This document shows positions 1 through 64,000 of a stretch of 64,000 nt of DNA, one piece after another. Made by a program: the position numbers and the translations under genes. Location of the stretch: positions 1 to 64,000 of the forward strand of contig CADBYI010000004.1 in the NCBI GenBank assembly GCA_902798825.1, given 5' to 3'. Each line of letters begins with the position of its first letter. Position 1 is the stretch's first letter. The notes under the pieces were generated by a model that was not told the DNA's origin, made no database searches, and saw only the letters and a list, made by a program, of their open reading frames with translations. This DNA is from an uncultured Eubacteriales bacterium (GTDB lineage: Bacteria; Bacillota; Clostridia; Christensenellales; CAG-138).

Positions 1-22
1 GCCCTGCCCGCGGGGGCAGGGC
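1..22 (-). terminator. Hairpin downstream of the sugar ABC operon
   Basis: GCCCTGCC (1-8) pairs with GGCAGGGC (15-22). It lies about 30 nt past the stop of the last permease gene, so it may be the 3' end hairpin of that operon. The window edge hides any U-tract. Confidence 0.4.
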
Positions 23-53
23 GGCGAGGGAGGAGGACATGAATAGCTTTCCC

Positions 54-911
54 TTAGACCTTCACGCTGCCGGAGGTAACGCCCTTGATGATGGACTTGC
101 TCAAAATGATGTACACCAGCATGACCGGCAGGATGGCCAGCAGGATGAACATATACACCTTGCCCATGTCGAACTTGGAATAGTCGGCGCTCCTTAGCTG
201 GGCGATCATGATGGGCACGGTCTTCATCTCCGCCTTGTCAAGCAGCAGGGCCGGGATGAAGTAGTTGTTCCATGAGCTCACGAAGGAGAAGATGGCCTGG
301 ACGGCGATGGCCGGCTTCATGATGGGCAGGATGATGGTGTTGAAGGTCCGAAACTCGTTGGAGCCGTCGCACCGGGCCGCCTCCACGATCTCCAGCGGCA
401 GCACGCTCTCCATATATTGCTTCATGTAGAAGAACACCACGGGGGCGGCGATACTGGGTACGATCAGGGGGATGTAGTTGTTGGTCAGATGGAGCTTGTT
501 GATCATCTGCACGAAGGCCACCGCGGACACCTGGGCGGGGATCATCATGATGGCCATGATGAAGGTGAACACCAGATTCTTGCCCTTGAAGTCATAGACA
601 TGGACGCCATAGGCCGTCAGGGCGGAGAAGTAGGTGGTGAGGACGGCAGTGGTGGCCGCGATGAACAGGCTGTTCAGCATGCCCCGGGGGATGTTGATGG
701 AGGCGTCGGTCCAGGCGTTTTTCAGGTTGTCCCAGAAGTGCTCCTGGGGCAGGAGGCGGAAGCCCGCCTGCAGCTGGCCGTTGGACCGGGTGGCGTTGAC
801 GATCATGATGTAGAAAGAGAACAGGCACAGGACCGTCAAAAAGATCAATATGGCGTAGACCAGGACCCTGAGCAGGGTCAACATCAGCTTGCCTTTGGTG
901 TTCTCGCTCAT
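54..911 (-). CDS. Carbohydrate ABC transporter permease, MalG type
   Basis: Inner-membrane permease of an ABC sugar importer (285 aa, normal length). The first membrane segment is at about residues 11-37 and several more follow. The cytoplasmic EAA loop that docks the ATPase is at about residues 177-200 (EAARCDGSNEF then LPIMKPA). It overlaps the upstream permease gene by 4 nt (ATGA), so the two are translationally coupled. No ATPase gene is in the operon; as in many Firmicutes sugar importers a shared MsmK-like ATPase encoded elsewhere is expected. Context (LacI regulator, cellobiose phosphorylase, GH5) suggests cellobiose or cellodextrin uptake; that specificity is inferred. Confidence 0.93.
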   Translation of the reverse strand: MSENTKGKLMLTLLRVLVYAILIFLTVLCLFSFYIMIVNATRSNGQLQAGFRLLPQEHFWDNLKNAWTDASINIPRGMLNSLFIAATTAVLTTYFSALTAYGVHVYDFKGKNLVFTFIMAIMMIPAQVSAVAFVQMINKLHLTNNYIPLIVPSIAAPVVFFYMKQYMESVLPLEIVEAARCDGSNEFRTFNTIILPIMKPAIAVQAIFSFVSSWNNYFIPALLLDKAEMKTVPIMIAQLRSADYSKFDMGKVYMFILLAILPVMLVYIILSKSIIKGVTSGSVKV

Positions 912-1900
912 TTGTCCTCTCCTTTCTTCGCCCTGCGCGCCCGGCGGGGCTTGTCCACGGGGTCCTTATACTGGGCCGACAGGAACCGATAGACGATGCC
1001 GCCCAGGATACCCGTGATGATGAAGATGATCACGGAGACGGCCCCGGACATGCCGTAGTTCTTGCTGGTGGACAGATAGTTGTTGAGGTACATGACCAAC
1101 GTGAAGGAGGTCCGATTCGGCATGCCCAGCCGGTTGGTCAGCACCTGGGGCACGTCGAACATCTGGATGCCGCCGATCATGGCCGTGATGAGGCAGTAGA
1201 CGAAGATGGGCATCAACAGGGGCAGCGTCACCTTGAAGAACACCTTCACGGCGTTGGCGCCGTCGATGGTGGCGGCCTCGAAGAGGGACTGATCGATGCC
1301 CATGATGCCGGCCATGAGCACGATGGTGGTGTTGCCGAACCACATGAGGAAGTTCATCAGGGCGATGAGGCCCCGCACCGTGCCCTTATAGGCGAAGAAG
1401 TCGATGGCCTTGTCCGCCAGCCCCGTTTGCTGCAGCACCTGATTCACCGGACCCACCTTGGAGAACAGGGTGAAAAAGAGCATGGAGAAGGCGGAGGCCA
1501 TGATCAGATTGGGCATATAGATAACCGTTTTGAAGAAGCCCTGGCCCTTGATGTTCAGCCGATAGCTGGTGAAGAACACGGCCAGCAGCAGAGCGATCAC
1601 AAACTGCGGAATGGCGCCCAGGAGCCACAGGAGCATGGTGTTCCCGGCGTACTTCAAAATCAGGATGGAGCCCTGCTTGTTGGGGGTGAACAAGCTCACA
1701 TAGTTCTTCAGGCCCACGAATTCGGGGCCCACATGCTTGAGACCGTCCATATAGTTCGTGAAGAAGCTGTTATAGATGGTCAGCACCTGGGGGACAAGGG
1801 TGAAAAGGATATAGACGATGAAGAAGGGCAGGATGAAGAAATAGCCCCACTTGGCATAGCTGATGGACGATTTGCGCCTGCCGCGGTTATCTAAGGACAT
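908..1900 (-). CDS. Carbohydrate ABC transporter permease, MalF type
   Basis: Second permease of the sugar importer (330 aa). The N-terminal membrane segment is at about residues 19-42. The EAA loop is at about residues 208-231 (EAATIDGANA then LPLLMP). The C-terminus is strongly basic (PRRARRAKKGEDK). It follows the binding-protein gene after a 90-nt gap containing a strong stem-loop and precedes the MalG-type permease with a 4-nt overlap. Together they form the transmembrane heterodimer. Confidence 0.93.
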   Translation of the reverse strand: MSLDNRGRRKSSISYAKWGYFFILPFFIVYILFTLVPQVLTIYNSFFTNYMDGLKHVGPEFVGLKNYVSLFTPNKQGSILILKYAGNTMLLWLLGAIPQFVIALLLAVFFTSYRLNIKGQGFFKTVIYMPNLIMASAFSMLFFTLFSKVGPVNQVLQQTGLADKAIDFFAYKGTVRGLIALMNFLMWFGNTTIVLMAGIMGIDQSLFEAATIDGANAVKVFFKVTLPLLMPIFVYCLITAMIGGIQMFDVPQVLTNRLGMPNRTSFTLVMYLNNYLSTSKNYGMSGAVSVIIFIITGILGGIVYRFLSAQYKDPVDKPRRARRAKKGEDK

Positions 1901-1929
1901 GGATGCCTCCCATTCGGTTCTAAAAGGAA

Positions 1930-1959
1930 CGCTGCGGCGGGGGTTTCCCCGCCGCAGCG
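1930..1959 (-). terminator. Intercistronic stem-loop between binding protein and permeases
   Basis: A 13-bp perfect stem (1930-1942 with 1947-1959, loop GTTT) lies in the gap after the binding-protein gene. There is no U-tract on the minus strand. Known analogues (malE-malF type) stabilise the upstream message or cause partial termination, giving more binding protein than permease; that role is inferred here. Confidence 0.6.
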
Positions 1960-1990
1960 GCTTACGATCACTTGATAGGATCAGATTTCG

Positions 1991-3283
1991 TTACGGGGTG
2001 ACGATCTCGGGATAGGTCTCGTTGACGTACTGATAGAAGTTGGCCAGGGCGGTGTCCTTGTCGACGGAGCCCTTGAAGTACTCCTGCATATTGCTCTGCA
2101 GGTTCTCGTTGAGGAGCTGATCGTAGTTGGTGTGGTTCTCCCACTTGATGTTGCCGGCCAGCTTGGAGAAGGCCAGGATGTCGTTCTGGCCGCCCAGGAA
2201 GGCATTGCCATAGGAGGCGTCGTTGGCGAACTTGTCCACGACCACGGTGTTGTTGGGATACTGGGCCTCGTTGGCGACCAGCTTGGTGCAGACGTCCTCG
2301 TTCACGGTGAAGGTCTCAAAGATGTCCTTGAGCATCTCGGTGTTGTCGGAGCCCTCAGCGGCCAGCAGCCAGGTGCCGCCCCAGAAGTGAGCCATGGGGC
2401 CTTCGCAGATGGCCCAATCGCCGAAGCAGCCCTTCTCGGGATCCTGGGCGTTGCCCATGCAGAAGTTGAAGTACCAGGCGGGGCCGAAGAAGCACATGGT
2501 CTTGCCGTCGGCAAACATCTGCTGGTTCTTCTCATCGTCCCAGATGCCGGCAGTCAGGGTGTAGCCGTTCTCCATGAACTTCTCGGTCTGAGCGATCCAG
2601 GCCTCGATCTGGGGATCGAACTGGAGGTTCTTCTCCGCATCGACCCAGGGCATGGTGCAGTTGTTGGAGAAAGCGCGATAGGTCTCGGCAAAGGAAGCGG
2701 TCATGTAGTAGCCCTTGGCCTTGGCGTCGGCGGCCACGGCTTCGAACTTCTCCCAGGAATCCAGCTTGGCCTGGACTTCGTCGGGCTCATCGGTGCCCAG
2801 CACGTCCTTGGCGATGCTGCGGCGATAGATCAACGCGGAGGGGCAGCACTGGAAGGAAACGCCCTTGCAGACGCCGTTAGAATCGGTGGCAGCCTGGATG
2901 GTGTAGGCATACATGGTGTCGGCATTGGCAAAGCCAATCTTGTCGATGCCCATGGTGTAGTCGGAATCCACGTACTTGCCGATGTAGTCGGCCTCGGCCA
3001 GGAACATGTCCACCTTCTCATCGTCGGCAGCGGTGGCCTGGTTCAGCAGGGCCTCGTCCAGCTTCTGCTGGTAGACGCCGCCGTCGCTGGGATTGATGAT
3101 CCAGTTGACGGTCACGCCCTCGGGCACGGTGTAGTACTTTTCAAAGAAGCCCTTGAACTCCTCGTTCCAAGCATAGATGTTGAACACCTTGCCCTGGGCA
3201 TCCTCTGCGGCAGCGGGCTTGCCGATGGTCACGATGGCGGCGACCATGAGCAAACACAGGACAACAGATACGAGCTTTTTCAT
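1991..3283 (-). CDS. Extracellular sugar-binding protein of ABC importer
   Basis: Family-1 solute-binding protein (430 aa). Residues 1-26 form a signal peptide (basic MKK, hydrophobic core, PAAA then ED cleavage). The only early cysteine (C10) is in the hydrophobic core and not in a lipobox, so the protein looks secreted or periplasmic and not lipid-anchored, which is unusual for a Gram-positive binding protein. Aromatic-rich segments (WGGTWLLA, GPAWYFNF) fit a sugar-binding cleft. It begins after AAAGGAG, 71 nt downstream of the LacI-type gene on the same strand, and precedes two permeases. A cello-oligosaccharide substrate is inferred from the neighbours. Confidence 0.9.
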   Translation of the reverse strand: MKKLVSVVLCLLMVAAIVTIGKPAAAEDAQGKVFNIYAWNEEFKGFFEKYYTVPEGVTVNWIINPSDGGVYQQKLDEALLNQATAADDEKVDMFLAEADYIGKYVDSDYTMGIDKIGFANADTMYAYTIQAATDSNGVCKGVSFQCCPSALIYRRSIAKDVLGTDEPDEVQAKLDSWEKFEAVAADAKAKGYYMTASFAETYRAFSNNCTMPWVDAEKNLQFDPQIEAWIAQTEKFMENGYTLTAGIWDDEKNQQMFADGKTMCFFGPAWYFNFCMGNAQDPEKGCFGDWAICEGPMAHFWGGTWLLAAEGSDNTEMLKDIFETFTVNEDVCTKLVANEAQYPNNTVVVDKFANDASYGNAFLGGQNDILAFSKLAGNIKWENHTNYDQLLNENLQSNMQEYFKGSVDKDTALANFYQYVNETYPEIVTP

Positions 3284-3354
3284 TGTGGTATTCTCCTTTT
3301 TTTATTTTTGAGCCTTTCGACTCGGTATTTTAGACGCTTACGCATCGTAAAACC

Positions 3355-4365
3355 TTATTCGATGGTCCGGACGGTGTCCCCCTCCAGCAGCCGTCCCGGG
3401 ATCATGGTCTGCCGGGGGATCCACTCCTTGGGCCGCTCGATGATCTCCACCAGCGCCCGGGCGGCCTCCCGCCCCATAGCCTCGGCGTCCTGCCGATAGG
3501 TGGTGAGCCTGGGGCGCAGCACCTGGGAAAGAAGGATGCCGTCGTACCCCGCCACGCTGATGTCCTCCGGAATGGAGACGCCCTGCTTCTCCAGCTCGTT
3601 CATCCCGCCGATGAAGGAAAAATCATCGGGATAGAGGATGCAGGTGGGCCGCTCCTTCAGCTCCAGCAGCCGCCGGGTGGCCAGGCCGCTGCTCTTGGGA
3701 TCGTGGAAGGTGGCCGGCTGGATGTATTCGTCCGGGATCGTCAGCCCCAGCTCGGAACAGGTCCTGTGGAAGCTTCCGAGCCGCTTCTGGGTGACGGAGG
3801 TGAACTCCCCGTGGATGAAGGCGATCCGCCGATGGCCTTTGCCGTACACATATCGGACCAGTTCCGCCATGCCCCCCACGTTGTCGGACAGCACCGCGCT
3901 GTGGCTGTCGAACACATAGTCCAACGTGACCGTGGGGATGTCGCTGTTCACCAGCTTGATGACCGCCGGGTCCGTGAAATCCACCGAGGCGACGATCACG
4001 CCGTCGCAGTTGCGGTACTTGGCGTGCTCGTAATAATCCATGGAGAGGCCGCCGATATCCCGGGAGATGAAGGTGATGTCGTAGCCGCTCTTCTCCGCCT
4101 CCTGCTTCACGCTCTCCAATATCTGGGAGAAGTACTCGTGGCCGAGGCCGCTGCTGGTCTTGTCCACGAACAGGACCCCGATGTTGTGGGACCGGCCCAG
4201 CTTCAGGGTCCGGGCGGTGGCGTTAGGCAGATACCCCATCTCCCTGGCCGCCTGGCGGATGTTGGCCGCGGTCTCCGCGCTGATGTCGCTGTGACCGTTG
4301 AGCGCCTTGCTGACGGTGGCACGGGACACATTGCATCGAACGGCGATATCCGTGATCGTGACCAT
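3355..4365 (-). CDS. LacI-family transcriptional regulator
   Basis: DNA-binding regulator of 336 aa with an N-terminal LacI helix-turn-helix and hinge (TITDIAVRCNVSRATVSKAL at residues 3-22, then GYLPNATARTL) and a periplasmic-binding-protein-like effector domain from about residue 60. The internal ATG at 4365 was chosen because it places TITDIA at the family's normal position and is preceded by GAGAGGATGGGG; the upstream ATG at 4386 would add seven odd residues. It is first in the minus-strand sugar operon and divergent from the GH94 gene. Three AATCGATT sites in the divergent region are its likely operators, implying control of both directions and autoregulation. Effector unknown; cellobiose is a guess. 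Confidence 0.92.
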   Translation of the reverse strand: MVTITDIAVRCNVSRATVSKALNGHSDISAETAANIRQAAREMGYLPNATARTLKLGRSHNIGVLFVDKTSSGLGHEYFSQILESVKQEAEKSGYDITFISRDIGGLSMDYYEHAKYRNCDGVIVASVDFTDPAVIKLVNSDIPTVTLDYVFDSHSAVLSDNVGGMAELVRYVYGKGHRRIAFIHGEFTSVTQKRLGSFHRTCSELGLTIPDEYIQPATFHDPKSSGLATRRLLELKERPTCILYPDDFSFIGGMNELEKQGVSIPEDISVAGYDGILLSQVLRPRLTTYRQDAEAMGREAARALVEIIERPKEWIPRQTMIPGRLLEGDTVRTIE

Positions 4366-4397
4366 GCTGCCCCATCCTCTCGTCAAAGCGGATTCGA

Positions 4398-4405
4398 AAT
4401 CGATT
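4398..4405. promoter_or_regulatory. Candidate LacI-type operator 1 (AATCGATT)
   Basis: Palindromic core with CG centre, as usual in LacI-family operators, in context CGAAATCGATTCAA. It is 33 nt upstream of the regulator start codon, where binding would give autorepression. Confidence 0.65.
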
Positions 4406-4455
4406 CAATCCGTGCCGTCCACCGTTTGCCGATAAATCCCGGTATCTGAAACCTT

Positions 4456-4463
4456 AATCGATT
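4456..4463. promoter_or_regulatory. Candidate LacI-type operator 2 (AATCGATT)
   Basis: Context TTAATCGATTTCG, identical over 13 nt to operator 3. It is 140 nt from operator 3, so looping between the two is possible. Confidence 0.65.
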
Positions 4464-4558
4464 TCGTTATCTGCATTATAAAAGCCTTCCCTTGTTCCCG
4501 TCAACCCCCAAATTAAAATATTTTTCCGAAAAAATTTTGAGATTTTTTGATTTTACCC

Positions 4559-4588
4559 TTTACAAGAGCCGGCCGCTTCGTTTATAGT
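4559..4588 (+). promoter_or_regulatory. Promoter of the cellobiose phosphorylase gene
   Basis: TTTACA (4559-4564), 18-nt spacer, TATAGT (4583-4588). The predicted start near 4595 puts operator 3 at about +8 to +16, a roadblock position for repression. Confidence 0.6.
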
Positions 4589-4602
4589 ATACGTGGTAAC
4601 TT

Positions 4603-4610
4603 AATCGATT
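4603..4610. promoter_or_regulatory. Candidate LacI-type operator 3 (AATCGATT)
   Basis: Context TTAATCGATTTCGAAAA, just downstream of the predicted transcription start of the GH94 gene. Confidence 0.7.
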
Positions 4611-4647
4611 TCGAAAATTACGTGTTTTTGATGAAAAGAGGTTTGCC

Positions 4648-7005
4648 ATGCGTTACGGTCATTTCGACGATGCTGCCCGGGAATACGTCATCACCCGGCC
4701 CGACACTCCCCTGCCCTGGATCAACTATCTGGGCAACGAGGGGTTTTTCTCCCTGATCTCCAACACCTGCGGCGGCTATGCCTTCTACCGGGACGCCAAG
4801 CTTCGGCGCATCACCCGCTTCCGCTACAACAACGTGCCCCACGACGAGGGCGGCCGCCTCTTCTACATCTGCGACGGGGACGCCGTGTGGAGCCCCGCTT
4901 TCCTGCCGGCCAAGACCCCTCTTGACAGCTATCGCTGCCGGCACGGCTTGGGCTACTCCGTCTTTGAAGGGACGAAAAACGGCGTGGACGCCCAGCTCAC
5001 CGTCATGGTCCCCATGGGCGCGGCCTGCGAGCTGCAGAAGCTGGTCCTCACCAATACCGGCACGGAAGAAAAGCACCTGACGGTCTACGGCGCCGTGGAG
5101 TGGTGTTTGTGGAACGCGGTGGACGATTCCACCAACTTTCAGCGGAACTGGAACATCGGCGAGGTGGAGATCGAAGGCAGCACCGTCTACCACAAAACCG
5201 AGTATCGGGAGCGCCGCAACCATTACGCCTTCTACTCCGTCAACGCCCCCGTGGCCGGCTTCGACACGGACCGGGACACCTTCCTGGGCCGGTTCAGGGG
5301 CTGGAGCGAGCCACAGACCGTGGCGCAGCGGACCTCCTATAACAGCATCGCCTCCGGCTGGGCGCCCATAGCGGCCCTGCGGCTGGAGGTGACCCTCTCC
5401 CCCGGGGAGCAGAGGTGCTTCCTCTTCCGCCTGGGCTATGTGGAGAACCCGGAGGAGGAAAAGTTCTCCGCCCCCGGCGTCATCAACAAGACCCGGGCTC
5501 ATGCCCTCCTGTCCGCCTATGAGACAGCGGACCAGTTCGACCGGGCCTTTGAGGCGCTGAAGGCCTACTGGGCCGGTCTCCTGGGCCGGTTCAGCGTGCA
5601 GAGCAGCGAGGAGAAGCTGGATCGGATGGTGAACATCTGGAACCAGTACCAGTGCATGGTCACCTTCAACATGAGCCGCAGCGCTTCCTATTATGAAATC
5701 GTCCACCTGATCCCCCAGCGGGCCCGGGAGCGAATCATCGACATCGCCTCCATCCAGTTCCCCGACGGCAGCACCTACCACCAGTATCAGCCCCTGGACA
5801 AGCGGGGCAACGCGGACGTGGGCTCCGGCTTCAACGACGATCCTTTGTGGCTCATTGCCTGCACCTGCGCCTATATCCGGGAGACTGGGGACTTCTCCAT
5901 TTTGGAGGAGCCCACCCCCTTCAACAACCAGAAGGGCAGCGAAGCGCCGCTGCTGGAGCATCTGCGCCGCAGCGTCACCTATACCATGACCCATCGGGGT
6001 CCCCACGGCCTGCCCCTCATCGGCCGGGCCGATTGGAACGACTGTCTGAATCTGAACTGCTTCAGCCGCACCCCCGGCGAGAGCTTCCAGACCTGCTCCA
6101 ACTTTGAGAGCGGCAAGGCCGAGAGCGTGTTCATCGCGGGCATGTTCGTGAAGTATGGCCGGGAGTACGCAGAGCTGGTGGGCCGCCTGGGCCTTTCCGA
6201 CGAGGCGAAGACCGTCCTGGAAGCCGTGGACGAGATGGAGAAGGCTGCCCGGACCGCCGGTTGGGACGGGGAATGGTTCCGCCGGGCCTACGACGCGTTC
6301 GAGCGGCCCGTGGGCAGCCGCCTGAACGACGAGGGTCAAATCTTCATCGAGCCCCAGGGCTTCTGCGTCCTGGCGGGCATCGGCGGGCCGGAATACGGCA
6401 AAAAGGCCCTGGCCTCCGCCGAGAAATATCTGGGCAACGATTTCGGTCTGGAGATCCTGCACCCCTGCTACACCAGCTATCGGGACTATCTGGGGGAGGT
6501 CTCCTCCTATCCCCCAGGCTACAAGGAGAACGGCTCCGTGTTCTGCCACAACAACCCCTGGGTTACCCTGGCCTACTGCGCCTTGGGCGACGGCAACGGG
6601 GCCTTCGACTTGTACACCCGCAACGCCCCCGCCTATATCGAGGACAAGAGCGAGATCCATCGGACCGAGCCCTATTGCTACAGCCAGACCATCGCCGGGC
6701 GGGACGCAAAAAACTACGGCGAAGCGAAGAACTCCTGGCTCACCGGCACCGCCGCCTGGTCCTTCGTGGCCGTCAGCCAGGGCATCTTGGGTGTGCGGCC
6801 CGACTATGACGGGCTCCGCATCCAGCCGTGTCTGCCCGATCACATGGAATGCTGTCGGATCGAGCGCCTGTTCCGGGGCACCCGGTACGAGATCACCGTC
6901 CGCCGGGGCGAGCATAAGGGCCTGGTGGTGGACGGCACGCCCCTTCCCGGCAATCAAGTCCCTCTGACCGACGCAAAGAGCTGCGCGGTGGAGCTGACCA
7001 TCTGA
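4648..7005 (+). CDS. GH94 glycoside phosphorylase, probable cellobiose phosphorylase
   Basis: Cytoplasmic enzyme of 785 aa. It has the N-terminal GH94 signature (MRYGHFDDAAREYVITRPD, then PLPWINYLGNEGFFSLI), a beta-sandwich N-domain and an (alpha/alpha)6 barrel with the catalytic-acid motif DWND at residues 462-465 and the late motif GYKENGSVFCHNNPW. Length and N-terminus match cellobiose phosphorylase (about 810 aa) better than cellodextrin phosphorylase (about 980 aa). Chitobiose phosphorylase is the main alternative. Reaction: cellobiose plus phosphate gives glucose and glucose 1-phosphate, saving ATP. Start follows AGAGG. It is divergent from the LacI/ABC operon and carries its own promoter and operator. 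Confidence 0.88.
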   Translation: MRYGHFDDAAREYVITRPDTPLPWINYLGNEGFFSLISNTCGGYAFYRDAKLRRITRFRYNNVPHDEGGRLFYICDGDAVWSPAFLPAKTPLDSYRCRHGLGYSVFEGTKNGVDAQLTVMVPMGAACELQKLVLTNTGTEEKHLTVYGAVEWCLWNAVDDSTNFQRNWNIGEVEIEGSTVYHKTEYRERRNHYAFYSVNAPVAGFDTDRDTFLGRFRGWSEPQTVAQRTSYNSIASGWAPIAALRLEVTLSPGEQRCFLFRLGYVENPEEEKFSAPGVINKTRAHALLSAYETADQFDRAFEALKAYWAGLLGRFSVQSSEEKLDRMVNIWNQYQCMVTFNMSRSASYYEIVHLIPQRARERIIDIASIQFPDGSTYHQYQPLDKRGNADVGSGFNDDPLWLIACTCAYIRETGDFSILEEPTPFNNQKGSEAPLLEHLRRSVTYTMTHRGPHGLPLIGRADWNDCLNLNCFSRTPGESFQTCSNFESGKAESVFIAGMFVKYGREYAELVGRLGLSDEAKTVLEAVDEMEKAARTAGWDGEWFRRAYDAFERPVGSRLNDEGQIFIEPQGFCVLAGIGGPEYGKKALASAEKYLGNDFGLEILHPCYTSYRDYLGEVSSYPPGYKENGSVFCHNNPWVTLAYCALGDGNGAFDLYTRNAPAYIEDKSEIHRTEPYCYSQTIAGRDAKNYGEAKNSWLTGTAAWSFVAVSQGILGVRPDYDGLRIQPCLPDHMECCRIERLFRGTRYEITVRRGEHKGLVVDGTPLPGNQVPLTDAKSCAVELTI

Positions 7006-7025
7006 CGCAGAACAATAGCACGGCA

Positions 7026-7053
7026 AAACCCGGTCGGCATCCCGACCGGGTTT
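7026..7053. terminator. Bidirectional terminator between convergent GH94 and GH5 genes
   Basis: A 12-bp stem (7026-7037 with 7042-7053, loop CATC) with T-rich sequence after it on the plus strand and AAAA before it giving U residues on the minus strand. It lies 20 nt past the GH94 stop and 17 nt past the GH5 stop. Confidence 0.85.
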
Positions 7054-7069
7054 GTCTTTGCGCTCAGAT

Positions 7070-8098
7070 TTACTTCGACGTGTATTTAGCCAGGGTCTCC
7101 AGCAGCCACAGACCGGTCTGGGTGTAGTCCTCCTTCACAAAGCCGCTGTACCTGGGCACGGTGGACCGTATGGCGGAGCATGGCTCGGAAAACTTGGCAA
7201 AGGCCCACATACAGTAGGAGATGTTCTCCCGTTCCAGCAGCTCGATCCACAGGTCCGCGCTGTCCAAATCCCGGGGAAATCCGCCGCTGGCCGCCGTGAC
7301 GCCGAATTCGCTGACGAAGACGGGCAGTCCCTGCTGGCTCAATTCCGCCGTCATGTCCCGATATTCCTGGCCGTGGGTGGCGGCATAGAAGTGCAGGGTG
7401 TACAGGATATTGTCATAGGGAAGGGGGTCCGCCGCCACCGCATACAGGTCCTTGGACCAATCGGGGTTGCCCACGATGATGACGGCCTGAGGGTCCTTCT
7501 CCCGGATCACGGGGATCACAGCCTGGGCATAGCGCTTCACCGCGGCCCAGTCCACGCCGTTGGGCTCGTTGCAAATCTCATAGAGCACGTTGTCGTAGCC
7601 GCTGTACTTCTCCGCCATCTCGGCAAAGAAGGACTTCGCTTCCTCCCCATGGACGTTGGGGTCCCCGTCGCTCAAAATGTGCCAGTCGATGATCGCATAC
7701 ATATCGTTGGCCCGGGCCAGCTCCACGCCCCGATCGATGTCCTGCTTGTGGCGGTCCTTGTCGCCGCCTGTGCAGTAGCCCACGATGCCCATGCCATAGG
7801 TGTACATGGCCAGGCGCACCAAATTCACCCCGTCGTCCCGGGCCAGCTCCCGAAACGTCTGTTCGTTCAAAAAGGATTCCGAGGTGATAAGGCCATTGAA
7901 GCTGACGCCCCGGAGCATGACGGGTTCACCCTCCCGGTCGGAAAGCTTTCCGTTTACCACCTGCAGCCGCCCGCAGACGGAGGGCCTGGCCCGGCCGTCG
8001 TCCATCACGGTCCCCTCCTCGGCGACCGCGCCCCTGCCATAGGCCGACAGAGCGATCAGCATCACCGCCGCCAGAAAGAAAGATACTGCCTTTTTCAT
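7070..8098 (-). CDS. Secreted GH5-family glucanase
   Basis: Extracellular endoglucanase-like enzyme of 342 aa. A signal peptide at 1-26 ends AVA|EE. The GH5 TIM barrel carries the acid/base E178 in CNEPN, the nucleophile E264 in VSEFG, and conserved H140 and H226 regions (IIDWH, TLHFY). The start at 8098 follows GGGAGG; an upstream in-frame ATG at 8155 lacks a good site. The signal peptide holds LSAYGR where a lipobox would read LSACG; one transition (TAT to TGT) would restore it. Probable role: release of cello-oligosaccharides for the neighbouring importer and phosphorylase; precise beta-glucan specificity is not visible. Confidence 0.88.
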   Translation of the reverse strand: MKKAVSFFLAAVMLIALSAYGRGAVAEEGTVMDDGRARPSVCGRLQVVNGKLSDREGEPVMLRGVSFNGLITSESFLNEQTFRELARDDGVNLVRLAMYTYGMGIVGYCTGGDKDRHKQDIDRGVELARANDMYAIIDWHILSDGDPNVHGEEAKSFFAEMAEKYSGYDNVLYEICNEPNGVDWAAVKRYAQAVIPVIREKDPQAVIIVGNPDWSKDLYAVAADPLPYDNILYTLHFYAATHGQEYRDMTAELSQQGLPVFVSEFGVTAASGGFPRDLDSADLWIELLERENISYCMWAFAKFSEPCSAIRSTVPRYSGFVKEDYTQTGLWLLETLAKYTSK

Positions 8099-8181
8099 GC
8101 TCGCCTCCCAAGTCCGCTTTCGTTTTAAGGTGACGGCCACCGGCGATGCGGGCATGCCGGCGGATGCCCTGCCTGGGACCT

Positions 8182-9024
8182 TTATCGAATGACGATTTCG
8201 CCGCTGCAGGGCATGACGGTGTGATCGTGGATGATCTGGCCTACGCTGTCGGCCACGATGCGGCCGGAGCGGGGGTTTTTCACGGAGAGGATGTGGCCCT
8301 TCACCTCCGCCTCCACGTCGGAATACTCGAAGGACAGATCCGTTTCCTCCATCTCACAGTCGATCAGCTTCAGATTCGTGCAGTAGCACAGGGGCTGGGT
8401 GCCGATGATCCTGCAATGGTCCAGCGTCAGTCCGTCGGAGAACCAGGCCAGATACTCCCCCTTCACCACACTGTTCCTCACGGTCACGTTTTTGCTGTGC
8501 CAGAAGGCGTCCTTGGTGTCCAGCACGCTGTCCTCGATGGTCAGGTTCTCCACGTACTGGAAGGAATATTTCCCCTTCATCCGCACGTTCTTCAGCGTCA
8601 CGTCCCGGCTGTCCAAAAAGATGTATTCGGCGGTGATGTCCGTGTCCCGGAGGGAGACGCCCCGGCTCTTCCAGCCGAACTCCTGGGAAACCACGGTGCA
8701 CCGGTTCAGGGCGATATTCTCGCACTCCCGCACGGCCTTGACGCCGGTCAACGTGCACTCGTCGATCCGGCCGTCCCTGGCGTACCAGATGGCGGCCCGG
8801 GTGAGCTCGTCCATGGTGCTGTTCTGCATGGTGAACCCCTGGACATGCCACAGGGGATATCTAAGGGAGAAGGAACAATCGGTGAGCCGAATGTCCCGGG
8901 CCTCCTTCAAAACGGACTCCCCGTCCGCCGGACCGGCGAACACACAGCCATGGATGTCCGTATGTTGGGCATTGTAGAGCGCCCGCTCCTGGTCGAATCG
9001 CTGGCCTTTGATTTCGGTGCGCAT
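8182..9024 (-). CDS. DUF3737 family right-handed beta-helix protein
   Basis: 280 aa, cytosolic (no signal peptide). Repeating units of about 20 residues of the form DxxLxxxxxxG with alternating hydrophobics (for example DVTLKNVRMKG, NLTIEDSVLDTKD, NVTVRNSVVKG) predict a beta-helix, and the N-terminus MRTEIKGQRFDQERALYNAQ is typical of DUF3737. Function of the family is unknown. Start chosen at 9024 behind AAAGGAGG. It is upstream of the GH5 gene on the same strand with an 83-nt gap, so the two may be cotranscribed. A promoter TTGCTT/17/TACAAT precedes it. Confidence 0.85.
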   Translation of the reverse strand: MRTEIKGQRFDQERALYNAQHTDIHGCVFAGPADGESVLKEARDIRLTDCSFSLRYPLWHVQGFTMQNSTMDELTRAAIWYARDGRIDECTLTGVKAVRECENIALNRCTVVSQEFGWKSRGVSLRDTDITAEYIFLDSRDVTLKNVRMKGKYSFQYVENLTIEDSVLDTKDAFWHSKNVTVRNSVVKGEYLAWFSDGLTLDHCRIIGTQPLCYCTNLKLIDCEMEETDLSFEYSDVEAEVKGHILSVKNPRSGRIVADSVGQIIHDHTVMPCSGEIVIR

Positions 9025-9046
9025 GGCTGCCTCCTTTGATCGATGT

Positions 9047-9075
9047 GCCCGTATTGTATCAGAGGATCGCCTGGA
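9047..9075 (-). promoter_or_regulatory. Promoter of the DUF3737 gene
   Basis: On the minus strand TTGCTT, 17-nt spacer, TACAAT, about 25 nt before the AAAGGAGG site. Confidence 0.55.
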
Positions 9076-9091
9076 AAGCAAGTTGGAAGAA

Positions 9092-9117
9092 GGGTGTAAA
9101 GAGACTCCTTCACACCC
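9092..9117 (-). terminator. Terminator of the liv operon
   Basis: GGGTGT/ACACCC stem extended by AAAGAG/CTCCTT pairing, followed on the minus strand by TTCTT, 33 nt past the livF stop. Confidence 0.7.
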
Positions 9118-9149
9118 TCGTTCGTATGGTCTGTTTTGTTATGCGGGAC

Positions 9150-9848
9150 TTATCCGCCCAAATAGGCCTTCTGCACCTCCGGGCTCCGGCTCAGCTCCTC
9201 GCCGGTGCCATAGAGCACGATGCGCCCGGTCTCCATGACCGCGGCCCGGTTGCAGATCTTCAGGGCCAGGGCCGCATTTTGCTCCACCAGCAGGATGGTG
9301 GTCCCGTTTTCGTTGAGGCGGCGGATGATCTCGAAGATCTCCGACACCAGCAGGGGCGACAGGCCCATGGACGGCTCGTCCAGCAGCATCAGCTTCGGTC
9401 GGCTCATGAGCGCCCGGCCCATGGCCAGCATCTGCTGCTCGCCCCCGGACAGGGTGCCGGCGGTCTGCTTTTTGCGCTCCTTCAGCCGGGGAAAATAGGA
9501 GAACACCTTCTCCATGTCCCCGGAAAAGTCGTCCTTGCGAAGGTAGGCCCCCATCTCCAGATTCTCCAGCACCGTCAGCCCCGGGAACACCCGCCGCCCC
9601 TCGGGGGACTGGGAGATGCCCATGGCCACCCGGCTTTGGGGCGAGGTCCTGGTGATATCCTTGTCCAGGAATTTCACGGTGCCGCTCTGGGCCTTTTTGA
9701 GGCCGGACAAGGTCAGCAGCGTGGTGGTCTTGCCCGCGCCGTTGGCGCCGATGAGGGTCATGATCTCCCCCTCCTCCACGGAGAAGGACACGTCCTTCAG
9801 GGCACGGATGTTGTCGTAGTATACGTTCAGGCCCGAAACTTCAAGCAT
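9150..9848 (-). CDS. livF: Branched-chain amino acid ABC transporter ATPase LivF
   Basis: 232-aa ATPase with Walker A GANGAGKT (34-41), Q-loop, signature LSGGEQQ, Walker B LMLLDEPSMGL and the switch His in a LVEQN context typical of LivF. Its start overlaps livG by 8 nt. With LivG it forms the nucleotide-binding pair energising LivHM uptake of Leu/Ile/Val. Last gene of the operon, followed by a hairpin terminator. Confidence 0.96.
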   Translation of the reverse strand: MLEVSGLNVYYDNIRALKDVSFSVEEGEIMTLIGANGAGKTTTLLTLSGLKKAQSGTVKFLDKDITRTSPQSRVAMGISQSPEGRRVFPGLTVLENLEMGAYLRKDDFSGDMEKVFSYFPRLKERKKQTAGTLSGGEQQMLAMGRALMSRPKLMLLDEPSMGLSPLLVSEIFEIIRRLNENGTTILLVEQNAALALKICNRAAVMETGRIVLYGTGEELSRSPEVQKAYLGG

Positions 9849-10704
9849 GGCTTGCCTCCTCCCCCAGGTACGCCTCGATGACCACCGGATTGCTCTGGAT
9901 CTCCTTGGGCGTGCCCTTGGCGATGATCTTCCCGTAGTTCAGCACGGCGATGCCCTCGCAGATGCCCATGACCAGGTTCATATCGTGCTCGATGAGCATG
10001 ATGGCGATGTTGATGGCGATGTTGAACCGGTCCCGGAGCATGCGGATGTTGTCCATGAGCTCGTGGGTCTCGGAGGGATTCATGCCCGCCGCCGGCTCGT
10101 CGAGGAGCAGCAGCTTCGGCTCCGACGCCAACGCCCGGACGATCTCCAGCCGGCGCTGGTCCCCGTAGGGCAGATTCCCCGCCAGGGCGTCCGCCTTGTC
10201 GGTCAGGTTGAACAGATCCAAAAGCTCCAGCGCCCGCACGTGCTGCCGCCGCTCGGTCCGCCACCAGCCGGGGAGCCGGAACATATCGGTGAACACCCCG
10301 TCGGTGTACCCGTGGCTCATGCCCACCTTCACGTTGTCCTCCACGGTCATGCCGGAGAAGAGGCGGATGTTCTGGAAGGTCCGGGCGATGCCTAGGCGGT
10401 TGAGCTCGTGCATGGATTTGCCCCGGGTGTCCTGGCCGTTCAGCAGGATCTTGCCCTGGGTGGGCTTATACACGTTGGTCAGCAAATTGAACACCGTGGT
10501 CTTGCCTGCGCCGTTGGGGCCGATGAGCCCCGCGATCTCCGTCTTGCCGATGAGCAGGGTGAAATCGTCCACCGCCCGAAGGCCGCCGAAATCCACGCAC
10601 AGGTGCCGGATGTCCAATATGGGGGGGCTGCCCGCGTCCCGCTCCGGGATGATGCCCAGACCGTCCAGGGGGACCATGTTGCTGTTTACCGGTTTCTTAG
10701 CCAC
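9841..10704 (-). CDS. livG: Branched-chain amino acid ABC transporter ATPase LivG
   Basis: About 287-aa ATPase with Walker A GPNGAGKTT, signature LPYGDQRRLEIVRAL and Walker B LLLLDEPAAGMNPSET, all LivG hallmarks, plus a terminal LIEHDMNLVM block. The GTG at 10704 was chosen because AGGTGAGG lies just upstream; GTG 10713 and ATG 10677 are alternatives. It overlaps the end of livM. The first 30 residues precede the ABC core and are not conserved in the family, so the start could be later. Confidence 0.95.
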   Translation of the reverse strand: MAKKPVNSNMVPLDGLGIIPERDAGSPPILDIRHLCVDFGGLRAVDDFTLLIGKTEIAGLIGPNGAGKTTVFNLLTNVYKPTQGKILLNGQDTRGKSMHELNRLGIARTFQNIRLFSGMTVEDNVKVGMSHGYTDGVFTDMFRLPGWWRTERRQHVRALELLDLFNLTDKADALAGNLPYGDQRRLEIVRALASEPKLLLLDEPAAGMNPSETHELMDNIRMLRDRFNIAINIAIMLIEHDMNLVMGICEGIAVLNYGKIIAKGTPKEIQSNPVVIEAYLGEEASHA

Positions 10705-11719
10705 GATCCTCACCTGCCTTTTGGGGCTTCTTCACGAAGAGCCGCCCGTTGATCAGTTTTTCCAATATTCTGGACAGGGAGAAGTCGTACCGGCCCAGGA
10801 GCCCCGAGGGCTTGAATATCATCACCACGATGAGCAGCAGCGCGTAGATCACCATGCGGTATTTGCTGAAGCTCTGCAGCGCCAGGGGCAGCGCCGTCAA
10901 AATGGCGGCCGCGATGATGGACCCGGCCATGGAGCCGAGACCCCCCAACACCACCATGACCAGGATATTCACGCTGGTCATAAAGGTGAAGTTGCCCGGG
11001 GTCAGGATGCCCGTGTACCCGGCGTACAGGGCACCGGCCACCCCCGCGAAGAAGGCGGAGACCGTAAAGGCCAGGACCTTGTAGAAGGTGGTGTTGACGC
11101 CGCTGGCTTCCGCGGCGATCTCGTTCTCCCGGATGGCCAGGATGGCCCGGCCGTGGCGGGATTTCATCAGGGTGTGGATCAAAACGCAGGAAACGATGAC
11201 CGTCGCATACACCACCAGGAAGGTGGAATGCTTGGGGATGCTCATGAGGCCCGGGGTGCCGCCGGTGATGGACGGCAGGTTGATGATGAGCACCCGGATG
11301 ATCTCCCCGAAGCCCAGGGTGATGATGGCCAGATAGTCGCCCCGCAGCCGCAGGGCAGGGATGCCGATGGCGATGCCGAAGACGGCCGCCGCCAGTCCGC
11401 CCAGCAGCAGGCCCAGGAGCATGGCGCCCGTGTTCTTGGGCATGGCCTTCCAGAGGATGGCCGCCGCATAGCCGCCCACGGCCATGAACCCGGCGTGCCC
11501 CAGGGGCAGCTGGCCCAGATACCCGGTGGCCACGTTCAGCGACACGGCCAGCAGGGCGTAGATGCCGATCTGCAATATGACGGCTTTCTGGGCCCGGTTC
11601 ACCGCGCCGGAGCTGATGAGATGGTTCCCCACCACCAGCAGCGCCACCAGCAAAAGGGTGTTGATCAGATACTTAAGGTAGACAGGGATCTGTCGATAGC
11701 CGCGCATGGTCTTGTCCAT
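10697..11719 (-). CDS. livM: Branched-chain amino acid ABC transporter permease LivM
   Basis: 340-aa polytopic permease with the family motif LPLGHAGFMAVGGYAAA after the second membrane segment, GIPALRLRGDYLAIITLGFGE, and C-terminal GLGSMAGSIIAAAIL. The start ATG at 11719 is preceded by GAGGTGG; the GTG at 11725 is possible. It begins 8 nt after the livH stop and overlaps livG at its end, a tightly coupled operon. Confidence 0.95.
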   Translation of the reverse strand: MDKTMRGYRQIPVYLKYLINTLLLVALLVVGNHLISSGAVNRAQKAVILQIGIYALLAVSLNVATGYLGQLPLGHAGFMAVGGYAAAILWKAMPKNTGAMLLGLLLGGLAAAVFGIAIGIPALRLRGDYLAIITLGFGEIIRVLIINLPSITGGTPGLMSIPKHSTFLVVYATVIVSCVLIHTLMKSRHGRAILAIRENEIAAEASGVNTTFYKVLAFTVSAFFAGVAGALYAGYTGILTPGNFTFMTSVNILVMVVLGGLGSMAGSIIAAAILTALPLALQSFSKYRMVIYALLLIVVMIFKPSGLLGRYDFSLSRILEKLINGRLFVKKPQKAGEDRG

Positions 11720-11726
11720 AGCCACC

Positions 11727-12605
11727 TCACACCTTCTCCGACACGCCCTTGCCCAAAAGGCCCGAGGGCTTGACCAGCAGCACCAGAATGAGGATGGCGA
11801 ACACCACCGCGTCCGTCCAGGCGGAGAAGCCCAGCGCGGTCACCAGCACCTCCGCAAAGCCGATGGCAAAGCCGCCCACCACCGCGCCGGGAATGGAGCC
11901 GATGCCCCCCAGCACCGCGGCCACGAAGGCCTTGAGGCCCAGCAGGGACCCCATGGTGGGGTTGGCCACGGAGTAACGGCAGCAGTAGAGCACGGAGCCC
12001 ACGCCCGCCAGGGCCGAGCCGATGGCGAAGGTGATGGAGATCACCGTGTTGATGTCGATGCCCATGAGCTGGGCGGCCCCGGTATCCTCGGAAACGGCCC
12101 GCATGGCCTTGCCCATACGGGTCTTCTGGATCAAAAGATGGAGCCCCACCATAGACCCTACGGAGACCAATATGGTCACCATGGTGGACAGGCTGATGTT
12201 CAACCCCCCCAGGCTGATGGCCTTGGCGGGGATGATGGCGGTGCTGGGATAGGACCGGGTGTTGGCCGTGAAGAAAAGCTGCACCAGGTTCTGCAAAAGC
12301 AACGACACGCCGATGGCCGTGATGAGCAGGGAAATCCTGGGCGCGGACCGAAGGGGCCGGTAGGCCACCTTTTCGATGAGCACGCTGATCATCACGCAGC
12401 CCAAAATGGTCACAACCACCGCCAGCGCGGGGTGGACCCCCGCGCCGATGGTGAGCAAAGCGATATAGGCACCGATCATGATCACGTCCCCGTGGGCAAA
12501 GTTCAGCAGGCGGATGATGCCATACACCATGCTGTACCCCAGGGCCACCAGGGCATAGATGCTGCCCAGCTGCAGACCGTTGATGCATTGGGATAGAAAG
12601 AGCAT
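11727..12605 (-). CDS. livH: Branched-chain amino acid ABC transporter permease LivH
   Basis: 292-aa permease. LivH motifs: QLGSIYALVALGYSMVYGI at residues 11-29, LLNFAHGDVIMIGAY, and the C-terminal GGIGSIPGAVVGGFAIG block. It partners LivM in the membrane. A 225-nt gap with two structured repeats separates it from the binding-protein gene upstream; binding-protein messages are commonly more abundant than permease messages, and such hairpins could set that ratio (inference). Confidence 0.95.
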   Translation of the reverse strand: MLFLSQCINGLQLGSIYALVALGYSMVYGIIRLLNFAHGDVIMIGAYIALLTIGAGVHPALAVVVTILGCVMISVLIEKVAYRPLRSAPRISLLITAIGVSLLLQNLVQLFFTANTRSYPSTAIIPAKAISLGGLNISLSTMVTILVSVGSMVGLHLLIQKTRMGKAMRAVSEDTGAAQLMGIDINTVISITFAIGSALAGVGSVLYCCRYSVANPTMGSLLGLKAFVAAVLGGIGSIPGAVVGGFAIGFAEVLVTALGFSAWTDAVVFAILILVLLVKPSGLLGKGVSEKV

Positions 12606-12618
12606 TTCTCTGTCCCCT

Positions 12619-12639
12619 CAAATCGCCATGGGCGATTTG
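12619..12639. repeat. CAAATCG-ended hairpin, copy 1
   Basis: CAAATCGCC/GGCGATTTG stem with loop ATG, in the livJ-livH gap. The ends CAAATCG and CGATTTG recur at 44159-44190 with a longer, different stem tip. Confidence 0.6.
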
Positions 12640-12681
12640 CCTTCCTTACATAAATATTTCTTGATCATCTAAACGCGTCCG

Positions 12682-12792
12682 ATCCGGCGACATGCGCGCG
12701 CGGATACAAGACCGCGAAGCGTTCTTGCGACACCTTGCAGGTCCCGCCGCCCGGTAAACCGGGGGTTTATAGGCGGGACCTGGAAGCGAAGC
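12682..12792. repeat. Dispersed structured repeat, family X, copy 1
   Basis: ATCC/GGAT hairpin with loop containing GCGACATG, then CCTTGCAG, a 9-bp stem GGTCCCGCC (12740-12748)/GGCGGGACC (12772-12780) enclosing an inner hairpin TAAACC/GGTTTA, then CTGGAAGCGAAGC. The same order and conserved blocks occur at 44039-44131, where the inner stem is ATACGCC/GGCGTAT. Stem changes are compensatory, so the fold is what is conserved. Confidence 0.7.
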
Positions 12793-12830
12793 CTCAGTCT
12801 GTAGAAACCGCAGGTTTCTGCGGATGTGAA

Positions 12831-14015
12831 TCAGTAGTTGCCCCAGAACTTGGCGGCACCGTTCTCGAAGGTGATGATGGCGGCGCTCTTCTCGGGGTTG
12901 TTGTACTCGTTATAGGTCACATGGCCGGTGACGCAGTCCATGTCGGTGGCCTTCATGGCGGCGATGATGGCCTCGGTGTAGGCGTCGGAGCCGGCCTTGG
13001 CGCCGGAAGCCTCGGCCTTCTCCACGGCGGCGGCCATGATCATGGCGGCGTCATAGCCCTGGGCGGCGAACATGTTGGGGGTGGCGCCGTACTTGGCCTG
13101 ATAGTTGGCCACGAAGGTCTGGACCGCCTCACGGGTGTCCTCGATGGAGTAGCCGGAGCAGTAGTAGGAGCCCTCCAGCAGGGCGGGGTCGGTGACCACG
13201 TCCAGCACGGAATCCCAGCCGTCAGAGCCCAGCATGGTGGACTTCACGCCGGCGGCATAGGCCTGCTGGGCCACCAGGGCCACCACGGAGTAGTAGTCGG
13301 GGATGAACAGCACGTCGGGGTTCTTGGCGGCAATGTTGGTGAGCTGGGACTGGAAGTCCACGGCGCCGTCTGCGTAGCTCTCCACAGCCAGCACCTCAAG
13401 GCCCTGGGCCTGGGCGGTCTCCTGGAAGGATTTGGCGCAGCCCGCGGAGTAGTCGGAGCCCACGTTGTACAGGACCGCGGCGGTGGAGGCGTTCAGCTGC
13501 TCCTTGGCGAAGGCGGCCATCTTGTTGCCCTGGAAGGGATCGATGAAGCAGGAGCGGAACATGTTCTCATACACCGCAGCCACGGTGCCGTCGTCGTTCA
13601 TCTGGCAGGTGACGGCTGCGGCGGTGGCGGAGGCGGTGATCATGGGGGTGCCCTCCTCCTGGCTCTCGGTCACCACGGCGATGGTGGGCGCGGTGGTCAC
13701 GTCGCCGATGATGGCGACCACTTCCTCATCCAGCAGGTAGTTATAGCCGGTAACGGCCTTCACGGGGTCGCCCTCTTCATCGTAGACGACCAGCTCCACC
13801 TGCTTGCCGTTGATGCCGCCGTTGGCATTCAGCTCCTCAAAGAACATGGTAACGCCGTTGTTGACCGCGTTGCCGTATTCGGCCACGCCGCCGGTCAGGG
13901 GCGCCAGCACGCCGATCTTGATGGTGTCGGAAGCAGCCGCGGCGACGGCTACGAAGCTCATGAGCATGACGACCGCCATGGCGACGGCGATGACTTTGGA
14001 TACGAAGCGTTTCAT
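12831..14015 (-). CDS. livJ: Branched-chain amino acid-binding protein LivJ/K type
   Basis: 394-aa family-6 binding protein. The signal peptide at 1-28 ends VAAAAS with no lipobox Cys. Mature start IKIGVLAPLTGGVAEYG is the family signature; later blocks GVKSTMLGSDGWDS and FAAQGYDAAMIMA fit the two-lobed fold. The start at 14015 follows AAGGAGG; the longer reading from 14078 runs through the attenuator terminator and is rejected. First structural gene of the operon, controlled by the leader-peptide attenuator upstream. Like the sugar-binding protein it lacks a lipid anchor. Exact ligand (Leu/Ile/Val versus another amide or amino acid) is supported mainly by the leader codons. Confidence 0.93.
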   Translation of the reverse strand: MKRFVSKVIAVAMAVVMLMSFVAVAAAASDTIKIGVLAPLTGGVAEYGNAVNNGVTMFFEELNANGGINGKQVELVVYDEEGDPVKAVTGYNYLLDEEVVAIIGDVTTAPTIAVVTESQEEGTPMITASATAAAVTCQMNDDGTVAAVYENMFRSCFIDPFQGNKMAAFAKEQLNASTAAVLYNVGSDYSAGCAKSFQETAQAQGLEVLAVESYADGAVDFQSQLTNIAAKNPDVLFIPDYYSVVALVAQQAYAAGVKSTMLGSDGWDSVLDVVTDPALLEGSYYCSGYSIEDTREAVQTFVANYQAKYGATPNMFAAQGYDAAMIMAAAVEKAEASGAKAGSDAYTEAIIAAMKATDMDCVTGHVTYNEYNNPEKSAAIITFENGAAKFWGNY

Positions 14016-14060
14016 TGTGTTTTCCTCCTTGGGTTTTTTCACATTCTTGGCATATAAAAA

Positions 14061-14087
14061 GGCGGTCCCGATCTTCACGGGGCCGCC
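14061..14087 (-). terminator. Attenuator terminator of the liv operon
   Basis: GGCGGCCCCG/CGGGACCGCC stem with one mismatch and a 7-nt loop, followed on the minus strand by TTTTT (14056-14060). It lies 22 nt after the leader-peptide stop and 41 nt before the livJ start. A competing pairing of its 5' arm (14078-14088) with 14124-14134 could form an antiterminator. Confidence 0.85.
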
Positions 14088-14108
14088 GTTGCTTTCTTCA
14101 CGCGCGCC

Positions 14109-14189
14109 TTACGCGTGCACGAACGGCAGCCCCCTGCGCAGCAGCAGGACGCTGATTCGTACGATAACGATGGCGTGGCTGTTTCTCAC
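14109..14189 (-). CDS. Leader peptide for attenuation of the liv operon
   Basis: A 26-codon open frame starting GTG at 14189 behind AAAGGAG and ending TAA. Eleven of 26 residues are Ile, Val or Leu: IVIV at 7-10, I12, VLLL at 14-17, L21 and V24. The codon run overlaps a hairpin CCTGC/GCAGG (14133-14148) and precedes the terminator, as in ilv/leu attenuators of enteric bacteria. Expected behaviour: ribosomes stalling for charged Ile/Val/Leu tRNA release segment 2 to pair with the terminator 5' arm and let transcription reach livJHMGF. Too short for ordinary gene calling. The reading is inferred from sequence and architecture. Confidence 0.85.
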   Translation of the reverse strand: MRNSHAIVIVRISVLLLRRGLPFVHA

Positions 14190-14240
14190 GGGCTCCGTTC
14201 TCCTTTCCTCAAAGATTATATACAATATTGATTGGTTCGC

Positions 14241-14269
14241 ATTCTACCACCGTTCCTTGCTCCCGTCAA
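14241..14269 (-). promoter_or_regulatory. Promoter of the liv operon
   Basis: On the minus strand TTGACG (14264-14269), 17-nt spacer, TAGAAT (14241-14246). Start of transcription is expected near 14234, about 45 nt before the leader-peptide GTG. Confidence 0.75.
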
Positions 14270-14407
14270 TAGTTTTTTTGCAATTTTCCATGCATTTGCG
14301 CAAATTTTCTCTTGCAGCGCGGCTGTAAAGGATAAAAAGTCTCTTTAAAAGAGAATTATTGGCCTCAAGGGGGCGGTGGGTCCCTGTACGCGCAAAAAAG
14401 ATTGAGG

Positions 14408-14436
14408 TTGTTTCTTTCGTGGGGACGTGGTATCAT
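14408..14436 (+). promoter_or_regulatory. Promoter of holA, probably leaderless
   Basis: TTGTTT (14408-14413), 17-nt spacer, TATCAT (14431-14436). Only 6 nt separate the -10 box from the GTG chosen for holA, and no Shine-Dalgarno site is present. Confidence 0.5.
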
Positions 14437-14442
14437 GAAAAA

Positions 14443-15444
14443 GTGAACGAATCCGAATTCTACAAGGCCACCCAGAGCCGCGCCCTGAAGGGGCCATATC
14501 TGCTGCACGGCGAGGAGGAGCTGACCAAAACGGAGGCCGTCGCCCGGGTGAAGAAGCTGCTGGACCCCGGGGTGCTGGCCCTGAACTGCCAGAGCCTCCA
14601 GGGGCCCGACGCGCAGGCGCTCCTGTCGGCGGCGGATCAGCTGCCCTTCTTCGACCAGATGCGGCTGGTGCTGGTGGAGAGCTGGGACGACGCCCTCATC
14701 GACGCCCTGGAGAAGCGAAACCGGCTGCTGACTTTGGCGGACACCACCGTGGTCCTTTTCGTCCATCGGGGGGAGTGCCGCAAGACCAACCGGCTCTTCA
14801 AGGCCCTGGCCCCGGAGAACCGGGTGGTGGCCTTCGAGAAGCTGACCATGGACCGGGCCGTGAATATGCTGCTGCGGGAGTCGGCCCTGCGGAACGTGGA
14901 CCTGAACAAGGCCACGGCCCAGACCCTGGTGGAGCGGGTGGGCTTCGACTCCTACCGGCTGCGGAACGAGTTTTCCAAGGCCGCGGACTATGCCGGTCCC
15001 GGCGGGGCCGTCACGGTGGCGGTCCTGGACGAGACCGTGACCCCGTCGCCGGAGTACGACGCCTTCGAGATGCTGGACGCCCTGCTGGACGGGAAGCGGA
15101 AGAAGGGGTACGCCATGCTCCTGGGGGCCCTGGACCGGGGGGAAACGCCCCTGGGCCTGGCCGGGTTCCTGGAGGGACGGCTGAAGCTGGTGCTGACCGC
15201 CAGGGAGCATCTGGATCGGGGGCTGGACCCACGGGCCGCCGCCCGGCAGCTGCCCGGCAGTCCCTACGCCGCCCAGATCGCCGTGCGGAACGCCCAGAAG
15301 CGGACCCAAGGGGACCTTCGGCAGGCGGTGGCCGCCTTCGCCGGCGTGGACGGAAGCATCAAGCAGGGTTTGTATCGGGACCGGGACGCCTTGCTCCTGG
15401 CCGTTTTGAATACCTTTGAAAAGAAAGAGGAGGTCAAGAAATGA
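14443..15444 (+). CDS. holA: DNA polymerase III subunit delta HolA
   Basis: Clamp-loader subunit of 333 aa that opens the sliding clamp. N-terminal GPYLLHGEEELTKTEAVARV is the delta-type start of the AAA-like domain; the C-terminus has the delta collar domain (TPLGLAGFLEGRLKLV, PYAAQIAVRNAQK, IKQGLYRDRDALLLAVLN). The GTG at 14443 was chosen because homologues begin just before the YLLHGEE block; the frame stays open to a TTG at 14359 but those residues look non-coding. No Shine-Dalgarno site; a -10 box lies 6 nt upstream (leaderless). Its stop overlaps the next start by 4 nt. Confidence 0.92.
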   Translation: MNESEFYKATQSRALKGPYLLHGEEELTKTEAVARVKKLLDPGVLALNCQSLQGPDAQALLSAADQLPFFDQMRLVLVESWDDALIDALEKRNRLLTLADTTVVLFVHRGECRKTNRLFKALAPENRVVAFEKLTMDRAVNMLLRESALRNVDLNKATAQTLVERVGFDSYRLRNEFSKAADYAGPGGAVTVAVLDETVTPSPEYDAFEMLDALLDGKRKKGYAMLLGALDRGETPLGLAGFLEGRLKLVLTAREHLDRGLDPRAAARQLPGSPYAAQIAVRNAQKRTQGDLRQAVAAFAGVDGSIKQGLYRDRDALLLAVLNTFEKKEEVKK

Positions 15445-16169
15445 AGTTTGCCATCATCGGCTGCAACTCCGAGGACGCCATCACCTTCCCCCACCACACC
15501 GAGGTGGTCACCACCCCCTACGGCAACGCCCGGGTGATTCACGCCACCCTGCCCGGCGGCAAGGAGGTGGATTTTTTGACCCGGCACAGCGTGTGCCTCC
15601 AGGAGGACGCCTACGAGACCAATTTCAGGGCCAACATCTTCGCCCTGTACCTGTGCGGCGTGACCCACATCATCAGCATCTCCGTCATGGGCACCTGCGA
15701 CTATTCCTTCCGGCTGGGCAGCTTCTGCCTGGTGTCCGACTTCATCGACTTCACCAAGCTTCGGGACAGCTCCTTCCGCATGGAGCACCGGCTGGTGCGG
15801 CACGCGGGCATGGACGACGTGTTCGATTCCAACATGACCGACGTGCTGGAGCGGGTCATCGAGTCGGAGAAGATCCCCTATGAGGGCCGCGTTGTATACG
15901 CCTGCGTGGACGGGCCCAGATACGAGACCGCCGCCGAGGCGCGTATGATGCGGGCCCTGGACGCCCAGGTCATCGGCATCACCCTGGTGCCCGAGGCGCC
16001 CCTATGCCGGGAGGTGTGCATCAAGTACGCGTCCATCGGCATCATCGCCCGCTACGCCACGGGCATGGATCAGGACGTGACCGACGAGGACCTGCTGCGC
16101 ATCTCCGCCCAGCACAAGGGCCGGGCACTGGACGTGGCGCTGAAGGCCATAGAGCAGTATACGGAGTGA
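15441..16169 (+). CDS. Nucleoside phosphorylase, MTA phosphorylase/PNP family
   Basis: 242-aa enzyme of the trimeric MTAP/PNP-II family. The active-site blocks are CVDGPRYETAAEARMM (purine and phosphate site), the EAPLCREV helix and IGCNSEDAI near the N-terminus. It cleaves 5'-methylthioadenosine or purine nucleosides with phosphate. Somewhat shorter than the typical 260-280 aa, so substrate cannot be fixed from sequence. ATGA overlap with holA implies cotranscription with a replication gene, an odd pairing. A composite hairpin repeat follows the stop. Confidence 0.85.
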   Translation: MKFAIIGCNSEDAITFPHHTEVVTTPYGNARVIHATLPGGKEVDFLTRHSVCLQEDAYETNFRANIFALYLCGVTHIISISVMGTCDYSFRLGSFCLVSDFIDFTKLRDSSFRMEHRLVRHAGMDDVFDSNMTDVLERVIESEKIPYEGRVVYACVDGPRYETAAEARMMRALDAQVIGITLVPEAPLCREVCIKYASIGIIARYATGMDQDVTDEDLLRISAQHKGRALDVALKAIEQYTE

Positions 16170-16180
16170 TATAATATTTT

Positions 16181-16316
16181 GCCGCTTTTTCTCTTTGGAG
16201 AAAGAGGAAAAAGCGGCGCAAAAAGAGAAATCAAGAAGGGGAAGATGGTATTTACACGAACCATTGACCCCTTCTTAAAAGTTTTTTGGGGCACCCTTTT
16301 TTACAAAAAAGGGTGC
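16181..16316. repeat. Composite three-hairpin repeat, copy E1
   Basis: Type A hairpin 16181-16217 (GCCGCTTTTT/AAAAAGCGGC), middle hairpin 16233-16276 (AAGAAGGGG/CCCCTTCTT), linker TTAAAAGTTTTTTGG, type B hairpin 16291-16316 (GCACCCTTTTTT/AAAAAAGGGTGC, loop AC). Same order as copy E7 at 55446-55584. The type B stem differs in sequence from other copies but pairs perfectly. In this intergene it may also terminate both convergent genes. Confidence 0.7.
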
Positions 16317-16335
16317 ATGCTTTTAATATAATCCA

Positions 16336-17697
16336 CTAATAAAACAAATTCCAATACACCGGGCCCCACATGTTGAGCAGCACGCACAGCAATATCAGCG
16401 CCGCCTTCCACCCGTCCAGGGGCCTGCGGGTCAGCCCCATGGCGGCCAAAATCCCCACATAGGGGATGAAGTCCATGGCGTAGCGCATGCCGAACTGGGC
16501 GAACCCGTTGCCGTAGTTCATGAGGAACGGCACCGCGCACACCGCCGCCGTGGCCAGCAGGAACCAGGTCAGCCTGTCCTTTTTATAGTCCACCCACCCG
16601 GCGGCGTACAGGGCCGGGGACAAATGGGTCAGCGACACCCCCGCCAGCGTGGGGATCACATAGGGGTACTCCCGGGTGAACTCCGGCCCCAGCAGAAAGA
16701 TGGAATACAGGTTGAAGGGGATGTACCGGGTCTGGAGCGGCCCGCCCACCTCCTTCTCCGCCGCCTTCAGATAGGCCAGCTGCTCCTCCTTGGGCAGGCC
16801 CTGCATCACGGTATACCTATCCCGGAACAGGTCCTTCAGGTGGGTCAGGTTGTACCCCTTGTCCATGATGGTCCCGAACCGGGCGTAGTTATAGGCCATA
16901 TACAGCCCCCCGGGCACCGCCGCCCCCAAGCAGAAGAACAGGAGCGAACGCACCCGCTTCTCCCGGGGGTACCGGGTGAGGATATACCCGCCGAAGAACA
17001 GGGCCCCCAGCAGGTTCGGCATCCGGCAGGTCACCGCCGCGCCGTAGAAGACCCCGGCCAGGAACAGGTGGATATCCTTTCGCCTTTCCTCCGGCGCCGT
17101 CAAGAACGCCATGCCCAGCAGCAAAAAGAACCAGCTGGACACGTGCCCCAGGAACCAGCCGTGGCCCAGGGCCGCCAAAAAGCAGTGGACCGTGCCGAAG
17201 GTCAGCAGGATCGCGCACCAGATCCGCTCCCGCCGGTCCCGGCCGATGCCCATCTGCCGGAACACCCGGTAGGCAAGGGCCGTGTTGGCCCCGCCCAGAA
17301 GCAGGGACAGCCACCCGATGTTGAACCCGTCCACCCCGAAAAGGGCCACGAAGGGCAGGCACAGGATGGCCGGGCCCGGGGCAAAGTGCATGTACACATG
17401 GCCGCCGAACTCCACGCTCTCCAAATACGCCGGCATGCCGTCCACATACAGGTGCCCGTGCAGCAGGGCGTCCGCCAGATAGCTGTAGTTGTTGTAGAAA
17501 ACGAAGCTGTGGTCGTTCAGCAGGAACAGCACCAGGAAGCTCGCCAAGAACAGCCCCAGCTCCACCGTCCCCTCCCGCCGGGGCCACGGCTGCCGGCTCC
17601 CGGACCGGCGGCACAGGGCCCGATCCAGACAAAACAGGACCAGCAGGAACAGGGCGATGGCCCCCATGGTGCCGAAATATCTTTGATCGGGTCTCAT
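16336..17697 (-). CDS. Polytopic membrane protein, glycosyltransferase-39-like
   Basis: 453 aa with roughly 10-11 membrane segments. An early periplasmic-type loop with YLADALLHGHLYVDG, YLESVEFGGHVYMHFAPGPAILCLPF resembles polyprenyl-phosphate-dependent glycosyltransferase C (GT39/PMT-like) membrane proteins, and FAQFGMRYAMDFIPYVG near the C-terminus is common in such proteins. Catalytic acidic pair not certain. Start at 17697 follows GGGAGGG; the longer frame from 17727 lacks a site. Substrate unknown; a role in cell-surface glycosylation is only suggested. Confidence 0.65.
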   Translation of the reverse strand: MRPDQRYFGTMGAIALFLLVLFCLDRALCRRSGSRQPWPRREGTVELGLFLASFLVLFLLNDHSFVFYNNYSYLADALLHGHLYVDGMPAYLESVEFGGHVYMHFAPGPAILCLPFVALFGVDGFNIGWLSLLLGGANTALAYRVFRQMGIGRDRRERIWCAILLTFGTVHCFLAALGHGWFLGHVSSWFFLLLGMAFLTAPEERRKDIHLFLAGVFYGAAVTCRMPNLLGALFFGGYILTRYPREKRVRSLLFFCLGAAVPGGLYMAYNYARFGTIMDKGYNLTHLKDLFRDRYTVMQGLPKEEQLAYLKAAEKEVGGPLQTRYIPFNLYSIFLLGPEFTREYPYVIPTLAGVSLTHLSPALYAAGWVDYKKDRLTWFLLATAAVCAVPFLMNYGNGFAQFGMRYAMDFIPYVGILAAMGLTRRPLDGWKAALILLCVLLNMWGPVYWNLFY

Positions 17698-17844
17698 TTT
17701 GCCGCTTGTTGCCCTCCCTTCCTGCAAGCTCGTCCGTTGACCCCATTGTACCCCAGGGAGCGCCCCCTGTCAACGCGGTCCCGACGCCTTCGGAAAAAAG
17801 CCCCACGGCCCGGGATTTCCCGTTTTGCCCCCGCCTGTTTCCAT

Positions 17845-17933
17845 TTATCCACCGCCGATCCCGGAAAATTATCCACATTGTCCACAGTCTTATCCACTAA
17901 GCATGGAATTTCATATATTTTGGGTGTGGATAA
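17845..17933. promoter_or_regulatory. DnaA-box cluster
   Basis: Five 9-mers match the DnaA box TTATCCACA within 89 nt: TTATCCACC (17845-17853), TTATCCACA (17869-17877), TTGTCCACA (17878-17886), TTATCCACT (17890-17898) and, inverted, TGTGGATAA (17925-17933). An AT-rich stretch (about 17904-17921) lies between the last two, and weak matches continue to about 17980. No dnaA or dnaN gene is nearby, so this may be a DnaA-titration or regulatory cluster and not necessarily oriC. The rest of the 570-nt gap (17698-18265) shows no gene I recognise. Confidence 0.8.
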
Positions 17934-18214
17934 GGCCGTGGAAAAAGCGCGGGCCAGGCCGCCGTCAACCCTGTGGACGCAGGATCGATGGAACAGCCTG
18001 ACCCGGAGGCATGCGCTGCAGGACGAAGGGGGCTTTCCTGCAAGATCAATCGTTTGCCGGCCTCGCCCCGATGGTACCAAACCCCTTGGGCCCCGTCAAC
18101 CCATTCGCCAAAGCTCCAGCCCCTTCGCGGCCTTTTCCCTTCCTTCTCGGGCATGAGTGCCCAACAGGCGGAGATTTGGTCCAATATACCGTGCTCTTTG
18201 GGCCCCGATGCCGA

Positions 18215-18243
18215 TTGACCGTCCAACGGTTTGTCGATATAAT
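18215..18243 (+). promoter_or_regulatory. Promoter of the 85-aa membrane protein
   Basis: TTGACC (18215-18220), 17-nt spacer, TATAAT (18238-18243). The -10 box overlaps an in-frame ATG at 18242 and so excludes it as the start. Confidence 0.75.
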
Positions 18244-18265
18244 GGCAAAAAAAGGACAAAAAGCC

Positions 18266-18523
18266 ATGATCAGCCTGTTTTTCTCGCTCTGCTATTATCT
18301 CTTCATCTGGCCTTTTGTGATCTTGATCAAGCTTGCCGTCTGGCCCTTTAAACTGATGCTCCAACTGGCGATCCTGCCCTTTTGCCTGCTGGACCGGCTG
18401 ATCTCTGCCCCCGGGCGATTGCTTTTCCCCGACAGCCGCACAAGAGGCCGTAACAGCGACACGACGGACGACTTCCTGGATTGGGTGGAGGAATACGAGA
18501 GCTTGACGGACGACGATTGGTGA
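18266..18523 (+). CDS. Small membrane protein of unknown function
   Basis: 85 aa. About residues 1-50 form two or more hydrophobic segments rich in Leu/Ile/Phe with aromatic repeats (YYLFIWPF, LAVWPFKLM, LAILPFCLLD). The C-terminal 25 residues are hydrophilic and acidic, ending DWVEEYESLTDDDW. Start at 18266 follows AAAGGAC and a good promoter. I recognise no family. It stands between the DnaA-box cluster and the AT-rich restriction-modification island. Confidence 0.7.
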   Translation: MISLFFSLCYYLFIWPFVILIKLAVWPFKLMLQLAILPFCLLDRLISAPGRLLFPDSRTRGRNSDTTDDFLDWVEEYESLTDDDW

Positions 18524-18675
18524 TAGCCCCACCCGGCGATATATAGGCATAGAGCAAGTCATAAAGAGCCAGACATGGCTGATATAAACCCTAATTCTCA
18601 TGAACATACATCCCCTTTTGTTGTAGATAAGCCCCGATGTAACACATAATTTATATAATTTCTGTCTCTTTTTGT

Positions 18676-18683
18676 GCTATACT
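18676..18683 (+). promoter_or_regulatory. Extended -10 promoter of the restriction-modification gene
   Basis: TGCTATACT reads as an extended -10 (TGnTATACT, TATACT at 18678-18683); no good -35. Surrounding DNA is strongly AT-rich. Confidence 0.4.
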
Positions 18684-18721
18684 TTTGTTAACTGATATTT
18701 GCAGAGGGGGACAATTTGCAA

Positions 18722-21157
18722 ATGGATAGAGTTTCAATGTGCAATCGCATAGGCAATGAATACAAAACCTCAAATATTGAGGGCGGAGAATACTCTTATG
18801 TTCAGGCTGCTGGTTCAAAGGAGAGATTGATACAGGCTCTTGGCTATGAACCTGAGCATTTCAAGCTTGACATTCGCTTTGAGCATAACGGCGTAGTCGT
18901 CTTGGTTGAGACCAAGCAGAATTTTACAGACGCAGATGAAGCTCAATTGCGAGAATATCTTCTTGAAGAAAAAGCACTTCATTTCAGCAAAAAGACTATA
19001 TGTATTCTTGCAAACACGAATAACGATAAGATTAAAGTATGGAAACACGCGATGGATGACGACCATTTGTTGCGGGATGAGACTGTACTGGATACTATGG
19101 CTCATTATGAAAGCCTATTTGAGATAAACAGGCAGAATAACCGAGAAGCAGTCCTGAAAAACACATATGCTCTGAATGAGACATTGCATCGTAAAGATAT
19201 TGATGAAAAGCTACGTAGTCAATTCGTTGGGACAACGCTTCTCTATCTTCGTGATGTTCTACGGAGACAAGGAATATCTGCTATTACCGATGAAAACCGT
19301 CAGAAATTAAAAGACTATTGGGGCGGTCTATCTGCTACGATGATACGTAGTGGTATCGGTGAAACTCTATCAAATCTTCTAGATGGCTCTGATAATAAGG
19401 CTTTGAAGGTAGAGCTGCTTCAAAAGAATGTGATTAACAATCAGAAAGTAAAAAAGTTGGCTCTGAAAGATTGGATAGAAGTTTTAGATGAGATTGTAGG
19501 GAATATCTATAAGTATATCAATGAGGATAGCTCCGAAGGGCAAGACATCTTAAATCTGTTTTTTATCGCATTTAACAAGTATACTGGAAAAGCTGATAAG
19601 AACCAAGCCTTTACGCCTGACCATATCACAAACTTCATGTGTCGCGCTGCCGGTGTAGATAGAACAAAGCGAGTGTTTGACGGCACATGTGGCTCTGGCT
19701 CTTTCCTTGTTCAAGCCATGGTGCTGGAACTTGTAGATTGTAACCGACAAAGAGCAACCGAAGCAGAAAAACAACAGATGCGAGAAACTGTGGCAAAAGA
19801 GCATATCTATGGTGTAGAGATTGAAGAAATAGCCTATGGCCTTTCAACTACAAACATGCTTATTCATGGGGATGGAAATTCAAATATTAAACATGCCAGC
19901 TTGTTTGATAGTGAAGCATTTTTTAGACAAGCAAACCCTGATATTATTTTGATGAACCCACCTTATAATGCAAAGCCCATTAGAATTCCTTCATCGTATA
20001 AGGTTGACTGGAAATCCGATGCGAAAGAAGACCCAACCAAAGGGATGGTTTTTCTAAAATATATCTCAGATGTAGTAGCGAAGATGAACAGAGAGCGACT
20101 TGCAAATGGGCAACCTGTAAAAGAAGTAAAAGTTGCAATTTTGCTTCCAGTAGCAACCGCTATTGGAAATAGCGATTATATATCTGACATGAAGAAAGCT
20201 ATATTGGAAGAAAACACGCTGGATGCGGTGTTCACTCTTCCGCAGGAAGTGTTTTATCCTGGCTCATCTATCAATTCATGCTGTATGATGTTTACTCTTG
20301 GCAAACCCCATATCATGGTTGATGGAACAATTCCGAAAACTTTCTTTGGTTATTTCAAAGAAGATGGGCATAAGAAGAAAAAGAATATTGGGCGTATTGA
20401 GCAATTTGATAAAAACAACAAAAGCGTCTGGAAGAAAATTGAAAATGAATGGCTTGACCTGTTTAGAAATAAGACAGTCAAGGATGGTATGTCTGCAATG
20501 CAGACTGTTTCAGGTGATGACGAGTGGCTTTGCGAAGCATATATGAAGACAGATTATAGCAAACTGTCTGAGGATGATTTTCGACAGACTTTGAACAACT
20601 ATTGCAGTTACCTTGTGAAGGCTGGCAAATATCCGGTATTGGAAGCGAAGATTAATCAGCTACCCGAATTGAACGTTTCTAAGTGGCGTGAATATAGGGT
20701 TGGAGATTTGTTCGCAATTCATCCAACAAAGGTGTGTGATGGCATTTCGGCATCTGACTGCGTTGGTTATGGTGCCCCATTAGTGGTGAATTCCGCAGAG
20801 AATAATGGCGTAGCAGGATTTTGTGATGTTGACCCAACAGAAGAAGGCAACATTATAACATTTAGCGATACAACCGATGGGAACACATTCTTTTATCAGC
20901 CCAATCCTTTTATTGGTTTTTCTCATGTGCAGGGTATGTATCCTACAACAAGAAAATGGACAGCAGAGCAATTCTTGTTTTTTAGCACCATGCTTATGTT
21001 CTATGCGAGAGGAAGATACAACTATGGAAGGAAAATGCGTCGGGATACGATTTCCGAGGTTATGATTAAACTTCCCTCTGACAGAGATGGCAATCCTGAT
21101 TGGCTATTTATGGATAATTATATTAAATCGCTCCCTTATGGCGACAGGTTAGGATAG
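18722..21157 (+). CDS. Single-chain restriction-modification enzyme (Type IIG/IIL-like)
   Basis: About 811 aa in three parts. Residues 40-100 hold a PD-(D/E)xK nuclease-like motif, D50 then E63-T-K65 (VLVETKQN). Residues 150-560 are a helical linker plus an N6-adenine methyltransferase: motif I FDGTCGSGSF from D320 and catalytic NPPY at 412-415. Residues 655-811 resemble one HsdS target-recognition unit (SKWREYRVGDLFAI... and WLFMDNYIKSLP). All activities are thus in one protein. Codon use is AT-rich, unlike every neighbour, which indicates horizontal transfer. ATG 18722 follows GAGGGGG; TTG 18716 and ATG 18737 are alternatives. No separate R, M or S genes nearby. Recognition site unknown. 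Confidence 0.85.
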   Translation: MDRVSMCNRIGNEYKTSNIEGGEYSYVQAAGSKERLIQALGYEPEHFKLDIRFEHNGVVVLVETKQNFTDADEAQLREYLLEEKALHFSKKTICILANTNNDKIKVWKHAMDDDHLLRDETVLDTMAHYESLFEINRQNNREAVLKNTYALNETLHRKDIDEKLRSQFVGTTLLYLRDVLRRQGISAITDENRQKLKDYWGGLSATMIRSGIGETLSNLLDGSDNKALKVELLQKNVINNQKVKKLALKDWIEVLDEIVGNIYKYINEDSSEGQDILNLFFIAFNKYTGKADKNQAFTPDHITNFMCRAAGVDRTKRVFDGTCGSGSFLVQAMVLELVDCNRQRATEAEKQQMRETVAKEHIYGVEIEEIAYGLSTTNMLIHGDGNSNIKHASLFDSEAFFRQANPDIILMNPPYNAKPIRIPSSYKVDWKSDAKEDPTKGMVFLKYISDVVAKMNRERLANGQPVKEVKVAILLPVATAIGNSDYISDMKKAILEENTLDAVFTLPQEVFYPGSSINSCCMMFTLGKPHIMVDGTIPKTFFGYFKEDGHKKKKNIGRIEQFDKNNKSVWKKIENEWLDLFRNKTVKDGMSAMQTVSGDDEWLCEAYMKTDYSKLSEDDFRQTLNNYCSYLVKAGKYPVLEAKINQLPELNVSKWREYRVGDLFAIHPTKVCDGISASDCVGYGAPLVVNSAENNGVAGFCDVDPTEEGNIITFSDTTDGNTFFYQPNPFIGFSHVQGMYPTTRKWTAEQFLFFSTMLMFYARGRYNYGRKMRRDTISEVMIKLPSDRDGNPDWLFMDNYIKSLPYGDRLG

Positions 21158-21164
21158 AAGAAGC

Positions 21165-21287
21165 ATGGCTTTGAATATGGATAAAATGAGTATGGAGGAG
21201 CTGGGCTTCTTCCTCTATATGGAGAAAATGGAGCGTCAACAGCAGGAACAGCAGGCCGAGGCGCAGGAAGCCGAAGAAGACGAGTGA
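21165..21287 (+). CDS. Putative 40-aa acidic small protein
   Basis: ATG to TGA, 40 aa, rich in Met, Gln and Glu (MSMEELGFFLYMEKMERQ, then Gln/Glu/Ala repeats ending EEDE), likely one amphipathic helix. It starts 7 nt after the stop of the restriction-modification gene, but its GC content is that of the chromosome, so it may be a native small gene or the 3' stub of one interrupted by the island. Ribosome site is weak (AGAAG). No family recognised. Confidence 0.45.
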   Translation: MALNMDKMSMEELGFFLYMEKMERQQQEQQAEAQEAEEDE

Positions 21288-21293
21288 AGCAAA

Positions 21294-21328
21294 AACGGCG
21301 CAAGGCCTGTTCGTGGCCTTGCGCCGTT
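21294..21328. terminator. Strong hairpin between the 40-aa ORF and spo0A
   Basis: A 14-bp stem (21294-21307 with 21315-21328). On the minus strand it is followed by TTTTT, so it can terminate spo0A transcripts; on the plus strand the U-tract is poor. Confidence 0.7.
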
Positions 21329-21408
21329 ATCATGGGGGGATGGGAGACTGAACACGCGAAAAAACTGTCAGGGCATATTCCCCTTTTCCCAAAGGAAAGT
21401 TCTTTTTG

Positions 21409-21435
21409 GTTCCTTTTTCTTTCAAGAAAAGGAAC
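21409..21435. repeat. Type B hairpin repeat, copy E2
   Basis: GTTCCTTTTTCTT/AAGAAAAGGAAC stem preceded by AAAGTTCTTTTTG and followed by GCAGGCTTTCAA, nearly identical to the type B part of copy E7 (55557-55584). Lies 25 nt after the spo0A stop. Confidence 0.7.
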
Positions 21436-21459
21436 GCAGGCTTTCAATAAAAACCTATC

Positions 21460-22239
21460 TCAGCCGGCTTTCTTCCCCTGCTCCTCCATCAAGAGCTTGT
21501 CCGCCACCAGGGCGATGAATTCGCCATTGGTGGGCTTGTCGTTCTTGCCATAGATGTTGTAGCCGAAGAGGGCGTTCAGGTTTTCGATCTTGCCCCGGGT
21601 CCAGGCCACCTCGATGGCGTGGCGGATGGCCCGCTCCACCTTGCTGGGGGAGGTGTCGAACCGCTTGGCGATGCCGGGGTACAGCTCCTTGGTGATCCGG
21701 TTGATCAGGTCCGGGTCGTTGTAGACCAGGCGGATCCCCTCCCGAAGGTAGTGGTAGCCCTTGATATGGGCCGGGATACCCGCCACCAGGAAGATGGCCG
21801 TCACCTTCTCCTCGAAGGACCGGTGGGTGGGGGCGTAGGGCATGACGCCCCCTTTCACCGGCTCTCCTTCCAGCGTCTCCAGCAAGCGTTTCATGATGGT
21901 GTCCGCCTCCACGGGCTTCACCATATAGTATCGGGCCCCCAGCGCGCAGCAGCGGCGCACCATGGCCTCGTTCTTTAAAGCGGAGATCACCACCACCGCC
22001 GGCGCCGGGTCCAGGGGCAGGAGCGACAGCTGCTCCAGCACCGCCAGCCCGTCCGCGTTGGGCATGATCAGATCCAGCGTCATCACGTCGTAGGTCTTCT
22101 CCCTGAGCTTTTTCAGGGCCTCCCGGCCGTCCTGGGCCGTGTCCACCTCGCTGAACCGGTCCTGGGACAGAAGATACCCCTTCACCATCTCGGTGAACTG
22201 GGTGTTGTCGTCGATCAAAAGAGCTTTGTACTTTGCCAT
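21460..22239 (-). CDS. spo0A: Sporulation master regulator Spo0A
   Basis: 259 aa, the usual Spo0A length. Receiver domain 1-120: acidic pocket D10-D11, phospho-acceptor D56 (TLDLIMP), conserved Lys in YMVKP. C-terminal Spo0A DNA-binding domain from about 145: VTAIFLVAGIPAHIKGYHYL, YPGIAKRFDTSPSKVERAIRHAIEVAW and GNDKPTNGEF-like KNDKPTNGEFIALV. After phosphorylation it activates early sporulation genes. Start at 22239 follows GGAGGAAGG. No spoIVB upstream, which is the usual neighbour; here a repeat array occupies that place. Confidence 0.97.
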   Translation of the reverse strand: MAKYKALLIDDNTQFTEMVKGYLLSQDRFSEVDTAQDGREALKKLREKTYDVMTLDLIMPNADGLAVLEQLSLLPLDPAPAVVVISALKNEAMVRRCCALGARYYMVKPVEADTIMKRLLETLEGEPVKGGVMPYAPTHRSFEEKVTAIFLVAGIPAHIKGYHYLREGIRLVYNDPDLINRITKELYPGIAKRFDTSPSKVERAIRHAIEVAWTRGKIENLNALFGYNIYGKNDKPTNGEFIALVADKLLMEEQGKKAG

Positions 22240-22265
22240 GTTCCTTCCTCCTTCGCTGTGCTTCG

Positions 22266-22274
22266 ATTGTACCA
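22266..22274 (-). promoter_or_regulatory. Extended -10 promoter of spo0A
   Basis: On the minus strand TGGTACAAT (TACAAT at 22266-22271) with TGn extension, about 20 nt before the ribosome site. No clear -35. Confidence 0.45.
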
Positions 22275-22337
22275 TCCCCCTCCCCAACTGGTTAGAGTGC
22301 AAATTCAGCGACCCCTGGCGAATGGATAGCGAATATT

Positions 22338-22543
22338 GGGGCCGTTAAGAAGCCCTTAACGGCCCCAGCGATATAGATCCGTGCCGGATCTGCGATATGC
22401 CCCCTTCGGGGGTGCGATATACCTTCGGCGCGATATGCCTGCGGGCGAGACAGGATCTATATCATATCGCATAGACGCGTAGCGGCCATATATCGCGTTT
22501 GCGCGCCTGCGGAAACATATCGCACTGCGAAGCAGTATATCGC
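22338..22543. repeat. Palindromic array of GCGATAT / ATATCGC heptamers
   Basis: GCGATAT occurs at 22368, 22392, 22414 and 22430; its complement ATATCGC at 22464, 22490, 22517 and 22537. The four forward copies are all left of the four inverted copies, so the block can fold as one large cruciform or nested hairpins (AGATCC...GGATCT, GCCCCCTTCGGGGG, ACTGCGAAGCAGT). It is preceded by a 12-bp perfect hairpin (22338-22349 with 22355-22366). No credible ORF. This is the content of the 376-nt gap between spo0A and the SHOCT gene. Confidence 0.75.
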
Positions 22544-22573
22544 CAAAAAGCATCGCATTGCGCAGAGAACAAA

Positions 22574-22596
22574 AAGCGGCTCGCGCGGAGCCGCTT
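22574..22596 (-). terminator. Terminator of the SHOCT gene pair
   Basis: AAGCGGCTC/GAGCCGCTT stem with loop GCGCG; on the minus strand the stem runs into TTTTTGTT. Twenty nt past the stop at 22616. Confidence 0.8.
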
Positions 22597-22615
22597 ATGG
22601 AGGGGTATGGACAGG

Positions 22616-23218
22616 TCACTGTCCCAGGAGTTGCCGTTTCTTTTCTTCAAATTCCTCCGGGGTGAGGACTCCCTTGTCCAGTAGTTCTTTCAGCTTTGTC
22701 AGCCGCTCGATTCTGTCATTGCCATCGTCTTTGCTTGAGGCAACTACTTTCTTTCCCTTCTCTGAAAACCCGATACCCAGCAGGATAACACCGACCAGAT
22801 AAAGCGCGATATACAGATAGGACATCGGTGCAAGTTTTGCGTTAAGTACAAAGACAAGCACGATTTCATAGAAAGCAAAGAATATCGCCGAAAGAATACC
22901 GAAAACATTGCTCGTTCTGCGGGATAGCCCTGCAGCAGCCAATAGCACTACGGACATCGCATTAAGGAACAAATAAGGAATAAAACGCCCCATTTGTATC
23001 ATGCTTCTCATTGGGCTAATGAGCATGATGAGACCTCCAACCGTAGTCAAAAGCGGTATATCTGCGAAGAGGCTTACGGCAATCAGAAGATAAGCGATCG
23101 GCCAAATATAAGACCAAGCTGTTGTGCTCCCTTGGGAACTTAAAAGTGTAATCAGGCGAAGAACGCCATTAAGTGCGAACACCGCCCCCGCGACAATACG
23201 TAATGTCTTCTTGTTCAT
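22616..23218 (-). CDS. Membrane protein with C-terminal SHOCT domain
   Basis: 200 aa. Four or five membrane segments occupy residues 1-150; after a Ser/Lys/Asp linker the last 30 residues form a SHOCT domain (LTKLKELLDKGVLTPEEFEE). SHOCT is a short helical domain common at protein termini and thought to mediate oligomerisation. Starts 11 nt after the TM2/SHOCT gene, so the two form an operon. Start ATG 23218 fits the hydrophobic N-terminus. Function unknown. GC content is lower than neighbours (about 45-50 percent by eye). Confidence 0.75.
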   Translation of the reverse strand: MNKKTLRIVAGAVFALNGVLRLITLLSSQGSTTAWSYIWPIAYLLIAVSLFADIPLLTTVGGLIMLISPMRSMIQMGRFIPYLFLNAMSVVLLAAAGLSRRTSNVFGILSAIFFAFYEIVLVFVLNAKLAPMSYLYIALYLVGVILLGIGFSEKGKKVVASSKDDGNDRIERLTKLKELLDKGVLTPEEFEEKKRQLLGQ

Positions 23219-23229
23219 ATGTATCTGCC

Positions 23230-23562
23230 TCACATCTTGGCCAAGATGTCCTTCTTCATTTTTTCGTATTCCTCATCGTTCAAAACGCCCTGGTCATGGA
23301 GCTTGGACAGCTTTTCCAGATCGTCATAGGAGGAAGAGGAGGAAACGGCTGCGGCTTTCGCGGTCTCCTCGTAGGGGGAGCCGTCCGCGGGTAGCAGGCT
23401 TCCCGTGGCGATGCGGATGATGTCGATGAGCCACAGGATGCCGAAGACGCCGCCTGTCAGGAGCTTCAGAACGCCGAGCCCGATATACCCCAGGTAAAAC
23501 CGATCGACCCCTAGGCCGCCCACCAAAATGGAAAGGATTAGCGCCGTTGTCTTGTTCTTCAT
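23230..23562 (-). CDS. TM2-domain protein with C-terminal SHOCT domain
   Basis: 110 aa. TM2 domain at residues 1-60: two membrane helices with LSILVGGLGVDRFYLGYIGLGVLKLLT and the closing WLIDIIRI motif. Ser-rich linker, then SHOCT domain (LSKLHDQGVLNDEEYEKMKK). Start 23562 follows AAGGAGG. Promoter TTGACA/18/TACAAT. Shares the SHOCT module with the next gene, suggesting the two proteins interact. Function unknown. Confidence 0.85.
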   Translation of the reverse strand: MKNKTTALILSILVGGLGVDRFYLGYIGLGVLKLLTGGVFGILWLIDIIRIATGSLLPADGSPYEETAKAAAVSSSSSYDDLEKLSKLHDQGVLNDEEYEKMKKDILAKM

Positions 23563-23608
23563 GATTGCCTCCTTATGTATTACATATAGATTGCTATTAA
23601 GCATTATT

Positions 23609-23638
23609 ATTGTAGTATATTTTGAATACTTTTGTCAA
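23609..23638 (-). promoter_or_regulatory. Promoter of the TM2/SHOCT operon
   Basis: On the minus strand TTGACA (23633-23638), 18-nt spacer, TACAAT (23609-23614). The region is AT-rich and shared with the divergent ribbon-helix-helix gene. Confidence 0.6.
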
Positions 23639-23671
23639 TCTATAATAGATACAGAAAGGACGGTGATTCAT

Positions 23672-23854
23672 ATGAAAAATGACCCTTTGATCATTAAACG
23701 ACGGGGTGAAGACGGCAATCGGATTATCACCGTCCGCATTCGGGAGGACATTTTGGCCAAGTTGGACAAGCTGTCCGCCGAGACCAACCACTCCCGCAAC
23801 GAGCTGATCAATCTGATCCTTGCCCACGGGGTGGACAACATAGAGATACAGTGA
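23672..23854 (+). CDS. Small ribbon-helix-helix (Arc/CopG-like) protein
   Basis: 60 aa. NRIITVRIREDILAKLDKLS then NHSRNELINLILAHGVDN matches the beta-strand, helix, helix of ribbon-helix-helix DNA-binding proteins. Start ATG 23672 follows AGAAAGGACGG; TATAAT lies at 23641. It is divergent from the TM2/SHOCT operon and could regulate it. No toxin-like partner follows; a terminator lies 12 nt after the stop. Such proteins can also be antitoxins, but there is no evidence of that here. Confidence 0.8.
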   Translation: MKNDPLIIKRRGEDGNRIITVRIREDILAKLDKLSAETNHSRNELINLILAHGVDNIEIQ

Positions 23855-23866
23855 AATGAGATAAGG

Positions 23867-23905
23867 CGCGCCCCTACCGGTCATGCGATGACGGATAGGG
23901 GCGCG
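23867..23905 (+). terminator. Terminator of the ribbon-helix-helix gene
   Basis: CGCGCCCCTA/TAGGGGCGCG stem, further paired inside (GTCAT/ATGAC), followed by seven T residues (23906-23912). Confidence 0.9.
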
Positions 23906-23922
23906 TTTTTTTCTTATTCTTC

Positions 23923-23976
23923 TTCGCTTCTCTTTTTGGGCGACTTTTTCCTCTTCTCGCGAAGAGAAAAAGTCGC
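23923..23976. repeat. Type A hairpin repeat, copy E3
   Basis: TTCTTCGCTTCTCTTTTTG leader then GCGACTTTTTC/GAAAAAGTCGC hairpin (23940-23976) and CAAAAGAAAAGG tail. The leader matches those of copies E5 and E6; the stem differs (GCGAC instead of GCCGC) with compensatory change. Also placed as a terminator for tldE. Confidence 0.65.
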
Positions 23977-23987
23977 AAAAGAAAAGG

Positions 23988-25289
23988 TTATTTCCCCGAG
24001 ATGGTGATGCCGTCGAAGGCCATGTAGGGCAGGACCATCATGCCGTCGGCCACCTGCTCCGAGGAGACGGCGCGGAGGCGGTTGAGCATATCGGCCATGT
24101 TGCCGGAGATCATGGTTTCGGAGAGGGCGGGGCCGATCTTCCCGTTTTCGATGAGGAAGCTGTTCTTCGCCACGCCGGAGAAGTCCCCGTTGGACGAGGG
24201 CTGGCCGCCGGAGAACCGGCCCACCAGGATGCCCTTGTCGATGGAAGCGATGATCTGGTCGATGGAGGTGTCGCCCGGCGCCACGACCATGTTGAAGCTG
24301 TCGTTCTTGCCCCGGGGGAGCTTCAGCTTGTTGGCGGCATAGAGGCCCAGCGCAAAGGCGTTGAGCCGGCCGTTTTGGATCACGTCGAAGTTCTCCGCCC
24401 TGAAGCCCTCGCCGGTGGTGCGCTCGCCGCAGACGATCCTCTCGTCCAGCGGCGCCAGGGACAGGGTGATCCGCTCATCCGCCACCTTTTCGCCCAGCCT
24501 GTCCTTCCAGGGGCTGGTGCCGGACAGGAGCCCGCCCTCCCCGGCAAAGTCGGACAGCAGCGAATAGAACAGGCTCGCCAAACACCCGGGCATGACCACC
24601 ATGGTCCCCTCGAACTTGCCGGAAACGCCGGTGGTCTCGATCTGGTTCTCCACATCTTTGAGGTCCTTTTCGATGGACCCCAGCTCCATGAACGGCCGGT
24701 CCAGACTGTCGGTGACGACGCCGCTGCCGAAGAAGGAGGAGGCCTTGTCCCCCTCGTGGGCGGAGAACAACAGATCCACGGAGTACAGCCCCTCGTGGGT
24801 GGAATAGAGGACCCCATAGGAGTTGGCCTTGGCCTTCATGATCTCCTTGTGGGAGACAATCATCTGCTCCATCATGATCTTGGGGAACCGGGCTTGGATG
24901 TCCGCCATCAGCTCCCGGCACCGGTCGAAGAGCTTATCCGTGTCGGGCGTGGGTTCACCCTGCACAAAGTCCTCGTTTTCGCTGACGGGGGCCAGGTCCC
25001 AATTCTCGTCGGGCTGGGCGGAGGCCGCGGCCTCCAGGCACGCTTTCGCGCTCTCTTCGATGGTCTTCTCGTCGTAACGGTTCTGGGCCACGGTGCCCTT
25101 TTTGCCGCCCTGGATGGCGGTCATGGCCAGCTGCTTGTCGAACAGGGTGCGGAACAGGCTGAACTCGCCCCCGTCCACGTTGAATTCATGGGTCACGGTA
25201 TAGGCCACGTTGGCCTGGGCCTTGTCCGCGCCGGCGGTCTGCAGGGCAGCCACCGCCGCCTGGGCCGTTTTCTTCAAAGATTCGATCAT
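23988..25289 (-). CDS. TldE/PmbA-family protein
   Basis: 433 aa. Modulator-of-gyrase/PmbA fold: FRAENFDVIQNGRLNAFALGLYAANKL, then NMVVAPGDTSIDQIIASIDKGILV, SGVAKNSFLIENGKIGPAL and a C-terminal glycine-rich core. It lacks the HExxxH zinc motif, as expected for the non-catalytic TldE partner of TldD. Encoded 13 nt downstream of tldD. Known TldDE complexes are zinc proteases that trim unfolded peptides and, in some hosts, mature microcins or RiPPs. No precursor peptide gene is evident here. Confidence 0.9.
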   Translation of the reverse strand: MIESLKKTAQAAVAALQTAGADKAQANVAYTVTHEFNVDGGEFSLFRTLFDKQLAMTAIQGGKKGTVAQNRYDEKTIEESAKACLEAAASAQPDENWDLAPVSENEDFVQGEPTPDTDKLFDRCRELMADIQARFPKIMMEQMIVSHKEIMKAKANSYGVLYSTHEGLYSVDLLFSAHEGDKASSFFGSGVVTDSLDRPFMELGSIEKDLKDVENQIETTGVSGKFEGTMVVMPGCLASLFYSLLSDFAGEGGLLSGTSPWKDRLGEKVADERITLSLAPLDERIVCGERTTGEGFRAENFDVIQNGRLNAFALGLYAANKLKLPRGKNDSFNMVVAPGDTSIDQIIASIDKGILVGRFSGGQPSSNGDFSGVAKNSFLIENGKIGPALSETMISGNMADMLNRLRAVSSEQVADGMMVLPYMAFDGITISGK

Positions 25290-25302
25290 GGCTTTTCCCT
25301 CC

Positions 25303-26691
25303 TTATCGTCCGCCGATGGTCACCCGGCATTTGAGCGCCGGTCCCCCCATGCCCACGGGCATGGGCTGCTTCTTGCCGCACATGCCGGAGCTGGCCCAGA
25401 TCATCTCGTCGGACACCATGTCCACGGTCTTGAGCATATCGAAGGCCACGCCGGAGATGGTGGTGTCCAGGAGCGCCCGCCCCAGCTTCCCCTTCTTGAT
25501 CTCATAGCCGAAGGTGACGCCGAACATGAACTCGCCCGTGGTATCCGCCTGGCCGTTGTTGGTGTCCAAAAGGTAATATCCGTCGTCGATGGAGGCGATC
25601 ATATCCTCCAGCTTCGACGTGCCCGGCAGCACGGCGGTGTTGCGCATGCGGATCAACGGCTCGTCGGAGAACAGGTACGCCCGGGCGTTGCCCGTGGGGA
25701 CCATGTTGAACCGCTCGGCGCTCTCCCGATTGTTCATATACCCCACCAGGATGCCGTCCTTGATCAGCACCGCGTCGGTGGCCGCCGTGCCCTCGTCGTC
25801 CACATAGATGGGCAGGGGCGTGGGCTTGCCCAGGGCGGTGTGGGCGTAGTCCACCAGGTTCACCAGCTCGCTCCCCACCCGCTTGTTCAGATTCGGCCCC
25901 GCCACGGACCCGCCCAGGACCAGATCCGCCTCCACGGTGTGGCCCACGGCCTCGTGGGCCAGCATCCCGGAGAGGATGCCGCCCAGAATGACGGTCTTGT
26001 TCCCTGCCTCGGGGTAGACGCCCTCGGCCTTCTGGCGCAGGTCCTCATAGAGCTTGTCGATCTCGGCATAATAGCTTTCGGGTTTCGAGAAGTTCCGATC
26101 GAAGGTGCCGTAGCCCCCGCCGATGACCTTGAACAGCTCCACCGGCTTGCCGTCGGCGCCGGCCACGGTCATGACCACATAGATATAGCTCCGGGGCAGC
26201 ACGCTGTGGCCGTCCGTGCCGTTGCTGACGCACAGGAGCTTCTCCATGGAGTCGGCGGTGGCGATGACGGTCCGGCTCACCAGGTCCGGATACTTCCCGG
26301 CGATGTAGCTGTCCAGCGCCTGGATGAACTCGATATAGGTCCGCTGCTCCACGTCGTTCAGGTCATAGGCCGTGCGGCTGCTGCCGGGGGCCATGGCCTT
26401 GTGGGGGCCCTTGCCCTTGCCGGCGTGACGGGCCAGGAAGGCCGCGTTCTCGCTGGCCGCCTGCAGCACCGCCTTCACGGTTTCGTCGGTGTACTCCGCC
26501 GTGGAGGAAAAGCCATAGACGCCGTTTTCATAGACCCGGGCGGACACGCCGAATTGCTCCGTCCGCACGTTGCCCACCAGGGCCCCGTTCAAGAGCACCG
26601 CCCGGCGGTTCAGGTTCCGCTGGGCCCTGAGCTCCGAGTTGGCGCCCGAGGCAAAGAGATACTTTTTGTCGGTCAAAAGATCCTGTATCAT
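25303..26691 (-). CDS. TldD-family metalloprotease
   Basis: 462 aa. Zinc motif HEAVGH at residues 246-251 followed by TVEADLVLGGS; further blocks PLPIYVDDEGTAATDAVLI and FGYEIKKGKLGRALLDTTI are conserved in TldD. The catalytic half of the TldD/TldE complex, cytoplasmic. The start at 26691 (AAAAGGAG upstream) was chosen; the open frame to 27165 beyond it is antisense noise over the NhaC gene. A -10 box TATACT is present upstream on the minus strand. Confidence 0.92.
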   Translation of the reverse strand: MIQDLLTDKKYLFASGANSELRAQRNLNRRAVLLNGALVGNVRTEQFGVSARVYENGVYGFSSTAEYTDETVKAVLQAASENAAFLARHAGKGKGPHKAMAPGSSRTAYDLNDVEQRTYIEFIQALDSYIAGKYPDLVSRTVIATADSMEKLLCVSNGTDGHSVLPRSYIYVVMTVAGADGKPVELFKVIGGGYGTFDRNFSKPESYYAEIDKLYEDLRQKAEGVYPEAGNKTVILGGILSGMLAHEAVGHTVEADLVLGGSVAGPNLNKRVGSELVNLVDYAHTALGKPTPLPIYVDDEGTAATDAVLIKDGILVGYMNNRESAERFNMVPTGNARAYLFSDEPLIRMRNTAVLPGTSKLEDMIASIDDGYYLLDTNNGQADTTGEFMFGVTFGYEIKKGKLGRALLDTTISGVAFDMLKTVDMVSDEMIWASSGMCGKKQPMPVGMGGPALKCRVTIGGR

Positions 26692-26830
26692 CTGCACGCT
26701 CCTTTTCTTGTTGTCTCGGTCAGTATACCACATCCGTTCCCGTTGTGGAATCTCCCAGCGGTTGAGTTCACAAAAAAACCTCTCAACCGCCGGTCTTTTT
26801 TCGCCGGCGGATGGGGGGCGGCATACGAAG

Positions 26831-26868
26831 AAAGCCTCCCGCAGTCCAAAGGGACCGCGGGAAGCTCC
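26831..26868 (-). terminator. Hairpin after the NhaC-family gene
   Basis: Imperfect stem between CCCGCAGTCC and GGACCGCGGG, followed on the minus strand by CTTTCTTCG. Lies 20 nt past the stop at 26889. Confidence 0.5.
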
Positions 26869-26888
26869 GTCGTTGTAAAAAACCGCCC

Positions 26889-28502
26889 TTACGCCTGCTT
26901 CCGGTTCAGGATGGCCCGCAGCAGGAACAGGGCGCCGATCATCAGCGCCAGGGCCACGGGCAGGGCGATGAACGCGTTGGGCACGAACCCGGCGAACAGG
27001 TACGCCACGGCGCTCACCGCCGCCGCGGTCATGGCGTAGGGGAGCTGGGTGGACACGTGGGTCACATGGTCGCACTGGGCGCCGGCGCTGGCCATGATGG
27101 TGGTATCGGAGATGGGCGAGCAGTGGTCGCCGCAGACCGCCCCGGCCATGCAGGCGGACACGCACACCACGCCCAGGGGGTCCGTCAGCGGGAACACGCC
27201 CAGGGTGATGGGGATGAGGATGCCGAAGGTGCCCCAGCTGGTACCGGTGGCGAAGGAGAGGCCGCAGGCGATCAGGAACACGATGGCGGGCAGGAAGGAC
27301 TTGAAGCCCCCGGCGGAGCTCTTGACCAGGGCCTCCACGAACTGCTTGGCCCCCAGGCTGTCGGTCATGGCCTTCAAGCTCCAGGCGAAGGTGAGGATCA
27401 GGATGGCGGGGACCATGGACTTGAACCCCTCCGGGATGCTGGCGGCAATCTCCTTGAAGGGGATCACCCGGCGGATGAGGTAGTAGATCACCGTGAGGAC
27501 CAGCGCCACCGCGGAGCCCAGCATGAGGCCCACGGAGGCGTCGGCGTCGGAGAAGGCGTCCACGAACCCGGCCCCCTCAAAGAACCCGCCGGAGTAGATC
27601 ATGCCGGTGACGCAGCAGGCGATCAGCGCCACGATGGGCAGCACCAGGTCGACGACCCGGCCCTTGGGGTTGGCGTTCTCCCCGGCGGCGTCGGCCATGG
27701 CCTTCACCCCGGAGAAGATGTCCCCCTTCTCCCGGGCGTTGCGCTCGTGCCGCTCCATGGGCCCGTAATCGAGATTGGTCAGGGCCAGGAACACCATCAT
27801 GGCGATGGTCAGCAGGGCGTAGAAGTTGAAGGGGATGGCCCGGATGAAGAGGTACAGGCCGTTGCCCTCCTCCACGTAGGAGCTGACCGCCGCCGCCCAG
27901 GAGGAGACCGGCGCGATGATGCACACCGGGGCCGCCGTGGCGTCGATGAGGTAAGCGAGCTTCGCCCGGCTGATCCGGCTCTTGTCGGACACGGGCCGCA
28001 TAACGGAGCCCACGGTGAGGCAGTTGAAATAGTCGTCCACGAAGATGAGCACGCCCAGGGCGATGGTGGCGAGCTGGGCCCCGGCCCTGGTTTTGATGTG
28101 CTGCGCCGCCCAGCGGCCGAAGGCCGCCGAACCGCCCGCCTTGTTCATGAGGACCACCAGGATGCCCAGGATGACCAGGAAGACCAGGATGCCCACGTTG
28201 TAGCTGTCCGCCAGGGACGCGCCGATGCCGTCGTTGAACACGTGGGTCAGCGTCCCCTCGAAGCTGAAGTTGGAATAGAGCAGGCCGCCCGCCACGATGC
28301 CCACGAACAGGGAGGTGTAGACCTCCTTGGTGATCAAAGCAAGGGCGATGGCGATGACGGCCGGCAGCAGGGACCATATGGTTTGATAGAAGCGGGACGG
28401 GGCCTCGGCCTCCCCCTCGCCCTCGGCGAAGGCGAGGCCGGCGACCAGCAGAAGGATCAGCAGGATGGACAGAAGGGACAGGACTCTTTTTGCGTTTCTC
28501 AT
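26889..28502 (-). CDS. NhaC-family transporter, candidate lysine transporter
   Basis: 537 aa with a cleavable or anchoring N-terminal segment (residues 1-25, LAFAEG) and about 11 membrane helices. NhaC hallmarks: VDDYFNCLTVGSVMRP, FATGTSWGTFGILIPI and CGDHCSPISDTTIMASAGA. NhaC members exchange Na+ and H+ or carry organic anions and amino acids. The lysine riboswitch directly upstream points to lysine transport; NhaC-superfamily proteins under L-box control have been proposed as lysine transporters (LysW) in comparative work. Start 28502 follows AAAGGAG. Direction of transport: repression by lysine would fit an importer. Confidence 0.88.
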   Translation of the reverse strand: MRNAKRVLSLLSILLILLLVAGLAFAEGEGEAEAPSRFYQTIWSLLPAVIAIALALITKEVYTSLFVGIVAGGLLYSNFSFEGTLTHVFNDGIGASLADSYNVGILVFLVILGILVVLMNKAGGSAAFGRWAAQHIKTRAGAQLATIALGVLIFVDDYFNCLTVGSVMRPVSDKSRISRAKLAYLIDATAAPVCIIAPVSSWAAAVSSYVEEGNGLYLFIRAIPFNFYALLTIAMMVFLALTNLDYGPMERHERNAREKGDIFSGVKAMADAAGENANPKGRVVDLVLPIVALIACCVTGMIYSGGFFEGAGFVDAFSDADASVGLMLGSAVALVLTVIYYLIRRVIPFKEIAASIPEGFKSMVPAILILTFAWSLKAMTDSLGAKQFVEALVKSSAGGFKSFLPAIVFLIACGLSFATGTSWGTFGILIPITLGVFPLTDPLGVVCVSACMAGAVCGDHCSPISDTTIMASAGAQCDHVTHVSTQLPYAMTAAAVSAVAYLFAGFVPNAFIALPVALALMIGALFLLRAILNRKQA

Positions 28503-28527
28503 GGGAAACTCCTTTCGTGCCTACGGC

Positions 28528-28576
28528 AAAAATACGATCAACTGCAGGATCATGACCCGCCATGACGCCACAGTTG
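28528..28576 (-). terminator. Expression-platform terminator of the lysine riboswitch
   Basis: CAACTG (28571-28576, minus strand) pairs with CAGTTG (28539-28544), with TCATG/CATGA inside, followed after 6 nt by TTTTT (28528-28532). It sits between the aptamer and the start codon, as in lysine-repressed L-box leaders. Confidence 0.65.
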
Positions 28577-28596
28577 AAAGCAAAAGGAATCTCCCA

Positions 28597-28775
28597 TCTC
28601 GTCTGACAGCTCTCCGCCCCCGGGGGGCGACAGTGCGGCGGATGTTCTCCGCCGCCCCGGACACGAACTCGACCAGGCCGTCTCGTCCGCTCCTCGGCGG
28701 GCCTCCCTTTCCCTCCCCCCTGTGCCTGCAGCGGGGGGAGCTACTCTTGAGGACCGCGACCTCTATCATGAGTAT
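28597..28775 (-). ncRNA. Lysine riboswitch (L box)
   Basis: On the minus strand the conserved L-box blocks occur in order: AGAGGTCGCGG, AAGAGTA, GGGAGGGAAAGGGAGGC, CGCCGAGG, CTGGTCGAG, and GGAGAGCTGTC near the 3' end. The spacing and five-way junction layout match lysine aptamers such as that of lysC. It lies between a good promoter and the NhaC-family gene. Expected: lysine binding favours the downstream terminator. Confidence 0.9.
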
Positions 28776-28791
28776 TCAGTTGATTTCATAT

Positions 28792-28820
28792 ATAATATAC
28801 AACTTCCCCTCCAAAGTCAA
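28792..28820 (-). promoter_or_regulatory. Promoter of the lysine-riboswitch transcript
   Basis: On the minus strand TTGACT (28815-28820), 17-nt spacer, TATTAT (28792-28797). Confidence 0.75.
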
Positions 28821-28842
28821 GCCCCAGTTTCACCCTTCGTCC

Positions 28843-28871
28843 TTGCTCCCGGGACTCGGGCCTGCTATAAT
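28843..28871 (+). promoter_or_regulatory. Promoter of the Nudix-GNAT pair
   Basis: TTGCTC (28843-28848), 17-nt spacer, TATAAT (28866-28871), back to back with the riboswitch promoter. Confidence 0.65.
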
Positions 28872-28907
28872 GAAGCGACCATATGAGAGCCGCGAAAGGA
28901 AGGACCT

Positions 28908-29384
28908 ATGGACATCACCTTTGACACCAGCGAGGGACGATTCAACTACCGGGTGTGCGCGATCCTGCTGCAGGGGGAAAGGCTCCTCGCCATGCACGAC
29001 GAGCGCAGCCCCTACTACTACCTGCCCGGCGGCCGGGTGCGGATGGGCGAGCGGGCGGAGGACGCCGTTTTGCGAGAGGTCCGGGAGGAGCTAGGAATCG
29101 AGGCGCGGATAAAGCGCCCCCTGTGGCTTAGCCAAGCGTTCTTCACTGAGGACGTGGACAGGATAGGCTTCCACGAGATGTGCCTCTACTTCCTGCTGGA
29201 CGCTTCCGAGACGAACCTACTCTTGCGGGGCGACCGGTTCCGAGGTCCGGAGCGGCGCCACGTCCACGATTTCAAGTGGCTGCCCTTCGCACGACTGAAA
29301 GACGAGTATTTCTATCCGCTCTTTCTCAAAACGGAGATCTATCATCTGCCGGAGGGGCTGACCCTCCGCACGGACCGAGAGTGA
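28908..29384 (+). CDS. Nudix hydrolase
   Basis: 158 aa. A complete Nudix box, G-x5-E-x7-REVREELGI, begins at GGRVRMGERAED (about residue 41) with the metal-binding Glu cluster intact. Hydrolyses some nucleoside diphosphate-X substrate; specificity cannot be read. Starts behind AAAGGAAGGA and is followed after 10 nt by a GNAT acetyltransferase, probably one operon. Confidence 0.9.
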   Translation: MDITFDTSEGRFNYRVCAILLQGERLLAMHDERSPYYYLPGGRVRMGERAEDAVLREVREELGIEARIKRPLWLSQAFFTEDVDRIGFHEMCLYFLLDASETNLLLRGDRFRGPERRHVHDFKWLPFARLKDEYFYPLFLKTEIYHLPEGLTLRTDRE

Positions 29385-29394
29385 GGAGGCGGGC

Positions 29395-29871
29395 ATGGAT
29401 ATCATTCGATTGGAGCGGGCGGAGGGGCCTCTCTTTGAGGCAGTCTACGACTGGAACTACCGCTGGTGGGGAAAGCGGGACGGCATCAGCCCCCAGGAGG
29501 TCCGCTGCACCCTTATACACTCGGTGAACCGGGGCGACCGGCTCCCCCAAACCTTCGTGGCCGTGGAGGCGGGACAGGCCCTGGGCATGTACCAGCTGTC
29601 CATGATCGACGATCTCTACAGCCGGCCGGACCTGTACCCCTGGCTCATCGACGTGTATGTGGACGAGCCCTTCCGGGGCCGGGGCGTCTGCGCTGCCCTG
29701 CTGCAGACCGTCCCCCAGAACGCCCGGGCGGCGGGGCTCAAGGAACTGTACCTCTACACCGCCCACGTGGGCCTCTACGAGCGCTTCGGCTGGACCTTCG
29801 TGGAGGAGGTGGACACGTTCCGGGACGAGAGCCCCCGGGAACGGCTGTACCGACTGTCGCTGTCAGTATAA
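29395..29871 (+). CDS. GNAT-family N-acetyltransferase
   Basis: 158 aa. Motif A of the acetyl-CoA site, YVDEPFRGRGVCAALLQ (Q/RxxGxG/A form), at about residues 85-101, then NARAAGLKELYLYTAHVGLYERFGWTFVEE typical of motif B. N-terminal WNYRWWGKRDG. Substrate unknown. Starts behind GAGGAGG; downstream of the Nudix gene. Confidence 0.88.
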   Translation: MDIIRLERAEGPLFEAVYDWNYRWWGKRDGISPQEVRCTLIHSVNRGDRLPQTFVAVEAGQALGMYQLSMIDDLYSRPDLYPWLIDVYVDEPFRGRGVCAALLQTVPQNARAAGLKELYLYTAHVGLYERFGWTFVEEVDTFRDESPRERLYRLSLSV

Positions 29872-29913
29872 AAAGAGCCCGGCGCACGCCAGGCCCTTTG
29901 CTCGTATGCGGTT

Positions 29914-30837
29914 TTAGTTGTTCGCGGTAAATCCTCTGCCAACCACTTCTTTCGTGTCGATGACGGAGATGATGGCCTGGGGGTCGTGCTGGAGGACGAT
30001 CCGGCGGATGGTGGCCACCTCCACGGTCTTGGCGATGATATAGATGATCCGCCGCTCCGCATTGGTGTAGGCGCCCCGGCCCGGAATGTAGGTGATGCCC
30101 CGGTGGACGGTCTCCATGACCTCGTGGGCGAAGGTGTCCCACTTGTCGGAAATGATGAACAGGGTCTTGGTCCGATTGAGGCCCAGGAGGGCGTTGTTGA
30201 AGGCGACGGAGCAGGTGAACAGGGCGATGATGGACAGGGCCGCTACCTCCATCCCCTTCACGAAGACCAGGGCCGCCACGATCACCATGTTGAAAGCCAT
30301 GGAGATGCTGCCCACGGGGAAGGAGGTTTTTTTGTTCACCAGCAGCGACACGATGTCGAAGCCGCCGGTGGAGGAGCCCTGCCGGATGATGACGGCCCCG
30401 AAAACGCCGTTGAGGACCGCGCCGAAGATGGTGCTGATGAGGGGCATGACCGGGTTGGTCATGTCGAAGATCTCCACCGGGGGCAGGTTCTCGAAGACGG
30501 CGAAGATCAGGGAGAAATAGAGGGTGGAGATTGTGGTGTAGATGACGAACTTCAGATGCAGCTCCCGATACGCCAGATACAGCAGCGGCGCATTCAGCAC
30601 CACCATGGGGATCCAGCTCTGGATGTTCCCGCCCGTAGCGTAGTTGAGCAGCATGGAGATACCGGTGATGCCGCCGGAAACGATGCCCGCGGGCCGGTAA
30701 AACCAGAGGATGGACAGGGCCTGCAGCGTCACCGCCGCCAGCATGATGACGATGTGGCGCGCTTCCCGCCGCACGAACAGCTTTTTCTTGGCCTGGCCCA
30801 GCTTGACCGGCCGATTTTTCTTCTTGAAAATACTCAT
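29914..30837 (-). CDS. YitT-family membrane protein with DUF2179 domain
   Basis: 307 aa: basic N-terminus, five to six membrane segments, signatures GIVSGGITGISMLLNYATGG and GSSTGGFDIVSLLVNKKTSFPVGS, and a C-terminal cytosolic DUF2179 domain (GITYIPGRGAYTNAERRIIYIIA). Function of the family is not settled; some members are linked to sporulation or tetracycline-independent membrane roles. No Shine-Dalgarno site: TATACT ends 6 nt before the ATG, so the message is probably leaderless. Confidence 0.9.
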   Translation of the reverse strand: MSIFKKKNRPVKLGQAKKKLFVRREARHIVIMLAAVTLQALSILWFYRPAGIVSGGITGISMLLNYATGGNIQSWIPMVVLNAPLLYLAYRELHLKFVIYTTISTLYFSLIFAVFENLPPVEIFDMTNPVMPLISTIFGAVLNGVFGAVIIRQGSSTGGFDIVSLLVNKKTSFPVGSISMAFNMVIVAALVFVKGMEVAALSIIALFTCSVAFNNALLGLNRTKTLFIISDKWDTFAHEVMETVHRGITYIPGRGAYTNAERRIIYIIAKTVEVATIRRIVLQHDPQAIISVIDTKEVVGRGFTANN

Positions 30838-30843
30838 GGGAGC

Positions 30844-30871
30844 AGTATACCGAAATTACCGGAAAAGTCAA
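30844..30871 (-). promoter_or_regulatory. Leaderless promoter of the YitT-like gene
   Basis: On the minus strand TTGACT (30866-30871), 16-nt spacer, TATACT (30844-30849), then GCTCCC and the ATG. Confidence 0.65.
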
Positions 30872-30927
30872 CTTTCTTTCCCCGTTTTTTTGTGCTATAC
30901 TGGTAAAAATGTTTTTGGGAGGCCAAC

Positions 30928-32127
30928 ATGACAGAGCGCCTGTATCTTCTGGACAGCCACCTGTTCGAGCACGAATGCACCGTCCTTTCCTGCGAACCCG
31001 GAAAGGACGGATTCGACGTGACCGTGGATAAAACCGTCTTCTTCCCCAACAAGGGCGGTCAGCCCTGCGATACGGGCGTTTTGGGGAATGTGAAGGTCGC
31101 CGACGTGCGGGAGCAGGGGGACGAGCTGATTTTGCGCACCGACGGGCCCCTGACCGTGGGTGACGTGGTGACGGGGCACATCGACGAGGGGCGGCGGCTG
31201 GACATCATGGAGCAGCACACCGGGGAGCACCTGCTGAGCTGGTGCGCCTACAAGCTTTTCGACGCGATGAACGTGGGCTTCCACTGCGCCCTGACCTATG
31301 CCACGCTGGATCTGGACAAGCCCCTGACGGCGGAGCAGGTCGCCGAGATGGAGAACATGGCCAACGACCTTATCCGCCGGAACCTGGCCGTCACCGCCAC
31401 CGTCTATGAAGCCGAGGACGACTTGAAGGACGTGCCCCTTCGCAAGCACGCCGAGGGCCTGGTGGCCCCCATCCGGGTGGTGAGCATCCAGGGGGCGGAC
31501 AGCTGCACCTGCTGCGCACCTCACGTCCACTTCACCGGGGAGGTGGGCCTTGCCAAGATCGTCTCCGCCGTGGCCTACAAGGGGGGCATGCGCATGACCT
31601 TCCTCTGCGGGGGCCGGGCCCTGAAGCAGTTCCAGAAGCTCCAGACATCGGTGGACGCCATCGCCCGCCGGTTCTCCACCGCCGCTGACGAGGTCCTGTC
31701 CGCGTTGGAGAAGCAGGAGGCGGAGCTGAAGGAGGTGAAGAAGGAGAAGGCGGCCCTGACGGCGCGGCTGGAGGAATACTTGACGGCCGAGCTCAAAAGC
31801 CAGGCGGAGGACCTGAAGGGGAAGAAGCTCCTGGTCCGGCTCACGGACGTGGACCCCAAGCGGCTTCGGCCCCTGGCCCTCTCCACCCTGCCCGAAAAGG
31901 GGCTGACGCTGCTGCTGAGCGAGAAAGGCGGCCAGCTCACCTACGTTCTCTGCGCCAACGGTCTCCAGCTGGACATGGCCGATTTGATCCCCGCCGTGAA
32001 CCTGGCTCTGGGCGGCAAGGGCGGCGGCCGGGGCACCCTGGCCCAGGGCAGCGCCCCCACCCCCGCCGGGCTCAACGAGACGGTGGAGCAGCTACGGATT
32101 TATCTAATGAATGTATTGAAAGCCTGA
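30928..32127 (+). CDS. AlaX-like aminoacyl-tRNA editing protein with DHHA1 domain
   Basis: 399 aa. The N-terminal half resembles the AlaRS editing domain: FFPNKGGQPCDTG, zinc ligands H97 and H101 in QHTGEHLLS, and C195-x3-H199 in TCCAPH. A coiled segment (about 245-290, EKQEAELKEVKKEKAAL) leads to a C-terminal DHHA1-like domain ending GGKGGGRGTLAQGSA. Free-standing AlaX proteins hydrolyse mischarged Ser- or Gly-tRNA(Ala). Starts behind GGGAGG with TGCTATACT upstream. Confidence 0.92.
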   Translation: MTERLYLLDSHLFEHECTVLSCEPGKDGFDVTVDKTVFFPNKGGQPCDTGVLGNVKVADVREQGDELILRTDGPLTVGDVVTGHIDEGRRLDIMEQHTGEHLLSWCAYKLFDAMNVGFHCALTYATLDLDKPLTAEQVAEMENMANDLIRRNLAVTATVYEAEDDLKDVPLRKHAEGLVAPIRVVSIQGADSCTCCAPHVHFTGEVGLAKIVSAVAYKGGMRMTFLCGGRALKQFQKLQTSVDAIARRFSTAADEVLSALEKQEAELKEVKKEKAALTARLEEYLTAELKSQAEDLKGKKLLVRLTDVDPKRLRPLALSTLPEKGLTLLLSEKGGQLTYVLCANGLQLDMADLIPAVNLALGGKGGGRGTLAQGSAPTPAGLNETVEQLRIYLMNVLKA

Positions 32128-32129
32128 TC

Positions 32130-32163
32130 CTTTTTCTTGGACAAGAAAAAGCCGCAAAAGAAA
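32130..32163. repeat. Type A/B-like hairpin repeat, copy E4
   Basis: CTTTTTCTTG/CAAGAAAAAG hairpin (32130-32151) followed by CCGCAAAAGAAAAG, the tail shared by type A copies. Lies between convergent genes and can act as their terminator. Confidence 0.6.
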
Positions 32164-32168
32164 AGTCG

Positions 32169-32822
32169 TTACCCCTCCAAAAACGCCATCACCCCCTGGG
32201 CTATCGCCATTGCGATAGCCCTTTGATATGCCTCGTCCTGCAAGAGCTTCTCCTCCTCCGGGTTGCTCAAAAAGCCGCACTCCACCAGCACCGCCGGGCA
32301 GGCGGGGACCCGGGTCACGAAGTTGTTCCCGGGGTTCGGCAGCCGCGGCTGCAGCGAAAGGGCCTCCGTCAGGCTGCGGATGACGCACCCGGCCAGGGCC
32401 TCCCCGGCCTCCGCCCCCGCCTGATAGTAGGCCATGGGCCCCCGAACCCGCCGGTCGGAAAACTTGTTCATATGGATGGACACCGCCGCGTCCGCCCCCT
32501 CCGTCTGCAGCAGCGCCCCCCGTCGGGCCATGTCCTCCCGCTTGCTGTCGCCCAGGGCCCCCGCCTCCGTCCGGGTCATGAGCACCCGGACCCCGGCCTC
32601 CTCCAGCTCCCTTTGTACCAGCCGCGCCACCTTGAGATTGAGCTCGCTCTCCTTCACCCCCGTGTCCGCTCCGGACGCCCCGGCGTCGAAGCCCCCGTGG
32701 CCCGCGTCCACGATCACGTACCACCCCTCCGGCGTGGGCAGCGGCGCCCGCTCCGGCGCCTGCGCCGGTTGAGCGCAGCCCAAAAGGGCCCCCAGCAGCA
32801 ACAAAAAAAGCCTGTGTTTCAC
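32169..32822 (-). CDS. N-acetylmuramoyl-L-alanine amidase, CwlD-like lipoprotein
   Basis: 217-aa Amidase_3 zinc enzyme: H42 in DAGHGG, Glu in KESELNLK, His in SIHMN, catalytic Glu in VLVECGF. N-terminus is a lipoprotein signal with C16 in ALLGC. It cleaves the amide linking muramic acid to the peptide; a sporulation (CwlD, muramic-lactam) role is possible given Spo0A but not proven. Starts with GTG at 32822, no Shine-Dalgarno site; TATACT ends 6 nt upstream, so leaderless translation is likely. Confidence 0.9.
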   Translation of the reverse strand: MKHRLFLLLLGALLGCAQPAQAPERAPLPTPEGWYVIVDAGHGGFDAGASGADTGVKESELNLKVARLVQRELEEAGVRVLMTRTEAGALGDSKREDMARRGALLQTEGADAAVSIHMNKFSDRRVRGPMAYYQAGAEAGEALAGCVIRSLTEALSLQPRLPNPGNNFVTRVPACPAVLVECGFLSNPEEEKLLQDEAYQRAIAMAIAQGVMAFLEG

Positions 32823-32828
32823 AGGCTA

Positions 32829-32834
32829 AGTATA
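32829..32834 (-). promoter_or_regulatory. -10 box of the amidase gene, leaderless
   Basis: Minus-strand TATACT followed by TAGCCT and the GTG start. It lies in the short gap after the phosphoesterase gene; no convincing -35. Confidence 0.45.
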
Positions 32835-32848
32835 TGCGCCGTCCGCCT

Positions 32849-33553
32849 CTATATTTCCGCGATCAGCTTGGGCACGAACCGAAGGTGGTCCGCAGAGGTG
32901 AGGTGATACTCCGTCCCCTCATAGCTTCCCTCGAAGCCCCCCAGACAGGACCGGCCGTGGAGGTGTCCGTAGACGCAGTGGTCCATCCCCCGGCCCGCCA
33001 GAAGGCTCGCAAACTCCGTGGGCGCCCCCTTCTCGTTGAAGGGCGGGTAGTGGAGCATGAAAACGCGCAGCCGGCCGGCTTGGGCGTCCATGGCCCGAAG
33101 GGACAGCTCCTGCCGCAGCTTCTCCCGTTCGAATATCTTCCGATCCTTGCTCTCGGAAAAGTCGACGCCGGCGGGGGTGTTCCAGCCCCGGGTGCCGCCG
33201 ACGACGACGTCGTTCCAAACCAGGGCGTTGTTCTGCACCGCCCGGATGGACGGGGGCAGGACGCTCTGGACCTTGCCATAGCCGGTCCACCAATAGTCGT
33301 GGTTCCCCCGAAGCAGCATCTTGGTGCCCTTGAGTCCATGGATGAAATCCAAATCCGCCGCCGCTTCCTCCAGCCTTAGGCCCCAGCTGATGTCGCCGGG
33401 GACCAGCACCAGATCCCCCTCGCCCACCGTGTCCTGCCAGCCCTCCCGCAGCCGGTTCACGTGGTTCGTCCACCCCGGCCCGAACACGTCCATGGACTTG
33501 TTTTCCACGGACAGGGAAAGATGCAGATCACCGATGGCAAAGATGCGGGGCAT
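32849..33553 (-). CDS. Metallophosphoesterase
   Basis: 234 aa, calcineurin-like: GDLHLS (DxH), VPGDISW (GDxxW), LLRGNHDYWW (GNHD), FMLHYPP and VYGHLHG complete the five metal-ligand blocks. Substrate unknown. The start at 33553 follows GAGGAG two nt after the stop of the zinc-ribbon gene, so the pair is translationally coupled; the open frame extending to 33736 is a shadow of that gene. Confidence 0.92.
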   Translation of the reverse strand: MPRIFAIGDLHLSLSVENKSMDVFGPGWTNHVNRLREGWQDTVGEGDLVLVPGDISWGLRLEEAAADLDFIHGLKGTKMLLRGNHDYWWTGYGKVQSVLPPSIRAVQNNALVWNDVVVGGTRGWNTPAGVDFSESKDRKIFEREKLRQELSLRAMDAQAGRLRVFMLHYPPFNEKGAPTEFASLLAGRGMDHCVYGHLHGRSCLGGFEGSYEGTEYHLTSADHLRFVPKLIAEI

Positions 33554-33555
33554 GC

Positions 33556-33864
33556 TCACTCCTCGTCTTCCGAATCCTCTTCGTCGTCCACGACCTCTTC
33601 CAGGGGCATATCCGCCTCGTCGGCCCGAAGCTTGTCGGCCATGAGCTCCAGCTCCGCCTCCCGCTTCTGCTCCCGCAGGCATTCCTCGCACAGATCGTGG
33701 CCCTTCACCGCGGGCGCTTCGCCGCAGTTGGAGCACATGACCACCTCATCCTCCTCCACGGGGGCAGCCTTCTTCCGCTTCATGGCGGAGGCGCACACGT
33801 GGCAGATGGTCTCGCCGGGCTTAAGATAGTTCAGTTCACACTTGGGGCATTTGCGTAACGCCAT
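33556..33864 (-). CDS. Zinc-ribbon protein with acidic tail
   Basis: 102 aa. Three Cys pairs (CPKCELNY, CHVCASAM, CSNCGEAP) plus CEECL suggest two zinc ribbons, with a C-terminal highly acidic tail (VVDDEEDSEDEE). Possibly a nucleic-acid or protein-binding adaptor; no family name is certain. Upstream of and coupled to the phosphoesterase. Promoter TTGACA/17/CATACT lies inside the end of engB. Confidence 0.75.
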   Translation of the reverse strand: MALRKCPKCELNYLKPGETICHVCASAMKRKKAAPVEEDEVVMCSNCGEAPAVKGHDLCEECLREQKREAELELMADKLRADEADMPLEEVVDDEEDSEDEE

Positions 33865-33895
33865 AGTTCTCTCTCCTGGGTAGTTCTCGCCCCAT

Positions 33896-33924
33896 AGTAT
33901 GCGTTCTTGCTATGGTTCTGTCAA
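33896..33924 (-). promoter_or_regulatory. Promoter of the zinc-ribbon/phosphoesterase pair
   Basis: On the minus strand TTGACA (33919-33924, inside the last codons of engB), 17-nt spacer, CATACT (33896-33901). Confidence 0.65.
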
Positions 33925-34542
33925 GGGCTCCCGTTGATTTTCTTTTGGAGAAGCCAGCTTTTCCGAAACGACGCTGCCCAGCCGCTCCAACAGCCGGTCC
34001 CGTCCCTCCCCCGTCTCGCTGGAGAAGGGCAGCCCCCAGGGGGGCGCGCCCACCAGCTTGGCGTTTTGGTTGGCCGCCTGCTGCCGCTTGGACTTGGCGA
34101 TCTTGTCCGCCTTGGTGGCCACGATGGTGAAGGGGATGTTGTAATAGAGAAGGAACTGGTACATCTGCCGATCCTCCTCCGTGGGCTCGTGGCGGATGTC
34201 CAGAAGCAGGAACAGATGGTCCACCCGGCTGGAGGTCAGATAGCTCTCCATGAGCCTGCCCCAGCTCTCCCGCTCGCCTTTGCTCCGCTGGGCGAAGCCG
34301 TACCCCGGCAGGTCCACCAGATAGAAGCTGTCGTTGAGCAAAAAGTAGTTCACCAGCCGGGTCTTCCCCGGGGCGGCGCTGATGCGGGCCAGCTTCCCGT
34401 TGCCCGTGAGGCAGTTGATGAGGCTGGACTTGCCCACGTTGCTCCGGCCCACCAGGGCGATCTCCGGCCGCTTCTCGGGGTAGCCCCCCTGCTGACCCAC
34501 GCTGGTCAGGAATGTGGCTTTTTTGATGCGAAAGGGTTCCAT
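33910..34542 (-). CDS. engB: Ribosome-biogenesis GTPase EngB (YsxC/YihA)
   Basis: 210 aa. G1 GRSNVGKS at 32-39, G3 DLPGYGFA, G4 TKADK, switch I near KTRLVNYF. An essential GTPase for 50S subunit assembly. Starts behind AAGAAGGAG. Not next to lon or clpX as in Bacillus; instead downstream of a divergent mreB-like gene. Confidence 0.96.
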   Translation of the reverse strand: MEPFRIKKATFLTSVGQQGGYPEKRPEIALVGRSNVGKSSLINCLTGNGKLARISAAPGKTRLVNYFLLNDSFYLVDLPGYGFAQRSKGERESWGRLMESYLTSSRVDHLFLLLDIRHEPTEEDRQMYQFLLYYNIPFTIVATKADKIAKSKRQQAANQNAKLVGAPPWGLPFSSETGEGRDRLLERLGSVVSEKLASPKENQREPLTEP

Positions 34543-34636
34543 ATGGCGCTCCTTCTTGGATATGGTGTGAGTATATCGGGAAATCGCCCGGTTTGCAACT
34601 TCCTTTTCCGTTTTCCTTATTTAACACTTTGTTTCA

Positions 34637-34665
34637 TTGTCACTTTTGGGCGACGATGGTATGCT
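34637..34665 (+). promoter_or_regulatory. Promoter of the MreB-like gene
   Basis: TTGTCA (34637-34642), 17-nt spacer, TATGCT (34660-34665). Confidence 0.55.
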
Positions 34666-34709
34666 TTTATCATCGAAAACTGGGTCTATGTACCCTGAAA
34701 GGAAGCGCT

Positions 34710-35747
34710 ATGGGTCTGTTTTCCTCCTCCGACATCGGGGTGGATCTGGGCACCGCCTACTCCCTCATCTACGTGCGGGGCAAGGGCATCGTCCTTCGCC
34801 AGCCCTCCGTGGTGGCCGTGGAGCGGGGCACCGGCAAGATGGCCGCCCTGGGCGAAAAGGCCAAGGAGATGCTGGGCCGGGCCCCGGAGGATCAGCTGGT
34901 CTTCCGCCCCCTGCAGGAAGGGGTCATCGCCAATTTGGACGCCACCGAGCGCATGCTCTCCGCCTTCTTCCAGGAGGTGGTGGGCAGCCGTATCTTCTTC
35001 AAGCCCCGGGCCGTCATCGCCGTGCCCAGCCAGTCCACGGAGGTGGAGCGGCGGGCGGTCATCGAGGCCAGCGAGGGGGCCGGCGCCCGGTACACCTATC
35101 TCATCGAGGAGCCCATGGCCGCCGCCATCGGCGCGGGCATCGACATCTTCTCCCCCAAGGGCGCCATGGTCCTGGACATCGGCGCGGGCACGTCCAACAT
35201 GCTGGTCACCTCCCTGGGAAAGCTGGTGAAATCCACCTCCATCAAGGTGGGAGGCGACCGGTTCGACGCCGCCATCGTCCGCTACTTTAAGCGCCAGCAC
35301 GGCATCGTCATCGGCCAGACCGCCGCGGAGGATCTGAAGATCCGCTTCGGCTCCGCCTATCCCCGGAAGGACGAAATTCTGATGGACGTGAAGGGCCGCT
35401 CCCTGGGCGGCGGGCTGCCCCTGGCCCTGCAGCTGGGGAGCAACGAGATCACCTACGCCCTCAGCGAGCCCCTTCGGGCCATCGTGGAGGAGCTGAAGGA
35501 CGCCCTGGAGCAGACCCCGGCGGAGCTCTGCGGCGACATCACCGAAACCGGCATCTGCCTCTCCGGCGGCAGCGCCCAGCTCTACGGCCTGGACAAATTC
35601 ATCTCCGAGCAGACCGGCGTCCCCTGCTACGTGGCCGAGGACCCTGCCTCCTGCGTGGCCATCGGCGCGGGCCGGGTCCTGGAGGATCTCAAGACCTACC
35701 GGGACGTGCTCTACGACTATCGACGGGGCGACTATTACGAGGCATAA
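34710..35747 (+). CDS. MreB/Mbl-family actin-like protein
   Basis: 345 aa. Actin-fold nucleotide motifs: phosphate-1 IGVDLGTAYSLIY, connect-1 VIEASEGAGAR, phosphate-2 MVLDIGAGTSNMLV, adenosine ICLSGGSAQLYG. Forms membrane-bound filaments that guide lateral wall synthesis. Stands alone and not in an mreBCD operon, which points to an Mbl/MreBH-like paralogue. The start at 34710 follows GAAAGGAAG. It converges with an M23 peptidase gene. Confidence 0.93.
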   Translation: MGLFSSSDIGVDLGTAYSLIYVRGKGIVLRQPSVVAVERGTGKMAALGEKAKEMLGRAPEDQLVFRPLQEGVIANLDATERMLSAFFQEVVGSRIFFKPRAVIAVPSQSTEVERRAVIEASEGAGARYTYLIEEPMAAAIGAGIDIFSPKGAMVLDIGAGTSNMLVTSLGKLVKSTSIKVGGDRFDAAIVRYFKRQHGIVIGQTAAEDLKIRFGSAYPRKDEILMDVKGRSLGGGLPLALQLGSNEITYALSEPLRAIVEELKDALEQTPAELCGDITETGICLSGGSAQLYGLDKFISEQTGVPCYVAEDPASCVAIGAGRVLEDLKTYRDVLYDYRRGDYYEA

Positions 35748-35763
35748 AAAAAAGCGATACTGC

Positions 35764-35789
35764 GAGGGCGGTGGATATCCACCGCCCTC
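35764..35789. terminator. Perfect 26-nt palindrome after the MreB-like gene
   Basis: GAGGGCGGTGGAT followed directly by its complement. An A8 run at 35749-35756 gives U residues on the minus strand; the plus side has TCATCATTTG. Probably terminates both convergent genes. Confidence 0.65.
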
Positions 35790-35840
35790 ATCATTTGCCG
35801 CAGCAGGGGGGAAGGACCGCGGCAAGGGTATAAATGATGT

Positions 35841-36587
35841 TTATCCGATCTTCACCTTGGCGGCGGGGTCCACAGCCTTTCCCTTCTCGAAGAAGGCGAA
35901 GTGCAGGTGGCTCTCCAGCGCGCACTCGGAAAGGGCGCTCCGGCCCACGGTGCCCAAAACGGTGCCGGCGTTCACCTTGTCCCCGGCCCGCACGGGTACG
36001 GTCTCGTTCAGATTGGCGTACAGGGTCTTCCGGTCCGAGGAGTGCTTCACGATCACCGTGACGCCCAGCTGGTCGTCGGTGTACACCCGCTCCACGGTGC
36101 CGCCCAGCACGCACTTCACCGCCGTGCCCTCGGGGCAGGCCAGATCAACGGCCTTGTGGGTGGTCCACTGGTCCAGCGTCTTCGAGTAGATCAGTTTGTC
36201 CGCGGCGAAGCCCCAAACCACCTGGCCGGACACCGGGGCCGTGGCCTTCCGGTCGGCGCTGGCGCTCTTGGGCGGCGCGGCGGTGGGGGCCGGCGGCGCC
36301 TCAGTGGGCTGGGGTTCCGGGGTGGCCGTGGGCAGGATGCGGATCACGGGCAGCCCCGTCTCCAGCGCCTCCTCCACCGCTTTCGGAGGCAAGGTGGCCT
36401 CCGAAACGGCCTCCGCCACGCCCTTTTCCGTGGGCAGGGGGGATATCCGGGCCTCCTCCTTGGGCAGGGAGGTCAGCGCCACCGCCGCGCCGATGATGGC
36501 CAGGCACAGCGCCAGCGCGCCGTACACGCCCCAATCCCGCCAGAAGGTGCCCCGGGGCTTAGTCTCGAACTCGTTCATTTCTTCCAT
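35841..36587 (-). CDS. M23 (LytM) peptidase, SpoIIQ-like
   Basis: 248 aa: membrane anchor at about 19-40, Pro/Thr/Ala-rich linker 85-118, LytM domain from 120. Zinc ligands H144 and D148 (THKAVD) and the HLH pair H227/H229 are intact, so it is probably an active endopeptidase. Single-anchor LytM proteins in spore formers include SpoIIQ, and clostridial spoIIQ often lies close to an mreB/mbl gene, as here. SpoIIQ is therefore a candidate but spoIID and spoIIID are absent. Confidence 0.85.
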   Translation of the reverse strand: MEEMNEFETKPRGTFWRDWGVYGALALCLAIIGAAVALTSLPKEEARISPLPTEKGVAEAVSEATLPPKAVEEALETGLPVIRILPTATPEPQPTEAPPAPTAAPPKSASADRKATAPVSGQVVWGFAADKLIYSKTLDQWTTHKAVDLACPEGTAVKCVLGGTVERVYTDDQLGVTVIVKHSSDRKTLYANLNETVPVRAGDKVNAGTVLGTVGRSALSECALESHLHFAFFEKGKAVDPAAKVKIG

Positions 36588-36713
36588 ATGCTACAGATTC
36601 CTTTCTTTGTCCCTGCGGGTGGCTGCCCGGCGGGGTCATGGTTCATGTCTTCGTTTCGCTCATAGTATGGGCCGCGATCCGTTCTTCCATTCAGTTTTTT
36701 CAAAATCGACCTC

Positions 36714-36742
36714 TTGTCAAACAGGCGAAAAAGGTCTATCCT
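36714..36742 (+). promoter_or_regulatory. Promoter of the MFS gene, probably leaderless
   Basis: TTGTCA (36714-36719), 17-nt spacer, TATCCT (36737-36742), 7 nt before the ATG at 36750. Confidence 0.55.
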
Positions 36743-36749
36743 ATGCCCC

Positions 36750-37907
36750 ATGAAAAAGCATCTGACCGCAAGCTACGCTCTGTATTTGAGCCTATACTGG
36801 ATCAGCGCCTGCTTCGTCTACGGCTACACCCGGCTGTTTTTGAGCCGCCTGGGCTTCTCCGCCGACGCGGTGGGCCTGCTCCTGGCCGTGGACTGCGCCG
36901 CCGCCATGGTGCTCCAGCCCCTGCTCGCCCGGGTGGTGGAGCGCTCCCGCCGCCTCACCATGCGCCATGCGCTGCTGTTCATGTGCCTGGTGGTCCTCTT
37001 CTGCGGGGGCCTGCTGCTGATCCCCCAGCCCAAGGCGGTGCTGATCTGCCTGTTCGCGGCCATGTCCACCATGACCATGGCCATCCAGCCCTTCGTCAAC
37101 GCCGTGGGCTTTAGCTACGTGAACCGGGGGGAAAAGCTGAACTGGTCCTTCGCCCGGGGCATCGCGTCCCTGGCCTTCGCCCTGTTCTCCAAGATCTATT
37201 CCGCCCTGGCGGAGAAGGGCATGAACTGGCTGCTGGAGCTGTACCTGCTCGTCACGGCGGGGATGCTCCTTTGCTCCCTCGTCCTGGCGGAGAGGGAGGC
37301 TCAATCGGCCGACGCCCGGCCCCGAATCCGGCACGGGTCCCTGCTAAAGAGCTATCCCGCCTTCTTCGGCATGCTCCTGGGGGCGGTGCTGCTGTTCTTC
37401 CAGCACAACTTTTTGGACGCCTACATGTACGACGTGGTCGTGGCCGTGGGCGGCGGCACGTCGGAGCTGGGCACCGCTTTGCTCATCGGCGCCGCCGTGG
37501 AGACGCCCATGATGTTCCTTTTCTCCCGGGTGCAAAAAGGGGTGGGCCCGGGCCGGGTGCTGAAGCTGTCCACGGTCTTCATGGCCCTGAAGCCCTGGCT
37601 GATCCTGCTCCTGGGCTCCGTGTGGGGGGTGTATCTCATGCGCTTTAGCCACTTCTTCTCCTTCGCCCCCTTCATCATGGCCCTGACCTACTACGGGAAC
37701 GAGCGCATGGCCGAGGACGAGAAGGTCACGGGCCAGGCCCTGATCACCGGCGCCATCTCCCTGTCCGGCGTGTTCAGCTATCTCTTCGGCGGCCTGTTCG
37801 TCTCCGCCTGGGGCGCCCTGACGGCCCTGCTCGTCTGCACCCTCATCGGCATGGTCGGCGGCGGGCTGCTGCTGCTCTTCGCCGCCCGGGACCAGCGGCA
37901 GACGTAA
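36750..37907 (+). CDS. Major facilitator superfamily transporter (LacY/NucP-like)
   Basis: 385 aa with about 12 membrane segments. FSADAVGLLLAVDCAAAMVLQPLLARVVERS matches the helix 2-3 loop of sugar/H+ symporter-type MFS_1 proteins, and NWSFARGIASLAFAL the helix-5 region. The start at 36750 has no good ribosome site. Substrate unknown. Single gene followed by a terminator that overlaps the next promoter. Confidence 0.85.
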   Translation: MKKHLTASYALYLSLYWISACFVYGYTRLFLSRLGFSADAVGLLLAVDCAAAMVLQPLLARVVERSRRLTMRHALLFMCLVVLFCGGLLLIPQPKAVLICLFAAMSTMTMAIQPFVNAVGFSYVNRGEKLNWSFARGIASLAFALFSKIYSALAEKGMNWLLELYLLVTAGMLLCSLVLAEREAQSADARPRIRHGSLLKSYPAFFGMLLGAVLLFFQHNFLDAYMYDVVVAVGGGTSELGTALLIGAAVETPMMFLFSRVQKGVGPGRVLKLSTVFMALKPWLILLLGSVWGVYLMRFSHFFSFAPFIMALTYYGNERMAEDEKVTGQALITGAISLSGVFSYLFGGLFVSAWGALTALLVCTLIGMVGGGLLLLFAARDQRQT

Positions 37908-37916
37908 GATGTGTAA

Positions 37917-37944
37917 GGGACGGGCTTGCCCGTCCCGTTCTTTT
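37917..37944 (+). terminator. Terminator of the MFS gene
   Basis: GGGACGGGC/GCCCGTCCC stem with loop TT (37917-37936) then GTTCTTTT. The same 20-nt hairpin serves another gene at 57817-57836. Confidence 0.85.
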
Positions 37945-37954
37945 CCTGTATAAT
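37926..37954 (+). promoter_or_regulatory. Promoter of the RlmI-like gene embedded in the terminator
   Basis: TTGCCC (37926-37931, within the loop and 3' arm of the terminator), 17-nt spacer, TATAAT (37949-37954). Confidence 0.6.
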
Positions 37955-37978
37955 CATGCCCATAAGGAGCCAAACGGT

Positions 37979-39199
37979 ATGAAAACGAAGCGCGCATTTC
38001 CCCGGATCACGGTGAACAAAAAGGCGGAACAGAGCTTGAGAAGCGGCCATCCCTGGGTCTACGGGGCCGAGGTCTTGGAAAAGGAGCCCTGCGAAAACGG
38101 GGCCGTGGCCGACGTGTTCAGCGAGAAGGGGACGTACCTGGGCAGCGGGTTTTACAACGACCAGAGCAAGATATTGGTCCGGGTTCTGTCGAAGAACGCC
38201 AACGACGCCTTCGACGAGGCCTTCTTCCGCCGCCGCATCCGCTACGCCCTCGACTATCGAAAGACCGTCATGGGGGAGGACTTCTCCGCCTGCCGCCTGA
38301 TCTTCGGGGAGGCGGACGGGCTCCCGGGCTGGACCGTGGACCGGTTTGAAGATGTGCTGGTGACGGAGAGCCTGTCCCTGGGCATCGAGGTCCGCAAACA
38401 TATGCTGTTCGCCCTCCTCCAGGAGGAGCTCGGGCGGGACGGCGTTTCCATCGACGCCATCTATGAGCGGAACGAAAGCCCCCTCCGGCTCAAGGAGGGC
38501 TTGCCCCAGGGCAAGGGCTATTTTGCCCTGCCGGGTCTTAGGATAGAGGGCAGCGGCCTGGTGGAGATCGTGGAAAACGGCATCCGCTACGAGGTGGACT
38601 ATGTGAACGGCCAGAAGACCGGCTTCTTCCTGGACCAGAAGTACAACCGCCGGGCGGCGGCCAGGCTGGCAAAGGGCAAGCGGGTGCTGGACTGCTTCAC
38701 CCACACGGGCGCTTTCGCCCTGAACTGCGCCAGGGCCGGGGCCGCGTCCGTGACGGCGGTGGACGTGTCGGCGCTGGCCCTTGAGGAGGTGAGGCGCAAC
38801 GCCGCCCTGAACGGCCTCGACCTGACGCCCCTGCAGGCGGACGTGTTCGACCTGCTGACGAAGCTGACGGCCAAAAGGTGCCGGGACTACGACTATATCA
38901 TCCTGGACCCGCCGGCCTTCACCAAGAGCAACGCCACGGCCAAAAACGCCTTCAACGGCTATAAGCAGATCAACCGCATGGCCATGAAGCTGCTGCCAAG
39001 GGGCGGGTATCTCGCCACCTGCTCCTGTTCCCACTTTATGTATGAGGACCAGTTCCGGCGGATGCTGCTGGAGGCGGCCCAGGAGGCGGACGTGACCCTC
39101 CGCTTCATCGAGCAGCGGCAGCAGGGGCCGGACCACCCCATATTGCCCACTGTGCCCGAGACCTACTATCTGAAATTCTATCTGTTGCAGGTGCTGTGA
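37979..39199 (+). CDS. RlmI-like rRNA large-subunit methyltransferase
   Basis: 406 aa. N-terminal PUA domain (SLRSGHPWVYGAEV), then a Rossmann methyltransferase with DQKYNRR, motif I VLDCFTHTGAFAL, motif IV LDPPAFTKS and the late TCSCSHFM. Family: class I SAM-dependent m5C methyltransferase of 23S rRNA (YwbD/RlmI). Starts behind AAGGAG. The stop overlaps the next start (TGATG). Confidence 0.93.
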   Translation: MKTKRAFPRITVNKKAEQSLRSGHPWVYGAEVLEKEPCENGAVADVFSEKGTYLGSGFYNDQSKILVRVLSKNANDAFDEAFFRRRIRYALDYRKTVMGEDFSACRLIFGEADGLPGWTVDRFEDVLVTESLSLGIEVRKHMLFALLQEELGRDGVSIDAIYERNESPLRLKEGLPQGKGYFALPGLRIEGSGLVEIVENGIRYEVDYVNGQKTGFFLDQKYNRRAAARLAKGKRVLDCFTHTGAFALNCARAGAASVTAVDVSALALEEVRRNAALNGLDLTPLQADVFDLLTKLTAKRCRDYDYIILDPPAFTKSNATAKNAFNGYKQINRMAMKLLPRGGYLATCSCSHFMYEDQFRRMLLEAAQEADVTLRFIEQRQQGPDHPILPTVPETYYLKFYLLQVL

Positions 39200-39768
39200 T
39201 GATCACGAGAGACGAAGCCGTCGCCCTCATCGAGAGGCTGTTAGAAACCAAGGAGCGGGTGATCGTGGCCCTGGACGGTATGTCCTGTTCGGGGAAGACC
39301 ACCTTCGCCGCCCAGCTGGCCCAAAAATTTTCCGGTTCCGTGGTCCATATGGACGATTTCTTCCTGCCTGCGGACCGGTTCACGGAACAGATGCAGGCCC
39401 TGCCCGGGGGCAACATGGACCGGGCGCGGTTTCAGGCGGAGGTCCTCTCCCCCCTGGCCGCCGGTGCGGACTTTTCCTATGCCCCCTTCTCCTGCAAGGA
39501 GCAGGCCCTGCTGTCGGATAAAACTCAAGTGACCGGCCGTCTCATCGTCGTGGAGGGGGCCTATGCCCTGCTGCCCGCCTGGGGCCGCTATTGGGACCTG
39601 AGCCTCTTTTTGCAGGTATCCCAAGAGGAACAGCAGGGGCGGCTCCTGCTCCGCAACGGGGCCCGAGGCATGGTGCCCTTCCTCAAGCGCTGGATCCCCC
39701 GGGAGGAAACCTACTTCGCCGCCTGCCACGTCCGCAACAGATGCGACCAGATCGTGGACGGGGAATAA
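39199..39768 (+). CDS. P-loop kinase of the uridine-kinase-like family
   Basis: 189 aa. Walker A DGMSCSGKTTF, then VVHMDDFFLPADRFT (the Asp-Asp substrate site of uridine kinase-like proteins), a lid region RLLLRNGARG and IVVEGAYAL. It may phosphorylate a nucleoside or other small alcohol; exact substrate unknown. ATG at 39199 overlaps the previous stop by one nt (TGATG), hence coupled to the methyltransferase gene. Confidence 0.85.
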   Translation: MITRDEAVALIERLLETKERVIVALDGMSCSGKTTFAAQLAQKFSGSVVHMDDFFLPADRFTEQMQALPGGNMDRARFQAEVLSPLAAGADFSYAPFSCKEQALLSDKTQVTGRLIVVEGAYALLPAWGRYWDLSLFLQVSQEEQQGRLLLRNGARGMVPFLKRWIPREETYFAACHVRNRCDQIVDGE

Positions 39769-39793
39769 AGGGCGACAGATGACAGATACACAA

Positions 39794-39817
39794 GGACCGA
39801 CCCAAGCGGGTCGGTCC
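39794..39817 (+). terminator. Terminator after the kinase gene
   Basis: GGACCGACCC/GGGTCGGTCC stem with loop AAGC, followed by CTTTTGTTTG. Also sits at the end of the convergent SGNH gene. Confidence 0.85.
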
Positions 39818-39838
39818 CTTTTGTTTGATGTCAAAAGA

Positions 39839-40663
39839 TCAGTTTTCGGCGCTGCCCAGGGTCCACTTGCCGTCGTAGTAGGCCTGGCGGGCCGTCTCCC
39901 GCAGAGCCCGGACCCAAAGGATCTTGCCCTTCCGGTTCAGGTGGAACCGATAGTCCGAAGCGCTGCAGTCCCGGGCCAGGTAGCCGTTTTCGTCCCGGAC
40001 GGGATCGGCTATCTCGATGTAGCCGTAGCCCTTCTCCTGGCAATATGCCCGGAGCCGTTCGTTGATGTCCCTGTTCTGGTCCGCGGTCAGATTCACCGTG
40101 TGGGCGTAGTTTTCGATCATGGGCACGATGGAGTGGACGAATATCTCCACCTCCGGCGCGCTCTCCTTCACGATGCCGATGAGGGTATCGTAAGTCTCGA
40201 TGAATTCCTCCGGCGTGAACCACCGAAGGTCGCTGACGCCCAGGTTGATGAACAGCCGCTTCGTCTCCGTGGCGGCCACCACGTCCGCGATGGTCATGTA
40301 CCTGCCCCGGTACTTCAGCTCCGGGACCCGCTTTCGCTGCTCGCATTCCAGGGCTTTTTTCAGCGTCAAGGCGCTGGCCGACACGATCTTCATGTCCCCC
40401 AGGCAGGGATGCTTTTCATAGCGCTCGTTCTGCACGTGGCCGGCAAAGCCGGCGGACAGGGAGTCGCCGACCAAAACGGAGCCGTCGAACCACTGGTCCA
40501 GATATCCCTCGTCCAGCTGCTCGTCCGTGACGGTCTCGACAGAGGGGGGCTCCGCCGCTGCGTCCGGCAGGGGCGTCTCGGTCCCCTCCCCCCGGGCGAC
40601 GCCCACCGGCGCAAGGCACAGCAGCAGGCCGAGGGCCACGCTTCTGATAAAAGGCGAATGCAT
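39839..40663 (-). CDS. Secreted SGNH/GDSL-type hydrolase
   Basis: 274 aa. Signal peptide 1-25 (VGVARG). Block [12 protein letters not shown] with nucleophile Ser; block III-like [12 protein letters not shown]-terminal block [12 protein letters not shown] with Asp and His of the triad. An extracellular esterase or acetylhydrolase acting on surface glycans is likely; substrate unknown. Starts behind AGGAGG. It is followed upstream by a DUF2087 gene only 16 nt away, same strand. Confidence 0.82.
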
Positions 40664-40679
40664 TTGTTTCCTCCTGAAT

Positions 40680-40967
40680 CTATTCCTGTGCAGGCCGCAC
40701 GTACAGGCCCTTCTCCCGCTTCAGCAGGCCGAAGTCCACCATCTCCCGGCGGGCCGTGCAGTAATCGTCATAGTGGTCCAATATCTTGAAATTGACCTCC
40801 TGCTCCGTATAGCTGCGGCCCGGCTCGAAGTCCAGCGCCAGCAGATCCAGCAGCACCTTCCGCTTCTTGAGCTGGCTGGGCATCATGACGATGAGCCCGT
40901 CCCGCCAGAAGACCTTCTTCACCTTCTCGGCGAAGGCCTCGTCGTACAGCATCTCTTCGCTCAGCAT
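40680..40967 (-). CDS. DUF2087 domain protein
   Basis: 95 aa with the DUF2087 pattern: PSQLKKRKVLLDLLALDFEPGRSYTEQEVNFKI and DYCTARREMVDFGLLKREKG, a winged-helix-like fold often fused to regulators. Function unknown, perhaps a small DNA-binding protein. Lies 9 nt downstream of a ModE-like regulator with GAGGTGAGG as ribosome site, so they form an operon. Confidence 0.85.
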   Translation of the reverse strand: MLSEEMLYDEAFAEKVKKVFWRDGLIVMMPSQLKKRKVLLDLLALDFEPGRSYTEQEVNFKILDHYDDYCTARREMVDFGLLKREKGLYVRPAQE

Positions 40968-40976
40968 ATCCTCACC

Positions 40977-41372
40977 TCACGGGTCCTGGGGGTCCAGGGG
41001 TTCCAGGGGCTCCTTCGCCGGGGCCGGGGCGGCCGGGCGACCGAAGGCGGCTTCAAAGTCCATCCGGGCGTGCTCGTTCACCAGGGCGCAGAACCGGTCG
41101 TACTGCTCCAGGAACCTGCGTCCCTCCTCCGTGAGGGAGGCGCCGCCACCCTCCTTGCCGCCGGTGGTGGTGTTCAAGAGGGCAAAGCCCAGCTCCCGCT
41201 CCGCCCGGCGGATGATGGCCCAGGCCTTCGAATAGGCCATGCCCATGGACATGGTGGCCTGACGGATGGAGCGATACTCCTCCACCCGATGGAGGAGCAC
41301 GGCGATGCCCGGTCCGAAGAACTTTTCCACCCCCATGATCCGGGGCGAGACGACGAAGCGGATATCGTTCAT
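40977..41372 (-). CDS. ModE-like winged-helix regulator
   Basis: 131 aa. N-terminal LysR/ModE-type helix-turn-helix (HRVEEYRSIRQATMSMGMAYSKAW, then IIRRAERELGFALLNTTTGGKEGGG, LTEEGRRFLEQY). It lacks the molybdate-binding TOBE domains of full ModE, ending in a Pro/Ala tail. Such short forms are found beside molybdate or metal genes, none of which is visible here. Start 41372 follows GGAGGTG; promoter TTGCCT/17/TATACT. Confidence 0.85.
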   Translation of the reverse strand: MNDIRFVVSPRIMGVEKFFGPGIAVLLHRVEEYRSIRQATMSMGMAYSKAWAIIRRAERELGFALLNTTTGGKEGGGASLTEEGRRFLEQYDRFCALVNEHARMDFEAAFGRPAAPAPAKEPLEPLDPQDP

Positions 41373-41396
41373 GAGCACACACCTCCAATTATATTC

Positions 41397-41425
41397 AGTA
41401 TACCGCAAAAGGACAAATCAGGCAA
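41397..41425 (-). promoter_or_regulatory. Promoter of the ModE-like operon
   Basis: On the minus strand TTGCCT (41420-41425), 17-nt spacer, TATACT (41397-41402). Confidence 0.65.
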
Positions 41426-41437
41426 GACTAAGTCCCA

Positions 41438-41467
41438 TTGACAGAAAAAACAGGCCCATGGTATACT
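41438..41467 (+). promoter_or_regulatory. Promoter of the SdpI-like gene
   Basis: TTGACA (41438-41443), 18-nt spacer, TATACT (41462-41467), then AAAGGAGG before the ATG. Confidence 0.7.
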
Positions 41468-41488
41468 GGCAAAAAAGGAGGTGGGCCC

Positions 41489-41866
41489 ATGGGTTTTTGG
41501 ATCTTCATGACCGCCATGGCGGCGCTGACCCCGCTGACCATGCTGCTGCTCGGGGCCAGGTTCGAGAAAAAGCCGCCCAAGCGCACCTCCGTATTCGGCT
41601 ATAAGACCGCCATGTCCTGCAAAAACGACGATACCTGGGACTTCGCCCAGCGGTACATCGGCCGGCTCTGGCGCATATGGGGTCTAGCGGCCACGGTCAT
41701 ATCCCTCCTCGTGATGCTCCTGCTCCTGAACCGGGATATGCCCACCGTGGGCTACGGGGCCCTGATCCTCATCTGCGTCCAGCTATTCCCCCTGATCGGC
41801 TGCATCTTCCCCACGGAACGGGCCCTGAAGGAGACCTTCGACCGGTTCGGGCAGCGGATCCGATGA
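41489..41866 (+). CDS. SdpI-family membrane protein
   Basis: 125 aa with three membrane segments. The cytoplasmic motif FGYKTAMSCKNDDTWDFAQRY is the SdpI/YfhL-type signature (GYRT...N...W..A). SdpI protects Bacillus from the SdpC toxin; isolated homologues are common and of unknown role. No sdpC-like toxin gene nearby. Starts behind AAAGGAGG with a strong promoter. Confidence 0.85.
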   Translation: MGFWIFMTAMAALTPLTMLLLGARFEKKPPKRTSVFGYKTAMSCKNDDTWDFAQRYIGRLWRIWGLAATVISLLVMLLLLNRDMPTVGYGALILICVQLFPLIGCIFPTERALKETFDRFGQRIR

Positions 41867-41915
41867 AGCCCTTCGCTCCCCTTTCCTGAAAGAAACGAGT
41901 CCGCCCAAAAATACA

Positions 41916-41981
41916 AATGGGAAGTATGGCCAATGCTGTACTTCCCATTATTCTTCTCAGGTTTCTCTTTTTCCGCCGCTT
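41916..41981. repeat. Dispersed hairpin repeat, copy E5, abutting the thrS stop
   Basis: AATGGGAAGTA (41916-41926)/TACTTCCCATT (41939-41949), then ATTCTTCTCAGGTTTCTC and TTTTTCCGCCGCTTT, shared with copy E6 (49434-49523). The element runs directly into the thrS stop codon, and its second hairpin is incomplete. Confidence 0.65.
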
Positions 41982-43906
41982 TATTTCGCCTTGGAGGCGA
42001 TCTCCTTTTGAACCATGGCCTGGAACTGCTCCAATGTCATGGCGCCCAGATCCCCCCTGTTCCGGGAGCGGACGGACACCACGCCGTTCTCCACGTCCCG
42101 ATCGCCGATGACCAGCATATAGGGCACCTTCATCATCTGGGCTTCCCGGATCTTATAGCCCAGCTTCTCGTTCCGATCGTCCACTTCCACCCGGATGCCC
42201 GCCTTCTGCAGCTGCTCGGCGATGGCGTGGGAGGCGTCCATGGTCCGGTCCGTGATGGGCAGCACCCGGACCTGCTCCGGGGCCAGCCAGGTGGGGAAGT
42301 TGCCGGCGGTCTCCTCGATGAGGAAGGCCATGAACCGATCGAGGGAGCCCAGGATGGCCCGGTGCAGCACCACGGGGGTCCGCTCCTTGCCGTCCTTGTC
42401 GATGTAGGTCAGGTTGAACCGGGCGGGCAGGCAGAAGTCCAGCTGGCAGGTGGACAGGGTGTACTCCGCGCCCACGGCGGGGACCACGTTCACGTCCAGC
42501 TTGGGCCCGTAGAAGGCGGCCTCGCCGATCTCCTCGGTGTACTCAAGGCCCAGGGAGTTGAGCACGTCCCGCAGGGCGTTCTCGGCGGTGTTCCACATCT
42601 CGTCGTCGTCGTGATACTTCACCTTGTCCTTGGGGTCCCGCAGGGACAGGACGCAGCGATAGTCCTTGATGCCGAAGTCCTTATAGGTGGTGAAGATCAA
42701 GTCCACCACCTTGGCGAACTCGTCCTTGATCTGCTCGGGGGTGACGAACAGATGGGCGTCGTTCTGGCAGAAGTGCCGCCCCCGCTCGATGCCCTTCAGG
42801 GTGCCGGAGGCCTCATAGCGGAAATCGTGGGCGATCTCGCCGATGCGCACGGGCAGATTCCGGTAGGAGTGGGAGGTGTTGGCGTAGATGCGCATGTGGT
42901 GGGGGCAGTTCATGGGCCGCAGCACATAGGTCTCGTCCTCCACCTTCATGGCGGGGAACATGTTCTGCTGATAGTGGTCCCAGTGGCCGGAGATCTTGTA
43001 CAGGTCCACCGTGCCCACGCAGGGGGTCAGCACGTGCTGGTAGCCGGACTGGATCTCCTTGTCCCGGATATAGTTTTCCAGGATCCGCCACAGGGTATAG
43101 CCCCGGGGCAGGAACATGGGCAGACCCTTGCCCACCAGCTCGTCGGACATGAACAGACCCAACTCCCGGCCCAGCTTCCGATGGTCCCGCTTCTTGGCCT
43201 CCTCCAGTTTCTCGATGTAGGCGTCCAAGTCCGCCTTCTTCTCAAAGGCCGTGGCGTAGATGCGCTGGAGCATCTTGTTCTTTTCCGAACCCCGCCAGTA
43301 GGCGCCGGCCACGGACATGATCTTCACGTTCTTCACCTTGCCGGTGGACACGACGTGAGGGCCCGCGCACAGATCCACGAACTCGCCCTGCTGATAGAAG
43401 CTGATGACGGCGTCCTCAGGCAGATCGTTTATGAGCTCCACCTTGTAGGGCTCGCCCCGCTTCTCCATATACTCGATGGCCTCCTGCCGGGGCAGTTCGA
43501 AGCGCTCCTCCTTCAGGTTCTCGGCGATGATCCTGTTCATCTCCTTTTCGATCTTCTCGATGTCCTCCGGGGTGAAGGACGCCTCCCGATCGAAGTCGTA
43601 ATAGAAGCCGTTGTCGATGGCGGGGCCGATGGCCAGCTTGGTCTCGGGGAACAGGCGCTTCACGGCCTGGGCCAAAATGTGGGAGCCCGTGTGCCGCAGC
43701 GTCCAGCGGCCGTCGGCGTCCTCGAATGTGAGGAGCTTCAGCTCGCAGTCCTTTTCGATGGGACGGAAGGCGTCCGCCCGCTGACCGTCGATGGTGCAGC
43801 CCAGGGTGGCCTTGACAAGCCGCGGGGAAATGGAGGCCGCGATGTCCAGGGCCGTGCTGCCGTTCTGGTATTCCCGCTTCGATCCGTCGGGGAAGGTGAT
43901 GATCAT
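41981..43906 (-). CDS. thrS: Threonyl-tRNA synthetase
   Basis: 641 aa with TGS domain (residues 1-60), editing domain with HTGSHILAQA, and class II core: motif 2 FRYEASGTLKGIERGRHFCQND, motif 3 GSLDRFMAFLIEE, zinc ligands in the catalytic site (MNCPHHMRIY). Charges tRNA(Thr). Upstream on the minus strand lies a T-box leader with an ACC specifier; between the T-box terminator and the start codon is a 290-nt stretch filled by repeats. Confidence 0.97.
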   Translation of the reverse strand: MIITFPDGSKREYQNGSTALDIAASISPRLVKATLGCTIDGQRADAFRPIEKDCELKLLTFEDADGRWTLRHTGSHILAQAVKRLFPETKLAIGPAIDNGFYYDFDREASFTPEDIEKIEKEMNRIIAENLKEERFELPRQEAIEYMEKRGEPYKVELINDLPEDAVISFYQQGEFVDLCAGPHVVSTGKVKNVKIMSVAGAYWRGSEKNKMLQRIYATAFEKKADLDAYIEKLEEAKKRDHRKLGRELGLFMSDELVGKGLPMFLPRGYTLWRILENYIRDKEIQSGYQHVLTPCVGTVDLYKISGHWDHYQQNMFPAMKVEDETYVLRPMNCPHHMRIYANTSHSYRNLPVRIGEIAHDFRYEASGTLKGIERGRHFCQNDAHLFVTPEQIKDEFAKVVDLIFTTYKDFGIKDYRCVLSLRDPKDKVKYHDDDEMWNTAENALRDVLNSLGLEYTEEIGEAAFYGPKLDVNVVPAVGAEYTLSTCQLDFCLPARFNLTYIDKDGKERTPVVLHRAILGSLDRFMAFLIEETAGNFPTWLAPEQVRVLPITDRTMDASHAIAEQLQKAGIRVEVDDRNEKLGYKIREAQMMKVPYMLVIGDRDVENGVVSVRSRNRGDLGAMTLEQFQAMVQKEIASKAK

Positions 43907-44038
43907 GGTTGTTTCCTCTCTTTCTTCTTGACACTATGTTTGCCTAAATACCGGTTTTATGCGCTCACCGGGCAACGCAAGCGCGGTGTAGCCGCGCGCA
44001 CGCTGCCATCGAAGGAAGAACGCACGGCTGAAATCCGT

Positions 44039-44131
44039 CAAATCCAGCGACATGTGCGGTGGATTTGACTCCTTGCAGATCCCGCCGCCCGATACGCCGC
44101 TGGCGTATAGGCGGGAACTGGGAGCGAAGCG
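44039..44131. repeat. Dispersed structured repeat, family X, copy 2
   Basis: CAAATCC/GGATTTG hairpin (44039-44067) with GCGACATG in its loop, CCTTGCAG, stem TCCCGCC (44080-44086)/GGCGGGA (44110-44116) enclosing ATACGCC/GGCGTAT, then CTGGGAGCGAAGC. Matches copy 1 at 12682-12792 with compensatory stem changes. Lies between the thrS T-box and the thrS start. Confidence 0.7.
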
Positions 44132-44158
44132 AATGCGGAGCACCCGCCACAGCGACCT

Positions 44159-44190
44159 CAAATCGTTGAAAACCTGTTTTCAACGATTTG
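44159..44190. repeat. CAAATCG-ended hairpin, copy 2
   Basis: A 15-bp perfect stem (44159-44173 with 44176-44190, loop CT). Shares the ends CAAATCG/CGATTTG with the hairpin at 12619-12639. Confidence 0.6.
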
Positions 44191-44194
44191 AATG

Positions 44195-44406
44195 AAAAAG
44201 CCCCAATGTCCGAAAGGACACTGGGGCGCTGTTGCGCGGTTCCACCCAAGCTTATCACTCGCATCCGGCGATACGGGGCCGGTCCCCCTCCGGGTCGCCG
44301 GGCGGTCTTCCCCTCCCGCTCCCTGCGCGCCTTGCAGCCGACGAGCGCGCTCTCTGACAGGTCACGGACGAGTGAGGGTACTGCTTCCCGGGTCCTTCCC
44401 GAAATT
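44195..44406 (-). ncRNA. T-box leader of thrS
   Basis: Minus-strand T-box sequence GGGTGGAACCGCG (about 44235-44247), terminator GCCCCAGTGTCC/GGACATTGGGGC (44200-44227) followed by TTTTTCATT, and a specifier-loop context GAAG-ACC (ACC, Thr, at 44304-44306). Uncharged tRNA(Thr) is expected to stabilise the antiterminator and allow thrS transcription. Confidence 0.9.
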
Positions 44407-44412
44407 AGAGCT

Positions 44413-44440
44413 ATTATACCACGCCTGTTCCCCCTGTCAA
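44413..44440 (-). promoter_or_regulatory. Promoter of the thrS T-box transcript
   Basis: On the minus strand TTGACA (44435-44440), 16-nt spacer, TATAAT (44413-44418). Confidence 0.75.
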
Positions 44441-44487
44441 GGGAAATTCCTGCCGGATGCCCGTGCCTCGGCCTGCTTTCTTTTCAA

Positions 44488-44516
44488 TTGACACTTGCCC
44501 CCAATCTATGTAAAAT
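44488..44516 (+). promoter_or_regulatory. Promoter of the yybS-gdpP operon, leaderless
   Basis: Consensus-like TTGACA (44488-44493), 17-nt spacer, TAAAAT (44511-44516), then GGGAGC and the ATG at 44523. Confidence 0.7.
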
Positions 44517-44522
44517 GGGAGC

Positions 44523-45464
44523 ATGGAGAATAGCAGGGGAAAACCGAATGGACTGGTCTGGGGCCTGTGGCTGGGCCTCAGCGTCATGGGCGGGGTCAGC
44601 GTATACTACTACCCCCTGTTCGTGCTGACCATGTTCGTGGTCCCCGCCATCTGGGCCGCCATGGCTTTTCGGACACATCCCATGCTGCTGGCGGTGGCCG
44701 GGGCCCTGGTGTTCCTCTTCGGGAACTTGATGGGCTACGGCACCATGAGCTGCCTGTGCATCCTGGGCATGGTCGCGCCGGCGGGCATCTGCCTGTGGTA
44801 CAGCCAAAGGGAGCGCCTGGGGAACTTCCAAAGCGTGCTCTATGTGGCGGTCCTGCTGACCTTCGGCCTGTTTCTCATCTTCTGCGTGCCGGATCTTTTG
44901 GAAACCGGCGACCCCTACGCCTCCCTCCGCAGCTACTTTTCCCAGGTACCGGCCATGTTCGAGGGCACCTATCTGTACGACACGGCCAAGTCTCTGGTGA
45001 GCCGGATCGACGAAATGATCGTCGCCTGCTTCTTCGCCTTCGCCGGGGCCTATGCCCTGTTCAACGTGCTGCTTCTCCACGCCTTCAACCGGAAGCAGAA
45101 GGACATGCCTCTGTGCCCTCTGGGGGCCTTCGGCACCTGGTACGCCCCCTATGGGTATGTGATGGTCCTGGGGGGATTGGGCCTGCTGGCCACCCTGGCG
45201 ACCGCCGTGGTGGATTCGGCCACGCTCACCGCATTGAGCCTGCTTCTCTATGAGATGTGGGCCCTGCCCCTGCTGGTCACGGGGGCCAACGCGCTCTATT
45301 CCCTGCTGGGCCGCCGATTGCCCATGGCCCGGCTGAAGCTCATATACGGTCTGCTGCTGGGCTCCACCTTGGTGTTCGCCCCCCAGTTCGGGCAGGTTCT
45401 GCTGCTGCTGTTGGGGCTCACCGGCGTCATCCGCAGGCGGCGGATCGGAAAGGAACAGCGATGA
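44523..45464 (+). CDS. YybS-family (DUF2232) membrane protein
   Basis: 313 aa, about eight membrane segments, with FFAFAGAYALFNVLLLHAFNRK and a final charged tail RRRRIGKEQ. DUF2232 genes sit before gdpP in many Firmicutes, as here. Function unknown. ATG lies 6 nt after a -10 box and has no Shine-Dalgarno site, so leaderless initiation is likely. Stop overlaps the gdpP start (ATGA). Confidence 0.88.
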   Translation: MENSRGKPNGLVWGLWLGLSVMGGVSVYYYPLFVLTMFVVPAIWAAMAFRTHPMLLAVAGALVFLFGNLMGYGTMSCLCILGMVAPAGICLWYSQRERLGNFQSVLYVAVLLTFGLFLIFCVPDLLETGDPYASLRSYFSQVPAMFEGTYLYDTAKSLVSRIDEMIVACFFAFAGAYALFNVLLLHAFNRKQKDMPLCPLGAFGTWYAPYGYVMVLGGLGLLATLATAVVDSATLTALSLLLYEMWALPLLVTGANALYSLLGRRLPMARLKLIYGLLLGSTLVFAPQFGQVLLLLLGLTGVIRRRRIGKEQR

Positions 45465-47449
45465 AACGATATCGGGGGGTCCTTATCTTTTTGGCCGTGG
45501 CTTTGCTGGCCCTGGCCGGGACGGTGTTCTATTACGATCGAACCCTGGGCTACGTTTGCCTGGGGGCGGCCGTCTTCGTCACGCTCGTCATGCTGCTGCT
45601 GCTCGTCCGGGTGGCCCGGCGGCAGCAGGCCCTCATGGACACGGTCTTCGCGGACAACGGCAGCGCCGCCTCGGAGCTGGTCCGCAAGGTGGACATACCC
45701 GCCCTGATTTTGGACATGAACGGCCGGATCGTCTGGCGCAACGACGCCCTCGCCGCCGTGTTCGAGGGGAAGAACGTGCTGGAGGTGCTCCCTGCCTTCA
45801 AGCCCGCCCAGCCCACGGTCCAGCAGATTCTGCTGGCGGGCACCAACTTCCAGGTCATGACCATGCCCATCCGCAGGCCCAACACCAAGAAAAAGCTGCT
45901 GTTCCAGTATTGGCTGGACAGGACCGAGGCCGCCCACTATCAGCGGCTCTACACCGAGCAGATGCCCTACGTGATGCTGGTGTACATGGACAACTACGAG
46001 GAGCTGACCGGAGATCGGCAGTTCCACGGCACGGCGGTGCTGGCGGAGGTGGAGCGGCTGGTGGCCGAGCTCTGCCGCCGAACCGGCGGCATCTATCGCC
46101 GGTATGAGAACGGCCGCTTCCTCTGCGTGCTGGAAGCGTCCGAGGTCAACAAGATCGAAAAGGAAAAGTTTCACCTGTTGGAGAGCGCCCGCCGCCTGGA
46201 GACGGGCACCGGCGCCACGGTGTCCCTGTCCGTGTCCGTGGGCATCGCGCCCAGGATCGCCCAATCCGAGGAGGGCGCCCGCACCGCCATGGAGCTGGCG
46301 CTGGGCCGGGGCGGCGACCAGGCCGTGGTCCGGGAGGGGGCCGAATATCGGTTCTACGGCGGCAAGAATCAGCAGGACGCGCGGCAAAGCCGGGTGAAGA
46401 TGCGCCTGTTCGCCAAGGCCCTCCATCAGCTCATCGAGGGCGGCGGGGACGTGTTCATCATGGGCCACAAGAACCCGGACATGGACTGCCTGGGCGCGGC
46501 TCTGGGCGTGGCCACCTGTGTGCAGCACACCCGTATGCGGGCCTATCTGGTGCTGAGCGAACCCAACGAGGCCACCGCCGACGCCCTGCGGGAGATGGAG
46601 CGGATCGGCCTGGCGGACAAGCTCCTCATCACCGGGCCCCAGGCTTTGGAGCTGGTGAAGCCCAACTCCGTGGTGGTGGTGGTGGACACCCAGCGGCCCA
46701 TGATGACCGACTGTCCGGCGCTGCTGGATCGGGTGGAAAAGCTGGTGCTGATCGACCATCATCGCCGCAGCGCGGACTACATCGAAAACCCCACCCTCCA
46801 CTATCTGGAGTCCAGGGCCTCCTCCGCCTCGGAGATGGTCACGGAGGTCATCCAGTATTACGACGAGTCCGTGCGGCCCGACAGCTTCGTGTGCAGCGCC
46901 CTGCTGGCCGGCATCGAGCTGGACACCAAGCAGTTCGTCTTCAACGTGGGCAGCCGCACCTTCGAGGCCGCGGGCTACCTGCGGCGGAACGGGGCGGATC
47001 TGACGCTGGTCAAGACCATGTTCCAGAACGACTTCGACAGCTTCGTCCAGGTGGCCAAGACCGTGGAGACCGCCAGCATCGGCGCGGACGGCATCGCCAT
47101 CGCGGCCTGCGAGGCGGGGCTGGCGTCGCCCCAGCTCATCGCGGCCCGGGCGGCGGACGAGCTGTTGAAGGTGAAGGGCGTGAAGGCCGCCTTCACCCTG
47201 GCGGATATGGGGGACTATATCAACATATCCGGCCGGAGCTACGGCCTCGTGAACGTGCAGATGATCTTGGAGCAGCTGGGCGGCGGCGGCCATCTGACCA
47301 TGGCCGGGGCCCAGATCCGAAACCGGACGCTGGCGGAGGCCGAGGAGATGCTGCGCAGCTGTGTCCGGCCCCAGGAGCTCCCCGAGGCCCGGCACAGGGC
47401 CCACGAGGAGGAGCCCGCGGAGCTGCCCGGCGAGGCGCCCCAGGAATGA
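45461..47449 (+). CDS. gdpP: Cyclic-di-AMP phosphodiesterase GdpP
   Basis: 662 aa: two membrane helices (about 7-50), a PAS-like region (ALILDMNGRIVWRNDALAAVF), a degenerate GGDEF domain, then DHH (GHKNPDMDCLGAALG and DHH at 432-434) and DHHA1 (GGGGHLTMAGAQI) domains. Degrades c-di-AMP to pApA. Overlaps yybS by 4 nt and precedes rplI and dnaB, the conserved order. Confidence 0.95.
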   Translation: MKRYRGVLIFLAVALLALAGTVFYYDRTLGYVCLGAAVFVTLVMLLLLVRVARRQQALMDTVFADNGSAASELVRKVDIPALILDMNGRIVWRNDALAAVFEGKNVLEVLPAFKPAQPTVQQILLAGTNFQVMTMPIRRPNTKKKLLFQYWLDRTEAAHYQRLYTEQMPYVMLVYMDNYEELTGDRQFHGTAVLAEVERLVAELCRRTGGIYRRYENGRFLCVLEASEVNKIEKEKFHLLESARRLETGTGATVSLSVSVGIAPRIAQSEEGARTAMELALGRGGDQAVVREGAEYRFYGGKNQQDARQSRVKMRLFAKALHQLIEGGGDVFIMGHKNPDMDCLGAALGVATCVQHTRMRAYLVLSEPNEATADALREMERIGLADKLLITGPQALELVKPNSVVVVVDTQRPMMTDCPALLDRVEKLVLIDHHRRSADYIENPTLHYLESRASSASEMVTEVIQYYDESVRPDSFVCSALLAGIELDTKQFVFNVGSRTFEAAGYLRRNGADLTLVKTMFQNDFDSFVQVAKTVETASIGADGIAIAACEAGLASPQLIAARAADELLKVKGVKAAFTLADMGDYINISGRSYGLVNVQMILEQLGGGGHLTMAGAQIRNRTLAEAEEMLRSCVRPQELPEARHRAHEEEPAELPGEAPQE

Positions 47450-47585
47450 TTTTCTGAGGAGCGAACCCCAGGGACGGACCCGGCGCGGTTTCGCGCCATC
47501 CGACAGATCAGCCTTTGCTGCGGACCGGCGCAGCATGTTTTACAGGCGTCACCGGCAAAATTGTAAAAAGGGGATGGAAATCAAC

Positions 47586-48032
47586 ATGAAGGTCGTATTG
47601 GAACAGGACGTGAAGGGCACCGGCAAGAAGGGCGAAGTGGTGAACGTATCCGACGGATACGCCCGCAACTTCCTGCTGCCCCGGAAGATGGCCTCCCCGG
47701 CGGACTCCTCCGCGGTGAACGCCATGAACATCCAAAAGAGCGCCGCCCAGCACCGGAAGTTCGAGGCCGGCGTAAAGGCCCGGGAACTGGCCAAAAAGCT
47801 GGACAACGCCGTGGTGAAGGTCCCCGTCCGGGTGGGCGAAAACGGCAAGATGTTCGGCACCGTCTCTGGCAAGGAGGTGGCCGCCGCCATCGAGGAACAG
47901 CTGGGTCTCACCGTGGACAAGAAGAAGATCAGCCTGGACACCGTCCGCGCCACCGGGGAATACGTGGCCAAGCTCTCCCTGTTCGAGGAGGTCAAGGCCA
48001 ACCTGAAGGTCATCGTCGAGGAACAGAAATAA
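47586..48032 (+). CDS. rplI: 50S ribosomal protein L9
   Basis: 148 aa, standard length. N-domain MKVVLEQDVKGTGKKGEVV and NFLLPRKMA, central helix, C-domain ending EEVKANLKVIVEE. Ribosome site GGGGATGG. The 136-nt gap after gdpP holds a small GC hairpin and no other recognised feature. Two nt before dnaB. Confidence 0.97.
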   Translation: MKVVLEQDVKGTGKKGEVVNVSDGYARNFLLPRKMASPADSSAVNAMNIQKSAAQHRKFEAGVKARELAKKLDNAVVKVPVRVGENGKMFGTVSGKEVAAAIEEQLGLTVDKKKISLDTVRATGEYVAKLSLFEEVKANLKVIVEEQK

Positions 48033-48033
48033 C

Positions 48034-49368
48034 GTGGAAGAGCGATTGGAACGGGTCCTGCCCAACAATCTGGACGCGGAGAAATCCGTGCTGGGAAGCA
48101 TGCTCCTGGAGAAGGACGCCCTGGAGCTGGTGCTGGAGCAGCTGCGGGTGGAGGACTTTTACAGCGCCGCCCATCAGCACATCTTCGAGGCCATGGCCAA
48201 CATCCGCCAGGCGGGCCACGCCGTGGATTTGGTGACCCTCAGCGAGGAGCTGGAGCGCCGGGGCTTTTTGGACATGGTCGGCGGCGCGGTCTATCTCACC
48301 GAGCTCATGGCCTTCGTGCCCACGGCGGCCAACGTGAGCTATTACGCCAAGATCGTGGAGGAGCGCAGCGTCCAGCGGAGCCTTGTCCACGCCGGCAACG
48401 AGATGATCCGCGACGGCATGAACGACGACAAGGACGTGGAGGAGAGCCTGAATCTGGCGGAGAAGCGGATCTACGACATCTCCATGCGCAAGACCGAGGA
48501 CTCCCTGGCCCCCATCCGGGACATCGTCCCCGACGCCCTCAACGAGATCGGCGATCTGATGGCCCGCAGGGGAAAGCTGACGGGGGTCGCCACGGGCTTC
48601 GTGGATTTGGACCGGATGACCAACGGTCTGCAAAAGTCGGATCTGATCATCGTGGCCGCCCGACCCGCCATGGGCAAATCCGCCTTCGCCCTGAACATCG
48701 CCCAGCACGCCGCCCTGCACGACGGCCGGTCCGTGGTCATCTTCTCCCTGGAGATGAGCAAGGAGCAGCTGGTCATGCGCATGCTCTGCACCGAGGCCGC
48801 CGTGGACTCCCAGCGGATCAAGGAGGGCCTGTTGACCGACGACGAGATGGGCCGCCTCATGGACGCGGCGGAGCCCATGCAGTGGAGCAAGATACACATC
48901 GACGACGGCGGCAACGCCACCGTGGCCAGCATCCGGTCGAAGTGCCGACGGCTCAAGGCCAAGGAGGGTCTGGACCTGGTAATCGTGGACTATATGCAGC
49001 TCATGAACGGCACGGGCATGGGGGGCCGCAAGAGCGATTCAAGGCAGCAGGAGGTCTCCGACATGACCCGGGCCATGAAGCTTCTGGCCCGCGAGCTGGA
49101 CGTGCCCATCATCCTGCTGGCCCAGCTGAACCGGGGTCCCGAGACCCGGCAGGACCACCGTCCCCTGATCGCGGACCTGCGGGAAAGCGGCTCCATCGAG
49201 CAGGACGCGGACATGGTCATCCTGCTGTACCGGCCCCAGGTCTACGACGAATCCCTGGACAACACCTCCTATGCCATCATCGCCAAGCACCGCCACGGCC
49301 CCACCGGCGACGTGGAGCTGGCCTGGCAGGGCGAGTTCACCCGGTTTATGAACCTGGCGAGGGAGTAA
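48034..49368 (+). CDS. dnaB: Replicative DNA helicase DnaB
   Basis: 444 aa. N-terminal helicase-loader domain (LPNNLDAEKSVLGSMLLEKDAL), linker, RecA-like core with Walker A ARPAMGKSAF (about residue 209), Walker B VIVDYMQLM, and the late RHGPTGDVELAW motif. Starts GTG one nt after the rplI stop, with GAGGAAC inside rplI as ribosome site. In Bacillus this protein is named DnaC. Confidence 0.97.
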   Translation: MEERLERVLPNNLDAEKSVLGSMLLEKDALELVLEQLRVEDFYSAAHQHIFEAMANIRQAGHAVDLVTLSEELERRGFLDMVGGAVYLTELMAFVPTAANVSYYAKIVEERSVQRSLVHAGNEMIRDGMNDDKDVEESLNLAEKRIYDISMRKTEDSLAPIRDIVPDALNEIGDLMARRGKLTGVATGFVDLDRMTNGLQKSDLIIVAARPAMGKSAFALNIAQHAALHDGRSVVIFSLEMSKEQLVMRMLCTEAAVDSQRIKEGLLTDDEMGRLMDAAEPMQWSKIHIDDGGNATVASIRSKCRRLKAKEGLDLVIVDYMQLMNGTGMGGRKSDSRQQEVSDMTRAMKLLARELDVPIILLAQLNRGPETRQDHRPLIADLRESGSIEQDADMVILLYRPQVYDESLDNTSYAIIAKHRHGPTGDVELAWQGEFTRFMNLARE

Positions 49369-49391
49369 GCGGACCGTACCCAAAGCCCGAT

Positions 49392-49523
49392 CCCTTTTCC
49401 TGGCAAGAAAAAGGGCAAAACGAACGGTAAGAAGGGAGTATGGCTTCGGTATACTCCCCATTATTATTCTTAAGTTTCTCTTTTTCCGCCGCTTTTTCTA
49501 TTTGTAGAAAGAGAAAAAGCGGC
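49392..49523. repeat. Composite hairpin repeat, copy E6
   Basis: CCCTTTTCCTGGCAAGAAAAAGGG-type hairpin (49392-49415), GGGAGTAT/ATACTCCC hairpin (49434-49458), ATTATTCTTAAGTTTCTC linker, and type A hairpin GCCGCTTTTTCT/AGAAAAAGCGGC (49488-49523). Middle and type A parts match copy E5. Confidence 0.7.
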
Positions 49524-49547
49524 AAAAGAAAGACACAGGAGACCCCT

Positions 49548-50225
49548 ATGTATCGCATCTTCCTGGTGGAGGACGACCCCATCATCGCCCAAACGGTGCA
49601 GAAGCACCTCATAAGCTGGGGCTGGCAGGTGAAGGCCGCGGCGGACTTTGCCCATGTGATGGAGGACTTTGCCGCCTTCGACCCCCAGCTGGTGCTGCTG
49701 GACATCAAGCTGCCCTTCTACAACGGCTTCCACTGGTGCGGCGAGATACGCAAAATCTCCCGGGTGCCGGTGATCTTCCTGTCCTCCGCCGACGACAATA
49801 TGAACATCGTCATGGCCATGCACATGGGCGGGGACGACTTCATCCCCAAGCCCTTCGATCTGAACGTGCTGACGGCCAAGGTCCAGGCGCTGCTCCGCCG
49901 CACCTATGAGTTCTCCCGGGACCAGGCCCAGCTCCCCCTGGGCGGCGGCGCGCTGCTGCTGAACACCGGCGTGTTCGTGAAGGGGGAGGTTAGGCTGGAG
50001 CTGACCCGGAATGAGTTCCGCATTTTGGAGATGCTTCTCGAAAACCGGGGCCGGACCGTCAGCCGGGACGCCCTCATGGAGCGGCTCTGGTCCACGGACA
50101 GCTTCGTGGACGAGAACACCCTGAGCGTCAACGTGAACCGGCTCCGCAAAAAGCTGGAGACCGTGGGCCTAAGCGACGTCATCCGCACCCGCAAGGGGGA
50201 CGGATATTTGATCGACGCCCCATGA
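49548..50225 (+). CDS. OmpR-family response regulator, BceR-like
   Basis: 225 aa. Receiver domain with phospho-acceptor D52 (LLDIKLPFYNG) and KPFD lysine; winged-helix domain from about 125 (ELTRNEFRILEMLLENRGRTVSRDALMERLW... VNRLRKKLE). Together with the intramembrane-sensing kinase and the ABC pair downstream it forms a Bce-type module. Its likely target is the TTACA-N4-TGTAA palindrome at 51212. Start behind CAGGAG. Stop overlaps the kinase start (ATGA). Confidence 0.92.
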   Translation: MYRIFLVEDDPIIAQTVQKHLISWGWQVKAAADFAHVMEDFAAFDPQLVLLDIKLPFYNGFHWCGEIRKISRVPVIFLSSADDNMNIVMAMHMGGDDFIPKPFDLNVLTAKVQALLRRTYEFSRDQAQLPLGGGALLLNTGVFVKGEVRLELTRNEFRILEMLLENRGRTVSRDALMERLWSTDSFVDENTLSVNVNRLRKKLETVGLSDVIRTRKGDGYLIDAP

Positions 50226-51205
50226 AGCTGTTTCGTTCCTATCTGAAAAAGCAGGCCGGGACCCTGATCATGCTGGCCCTGTTCGCCGGGCTGCTGCTGG
50301 CCGTATTGCGGCTGTATGGGGCGCCCCTGGAGGGGGCCCTGTACGGGCTGCTGCTGTGCCTGGGCCTCGGTTTAGGCTTCCTGGCGGTGGGCTTTTTGCG
50401 CTATCGGCGGCGGCACGAGGCCCTTCGCCGCGCCCTGTCCCAGCTCCGGGAGGGGCTGCCGGCCCTGCCTGACCCTCTGGACGCCCCGGAGGCGGATTAT
50501 CAGGATATGCTGACCGCCCTGGACGAGGACCGGCGCGCCGTCACCGCGGCCGCCGCCGCCCAGCGGGATCGGGCCGAAACCTTCTACACCGCCTGGGTCC
50601 ACCAGATCAAGACCCCTCTGGCGGCCATGGGGCTGCTGCTGCAAAGCGAGGCGCCGGACGTGGCCCTGCTCAAGGGGGAGCTGTTCAGCATGGAGAAGTA
50701 TGTGGACCTGGTGCTGACCTATCAGCGACTGGGGAGCGACACCACGGATCTGGTGCTGCGCCGGTGCGCCCTGGACGACATCATCCGCACCGCCGTGAAG
50801 GCGTATGCGCGGCTCTTCATCCTGAAAAAGCTGACCGTGTCCTTCGCCCCCACGGGCCTCACCGTGCTGACGGACGAAAAGTGGCTGGGCTTCGTCGTGG
50901 GCCAGCTGTTGAGCAACGCCCTCAAATACACTCAAAAGGGCGGCGTGTCCATCTATGCCCGGGGGGAAACCCTCGTCATCGAGGATACGGGCATGGGCAT
51001 CCCCCCGGAGGAGCTGCCCCGGATATTCGAAAAGAGCTTCACCGGCGAGAACGGCCGCAGCGAGCAGCGGACCACGGGTCTGGGCCTCTACCTCTGCAAG
51101 CGGGCCTGCGACCTGCTGGGCCACGGCATATCCGCCGAATCGGAGGTGGGCCGGGGCACAAGGATCATTTTGGATTTGGCCCGTCCCGCCACTCCGACGG
51201 AATGA
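50222..51205 (+). CDS. Intramembrane-sensing histidine kinase, BceS-like
   Basis: 327 aa. Two membrane helices (about 13-32 and 39-59) joined by a very short outside loop, so no sensor domain: typical of BceS-type kinases that read the state of their ABC transporter. H-box WVHQIKTPLAAMG with H127; ATPase N-box QLLSNALKYT, G-boxes DTGMGIPPEELPRIF and GLGLYL. Confidence 0.92.
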   Translation: MKLFRSYLKKQAGTLIMLALFAGLLLAVLRLYGAPLEGALYGLLLCLGLGLGFLAVGFLRYRRRHEALRRALSQLREGLPALPDPLDAPEADYQDMLTALDEDRRAVTAAAAAQRDRAETFYTAWVHQIKTPLAAMGLLLQSEAPDVALLKGELFSMEKYVDLVLTYQRLGSDTTDLVLRRCALDDIIRTAVKAYARLFILKKLTVSFAPTGLTVLTDEKWLGFVVGQLLSNALKYTQKGGVSIYARGETLVIEDTGMGIPPEELPRIFEKSFTGENGRSEQRTTGLGLYLCKRACDLLGHGISAESEVGRGTRIILDLARPATPTE

Positions 51206-51210
51206 GCGAT

Positions 51211-51237
51211 CTTACAAAACTGTAAGCTTCCCGTAAG
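51211..51237. promoter_or_regulatory. BceR-type operator upstream of the ABC pair
   Basis: CTTACA-AAAC-TGTAAG (51211-51226) is a perfect inverted repeat matching the published BceR-like consensus TNACA-N4-TGTAA, followed by a further half-site CGTAAG (51232-51237). Centre is about 64 nt before the predicted transcription start, an activator position. Confidence 0.75.
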
Positions 51238-51246
51238 ACGCGCCCA

Positions 51247-51275
51247 TGGCAGCCCCCGCCAGGCGGGGGTATAGT
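51247..51275 (+). promoter_or_regulatory. Promoter of the Bce-type ABC transporter
   Basis: Poor -35 TGGCAG (51247-51252), 17-nt spacer, TATAGT (51270-51275). A weak -35 fits activation by the response regulator. Confidence 0.5.
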
Positions 51276-51306
51276 TATCCCATCAAGAACGATGGAGGAA
51301 AAAAGC

Positions 51307-52080
51307 ATGTCCCTGTTGGAAGTGAAAAATCTGAGGAAGGTGTACACCACCCGCCTGGGCGGGACCGGGGTGGAGGCCCTGAAGAACGTGTCCTTCGCCG
51401 TGGAGGCGGGGGAGTTCGTGGCCATCATGGGCGAATCCGGCTCCGGCAAGACCACCCTGCTGAACATATTGGCGGCTCTCGACAGGCCATCTGGCGGCCG
51501 GGTGCTGCTGAACGGGGAGGACATGGCCAGCGTCCGGGAGCGGGATCTGACCGCCTTCCGGCGGGACAACCTGGGGTTCGTGTTCCAGGATTTCAACCTC
51601 CTCGACGCGTTCACCGTCCGGGACAACATCTTTCTGCCCCTGGTGTTGGCGGGCAAAAGCTATGACGAGATGAACCTGCGGCTCCTGCCCCTCACCAAGG
51701 CGCTGGGCATCGGGGAGCTCTTGAACAAGTTCCCCTACGAGCTCTCCGGCGGCCAGAAGCAGCGCACCGCCATTGCCCGGGCCCTCATCACCCAGCCCGC
51801 GATCCTTCTTGCTGACGAGCCCACGGGAGCCCTCGATTCCAAGGCCTCCGAGAGCTTGCTCCGGGTCTTCGAGAGCCTGAACGCCCAGGGCCAGACCATC
51901 CTCATGGTCACCCACAGCGTCACCGCGGCCAGCCACGCCAAGCGCACCCTGTTCCTGCGGGACGGCATGATCTACCACCAGCTCTACCGGGGGAACCGAA
52001 CCGGCGGGGAGATGTTCGCCGAGATATCCAACACCCTGACCGTCATGACCTCCGGCAGCGGGGAGAACGGCCATGCGTAA
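51307..52080 (+). CDS. ABC transporter ATPase, BceA-like
   Basis: 257 aa, MacB/LolD-type ATPase: Walker A GESGSGKTT (42-50), LSGGQKQRTAIARAL signature, Walker B ILLADEPTGALDSK. Partner of the FtsX-like permease that follows with 8-nt overlap. Such pairs detoxify lipid II-binding peptides such as bacitracin and signal to the kinase. Start ATG 51307 follows GGAGGAAAA. Confidence 0.94.
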   Translation: MSLLEVKNLRKVYTTRLGGTGVEALKNVSFAVEAGEFVAIMGESGSGKTTLLNILAALDRPSGGRVLLNGEDMASVRERDLTAFRRDNLGFVFQDFNLLDAFTVRDNIFLPLVLAGKSYDEMNLRLLPLTKALGIGELLNKFPYELSGGQKQRTAIARALITQPAILLADEPTGALDSKASESLLRVFESLNAQGQTILMVTHSVTAASHAKRTLFLRDGMIYHQLYRGNRTGGEMFAEISNTLTVMTSGSGENGHA

Positions 52081-53809
52081 GCTCGATTTCTATCCCCGGC
52101 TGGCCCTTCGCTCCATCCGGCTCAACGGCAAGTTCTATCTGCCCTATCTGCTCTCCGGCGCAATCAGCGCGGCCATGCTCTACGACATCCTGTTTTTGAA
52201 CATGAACCGGGGCATCTACGCCCTGAAGGGGGCCAACGCGGTCCAGGGGCTTCTGGGCTTTGGGGCCCTGGTGGTGGCTCTCTTTTCCCTGGCCCTCATC
52301 CTCTACACCAACGGCTTCCTTATGAAGCGGCGGCAGAAGGAGCTGGGGCTCTACAACATCCTGGGCATGGAGAAGCGGCATCTGGGCCGGCTCCTCCTCT
52401 GGGAGGGAGTCTACACCGCCCTTATCTGCATCGGCGGCGGGCTGCTGCTGGGCATCCTGCTGTCGAAGCTGTTTTTGCTCCTCCTGTGCGCCATCATACG
52501 AACCAGTGTGCCCTTCGGCTTCGAGGTGCCCGGGGAGGCGGTGCTCTATACCGTCGTGGCCTTCGGGGGCATCTACCTGTTCACCTTCCTGCTGAACCTG
52601 TTCCGCCTGGGCCGGGTGAAGCCCATCGAGCTGCTGAAGGGGACCGAGACCGGAGAGCGGGAGCCCAGGACCAAGTGGCTGCTGGCCCTGGTGGGCTTCG
52701 TGACCATGGCCGCGGGCTACTATCTGTCCGTCACCGTGCAGGACCCCCTGCGGGCTCTGGGCATCTTTTTCATCGCGGTGGTGCTGGTCATCATCGGCAC
52801 CTACTGCCTGTTTATCGCCGGCAGCATCTGGGTCCTGAAGGCTCTGCGGAAGAACAAAAAGTTCTACTATCAGCCCCGGCACTTCACCAACCTGTCCGGC
52901 ATGCTCCACAGGATGAAGCGAAACGGGGCGGGCCTGGCCACCATCTGCATTTTGTCCACCATGGTCCTGGTCACCATCTCCACCACCCTTTGCCTCTATG
53001 CGGGGGCGGATCGGGTCATCGGGAGCCTGTATGGCCGGGAGGTGCAGACCTATGTGTTCGGCGGCGGCCCGGAGAACCGGGAGAAGGTGATGGCCGTCTA
53101 TGAGCAGGTGCTCCGGGAGCGGGGCGTGGAGGGCAGGAACCTGACCGCCTTTTGCGCCTATGCGGACGAGCCGGAATACAACTGGCGCACCGCCGCCGCC
53201 CCCTATTTCGACCGGGGCGTGACGGAGGAGGTGCTGGGGGACCCCTCCGGCCAGGTTTTCTTCACCTATGTGGGCTGCGACGTGGATAAGGACGCGAACA
53301 CCTATGAGCTGCGCCTGGCCCTGGAGAGCGGCGTGAACGATCTGTGCTCCGACCCCACCTTTGCCTACGATCGAACCTTCACCGACGACGGCCGGGGCGA
53401 CAGATTCGATTACTGGTCCAGCCTGGGCGGGTTCTTCTTCATCGGCCTGTTCCTGGGAAGCCTGTTCCTCATGGCGGCGGTGCTCATCGTCTATTATAAG
53501 CAGGTTTCCGAGGGCTATGAGGACGTCCGGAGCTTCCAGATCATGCAGCAGGTGGGCATGACTCAAAGGGAGGTGAAGTCCTCCATAAAAAGCCAGATCT
53601 CCCTGGTGTTCTTCCTGCCGCTGTTGGCCGCCGCCTGCCACACCGCCGGGGCCTTTCCCATGACTAAGCTCATACTGACGCTGTTCGGGCTCAGCAACAC
53701 GGGCCTCTTCGGTCTCTGCAGCCTCGTCACCATCCTCATCTTCGCCGTGGTCTACTACCTCATTTATCGGCTGACCGCCCGGGAGTATTACCGGATCGTC
53801 AGGCGGTGA
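52073..53809 (+). CDS. ABC transporter permease, BceB-like
   Basis: 578 aa with the BceB layout: about ten membrane helices and one large outside domain (about residues 330-450) after helix VII, flanked by FtsX-like modules (MKRRQKELGLYNILGMEKRHLGRLLLWE and later QIMQQVGMTQREVKSSIKSQ). Slightly shorter than the 640-aa Bacillus protein. It gives resistance to, and sensing of, cell-wall-active peptides; exact drug unknown. Confidence 0.92.
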   Translation: MRKLDFYPRLALRSIRLNGKFYLPYLLSGAISAAMLYDILFLNMNRGIYALKGANAVQGLLGFGALVVALFSLALILYTNGFLMKRRQKELGLYNILGMEKRHLGRLLLWEGVYTALICIGGGLLLGILLSKLFLLLLCAIIRTSVPFGFEVPGEAVLYTVVAFGGIYLFTFLLNLFRLGRVKPIELLKGTETGEREPRTKWLLALVGFVTMAAGYYLSVTVQDPLRALGIFFIAVVLVIIGTYCLFIAGSIWVLKALRKNKKFYYQPRHFTNLSGMLHRMKRNGAGLATICILSTMVLVTISTTLCLYAGADRVIGSLYGREVQTYVFGGGPENREKVMAVYEQVLRERGVEGRNLTAFCAYADEPEYNWRTAAAPYFDRGVTEEVLGDPSGQVFFTYVGCDVDKDANTYELRLALESGVNDLCSDPTFAYDRTFTDDGRGDRFDYWSSLGGFFFIGLFLGSLFLMAAVLIVYYKQVSEGYEDVRSFQIMQQVGMTQREVKSSIKSQISLVFFLPLLAAACHTAGAFPMTKLILTLFGLSNTGLFGLCSLVTILIFAVVYYLIYRLTAREYYRIVRR

Positions 53810-53825
53810 GAGCGGGAAAAAAGGC

Positions 53826-53853
53826 TTGCATTTTCGAAAATCACTGGTATAAT
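53826..53853 (+). promoter_or_regulatory. Promoter of the tyrS T-box transcript
   Basis: TTGCAT (53826-53831), 16-nt spacer, TATAAT (53848-53853). Confidence 0.65.
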
Positions 53854-53859
53854 GGTGGC

Positions 53860-54115
53860 AATCGAAACGAAGGCTGTGAAGGAAAGAGTAGGCGGCGCAA
53901 GGTCTCAAGAGAGCACCCGGCCGGTGGAAGGGTGCGGCGAACGCCACCGAAGTACATTCCGGAGCCGCTGCCCTGAACGCAGAGTAGGGGCAGACGGGTG
54001 CGCCCGATACAGCGTCCAAGGAGAGGCGGGTCCCTGCGGGGGATCGTCTGAATTGAGGTGGTACCACGGCTATTGTCGTCCTCTGTTCCCGAAAGGGAGC
54101 GGAGGACGTTTTTTT
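53860..54115 (+). ncRNA. T-box leader of tyrS
   Basis: T-box AGGTGGTACCACGG at 54056-54069; terminator CGTCCTC...GAGGACG at 54077-54108 followed by seven T residues; AGAGTA-type boxes near 53887 and 53983; specifier context GAAG-TAC with TAC (Tyr) at 53953-53955. The GAAG before the specifier is the same as in the thrS T-box. Confidence 0.92.
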
Positions 54116-54125
54116 ATGAAAAAAG

Positions 54126-54160
54126 CCTTCCCCTTGAGGGGAAGGGGGACCGCTTGCGGT
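54126..54160. repeat. Two small tandem hairpins between T-box and tyrS
   Basis: CCTTCCCC/GGGGAAGG (54126-54145, loop TTGA) then ACCGC/GCGGT (54149-54160) and GGATGAGGTGG. Hairpins of this CCTTCCCC...GGATGAGG type recur widely in gut Clostridia; here it is inserted after the T-box terminator. Confidence 0.5.
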
Positions 54161-54207
54161 GGATGAGGTGGAACCAAACATATGATATATGGGAAAGGAA
54201 ACGAACT

Positions 54208-55434
54208 ATGGGAATCTACGAGGAACTGAAGGAACGGGGGCTGTTGGCCCAGGTGACCAACGAGGAGGAGATACGGGAGATGGTGAACGCCGGCAAGGCC
54301 ACCTTCTACATCGGCTTCGACTGCACGGCGGACAGCCTGACGGCGGGCCACTTCATGGCCCTGACGCTGATGAAGCGGCTGCAGATGGCGGGGAACAAGC
54401 CCATCGCCCTCATCGGCGGCGGCACCACCATGATCGGCGACCCCTCGGGCCGGACCGATATGCGCAAGATGCTGACGAGGGAGGACATCGACCACAACGC
54501 TGCCTGCTTCAAGCGGCAGATGGAGCGGTTCATCGAGTTCGGCGAGGGCAAGGCCATGATGGTGAACAATGCCGACTGGCTCATGAACCTGAACTATATC
54601 GACCTGCTGCGGGAGGTGGGCGCCTGCTTCTCCGTGAACAATATGCTTAGGGCCGAGTGCTACAAGCAGCGCATGGAGAAGGGGCTCTCCTTCCTGGAGT
54701 TCAACTACATGATCATGCAGAGCTACGACTTCTACTACCTGTTCCAGCACTACGGCTGCAACATGCAGTTCGGCGGCGACGACCAGTGGTCCAACATGCT
54801 GGGCGGCACCGAGCTCATCCGCCGGAAGCTGGGCAAGGACGCCCACGCCATGACCATCACGCTGCTCACCGACTCCCAGGGCCACAAGATGGGCAAGACC
54901 GCCGGCAACGCCGTCTGGCTGGACCCCAACAAGACCAGCCCCTTCGACTTCTACCAGTACTGGCGGAACGTGGGCGACGCGGACGTGATGAAGTGCATCC
55001 GGATGCTGACCTTCCTGCCGCTGGAGACCATCCGGGAGATGGACGCCTGGCCCGACAGCCGGATCAACGAGAAGAAGGAGATACTGGCCTTCGAGCTCAC
55101 CAGCCTGGTCCACGGCAAGGAGGAGGCCGAAAAGGCCCAGTCCGCGGCCCGGGCCCTGTTCTCCGGCGAGGGGGACGAGTCCACCATGCCCACCACCTGC
55201 CTCTGCTGCGAGCAGGTGCCCGCGGAGGGGGCGAACATCTTGGACCTGCTGGTCTGCTGCGGGCTGGCGAAGTCCCGGGGCGAGGCCCGTCGGCTCATCG
55301 AACAGGGCGGCGTCAGCGTGGACGGGGAGAAGATCACCTCCACCTATGCCACGATCTCCCGGGAGCAGCTTTGCGCCGGGGCCAAGATCAAAAAGGGCAA
55401 GAAGGTGTTCCACAAGGCTCTTTTGGAGATGTAA
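54208..55434 (+). CDS. tyrS: Tyrosyl-tRNA synthetase
   Basis: 408 aa. Class I core: FYIGFDCTADSLTAGHFMAL (HIGH-like AGHF), LIGGGTTMIGDPSGRTDMR, GGDDQWSN, and KMSKS-like HKMGKTAGNAVW. C-terminal S4 domain (GEARRLIEQGGVSVDGEKI). Ribosome site GGGAAAGGAA. Regulated by the T-box. Longer in-frame reading from 54058 lies inside the T-box and is rejected. Confidence 0.97.
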   Translation: MGIYEELKERGLLAQVTNEEEIREMVNAGKATFYIGFDCTADSLTAGHFMALTLMKRLQMAGNKPIALIGGGTTMIGDPSGRTDMRKMLTREDIDHNAACFKRQMERFIEFGEGKAMMVNNADWLMNLNYIDLLREVGACFSVNNMLRAECYKQRMEKGLSFLEFNYMIMQSYDFYYLFQHYGCNMQFGGDDQWSNMLGGTELIRRKLGKDAHAMTITLLTDSQGHKMGKTAGNAVWLDPNKTSPFDFYQYWRNVGDADVMKCIRMLTFLPLETIREMDAWPDSRINEKKEILAFELTSLVHGKEEAEKAQSAARALFSGEGDESTMPTTCLCCEQVPAEGANILDLLVCCGLAKSRGEARRLIEQGGVSVDGEKITSTYATISREQLCAGAKIKKGKKVFHKALLEM

Positions 55435-55445
55435 CGATATGTTCT

Positions 55446-55584
55446 GCCGCTTTTTCTTTTCGTGAGGAAAGAAAAAGCGGCGCAAAAAGAAAAGTCAGGA
55501 AAGATAAGAGGGAAGGTGCTACAAAAGCATCTTCCCTTTCTTAAAAGTTCTTTTTGGTTCCTTTTTCTTACAAGAAAAAGGAAC
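55446..55584. repeat. Composite three-hairpin repeat, copy E7
   Basis: Type A GCCGCTTTTTCTTT/AAAGAAAAAGCGGC (55446-55481), middle GGGAAGGTGCT/AGCATCTTCCC (55510-55536), linker TTAAAAGTTCTTTTTG, type B GTTCCTTTTTCTT/AAGAAAAAGGAAC with loop AC (55557-55584). Same A-middle-B order as E1. Also acts as terminator between convergent tyrS and the aminotransferase gene. Confidence 0.75.
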
Positions 55585-55592
55585 GCCGACTT

Positions 55593-56774
55593 TCAACCCT
55601 TCCTCTTCTTCACAAAGCGCTCCATCCGGTTCATGGCTTCCTCGATGTTTTTGAGGCTGGCCGCATAGGAGCAGCGGACGAACCCCTCGCCCCGGCTGCC
55701 GAAGGCGTTCCCCGGCACCACGGCCACCCGCTCCTCCTTCAGCAGCGCCTCGGCGAACTGCTCGGAGGTGAGGCCCGTGGAAGTGATGTCCGGGAAGATA
55801 TAGAAGGCGCCCCGGGGCTCGAAGCACCTTAGCCCCATACCGTTGAGCCGATCGAAGATATATCGCCGCCGCTGGTCATAGGCCCGGCGCATCTTCTCCA
55901 CGTCGTCGAACTCCCCCTTGAGGAGGCCGTTCAGTGCCTCGGTGGCGGCGGCCTGGCTCATGGTGGAGGCGCACATGATCACGTACTGGTGCACCTTCAG
56001 CATCTGGGCCACAAACCGCCGATCCGCGGCCACGAACCCCAGCCGCCAGCCGGTCATGGCAAAGGCCTTGGAGAAGCCGGAGATCAGGATGGTCCGCTCC
56101 TTCATGCCCGGAAGCTGGGCGATGGACACATGGTCCCCCGCATAGGTCAGCTCCCCGTAGATCTCGTCGGAGATCACGGGCAGGTCCGTCTCCTCAAGGA
56201 CCGCCGCCAGCTCTGAAAGCTGGCCCCGGGTCATGATCCCGCCGGTGGGGTTGTTGGGATAGGGCAGCACCAGGGCCTTGCTGCGGGGCGTCAGCGCCTG
56301 GCGCAGCACGTCCCCCCGCAGGGCGAACCCGTCCTCCGCATAGGTGGGCAAAGCCACGCTCCGGCCCCCCGCCAGCAGGGCGCCGGGGCTGTAGGAAATG
56401 TAGCTGGGGTCCGGGATCAGCACCTCGTCGCCCGGGTCGATGAGGACCCGAAGGGCCAAATCGATGGCCTCCGACGCACCCACGGTGATGAAAATCTCCG
56501 TCTTCGGGTCGTAGGAAAGGCCGAACCGGGCGTAGAGATAGTCCGCCACCGCCTGCCTGAGCTGAGGCGTGCCCGCGTTGGGGGTGTAGGCGGTCTCCCC
56601 CGCCCTGAGCGACCCCATGGCCGCCTCCCGGATGTGCCAGGGGGTGACGAAGTCCGGCTCGCCGATGCCCAATGACACGGTCCCCTCCATGGCGTTGGCC
56701 AGATCGAAGAACCGCCGGATGGGCGAGGGCTGGATGCTTTTGACCTTGTCGGAAATCAGGGCGTCGATGTTCAT
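55593..56774 (-). CDS. Pyridoxal-phosphate aminotransferase, class I (AspB/PatA-like)
   Basis: 393 aa. Substrate and cofactor motifs: SLGIGEPDF, TPNAGTPQLRQA, PYPNNPTGG, and the Schiff-base K236 in ISGFSKAFAMTGWRLG. Cytoplasmic transaminase; aromatic or aspartate-type donor cannot be told apart. Its start overlaps the stop of an Lrp-type regulator by 4 nt (ATGA), a pairing seen often and suggesting local control by amino acid. Confidence 0.92.
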   Translation of the reverse strand: MNIDALISDKVKSIQPSPIRRFFDLANAMEGTVSLGIGEPDFVTPWHIREAAMGSLRAGETAYTPNAGTPQLRQAVADYLYARFGLSYDPKTEIFITVGASEAIDLALRVLIDPGDEVLIPDPSYISYSPGALLAGGRSVALPTYAEDGFALRGDVLRQALTPRSKALVLPYPNNPTGGIMTRGQLSELAAVLEETDLPVISDEIYGELTYAGDHVSIAQLPGMKERTILISGFSKAFAMTGWRLGFVAADRRFVAQMLKVHQYVIMCASTMSQAAATEALNGLLKGEFDDVEKMRRAYDQRRRYIFDRLNGMGLRCFEPRGAFYIFPDITSTGLTSEQFAEALLKEERVAVVPGNAFGSRGEGFVRCSYAASLKNIEEAMNRMERFVKKRKG

Positions 56775-57262
56775 GGGCTCACCACCATCCGCCGGTCCTC
56801 CGGCTGCTTCTCAAAGACCACGCCGTCGCTCTTGTACCTCTTCAGGATGAAGTGGGTGGCGCAGCTCTGGACGTTGTCCAGGATGGAAAGCCGCTCCGAC
56901 ACGAACCGGGACACGGCCCGGATGTTCTTCCCCTCCACGATGAGCATCAGATCATAGGCCCCGGACATGAGGTAGCAGTCCTTCACCTCGTCGAAGAGAT
57001 ACAGCTGCTCGGCGATGGCGTCGAAGCCCCGGTTCCGCTCCGGCTGGACCTTCACCTCGATGAGGGCGCTGATGGTCTCCTCCTCCAGATGCTCCCTGTC
57101 CACCAGGACCGTATACCCCCGGATGACGCCCGCCGCCTCCAGACCCTCGATCCGGGCCCGGGCCTCCGCCGCGCTCACGCCCAGCAGCACGCCGATCTGC
57201 TCCGGCGATCGCCGGGCGTCCTCCTCCAAAATCTCCAGCAACGCCATATCCGTCTTATCCAT
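56771..57262 (-). CDS. Lrp/AsnC-family regulator
   Basis: 163 aa. N-terminal helix-turn-helix (ALLEILEEDARRSPEQIGVLLGVSAAEARARIEGLEAAGVIRGY) and C-terminal RAM ligand domain (EVKVQPERNRGFDAIAEQL, GAYDLMLIVEG). An octameric amino-acid-responsive DNA-binding protein, first gene of the operon with the aminotransferase. Promoter contains an inverted repeat. Start behind AAAGGGGAG. Confidence 0.93.
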   Translation of the reverse strand: MDKTDMALLEILEEDARRSPEQIGVLLGVSAAEARARIEGLEAAGVIRGYTVLVDREHLEEETISALIEVKVQPERNRGFDAIAEQLYLFDEVKDCYLMSGAYDLMLIVEGKNIRAVSRFVSERLSILDNVQSCATHFILKRYKSDGVVFEKQPEDRRMVVSP

Positions 57263-57300
57263 GCGTCTCCCCTTTCCGGTCTGCGCCGTTATGGTATATT

Positions 57301-57335
57301 GTATACGATTATACCGGTTTTTCCGTTCTTGTCAA
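57301..57335 (-). promoter_or_regulatory. Promoter and possible operator of the lrp-aminotransferase operon
   Basis: On the minus strand TTGACA (57330-57335), 16-nt spacer, TATAAT (57308-57313). GTATA-CGAT-TATAC (57301-57314) overlaps the -10 box and could be an autoregulatory site. Confidence 0.65.
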
Positions 57336-57342
57336 CCAAAAA

Positions 57343-57360
57343 AGGCGATCCGTAGATCGC
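57343..57360 (-). terminator. Terminator upstream of the lrp promoter
   Basis: GGCGATC/GATCGCC stem with loop CGTA; on the minus strand it is followed by TTTTTTGG. It would stop transcripts entering from the 57.8 kb side. Confidence 0.65.
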
Positions 57361-57390
57361 CAGAGGTCGTCGATACACCTCTTGTCTGGG

Positions 57391-57586
57391 AGCCGTGTTG
57401 GCGCGAACGAGTTTCCTTAATGCGGTATGCGCTGTTGTCTGTTGTGTTCACAGATCCCTCGACAAGCTCGGGATGACAATCTTTTTTGAGCCGAGCGGCA
57501 CGATTCCGTCCCCCGCGTCATCCCGACCGAAGGAGCTTTGCGACCGAGTGGAGGGATCTGTGAGCGGTGTCGGCGTGAACGAGTCG
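57391..57586. repeat. Palindromic repeat flanked by direct repeats
   Basis: Inverted arms TCACAGATCCCTC (57448-57460)/GAGGGATCTGTGA (57551-57563) and CGGGATGAC (57469-57477)/GTCATCCCG (57517-57525). Outside them lie similar direct repeats ending GGCGCGAACGAGT (57391-57413) and GGCGTGAACGAGT (57563-57585). The GATCCCTCG...GGGATGAC palindrome type is common as a dispersed repeat in many genomes. No gene is seen in this 590-nt gap apart from the remnant near 57.7 kb. Confidence 0.65.
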
Positions 57587-57647
57587 CTTTTGTTCGTTTG
57601 ATAGCTTAGGATAGCCCATAGATCGCCAGTTTGCGAAAGCCGTCTCC

Positions 57648-57836
57648 TTATCCCAGCTCCATCCCGATGATGGCGCTCAATTCCACACAGCGATACAGCC
57701 CGTTGACCAGTTGCTGTGCGGCGCCGGAACAGGAATCGTTATAGGTGGACAAATCGTCCAGTATGCCGGCGATCAGATCCGTATACGCACCTTGAAAAAA
57801 GTGCCAATACAAAAACGGGACGGGCAAGCCCGTCCC
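57648..57836 (-). pseudogene. Remnant of a coding sequence
   Basis: A minus-strand frame of about 62 codons ending TAA at 57648 with protein-like composition (FFQGAYTDLIAGILDDLS, then AQQLVNGLYRCVELSAII). It has no ATG and begins inside the terminator hairpin of the next gene. It looks like the C-terminal piece of a lost gene; a short gene starting with TTG is the alternative. Family not recognised. Confidence 0.4.
57817..57836 (-). terminator. Terminator of the 97-aa protein gene
   Basis: GGGACGGGC/GCCCGTCCC stem with two-nt loop; on the minus strand followed by GTTTTTGT. Identical in stem to 37917-37936. Confidence 0.85.
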
Positions 57837-57851
57837 CTACCGTCGTTTCCG

Positions 57852-58145
57852 TTATTTGCCGCTGAAGGCGTCCTTCACCGTCTTCTTGGCGTCCTGATAG
57901 AGCTCGCCGCCCTTCTCCTTGGCCTCGGCCATGACGCCGGGGGCCTTCTCCTTGAAGGCGGCATAGGTCTCCTGGGCGGCCTTCTTGACCTCGATGGCGT
58001 AGTCCTTATAGTCCACCTTCCCGTCGCCGTTCACGTCCTGGATGCCGTCCGGGTTGTTCTCCTTCACCTTCTCGGTCACCTTCACGGCGGCTACGGTCCC
58101 GGCCACGGTGGTGCCGAACCCCAGCAGCTTCTTCAAAGAACCCAT
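57852..58145 (-). CDS. Small protein with one EF-hand/dockerin-like motif
   Basis: 97 aa. N-terminal glycine-rich hydrophobic stretch (KLLGFGTTVAGTVAAVKVTEKVKE), then DVNGDGKVDYKDY (about 38-50), a Ca2+-binding loop of the DxNxDGxVDxxD form, then long amphipathic Lys/Glu/Ala helices like those of YtxH-type or late-embryogenesis-like stress proteins. Single motif, so not a true paired dockerin. Start behind AAAGGAGG. Function unknown. Confidence 0.75.
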   Translation of the reverse strand: MGSLKKLLGFGTTVAGTVAAVKVTEKVKENNPDGIQDVNGDGKVDYKDYAIEVKKAAQETYAAFKEKAPGVMAEAKEKGGELYQDAKKTVKDAFSGK

Positions 58146-58201
58146 ACCATTTAGCCTCCTTTATCTTCTTTTGTTCAGTATACCCGCTTTTGGGCCCGAT
58201 T

Positions 58202-58885
58202 TCAAGAAAAATACTTTCGCCAGGGCAGGGCGTCCTTTGTGTCAAAATGTGCGTCTATCCAGGCCGTGAACCAGCCGATCAGGGTTCCGTTCAGCAGGGC
58301 GCAGAGGACCGTTCCCAGCTTCACCCCCTCGAAGCGGCCGAAGCCGAAGAAGGCGAAGGACATCAGCACGCCCACGGCGCAGCAGGTACAGTCGAAGGCC
58401 GTCTTCACCCGGTGGGTGGGCTTTTTCAGCTTTTCCGCCAGCTCCTTCACCAGCAGCTCATAGACCTCCGGGGAGATATAGGTCTTGAAATAGCAGGCGA
58501 TGCCCGCGGAGCAGATGACCATGCCCAGGGCGTACCACAGCCCCCGCTGCCACAGGGCCGCCACGGGGAGCCGGCCCACCAGGGCCATCCAGCCGTCCAA
58601 TATGAACCCGTAGAGCACGGCGGTGACGAAGGAGAAGAGGAAGTAGGGCCGAAACTTTTTCACCGCCAGGATCGTGACCAGCAGCAGCACCCCCTGCAGG
58701 GTATACTCCGCCATGCCGAAGGTGAAAAAGGGCCAGATGGGGTTCAGCTTCAGATACAGCAGATAGGCCGGGGCCACCACCATGGACACGCCGAAGTCCG
58801 CCCGGGTCATGAGCGCCACCCCCAGGGGCACCAGGCCCATGCCCATAAGATAGGCCGCCTCCGCGTATAAAATCGGTTTCTTCAT
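58202..58885 (-). CDS. YczE/YyaS/YitT-family membrane protein (DUF6198)
   Basis: 227 aa, five to six membrane segments; MGMGLVPLGVALMTRADFGVSMVVAPAYLL is the family N-terminus (GLG-A-----GVSP form), and GWFTAWIDAHFD the C-terminus. Function unknown. Start 58885 behind GGAGGAACG. Runs on the same strand into the 97-aa gene after 56 nt. Confidence 0.85.
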   Translation of the reverse strand: MKKPILYAEAAYLMGMGLVPLGVALMTRADFGVSMVVAPAYLLYLKLNPIWPFFTFGMAEYTLQGVLLLVTILAVKKFRPYFLFSFVTAVLYGFILDGWMALVGRLPVAALWQRGLWYALGMVICSAGIACYFKTYISPEVYELLVKELAEKLKKPTHRVKTAFDCTCCAVGVLMSFAFFGFGRFEGVKLGTVLCALLNGTLIGWFTAWIDAHFDTKDALPWRKYFS

Positions 58886-58945
58886 GTCCGTTCCTCCAAT
58901 CGTGCGCCAGTATACCACAGGCCCGACCCCGGCGCAAGTTCGCCA

Positions 58946-58974
58946 TTGTCAACAGGGGACAAATGCGCTACAAT
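58946..58974 (+). promoter_or_regulatory. Promoter of the PAP2 gene
   Basis: TTGTCA (58946-58951), 17-nt spacer, TACAAT (58969-58974). Confidence 0.65.
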
Positions 58975-59006
58975 GAGGAAAATCGAGACAGGAGCGCATA
59001 CATATT

Positions 59007-59933
59007 ATGGGCAACACCTTCTTTTTCGCCTGGGAACCGGCGCTGATGGTTTGGCTCCAAAGCCATTTGGGCAGCTTCGGCATCGGGCTTGCCACCGTCT
59101 TCTCCATGTTCGGGGAGGAGATGGCCACCATCCTGCTGCTGGGCCTTTGCTACTGGGGCTACAACAAGGAGCTGGGCAAGTTCATCGGCCGCAACGCCTG
59201 CGTGGCCATGGTGGCGAACCCCCTGGTCAAAAACGTCTTCCTGCGGCTAAGGCCCTACATGGTCTGCCCCCAGGTCAAGTGTCTGAAGCCCGTGGAGCCC
59301 GGCGCCGACATCATGGACGTGGCCGCCCAGGGCTATTCCTTCCCCAGCGGCCATTCCTCCGGGTCCGTGTCCAGCTATACGTCCCTGGCCGTGTACCTGA
59401 AAAAGAAGTGGGCCGTGGCCATCGGCGTCCTGATCCCGCTGCTGGTGGGGATCAGCCGGTTCTGCGTGGGCGTCCACTTCCCCACGGACGTGCTCTTCGG
59501 CTGGGCTTTGGGCCTGTTCGTGATCCTGGTGGTCCCCTTCTTTGAGAAGAAGTTTCAGCGCCGCTGGGTGTTCTACCTGGTGGTGCTGCTGCTCCTGTTG
59601 CCCGGCTGGTTCTACTGCAAGACCAACGATTATTTCACCAGCTACGGCATGACGGTGGGCTTCTTCGCCGGGGACCTGTTCGAGGAAAAATACGTCCGGT
59701 TCAGGAACACCACCTGCTGGTGGAAGGTGGCCCTGCGGGTCCTGGGCGGCGGCGCGCTGTACTTCGCCCTCAACGCCCTGCTGAAGCTCCCCTTCCCCGC
59801 GGCCTTCCTCGCCTCCGGCACCTTCTGGGCCCACCTGGTCCGCGCTCTCCGCTACGCCCTCATCCTCTTTGCGGTGGTGGCCCTGTACCCCCTGCTGTTC
59901 GACAGATTCGGGAAGAATCCCGCCCGCAAATAA
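59007..59933 (+). CDS. PAP2-family membrane phosphatase
   Basis: 308 aa. The three PAP2 catalytic blocks: KNVFLRLRPY (KxxxxxxRP), FPSGHSSGS (PSGH) and SRFCVGVHFPTDV (SRxxxxxHxxxD), between membrane helices. Probably dephosphorylates undecaprenyl diphosphate or a lipid phosphate at the outer membrane face. Ribosome site ACAGGAGC. Followed by a terminator. Confidence 0.92.
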   Translation: MGNTFFFAWEPALMVWLQSHLGSFGIGLATVFSMFGEEMATILLLGLCYWGYNKELGKFIGRNACVAMVANPLVKNVFLRLRPYMVCPQVKCLKPVEPGADIMDVAAQGYSFPSGHSSGSVSSYTSLAVYLKKKWAVAIGVLIPLLVGISRFCVGVHFPTDVLFGWALGLFVILVVPFFEKKFQRRWVFYLVVLLLLLPGWFYCKTNDYFTSYGMTVGFFAGDLFEEKYVRFRNTTCWWKVALRVLGGGALYFALNALLKLPFPAAFLASGTFWAHLVRALRYALILFAVVALYPLLFDRFGKNPARK

Positions 59934-59948
59934 GCGACCGACACGCAA

Positions 59949-59973
59949 AAGCGCTCCCCCACGGGGAGCGCTT
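59949..59973 (+). terminator. Terminator of the PAP2 gene
   Basis: AAGCGCTCCCC/GGGGAGCGCTT stem followed by TTTT (after CTT) on the plus strand. Confidence 0.9.
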
Positions 59974-59985
59974 TTTTGCTTTGTG

Positions 59986-60014
59986 TTGACAGGAATGAAT
60001 CTCCTGATTATACT
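59986..60014 (+). promoter_or_regulatory. Promoter of the AAA/DUF234 gene
   Basis: TTGACA (59986-59991), 17-nt spacer, TATACT (60009-60014). Confidence 0.75.
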
Positions 60015-60081
60015 GAAATTGAAATTAAAGCGGCGGCAAATATGGTTTTCATGATGTTTGCCGCCGGATAAGGAGGGCTAT

Positions 60082-61512
60082 ATGATCGGCCGGAAACAGG
60101 AAGTGCAGGAACTGAACAAGCTGTATGAAAGCGATCGTGCGGAACTTGTGGCGATATATGGGCGGCGGCGTGTAGGGAAAACGTATCTGGTGGACGAAAC
60201 GTTCTCCGATCGCATCACGTTTCGCCATGCCGGGTTGTCTCCCGTCGGCCAGGAAGCAAAAGGATTTCTGCGTACCCAGCTGAATCACTTTTATAACTCT
60301 CTCGAATTACAGGGGATGGAGCCCTGCCAAAAGCCATCCAGCTGGCAGGATGCGTTTCTTTTGTTGGAAAAACATTTACAGAGGATCGACAACGGTTCCC
60401 GGCAGGTGGTGTTTTTAGACGAAATGCCCTGGCTGGATACGCCGAGGTCCGGCTTTATCAGCGCCTTCGAAGGGTTTTGGAACACCTGGGGATGTCATCG
60501 GAAGAATCTGATGGTGATCGTTTGCGGAAGCGCGAACTCATGGATTCTGGACAGCCTGATCAACAATCACGGAGGGCTTTACAATCGGGTGACCTACGAG
60601 ATTAAGCTGTCGCCCTTTACCTTACGGGAGTGCGAGGAATACTACATCAGCAATCAGATACGACTCTCCAAATACGACATCACGCAAAGCTACATGATCT
60701 TTGGCGGTATCCCCTATTACATGGGATATATCGACCGAGGCTTGAGCCTTGCACAGAACGTGGATCGTCTGTTCTTCTCCAAGAATGCAAAATTGAAGAA
60801 TGAGTTTGATCGCCTATTCGATTCGATCTTTATCAACCCCGATGCGGTAAAGGCGATCGTTCGCCTTCTCTATACGCGGAATGCGGGGTACACAAGGAAG
60901 GAAATCACGGAGAAGCTCGGCATCACGGACGGAGGCCGTTTTTCTCGCAATCTGAATGCGCTGATCGCCAGTGACTTTGTCACAAAGTACGTTCCGTTCG
61001 GCTTCGCCAAGCGGGAGGAGCACTATAAGCTGATCGATCCGTTTTGCCTGTTCTATCTGCACTTTGTAAACTGTCAGCGAAAAGCGAACGAGCAGTTCTG
61101 GCAGCAAAACGTAACCTCGCAGCAGGTTGCGATTTGGCGCGGATTCGCATTCGAAAACGTGTGTTTCAATCATATCGAGCCCATAAAAAAGGCCCTCGGC
61201 ATCTCCGGCGTCATCTCCTCCGCCTCCGCTTGGTCGAAGCGAAGCGAAGAGGAATCTGGCGCGCAGATCGATCTGCTGATCGATCGAAACGACAATGTTG
61301 TGAATATGTGCGAAATGAAGTTCTATAGCGGAGACTTTGCTATCAACAAGGAGTATTACAAAGTTTTGCTCCACAGGCAGGAGCTGCTTGCAAGAGAAAC
61401 CTCGCCTAAGACATCGATTCGCAGCACCCTGATCACGACCTTTGGCCTTGTCCAAAATGAGTATAGCGGTGCATTTACGAACGTCGTCACATTGGACGAT
61501 CTGTTCGCTTGA
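60082..61512 (+). CDS. AAA ATPase with C-terminal DUF234 domain
   Basis: 476 aa of the archaeal-type ATPase family. Walker A GRRRVGKT (27-34), Walker B VVFLDEMPWL, a sensor-like CGSANSW, then a winged-helix segment (TRKEITEKLGITDGGRFSRNL) and a DUF234 C-domain with QIDLLIDRNDNVVNMCEMKF, a PD-(D/E)xK-like pattern. Function unknown; members are sporadic, often horizontally spread and duplicated. GC content is below that of neighbours. Start behind AAGGAGG. Confidence 0.9.
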   Translation: MIGRKQEVQELNKLYESDRAELVAIYGRRRVGKTYLVDETFSDRITFRHAGLSPVGQEAKGFLRTQLNHFYNSLELQGMEPCQKPSSWQDAFLLLEKHLQRIDNGSRQVVFLDEMPWLDTPRSGFISAFEGFWNTWGCHRKNLMVIVCGSANSWILDSLINNHGGLYNRVTYEIKLSPFTLRECEEYYISNQIRLSKYDITQSYMIFGGIPYYMGYIDRGLSLAQNVDRLFFSKNAKLKNEFDRLFDSIFINPDAVKAIVRLLYTRNAGYTRKEITEKLGITDGGRFSRNLNALIASDFVTKYVPFGFAKREEHYKLIDPFCLFYLHFVNCQRKANEQFWQQNVTSQQVAIWRGFAFENVCFNHIEPIKKALGISGVISSASAWSKRSEEESGAQIDLLIDRNDNVVNMCEMKFYSGDFAINKEYYKVLLHRQELLARETSPKTSIRSTLITTFGLVQNEYSGAFTNVVTLDDLFA

Positions 61513-61559
61513 CACGCTCAATTTGTGTTTGTATTACAAGGTTTCGACAGTCTGAAGCG

Positions 61560-63425
61560 TCACGCCTCCGGCCCGGGCAGCGGGCCCGTGTGCACCTTGC
61601 CGTCGTCCCACCAGCCGTCGCCGTAGGAGCGCAGGTTCGTGTGGTCATACTGGAACTGCTCCCGGAGCAGGGCGTACCGGGGGGTGATCTGGGTGAAGGC
61701 CTCGTCGAAATACCGCCAGCCGCCCCGGGTGGGGTTGTGGGTGGTGGTGTTGATCTCGCAGCCGGGGACCAGCTCCTTGAAGTGCTCGATCTGGTCCGCG
61801 GGGATGTTGTTCCGGGCGATCCACAGCCGCTCCAGCTTGGTGAGGCCGTAGAGGGGCGAGATGTCCGTCAGGTTGTTGTAGCACACGTTCAGGTGCTTCA
61901 GCTCCGTGCAGGCGGAGAGGGGCGACAGGTCCTTGAGCCCGCAGGAGTAGCACTCGAAGAACTCCAGCTTGGGGCACTGCTCGATGCCGTTGATGTTGGA
62001 CATGGGGTTGTACATGATGCACACCTCCAGATCCGGCATATAGGCCGCGAAGTCCAGATGGCGGATCTTGTTGTGGCCCAGATCCAGATACCTGATCTCC
62101 CGGCAATACTTCAGGTTGGCGCAGTCCTTGTCGTAGAGGGTCTTGCTGCCGCCGGCGGAAAACTTGATCATCCAGGCGTCGGTGCGGACGGTGTAGCCCC
62201 CCACCTTCACCCGCCAGACCAGCTTGGGCTGGGGGAACTCATCCCGCAGGGCCGCCATGGTCTCGTCGTCGATTCTGCAGTTCTCCAAATCCACCCGCTT
62301 CACGTTTCGAAGATAGGGCAGCAGGAGCTTCAGCTCCTCCACCTTCCGCCGCAGGTTCTTCTTGTTGAAGGAGACCACCTCGTCCGCCAGGGAGAAGGAG
62401 ACGCCGAAGGACTTGGTGGTATAGTTCACCAGCATGCCCTCCCGGAAGAGCTGCAGCTGGTCCACCTCGTCCAGCGTCCACTTGCTGCTCCCCTTCTGAG
62501 GGTCCAGATTCACCCGCATCACGTTGGGCAGCACGGTCAACACCGCCTTGATGGCCCCCAGCTGGTCGCTGGACAGGTCGGAGAAATCCGCCTCGGTGGC
62601 GTCGCTGTCGATGGTTCGTCCCTGGAAGGACACGCTGTAGCGCGCGGGGACGTTTCCGGCCCCCTCCAAAAGATAGGCCGCCTGCTCGGGGGTCACGGCC
62701 CCGTTCACCGTGATGCCCTCCAAATCCTTCAGATATCCGATCTCCCGGGCCAGGGCGTCCCAATCCGAAATCTGGTCCGCGTTCAGCTCCAGCATCTTGG
62801 TGTCCCCGTCCATACGGCTGCCCTGGACCAAAACGTCGAACAGGATGGCAAGCTCCGGCCGGGCCGCCTGCAGGGCGATGGCCTCCTCGTTCCCGAGACC
62901 GCTGCTCTTTAGATCCACCGTCTGCACGGCAGGCAGGGCGTCCAGGGCCGTCAAAACCTCCTCCGCGGTGGTCAACTCCCCGGGCACGATCAGCTCCGCC
63001 GCGTCGCTGTCCACCCGGACGCTCCCCACCGGCACGCTCCACAGCACGGGATAGGTCACGGTCTCGCTGAAGGCCTGCAGCAGGGACCAATCTTCGCAGG
63101 CCCGGCCGTCCAGCAGCGTCAGCCCCGACAGCTCCCGGATAAGGGTCAAATCCTCCTCGTTCACACTGGTCAGGGTCAGGGTGGTCACGCCCCGGTCCAC
63201 GGGGCCCGTGGACAGCTGCAGCCGGGGGTCCTCCGTGGGCGCCACGGTGGGCTTGGCCGTGGGCACGGCGATGGGGGCCTCGGTGGCGGCGGGAAGGGGC
63301 TGGGTCTGGATCGGCGCAGCGGCCGCCTGGCTCTGTCGGCCGCCCATGATGAGCAGCAGCAGCCCCAGCAGGGCGATGGCCAACCCCAGCAGCAGGCTCA
63401 GAAGAATGATCCGTTTTTTATCCAT
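61560..63425 (-). CDS. Membrane-anchored leucine-rich-repeat protein
   Basis: 621 aa. Membrane anchor 5-28, Pro/Thr/Ala linker 36-66, then leucine-rich repeats in at least two blocks, clearest at about 440-570 (LDLGHNKIRHLDFAAYMPDL, LEFFECYSCGLKDLSPLSAC, LKHLNVCYNNLTDISPLYGL). A C-terminal region after the repeats is rich in Trp, Tyr and Gly. Probably outside the cell and involved in binding; ligand unknown. Divergent from the lipoprotein gene at the window end. Confidence 0.82.
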   Translation of the reverse strand: MDKKRIILLSLLLGLAIALLGLLLLIMGGRQSQAAAAPIQTQPLPAATEAPIAVPTAKPTVAPTEDPRLQLSTGPVDRGVTTLTLTSVNEEDLTLIRELSGLTLLDGRACEDWSLLQAFSETVTYPVLWSVPVGSVRVDSDAAELIVPGELTTAEEVLTALDALPAVQTVDLKSSGLGNEEAIALQAARPELAILFDVLVQGSRMDGDTKMLELNADQISDWDALAREIGYLKDLEGITVNGAVTPEQAAYLLEGAGNVPARYSVSFQGRTIDSDATEADFSDLSSDQLGAIKAVLTVLPNVMRVNLDPQKGSSKWTLDEVDQLQLFREGMLVNYTTKSFGVSFSLADEVVSFNKKNLRRKVEELKLLLPYLRNVKRVDLENCRIDDETMAALRDEFPQPKLVWRVKVGGYTVRTDAWMIKFSAGGSKTLYDKDCANLKYCREIRYLDLGHNKIRHLDFAAYMPDLEVCIMYNPMSNINGIEQCPKLEFFECYSCGLKDLSPLSACTELKHLNVCYNNLTDISPLYGLTKLERLWIARNNIPADQIEHFKELVPGCEINTTTHNPTRGGWRYFDEAFTQITPRYALLREQFQYDHTNLRSYGDGWWDDGKVHTGPLPGPEA

Positions 63426-63593
63426 AGGCGTACCTTCCCATTTTCGAAACTTTACTGCCTATCAGTATAGCAAACCCGTGGGACCTCTACCGTTAACAAT
63501 TCGTAAAACATGATTGCGATCCAATCTGTGGAAAAGCTCCGTATTTTGCCAGGCCGGGCTCCGCCTTCGCCGGGCGTTGTCCCGGCTTTTTTG

Positions 63594-63622
63594 GTGACAA
63601 ACGGCGAAGGGTGTGCTATCAT
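63594..63622 (+). promoter_or_regulatory. Promoter of the terminal lipoprotein gene
   Basis: GTGACA (63594-63599), 17-nt spacer, TATCAT (63617-63622), with TG before the -10. Confidence 0.5.
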
Positions 63623-63662
63623 ATTGTATTGTGGAAATTTGCAGAAAAGGAGGCCAAGGCCC

Positions 63663-64000
63663 ATGCTCTCTCGCCGTCGCCCGCGCCGAATCGCGGCCCT
63701 GATCTGGGTCGCGGCGCTCCTTGTGGCGGGCTGTCGCGCCCCCGGCACGGTGACGGAGATCACCCCCCCGGCCACCCCGGCCTCCATCGCGCTGGCGCCC
63801 CCGGCCACGGACCCCAGGCCCACTGTCGCCCCGCCGACGCTCCCTCCGGCCACCCCCACACCCACGCCGACCCCCACGCCCACGCCTACGCCCACCCCTA
63901 CGCCGACCCCGTCCCCGGTGCCCACCCCCACCCCCTCGGGCCTGTGCGGGGGCCGCTTCCCCGAGGCCTTTCGCGACGAGCCTTTGCTCACCGACACCTC
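63663..64000 (+). CDS. Lipoprotein with Thr-Pro repeat linker (partial, cut by window end)
   Basis: ATG behind AAAAGGAGG. Residues 1-24 form a lipoprotein signal with a Cys in LLVAGC. A Pro/Thr linker follows, including about 12 Thr-Pro units (about 63850-63935). The visible end, GLCGGRFPEAFRDEPLLTDT, resembles the start of the phosphodiester-glycosidase (NAGPA) domain in surface proteins of Clostridia, a tentative match. The frame is open to base 64000. Confidence 0.75.
   Translation, partial: MLSRRRPRRIAALIWVAALLVAGCRAPGTVTEITPPATPASIALAPPATDPRPTVAPPTLPPATPTPTPTPTPTPTPTPTPTPSPVPTPTPSGLCGGRFPEAFRDEPLLTDT

What the first reader, a model, noticed from the sequence alone, without database searches (positions are those of the whole stretch)
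12619..12792. Family X structured repeat shared by the livJ-livH gap and the thrS leader
Conserved blocks GCGACATG, CCTTGCAG, TCCCGCCGCCCG, TATAGGCGGGA, CTGG-AGCGAAGC recur at 44039-44131 in the same order, with the inner stem changed from TAAACC/GGTTTA to ATACGCC/GGCGTAT and the outer ATCC stem lengthened. Both loci also carry a CAAATCG...CGATTTG hairpin. Conserved loops with variable stems are the mark of a structured RNA or protein-bound DNA element.
Basis: seen in the sequence. Interest (0 to 1): 0.7.

Follow-up and report, generated by a model that had tools for sequence, protein, structure and literature searches.

The report
Structured mobile repeat targeting terminator hairpins
The two matching stretches are copies of a small, protein-free jumping DNA element with a conserved foldable core, about a dozen per genome in uncultured gut and rumen Clostridia, which lands on or next to gene-ending hairpins and sometimes duplicates them; this exact family appears undescribed, although its likely mover is a known kind of transposase.

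Summary
The two window copies belong to a dispersed repeat: 12 copies in this genome, over 110 in 12 congeneric genomes, hundreds in the family, scattered through the order. No Rfam family matches. The core is two hairpins with conserved loops (GACATGYGC; GCCCGG...TATAGGC) joined by CCTTGCAG. Pairing covaries strongly: 97% of cells paired, 15 of 27 pairs with two-sided changes, 0/500 shuffles. G-T outnumbers A-C in hairpin 2 (37:10), favouring the + strand, antisense to livJ/livH and thrS, so it is not their leader. It is mobile: ten congeners lack it at thrS. Intact relatives end in short inverted repeats (CAGnnTGTCAAAAAA) and are flanked by 23-36 bp direct duplications that contain, and usually equal, a palindrome, mostly a terminator hairpin. 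Best explanation: a MITE-like passenger moved by a structure-targeting IS1182-type transposase. IS1182-family IS1272 is published to target stem-loops, and one IS1182 element in the order has CAGACTGTAGACAAA ends beside a terminator. Mobility and structure are shown; the transposase is inferred, none being found in this genome; the core's function is unknown. The CAAATCG hairpins are not homologous.

The parts
43925..44192 (+). Copy 2: full-length element inserted between the thrS start region and the T-box terminator (left edge approximate)
   Evidence: Absent from the same site in 10 congeneric genomes; core 104.5 bits
43964..43980 (+). Conserved 5' block CTCACCGGGCAACGCAA of the g1 form
   Evidence: Alignment of congeneric copies
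43981..43997 (+). hp0, 5' hairpin GCGCGG-TGTAG-CCGCGC
   Evidence: Covariation: score above all 500 shuffles, 3 of 6 pairs changed on both sides
44037..44069 (+). hp1, stem GTCAAATCCA/TGGATTTGAC with conserved loop GCGACATGTGCGG
   Evidence: Covariation
44071..44078 (+). Conserved linker CCTTGCAG
   Evidence: Nearly invariant in 23 copies
44076..44120 (+). hp2, stem with conserved internal loop GCCCG / TA and inner stem TACGCC/GGCGTA
   Evidence: Covariation; G-T 37 versus A-C 10
44121..44157 (+). GGAGCGAAGCGAATGCGGAGC tail of the g1 form and optional ACCCGCCACAGCGACC segment
   Evidence: Alignment
44158..44191 (+). hp3, 3' terminal hairpin TCAAATCGTTGAAAA..TTTTCAACGATTTGA (region of the 3' terminal inverted repeat)
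   Evidence: Hairpin scan; 3' inverted repeat enriched over shuffles across copies
12671..12830 (+). Copy 1: 5'-truncated, degenerate element between livH and livJ (edges approximate)
   Evidence: 67.5 bits, E 5e-13; orthologue in G008 (L012/L208) with the same truncation
12677..12731 (+). Degenerate hp1 with inserted hairpin module
   Evidence: Comparison with L239 and L242
12738..12782 (+). hp2 of copy 1
   Evidence: Sequence; family fold
12793..12826 (+). hp3 of copy 1, ending about 5 nt before the livJ stop codon (gene on the opposite strand)
12619..12640 (.). livH-side hairpin CAAATCG..CGATTTG; NOT part of the element
   Evidence: Present with other stems in congeners, including one with no element

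Best explanation
Family X is a non-autonomous mobile element (MITE-like, about 200-270 bp) with short imperfect terminal inverted repeats (5' CAGnnTGTCAAAAAA; at the 3' end the complement, folded into a terminal hairpin) and a conserved internal core of hairpins that is maintained as a single-stranded fold of one strand. A transposase supplied in trans, most likely of the IS1182 family, recognises the ends and joins them to the feet of a stem-loop in the target, typically an intrinsic terminator. [quoted passage not shown] in other cases no duplication remains. Shown here: dispersed copies, empty sites, covarying structure, inverted-repeat ends, long palindromic duplications. Inferred: the IS1182-type transposase, the strand-joining chemistry, and that the core works as RNA (or ssDNA) rather than being passive.
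For: 12 copies in this genome, over 110 in the genus, 47 of 103 family genomes, 15 of 297 order genomes. Empty thrS site in 10 congeners; empty C12a and C12b sites. Covariation 0/500. Flanking duplications of 26-35 bp that are terminator-like hairpins in G237 (L275, L276, L278, L279) and G357 (L284), and 23-36 bp palindrome-containing duplications in sister-genus copies L096, L150, L173. Chance control: left-right alignment score of 28 or more in 5 of 118 self pairs versus 0.2% of mismatched pairs; one of the five (L148) is a palindromic repeat common in these genomes. Inverted-repeat ends: at the 3' end 59 of 119 copies fit the repeat with 2 or fewer mismatches versus 0 shuffled. An IS1182-family IS (NF033551, E 1e-106) with ends CAGACTGTAGACAAA / TTTGTCTACGGTCTG abuts a terminator-like hairpin. 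[quoted passage not shown] A sequence-unrelated short element with the same ends also duplicates terminators, including one in this genome (L188:2583-2829).
Against: No IS1182 transposase was found in this 93%-complete draft genome, in the other 11 congeners, in G237 or in G357 (insertion sequences are often lost from MAGs). Most IS1182 elements seen in the order end in GGGGCTGTnGCAAAA, not CAG, and L316 itself shows no duplicated hairpin. The window copies show no duplication and no clear 5' inverted repeat. Only a minority of copies keep a duplication. No autonomous IS examined carries the core.
Confidence: 0.64

Rival explanations
1. The core is a functional RNA (a transcribed small RNA or 3'-UTR regulator) spread by transposition and then kept by selection at each site; mobility is history, function is regulatory.
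For: Orthologous copies in different species keep the fold; hp1 changes in such pairs are mostly compensated; core identity 0.91 versus 0.75 for the adjacent spacer and 0.86 for the neighbouring gene. The 3' end lies within 15 nt of the stop codon of the opposite-strand gene in 65 of 115 copies.
Against: Several sites are species-specific and empty in close relatives; no promoter or expression evidence; copies were found by an exact motif, which biases identity upward; gene conversion between copies could also preserve pairing.
Confidence: 0.2
2. A passive MITE whose hairpins are only by-products of a palindrome-rich sequence and of a transposase that likes hairpins.
For: Palindromic ends and insertions of other repeats into loops; many other palindromic repeats in these genomes.
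Against: Loops and linker stay nearly constant while stems covary, and the loops recur in distant genera; wobble pairs show a strand bias; passive sequence would decay in loops as fast as elsewhere.
Confidence: 0.1
3. An element of the IS200/IS605 or REP/RAYT kind, moved as single-stranded DNA by a Y1 transposase.
For: Terminal hairpins, strand-specific fold, intergenic location.
Against: No Y1_Tnp match in this genome or in 9 of its 11 congeners, all of which hold copies; terminal inverted repeats and long target duplications are not features of that mechanism (own knowledge).
Confidence: 0.03
4. A HEARO / OMEGA-type guide RNA (of IscB or TnpB) or an IS110 bridge RNA without its protein.
For: Structured, mobile, protein-free copies.
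Against: No Rfam match, HEARO included, at E up to 10 for the window copies and up to 5 for distant copies; loops are constant at targets of unrelated sequence, whereas guide segments vary; long duplications.
Confidence: 0.03

Closest known systems
IS1182 family: IS1272 and TnSha1 (PMC5678879, PMC4923244)
   Same: Targets are stem-loops and transcription terminators with no sequence consensus; one branch of the published model duplicates the stem-loop
   Different: IS1272 was reported to replace or partly delete the hairpin without duplication; it encodes its transposase; no conserved internal structured core is described
Bacterial MITEs (review PMC10969869, seen as abstract only)
   Same: Short, no open reading frame, terminal inverted repeats, target duplication, many copies, empty sites
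   Different: Internal core covaries as an RNA-like fold across an order; target duplication is long (23-36 bp) and contains, usually equals, a palindrome
Structured dispersed repeats such as BOX and RUP (pneumococcus, PMC3049150, abstract only), bcr1 and ERIC (own knowledge)
   Same: Dispersed, intergenic, fold-forming repeats of roughly 100-250 bp
   Different: Different sequence and hosts; I know of no report of whole terminator hairpins duplicated on both sides
IS1202 group (24-29 bp target duplications, PMC10045372)
   Same: Similar length of target duplication
   Different: Transposase not searched for here; no link of that group to terminators in what I read

Membership tests
MITE (non-autonomous DNA transposon derivative) | Short, non-coding, multi-copy, with empty sites | tested here: met
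MITE (non-autonomous DNA transposon derivative) | Terminal inverted repeats | tested here: met
   Intact copies L096, L150, L023, G237; 5' repeat not recognisable in the window copies
MITE (non-autonomous DNA transposon derivative) | Target site duplication | tested here: met
   Met in 8 copies; absent in the window copies
MITE (non-autonomous DNA transposon derivative) | Matching autonomous element | tested here: inconclusive
   L316 has CAG-type ends and an IS1182 transposase, in another family of the order; none in this genome
Mobilised by IS1182 family | IS1182 transposase in the same genome | tested here: inconclusive
   Present in G012, G105, G030; not found in G000, its congeners, G237 or G357; the drafts are incomplete
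Mobilised by IS1182 family | Insertion at stem-loops without sequence consensus | tested here: met
Mobilised by IS1182 family | Transposase acts on these ends | not testable with these tools
   Needs a transposition assay
IS200/IS605 or REP/RAYT | Y1 transposase partner | tested here: not met
HEARO / any Rfam family | Covariance-model match | tested here: not met
thrS or liv cis-regulatory leader | Element on the sense strand of the mRNA and conserved at the site | tested here: not met
   Wobble bias favours the antisense strand; thrS site empty in congeners
IS110 bridge RNA | DEDD recombinase and target-matching loops | not tested
   No search for the recombinase; loops constant across unrelated targets argue against
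IS1202 group | IS1202 transposase in genomes with copies | not tested

The most novel reading that the evidence does not exclude
The core is an active RNA (or ssDNA) part of the transposition machinery: a trans-acting transposase uses the conserved fold, with loops GACAUGYGC and GCCCGG, to choose or capture hairpin targets, making this a structure-guided transposon that reads shape, not sequence.
Probability: 0.12. Interest if true: 0.85.

Novelty: new variant of a known kind. Interest (0 to 1): 0.56.

Why it matters
It gives naturally occurring examples of a hairpin target duplicated whole on both sides of an insertion, an outcome that the IS1272 study drew as a model branch while reporting replacement in its own data, and so makes the question of how a transposase recognises a hairpin testable. 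It also describes a large, unannotated structured repeat family that will otherwise confuse annotation of intergenic regions and gene ends in uncultured rumen and gut Clostridia.

Tried and rejected
Cis-leader of thrS or liv: rejected (antisense strand favoured, empty sites). HEARO and all Rfam families: no match. IS200/605 and REP/RAYT: no Y1 partner in this genome. Phage or plasmid carriage: no match in viral contigs, plasmids or phages. A general decayed target duplication in the AT-rich left spacer (an idea from C12a): the statistical test showed only a few real cases, and intact copies show that the left spacer is part of the element, so I dropped it. Cas1-like integration, suggested by the repeat-length duplication, was considered but not tested. 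The core was not found in autonomous IS1182 elements. One alignment call was a dud.

Full report
WHAT WAS CLAIMED AND WHAT IS THERE. They are there. A pattern search of the whole draft genome (2.28 Mb, 93% complete) gave a third exact match. A covariance model of the 90-nt core, R1, was built from 23 copies, of which the 44 kb copy was one and the 12.6 kb copy was not; it finds 12 copies in this genome and over 110 in the 12 genomes of the genus, and matches in 47 of 103 genomes of the family, all of 11 distant family members picked from those and 15 of 297 genomes sampled across the order (stricter filters, and the weakest of these matches, near E 1e-4, may be chance). Records with names are almost all uncultured rumen or gut Clostridia, one labelled Christensenella sp.; two others (Massilia, a planctomycete) may be chance. 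None were found in viral contigs, plasmids or phages.

ANATOMY. In the window's genus the element runs: a 5' end CAGCTTGTCAAAAAA (L023 intact, L018 with one mismatch to the consensus used), a variable 40-60 nt, CTCACCGGGCAACGC, hp0 (GCGCGG-TGTAG-CCGCGC), a linker with GGAAGAACG, hp1 (loop GCGACATGYGCGG), CCTTGCAG, hp2 (internal loop GCCCG), GGAAGCGAAGCGAAGGCGGAGCC, and hp3, a long near-perfect hairpin ending CAGnCTGA. In other genera hp0 and the tail differ but the hp1 loop, linker, hp2 loop and a terminal hairpin persist. Covariation: hp1 plus hp2, 97.3% of cells paired, 15 of 27 pairs changed on both sides, score 0.389 against 0.141 shuffled, 0 of 500; hp0 score 0.286 against 0.128, 0 of 500. 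Over about 120 copies hp2 has 37 G-T against 10 A-C cells, hp3 40 against 29 under symmetric scoring, hp1 10 against 6: the pairing looks like that of a single strand, the + strand of the window, rather than of double-stranded cruciforms. Related copies are not independent, so the ratio is indicative. Folding energy of the 44 kb copy: z -6.1 on the + strand, -5.0 on the minus strand.

IT IS AN INSERTION. At thrS ten congeners have a short spacer of some 10-20 nt where this genome has about 260 bp. At contig C12 two more copies are missing in most or all congeners; at one of these sites this genome and three relatives carry quite different copies (core identity 0.69, below the paralogue median of 0.76), which suggests independent insertion at one site. 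At liv, G008 has an orthologous copy with the same 5' truncation, G005 a full copy, G001 none.

LONG PALINDROMIC DUPLICATIONS. In G237, in another family of the order, four of eight copies are flanked by direct duplications of 26-35 bp, each a perfect hairpin of the kind that ends transcripts (for example CGGAGCCGGGTTCATACCCGGCTCCG), and one copy in G357 likewise. In the sister genus, L096, L150 and L173 have 24, 23 and 36 bp duplications, each containing a palindrome; that of L173 includes a stop codon. The ends just inside are CAGnnTGTCAAAAAA and its complement in L096, L150 and, more loosely, in G237. In the wider set 5 of 118 copies have left-right similarity at a score that only 0.2% of mismatched pairs reach; one of the five (L148) is a palindromic repeat common in these genomes and may not be a target duplication. 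So duplications are real but survive, or form, in a minority of copies.

WHAT MOVES IT. A search for the same ends without the core found a second, sequence-unrelated short element, again between two copies of a terminator-like hairpin (L096:6230, L099, L133; and in this genome L188:2583-2829, beside a gene whose end reads like groEL). Different passengers with the same ends and target habit point to one kind of transposase. Published IS1182-family elements IS1272 and TnSha1 target stem-loops and terminators irrespective of sequence (PMC5678879, PMC4923244; [quoted passage not shown] IS1182 transposases occur in G012, G105 and G030, which hold many copies, but not in this draft genome. Where ends could be read, most IS1182 elements of the order end GGGGCTGTnGCAAAA or similar; one, L316, ends CAGACTGTAGACAAA, is 1562 bp, abuts a terminator-like hairpin and has an A/T-tract hairpin at its right end like hp3 (IS1182 model of NCBIfam). 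Its reading frame is interrupted by a stop codon. I therefore infer, but have not shown, that an IS1182-type transposase moves family X.

DOES THE CORE DO ANYTHING. Orthologous copies with homologous flanks on both sides keep the loops and change stems mainly in compensated pairs (the exception is the degenerate window copy against G008), and the core is more alike than the adjacent spacer (0.91 against 0.75; neighbouring gene 0.86). Copies were collected with an exact motif, which inflates this, and gene conversion is possible. The 3' end lies within 15 nt of the stop codon of an opposite-strand gene in 65 of 115 copies, which fits insertion beside or in place of terminator hairpins but might also reflect a role at gene ends. 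No autonomous IS examined carries the core. Function is unproven.

VERDICT. A real, order-wide, apparently undescribed structured mobile repeat: a new variant of a known kind (MITE with IS1182-like targeting), with the conserved internal fold as the unusual part. 'Apparently undescribed' rests on Rfam and on the open-access papers searched, not on the whole literature.

Noticed in passing
L188:2583-2829 (G000:C3, about 39007-39253): A second short element in this genome with ends CAGGCTGTCGAAAAA..TTTTTGACAAGCAG, flanked by a near-identical duplicated terminator-like hairpin AGAGGAGCC..GGCTCCTCT beside a groEL-like gene; unrelated in sequence to family X.
   Followed up: partly
L238:959-1233, also L237, L240, L241, L242: A roughly 77-nt repeat (AGGTCGCAATCATAGATTGCTCCCCGCTCCGCTACAAACATGCC..) inserted in the hp2 internal loop of several copies: nested or modular repeats.
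   Followed up: no
window 16180-16218, 49488-49523, 55442-55485; L186:6533-6568: Recurring palindromes around CCGCTTTTTC..GAAAAAGCGG, possibly terminators or another dispersed palindrome family.
   Followed up: no
window 12619-12640: A hairpin upstream of livH is conserved in position with covarying stems across congeners, independent of family X.
   Followed up: partly
window 44219-44405 (-), 53867-54086 (+), 28599-28773 (-): T-box leader of thrS (40 bits, below the Rfam cut-off), another T-box leader, and a lysine riboswitch.
   Followed up: no
L096:6230-6455, L099, L133:4564-4791: A family of 226-237 bp elements in rumen Clostridia with the same ends and duplicated terminator-like hairpins, with its own conserved interior (GGCAGAATTCGCGTTTTC..).
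   Followed up: partly

Follow-up and report, generated by a model that had tools for sequence, protein, structure and literature searches.

A leader-peptide attenuator predicted to control a LIV/HAAT-type ABC importer operon in an uncultured gut-type Clostridia bacterium

In Escherichia coli, the LIV transport genes (liv) are under the control of leucine supply, an effect ascribed to Lrp and to rho-dependent effects, and we know of no leader peptide rich in isoleucine, leucine, and valine (ILV) in this system. For biosynthesis of branched-chain amino acids (BCAA) in Firmicutes, the Rli60 element (rli60) of Listeria monocytogenes has been experimentally shown to be a ribosome-mediated attenuator of the ilv-leu genes (PMC5864092), and the leucine-rich attenuator peptide of Staphylococcus aureus ilvD is a supported BCAA leader (PMC5794164). 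Candidate leaders have also been reported before actinobacterial ilvB (PMC1262725). Passages of the survey by Naville and Gautheret (2010; PMC2965389) report that premature terminators are common before ABC transporter genes and that hisS is preceded by leader peptides in bacilli; these passages mention no leader peptide for a BCAA or LIV transporter.

The leader region described here lies on the minus strand of a 64,000-nucleotide stretch of DNA (the window), between livJ and a divergent plus-strand gene starting at about 14360-14420. The best matches of the five minus-strand genes located 3' of the leader follow the order LivJ, H, M, G, F. They encode a substrate-binding protein (livJ, 12831-14015; Pfam PF13458, E = 5e-58), two permeases (livH, 11727-12605, and livM, 10697-11725; top NCBIfam matches LivH, E = 3.5e-68, and LivM, E = 9.3e-66), and two ATPases (livG, 9841-10713, and livF, 9150-9848; top NCBIfam matches LivG, E = 2.5e-85, with PF12399, and LivF, E = 6.3e-78). 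The closest solved structures to LivJ are BCAA-binding proteins (best PDB match 4gnr, E = 1.7e-42). Because all five genes score below the NCBIfam equivalog cut-offs, we designate the product as a LIV/HAAT-type ABC importer, the substrate assignment being putative rather than certified.

Upstream from livJ, the minus strand contains the components of an attenuator in close succession. A consensus scan located a sigma-70-type promoter (TTGACG-17 nt-TAGAAT; TG precedes the second hexamer) at 14269-14241. The Shine-Dalgarno sequence AAAGGAG (14206-14200) precedes a frame of 26 codons and a TAA stop codon (14189-14109) encoding VRNSHAIVIVRISVLLLRRGLPFVHA, which starts with GTG in the window genome, with ATG in most relatives, and contains 11 Ile/Val/Leu residues after the start. 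Codons 7 to 17 (IVIVRISVLLL; 14171-14139) form the regulatory run. A 1-2 (preemptor) hairpin has its core, CCTGC/GCAGG, at 14148-14133 and reaches out to 14162-14117 when the whole region is folded. The antiterminator 5' arm, GGGGCTGCCGTTC, is located within codons 19 to 23 (14133-14121) and forms 13 pairs with a 3' arm (14092-14079) that overlaps the 5' arm of the terminator; between the two arms, a hairpin over the leader stop codon (14116-14100) was observed in the fold of the window genome. The intrinsic terminator (14087-14056) consists of a stem-loop at 14087-14061 (-16.5 kcal/mol) followed by T5 at 14060-14056. The preliminary description had correctly reported the promoter, the frame with its 11 Ile/Val/Leu residues behind AAAGGAG, the core of the 1-2 hairpin (14133-14148), and a terminator with U5 before livJ; the alternative pairing that it had placed at 14124-14134 with 14078-14088 exists but is slightly longer, as given above.

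The segment containing the antiterminator folds at -40 kcal/mol, and none of 200 shuffled sequences was equally stable. Omission of the leader end from the fold, as would occur under a ribosome located at the stop codon, led to formation of the terminator. The leader region was shuffled 4000 times (dinucleotide-type shuffles), and none of the shuffled sequences contained a frame preceded by a Shine-Dalgarno sequence with at least nine ILV residues in 12 codons. BLAST detected no further copy of the liv leader in the window genome, and no second strong copy was found by BLAST or with a covariance model.

An ortholog of livJ (73-100% identity) is present in 8 of 12 genomes from the genus. The search for the same leader before livJ in relatives, called for in the preliminary description, detected it in all eight, and the four genomes without the ortholog also lack the leader. 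In the alignment of the eight genomes, TTGACG and the TAG-AT core of the promoter are invariant, the Shine-Dalgarno sequence of the leader is kept as AAAGGAG or GAAAGGAG in 8/8, and the segments TTGACGGG, GGGGGCTGCCG, GAAAGCAACGGCGGC, and CGCCTTTTTATAT are near-invariant or invariant. The pairs of the 1-2 hairpin are kept in the eight genomes. Antiterminator positions form a standard pair in 99% of the cells, versus 32-62% if the partner is slid by one to three columns. As the antiterminator hardly varies, covariation was weak: no two-sided change was present in this element among the eight genomes, and a single pair of the terminator displayed a compensatory change. Covariation was therefore dropped as a decisive proof of the structures, the variation being too small. 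Within the codon run, 52 changes kept Ile, Val, or Leu versus 46.8 expected by random placement (P = 5e-5), in a test that takes the lineages as independent and to which RNA structure may add constraint.

Folding of the eight leaders, the other check proposed in the preliminary description, gave terminators of about -15 to -22 kcal/mol and antiterminator duplexes of -24 to -28 kcal/mol, the two folds being mutually exclusive. In order to model the effect of ribosome position, the RNA left free by the ribosome was folded codon by codon, assuming a footprint of 13 nt past the first base of the P site. In 8/8 leaders, the modeled probability of the antiterminator was about 0.8-1.0 at the final codons of the run, with the A site up to and including the last Leu codon, and 0 with the A site one codon further, just past codon 17 in the window genome. 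The run thus ends where a stalled ribosome would start to mask the antiterminator arm. In the ribosome-free model, the antiterminator rather than the terminator was obtained in 6 of the 8 genomes at the kinetic stage; the 1-2 hairpin can only tentatively be assigned a role in termination of the untranslated leader. At equilibrium, following synthesis of the 3' arm, the terminator was favored despite a stalled ribosome in G001, G007, G010, and G011. Co-transcriptional kinetics must therefore decide the outcome.

An RNA that senses tRNA (T-box) or a metabolite (riboswitch), accompanied by a hydrophobic frame arising by chance would also account for a terminator/antiterminator pair, and the window genome harbors both types of element, before a tyrS-like gene and as a lysine riboswitch. 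We consider this explanation highly improbable since no Rfam family matches the leader site even at E = 10, except for one meaningless match on the plus strand, and since the frame is under a constraint preserving I, L, and V and the end of the codon run coincides with the switch point. The T-box model (RF00230, stem I and antiterminator) did not match the leader in a search that does detect the tyrS T-box of the window.

Our preferred interpretation is that a ribosome-mediated transcription attenuator controls livJHMGF, which is very probable in view of the parts, conservation, mutually exclusive pairing, and geometry established by computation. A frame with regulatory codons and an intrinsic terminator are present in the sequence, and, in the model, an antiterminator incompatible with the terminator is masked when a ribosome occupies the stop codon and left free when it stalls in the run. 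Transcription would begin near position 14235, and a ribosome would translate the leader of 26 codons. Shortage of charged Leu-, Ile-, or Val-tRNA would stall the ribosome within codons 7 to 17 and leave the GGGGCTGCCG segment free to pair with the terminator 5' arm; formation of this antiterminator would allow RNA polymerase to continue into livJHMGF. With an ample supply, the ribosome would reach the stop codon and cover the same segment, the terminator would form, and transcription would end about 40 nt before livJ. BCAA scarcity should thus switch on the importer through slow translation of the leader frame. We infer translation of the leader, stalling at the codons of the run, and the ensuing read-through; as a further step in this reasoning, the strongest effect would be expected from stalls at Ile12, Val14, and Leu15-17. 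The attenuator logic of the preliminary description agrees with the eight congeneric leaders, the mutually exclusive folds, and the switch point at the codon run.

Beyond the genus, the family was scanned for ILV-rich frames preceded by a Shine-Dalgarno sequence and ending 15-28 nt before a strong GC-rich terminator. This arrangement is present at 26 of the 40 LivJ loci, in nine genera, the terminators being located 28-69 nt before livJ. Among control genes (81 from the same DNA, a few of them livJ itself), the scan detected 1 in about 75, an unrelated case. In loci with 13-kb flanks (L048-L051), the downstream operon is livJHMGF. Terminators are common in 5' regions, so that an ordinary terminator with a spurious short frame, livJ being controlled by its promoter only, has to be weighed; 0/4000 shuffles, conservation in 8/8 genomes, and 26/40 loci versus 1 in about 75 controls make it extremely improbable.

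Outside the genus, the ILV-rich frames are longer: 51-78 codons within the family and 93-100 codons in L097 and L051. The encoded peptides display no sequence similarity to the frame of the window genus. Their first block is poor in ILV residues and contains 26% Ala, 11% Ser, 8% Cys, and 8% Phe; the second block contains 59% Leu/Ile/Val and is followed by a polar tail that encodes the antiterminator arm. In most long leaders, pairing of the terminator 5' arm with upstream RNA is predicted to persist throughout the ILV block and to drop over the tail. The ILV codons are often non-preferred (ATT 65% versus 14% and GTA 43% versus 11% in livJ of the same loci). These longer leaders may in addition signal the supply of Ala, Ser, Cys, and Phe. 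The long frames (for example those of L048, L049, L014, and L020) are enriched in the motif TTAGC, with 17 occurrences versus 7.4 expected from codon shuffling.

The ILV-rich blocks of about 35 residues in the long leaders could form membrane helices, and similarity extends over part of the block in genus g21, as might be expected if the frame encoded a functional small hydrophobic protein of the operon, the terminator merely tuning the level of livJ. However, the frame of the window genus comprises just 26 codons, with an Arg inside the run, and composition and geometry are kept between genera that share no peptide similarity. In addition, the frame and the terminator are 15-28 nt apart, the antiterminator arm lies in the last codons of the frame, and the regulatory codons of the long leaders are often non-preferred (ATT, GTA). 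A small-protein function is for these reasons very unlikely, and we retain attenuation as the probable role of the frame.

Among the LivJ hits scanned beyond the family, the leader was found only at L097 (family f31), L051 (family unknown), and possibly in G044. A wide distribution across the order and class was considered and rejected, the device being rare outside the family among these hits. The preliminary description had regarded homologous loci keeping the operon without the Ile/Val/Leu codon run as contrary evidence: the run is kept in 8/8 congeners, but L054 harbors an intact livJHMGF operon and lacks a leader with an ILV run. Judging from these loci, the device is lineage-restricted, because distant loci lack the run, L054 despite its whole operon. 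In G044, which belongs to another family of the order, the region 250-190 nt before livJ (L027) contains a short ILV leader, MKKFTAKNNRIIILINLLK, and a weak terminator; it is possibly an independent case. A second livJ paralogue of genus g11 (L067, L073, L074, and L078) is preceded by a different conserved hairpin, of the TGGCGTGTGATTATT...AATAGTCATAGCCA type, 31-39 nt before the gene.

Neither ilvD nor ilvC was detected in the window genome (a 93% complete MAG) by a search that was positive in 14/14 control genomes, and none of the 12 congeneric genomes, the window genome included, gave an ilvD hit. CodY was absent from the six genomes tested and was not detected in the window genome. Within the limits set by the 93% completeness of the MAG, the organism seems to be auxotrophic for BCAA and to lack CodY. 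Since these genomes seem unable to make Val and Ile, and lack CodY, import is what remains to be regulated. A strict tie of the liv leader to the loss of ilvD was rejected, ilvD being present in 6 of 26 leader-bearing genomes (g21 and g11).

Other regulatory elements are present in the same genome. A leader rich in Trp codons (MAQGSAARSFRFSGWWFSRPFVMPGIGS) and a terminator precede a trpB-like gene (G000:C4:109906-110098, plus strand; L117:1500-1780), indicating that leader peptides are used for more than one operon; most congeners harbor a Trp-codon leader before a trpB-like gene (L109-L116, L118), and its Shine-Dalgarno context resembles that of the liv leader. The window also contains a T-box leader before the tyrS-like gene (53867-54086, plus strand) and, upstream of an NhaC-like antiporter gene (26889-28502, minus strand), a lysine riboswitch (28773-28599, minus strand). 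Genomes of the genus contain many copies of a dispersed repeat of about 40-57 bp with an inverted repeat (around TTTTCTTTTTCGGTTCCTTTTTC; L042:1719-1760).

From leader codons, testable predictions can be derived regarding the amino acids that uncultured Clostridia of gut and rumen sense, and perhaps those that they import; annotation of an ABC transporter as a HAAT-family member cannot supply such predictions. The preliminary description went too far in taking these codons as direct evidence for the substrates: they indicate what regulates the operon, not directly what the transporter binds. If the multi-amino-acid reading of the long leaders were true, the leader would be a genetic read-out of transporter specificity. 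It is conceivable, though rather doubtful, that ribosome-stalling leaders are the family's main control of amino acid import and that the long two-block leaders read the whole substrate range of the importer.

Compared with described systems, the locus shares with Rli60 its occurrence in Firmicutes, a leader peptide with BCAA codons, and a ribosome-mediated choice between terminator and antiterminator; Rli60 differs by its control of biosynthesis genes, with CodY on top, and by its 13-codon leader (PMC5864092), whereas the window combines an ABC importer with undetected CodY, ilvD, and ilvC. The S. aureus system likewise has a BCAA leader peptide and a terminator before a BCAA operon of a Firmicute, but this is a biosynthesis operon, and its antiterminator pairs with the poly-U tail, leaving the terminator stem intact (PMC5794164). 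In contrast to S. aureus ilvD (PMC5794164), the antiterminator of the window competes for the 5' arm of the terminator. Enterobacterial leu, ilv, trp, and his leaders and actinobacterial ilvB leaders (PMC1262725) have the same layout of promoter, peptide with regulatory codons, antiterminator, and terminator; they precede biosynthesis genes, are unrelated in sequence, and are far shorter than the 51-100-codon leaders of the relatives of the window genus. The preliminary description had regarded T-boxes or CodY as the usual amino acid control in Firmicutes and ribosome-stalling attenuators on a LIV transporter as unfamiliar. A search of open-access text indeed yielded no description of a LIV ABC transporter with a leader-peptide attenuator, although, contrary to its view of the phylum, ilv-leu attenuators of Firmicutes are known (PMC5864092, PMC5794164). 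The mechanism is thus classical ribosome-mediated attenuation, as known for ilv-leu biosynthesis operons, including those of Firmicutes. The LIV ABC importer as a target, the BCAA-auxotroph setting, and the long two-block leaders appear to be undescribed in the open-access papers searched. If confirmed, the two-block leaders of 51-100 codons in related genera would be unusual attenuators, and the locus of the window would place classical leader-peptide attenuation on a transporter operon rather than on a biosynthesis operon.
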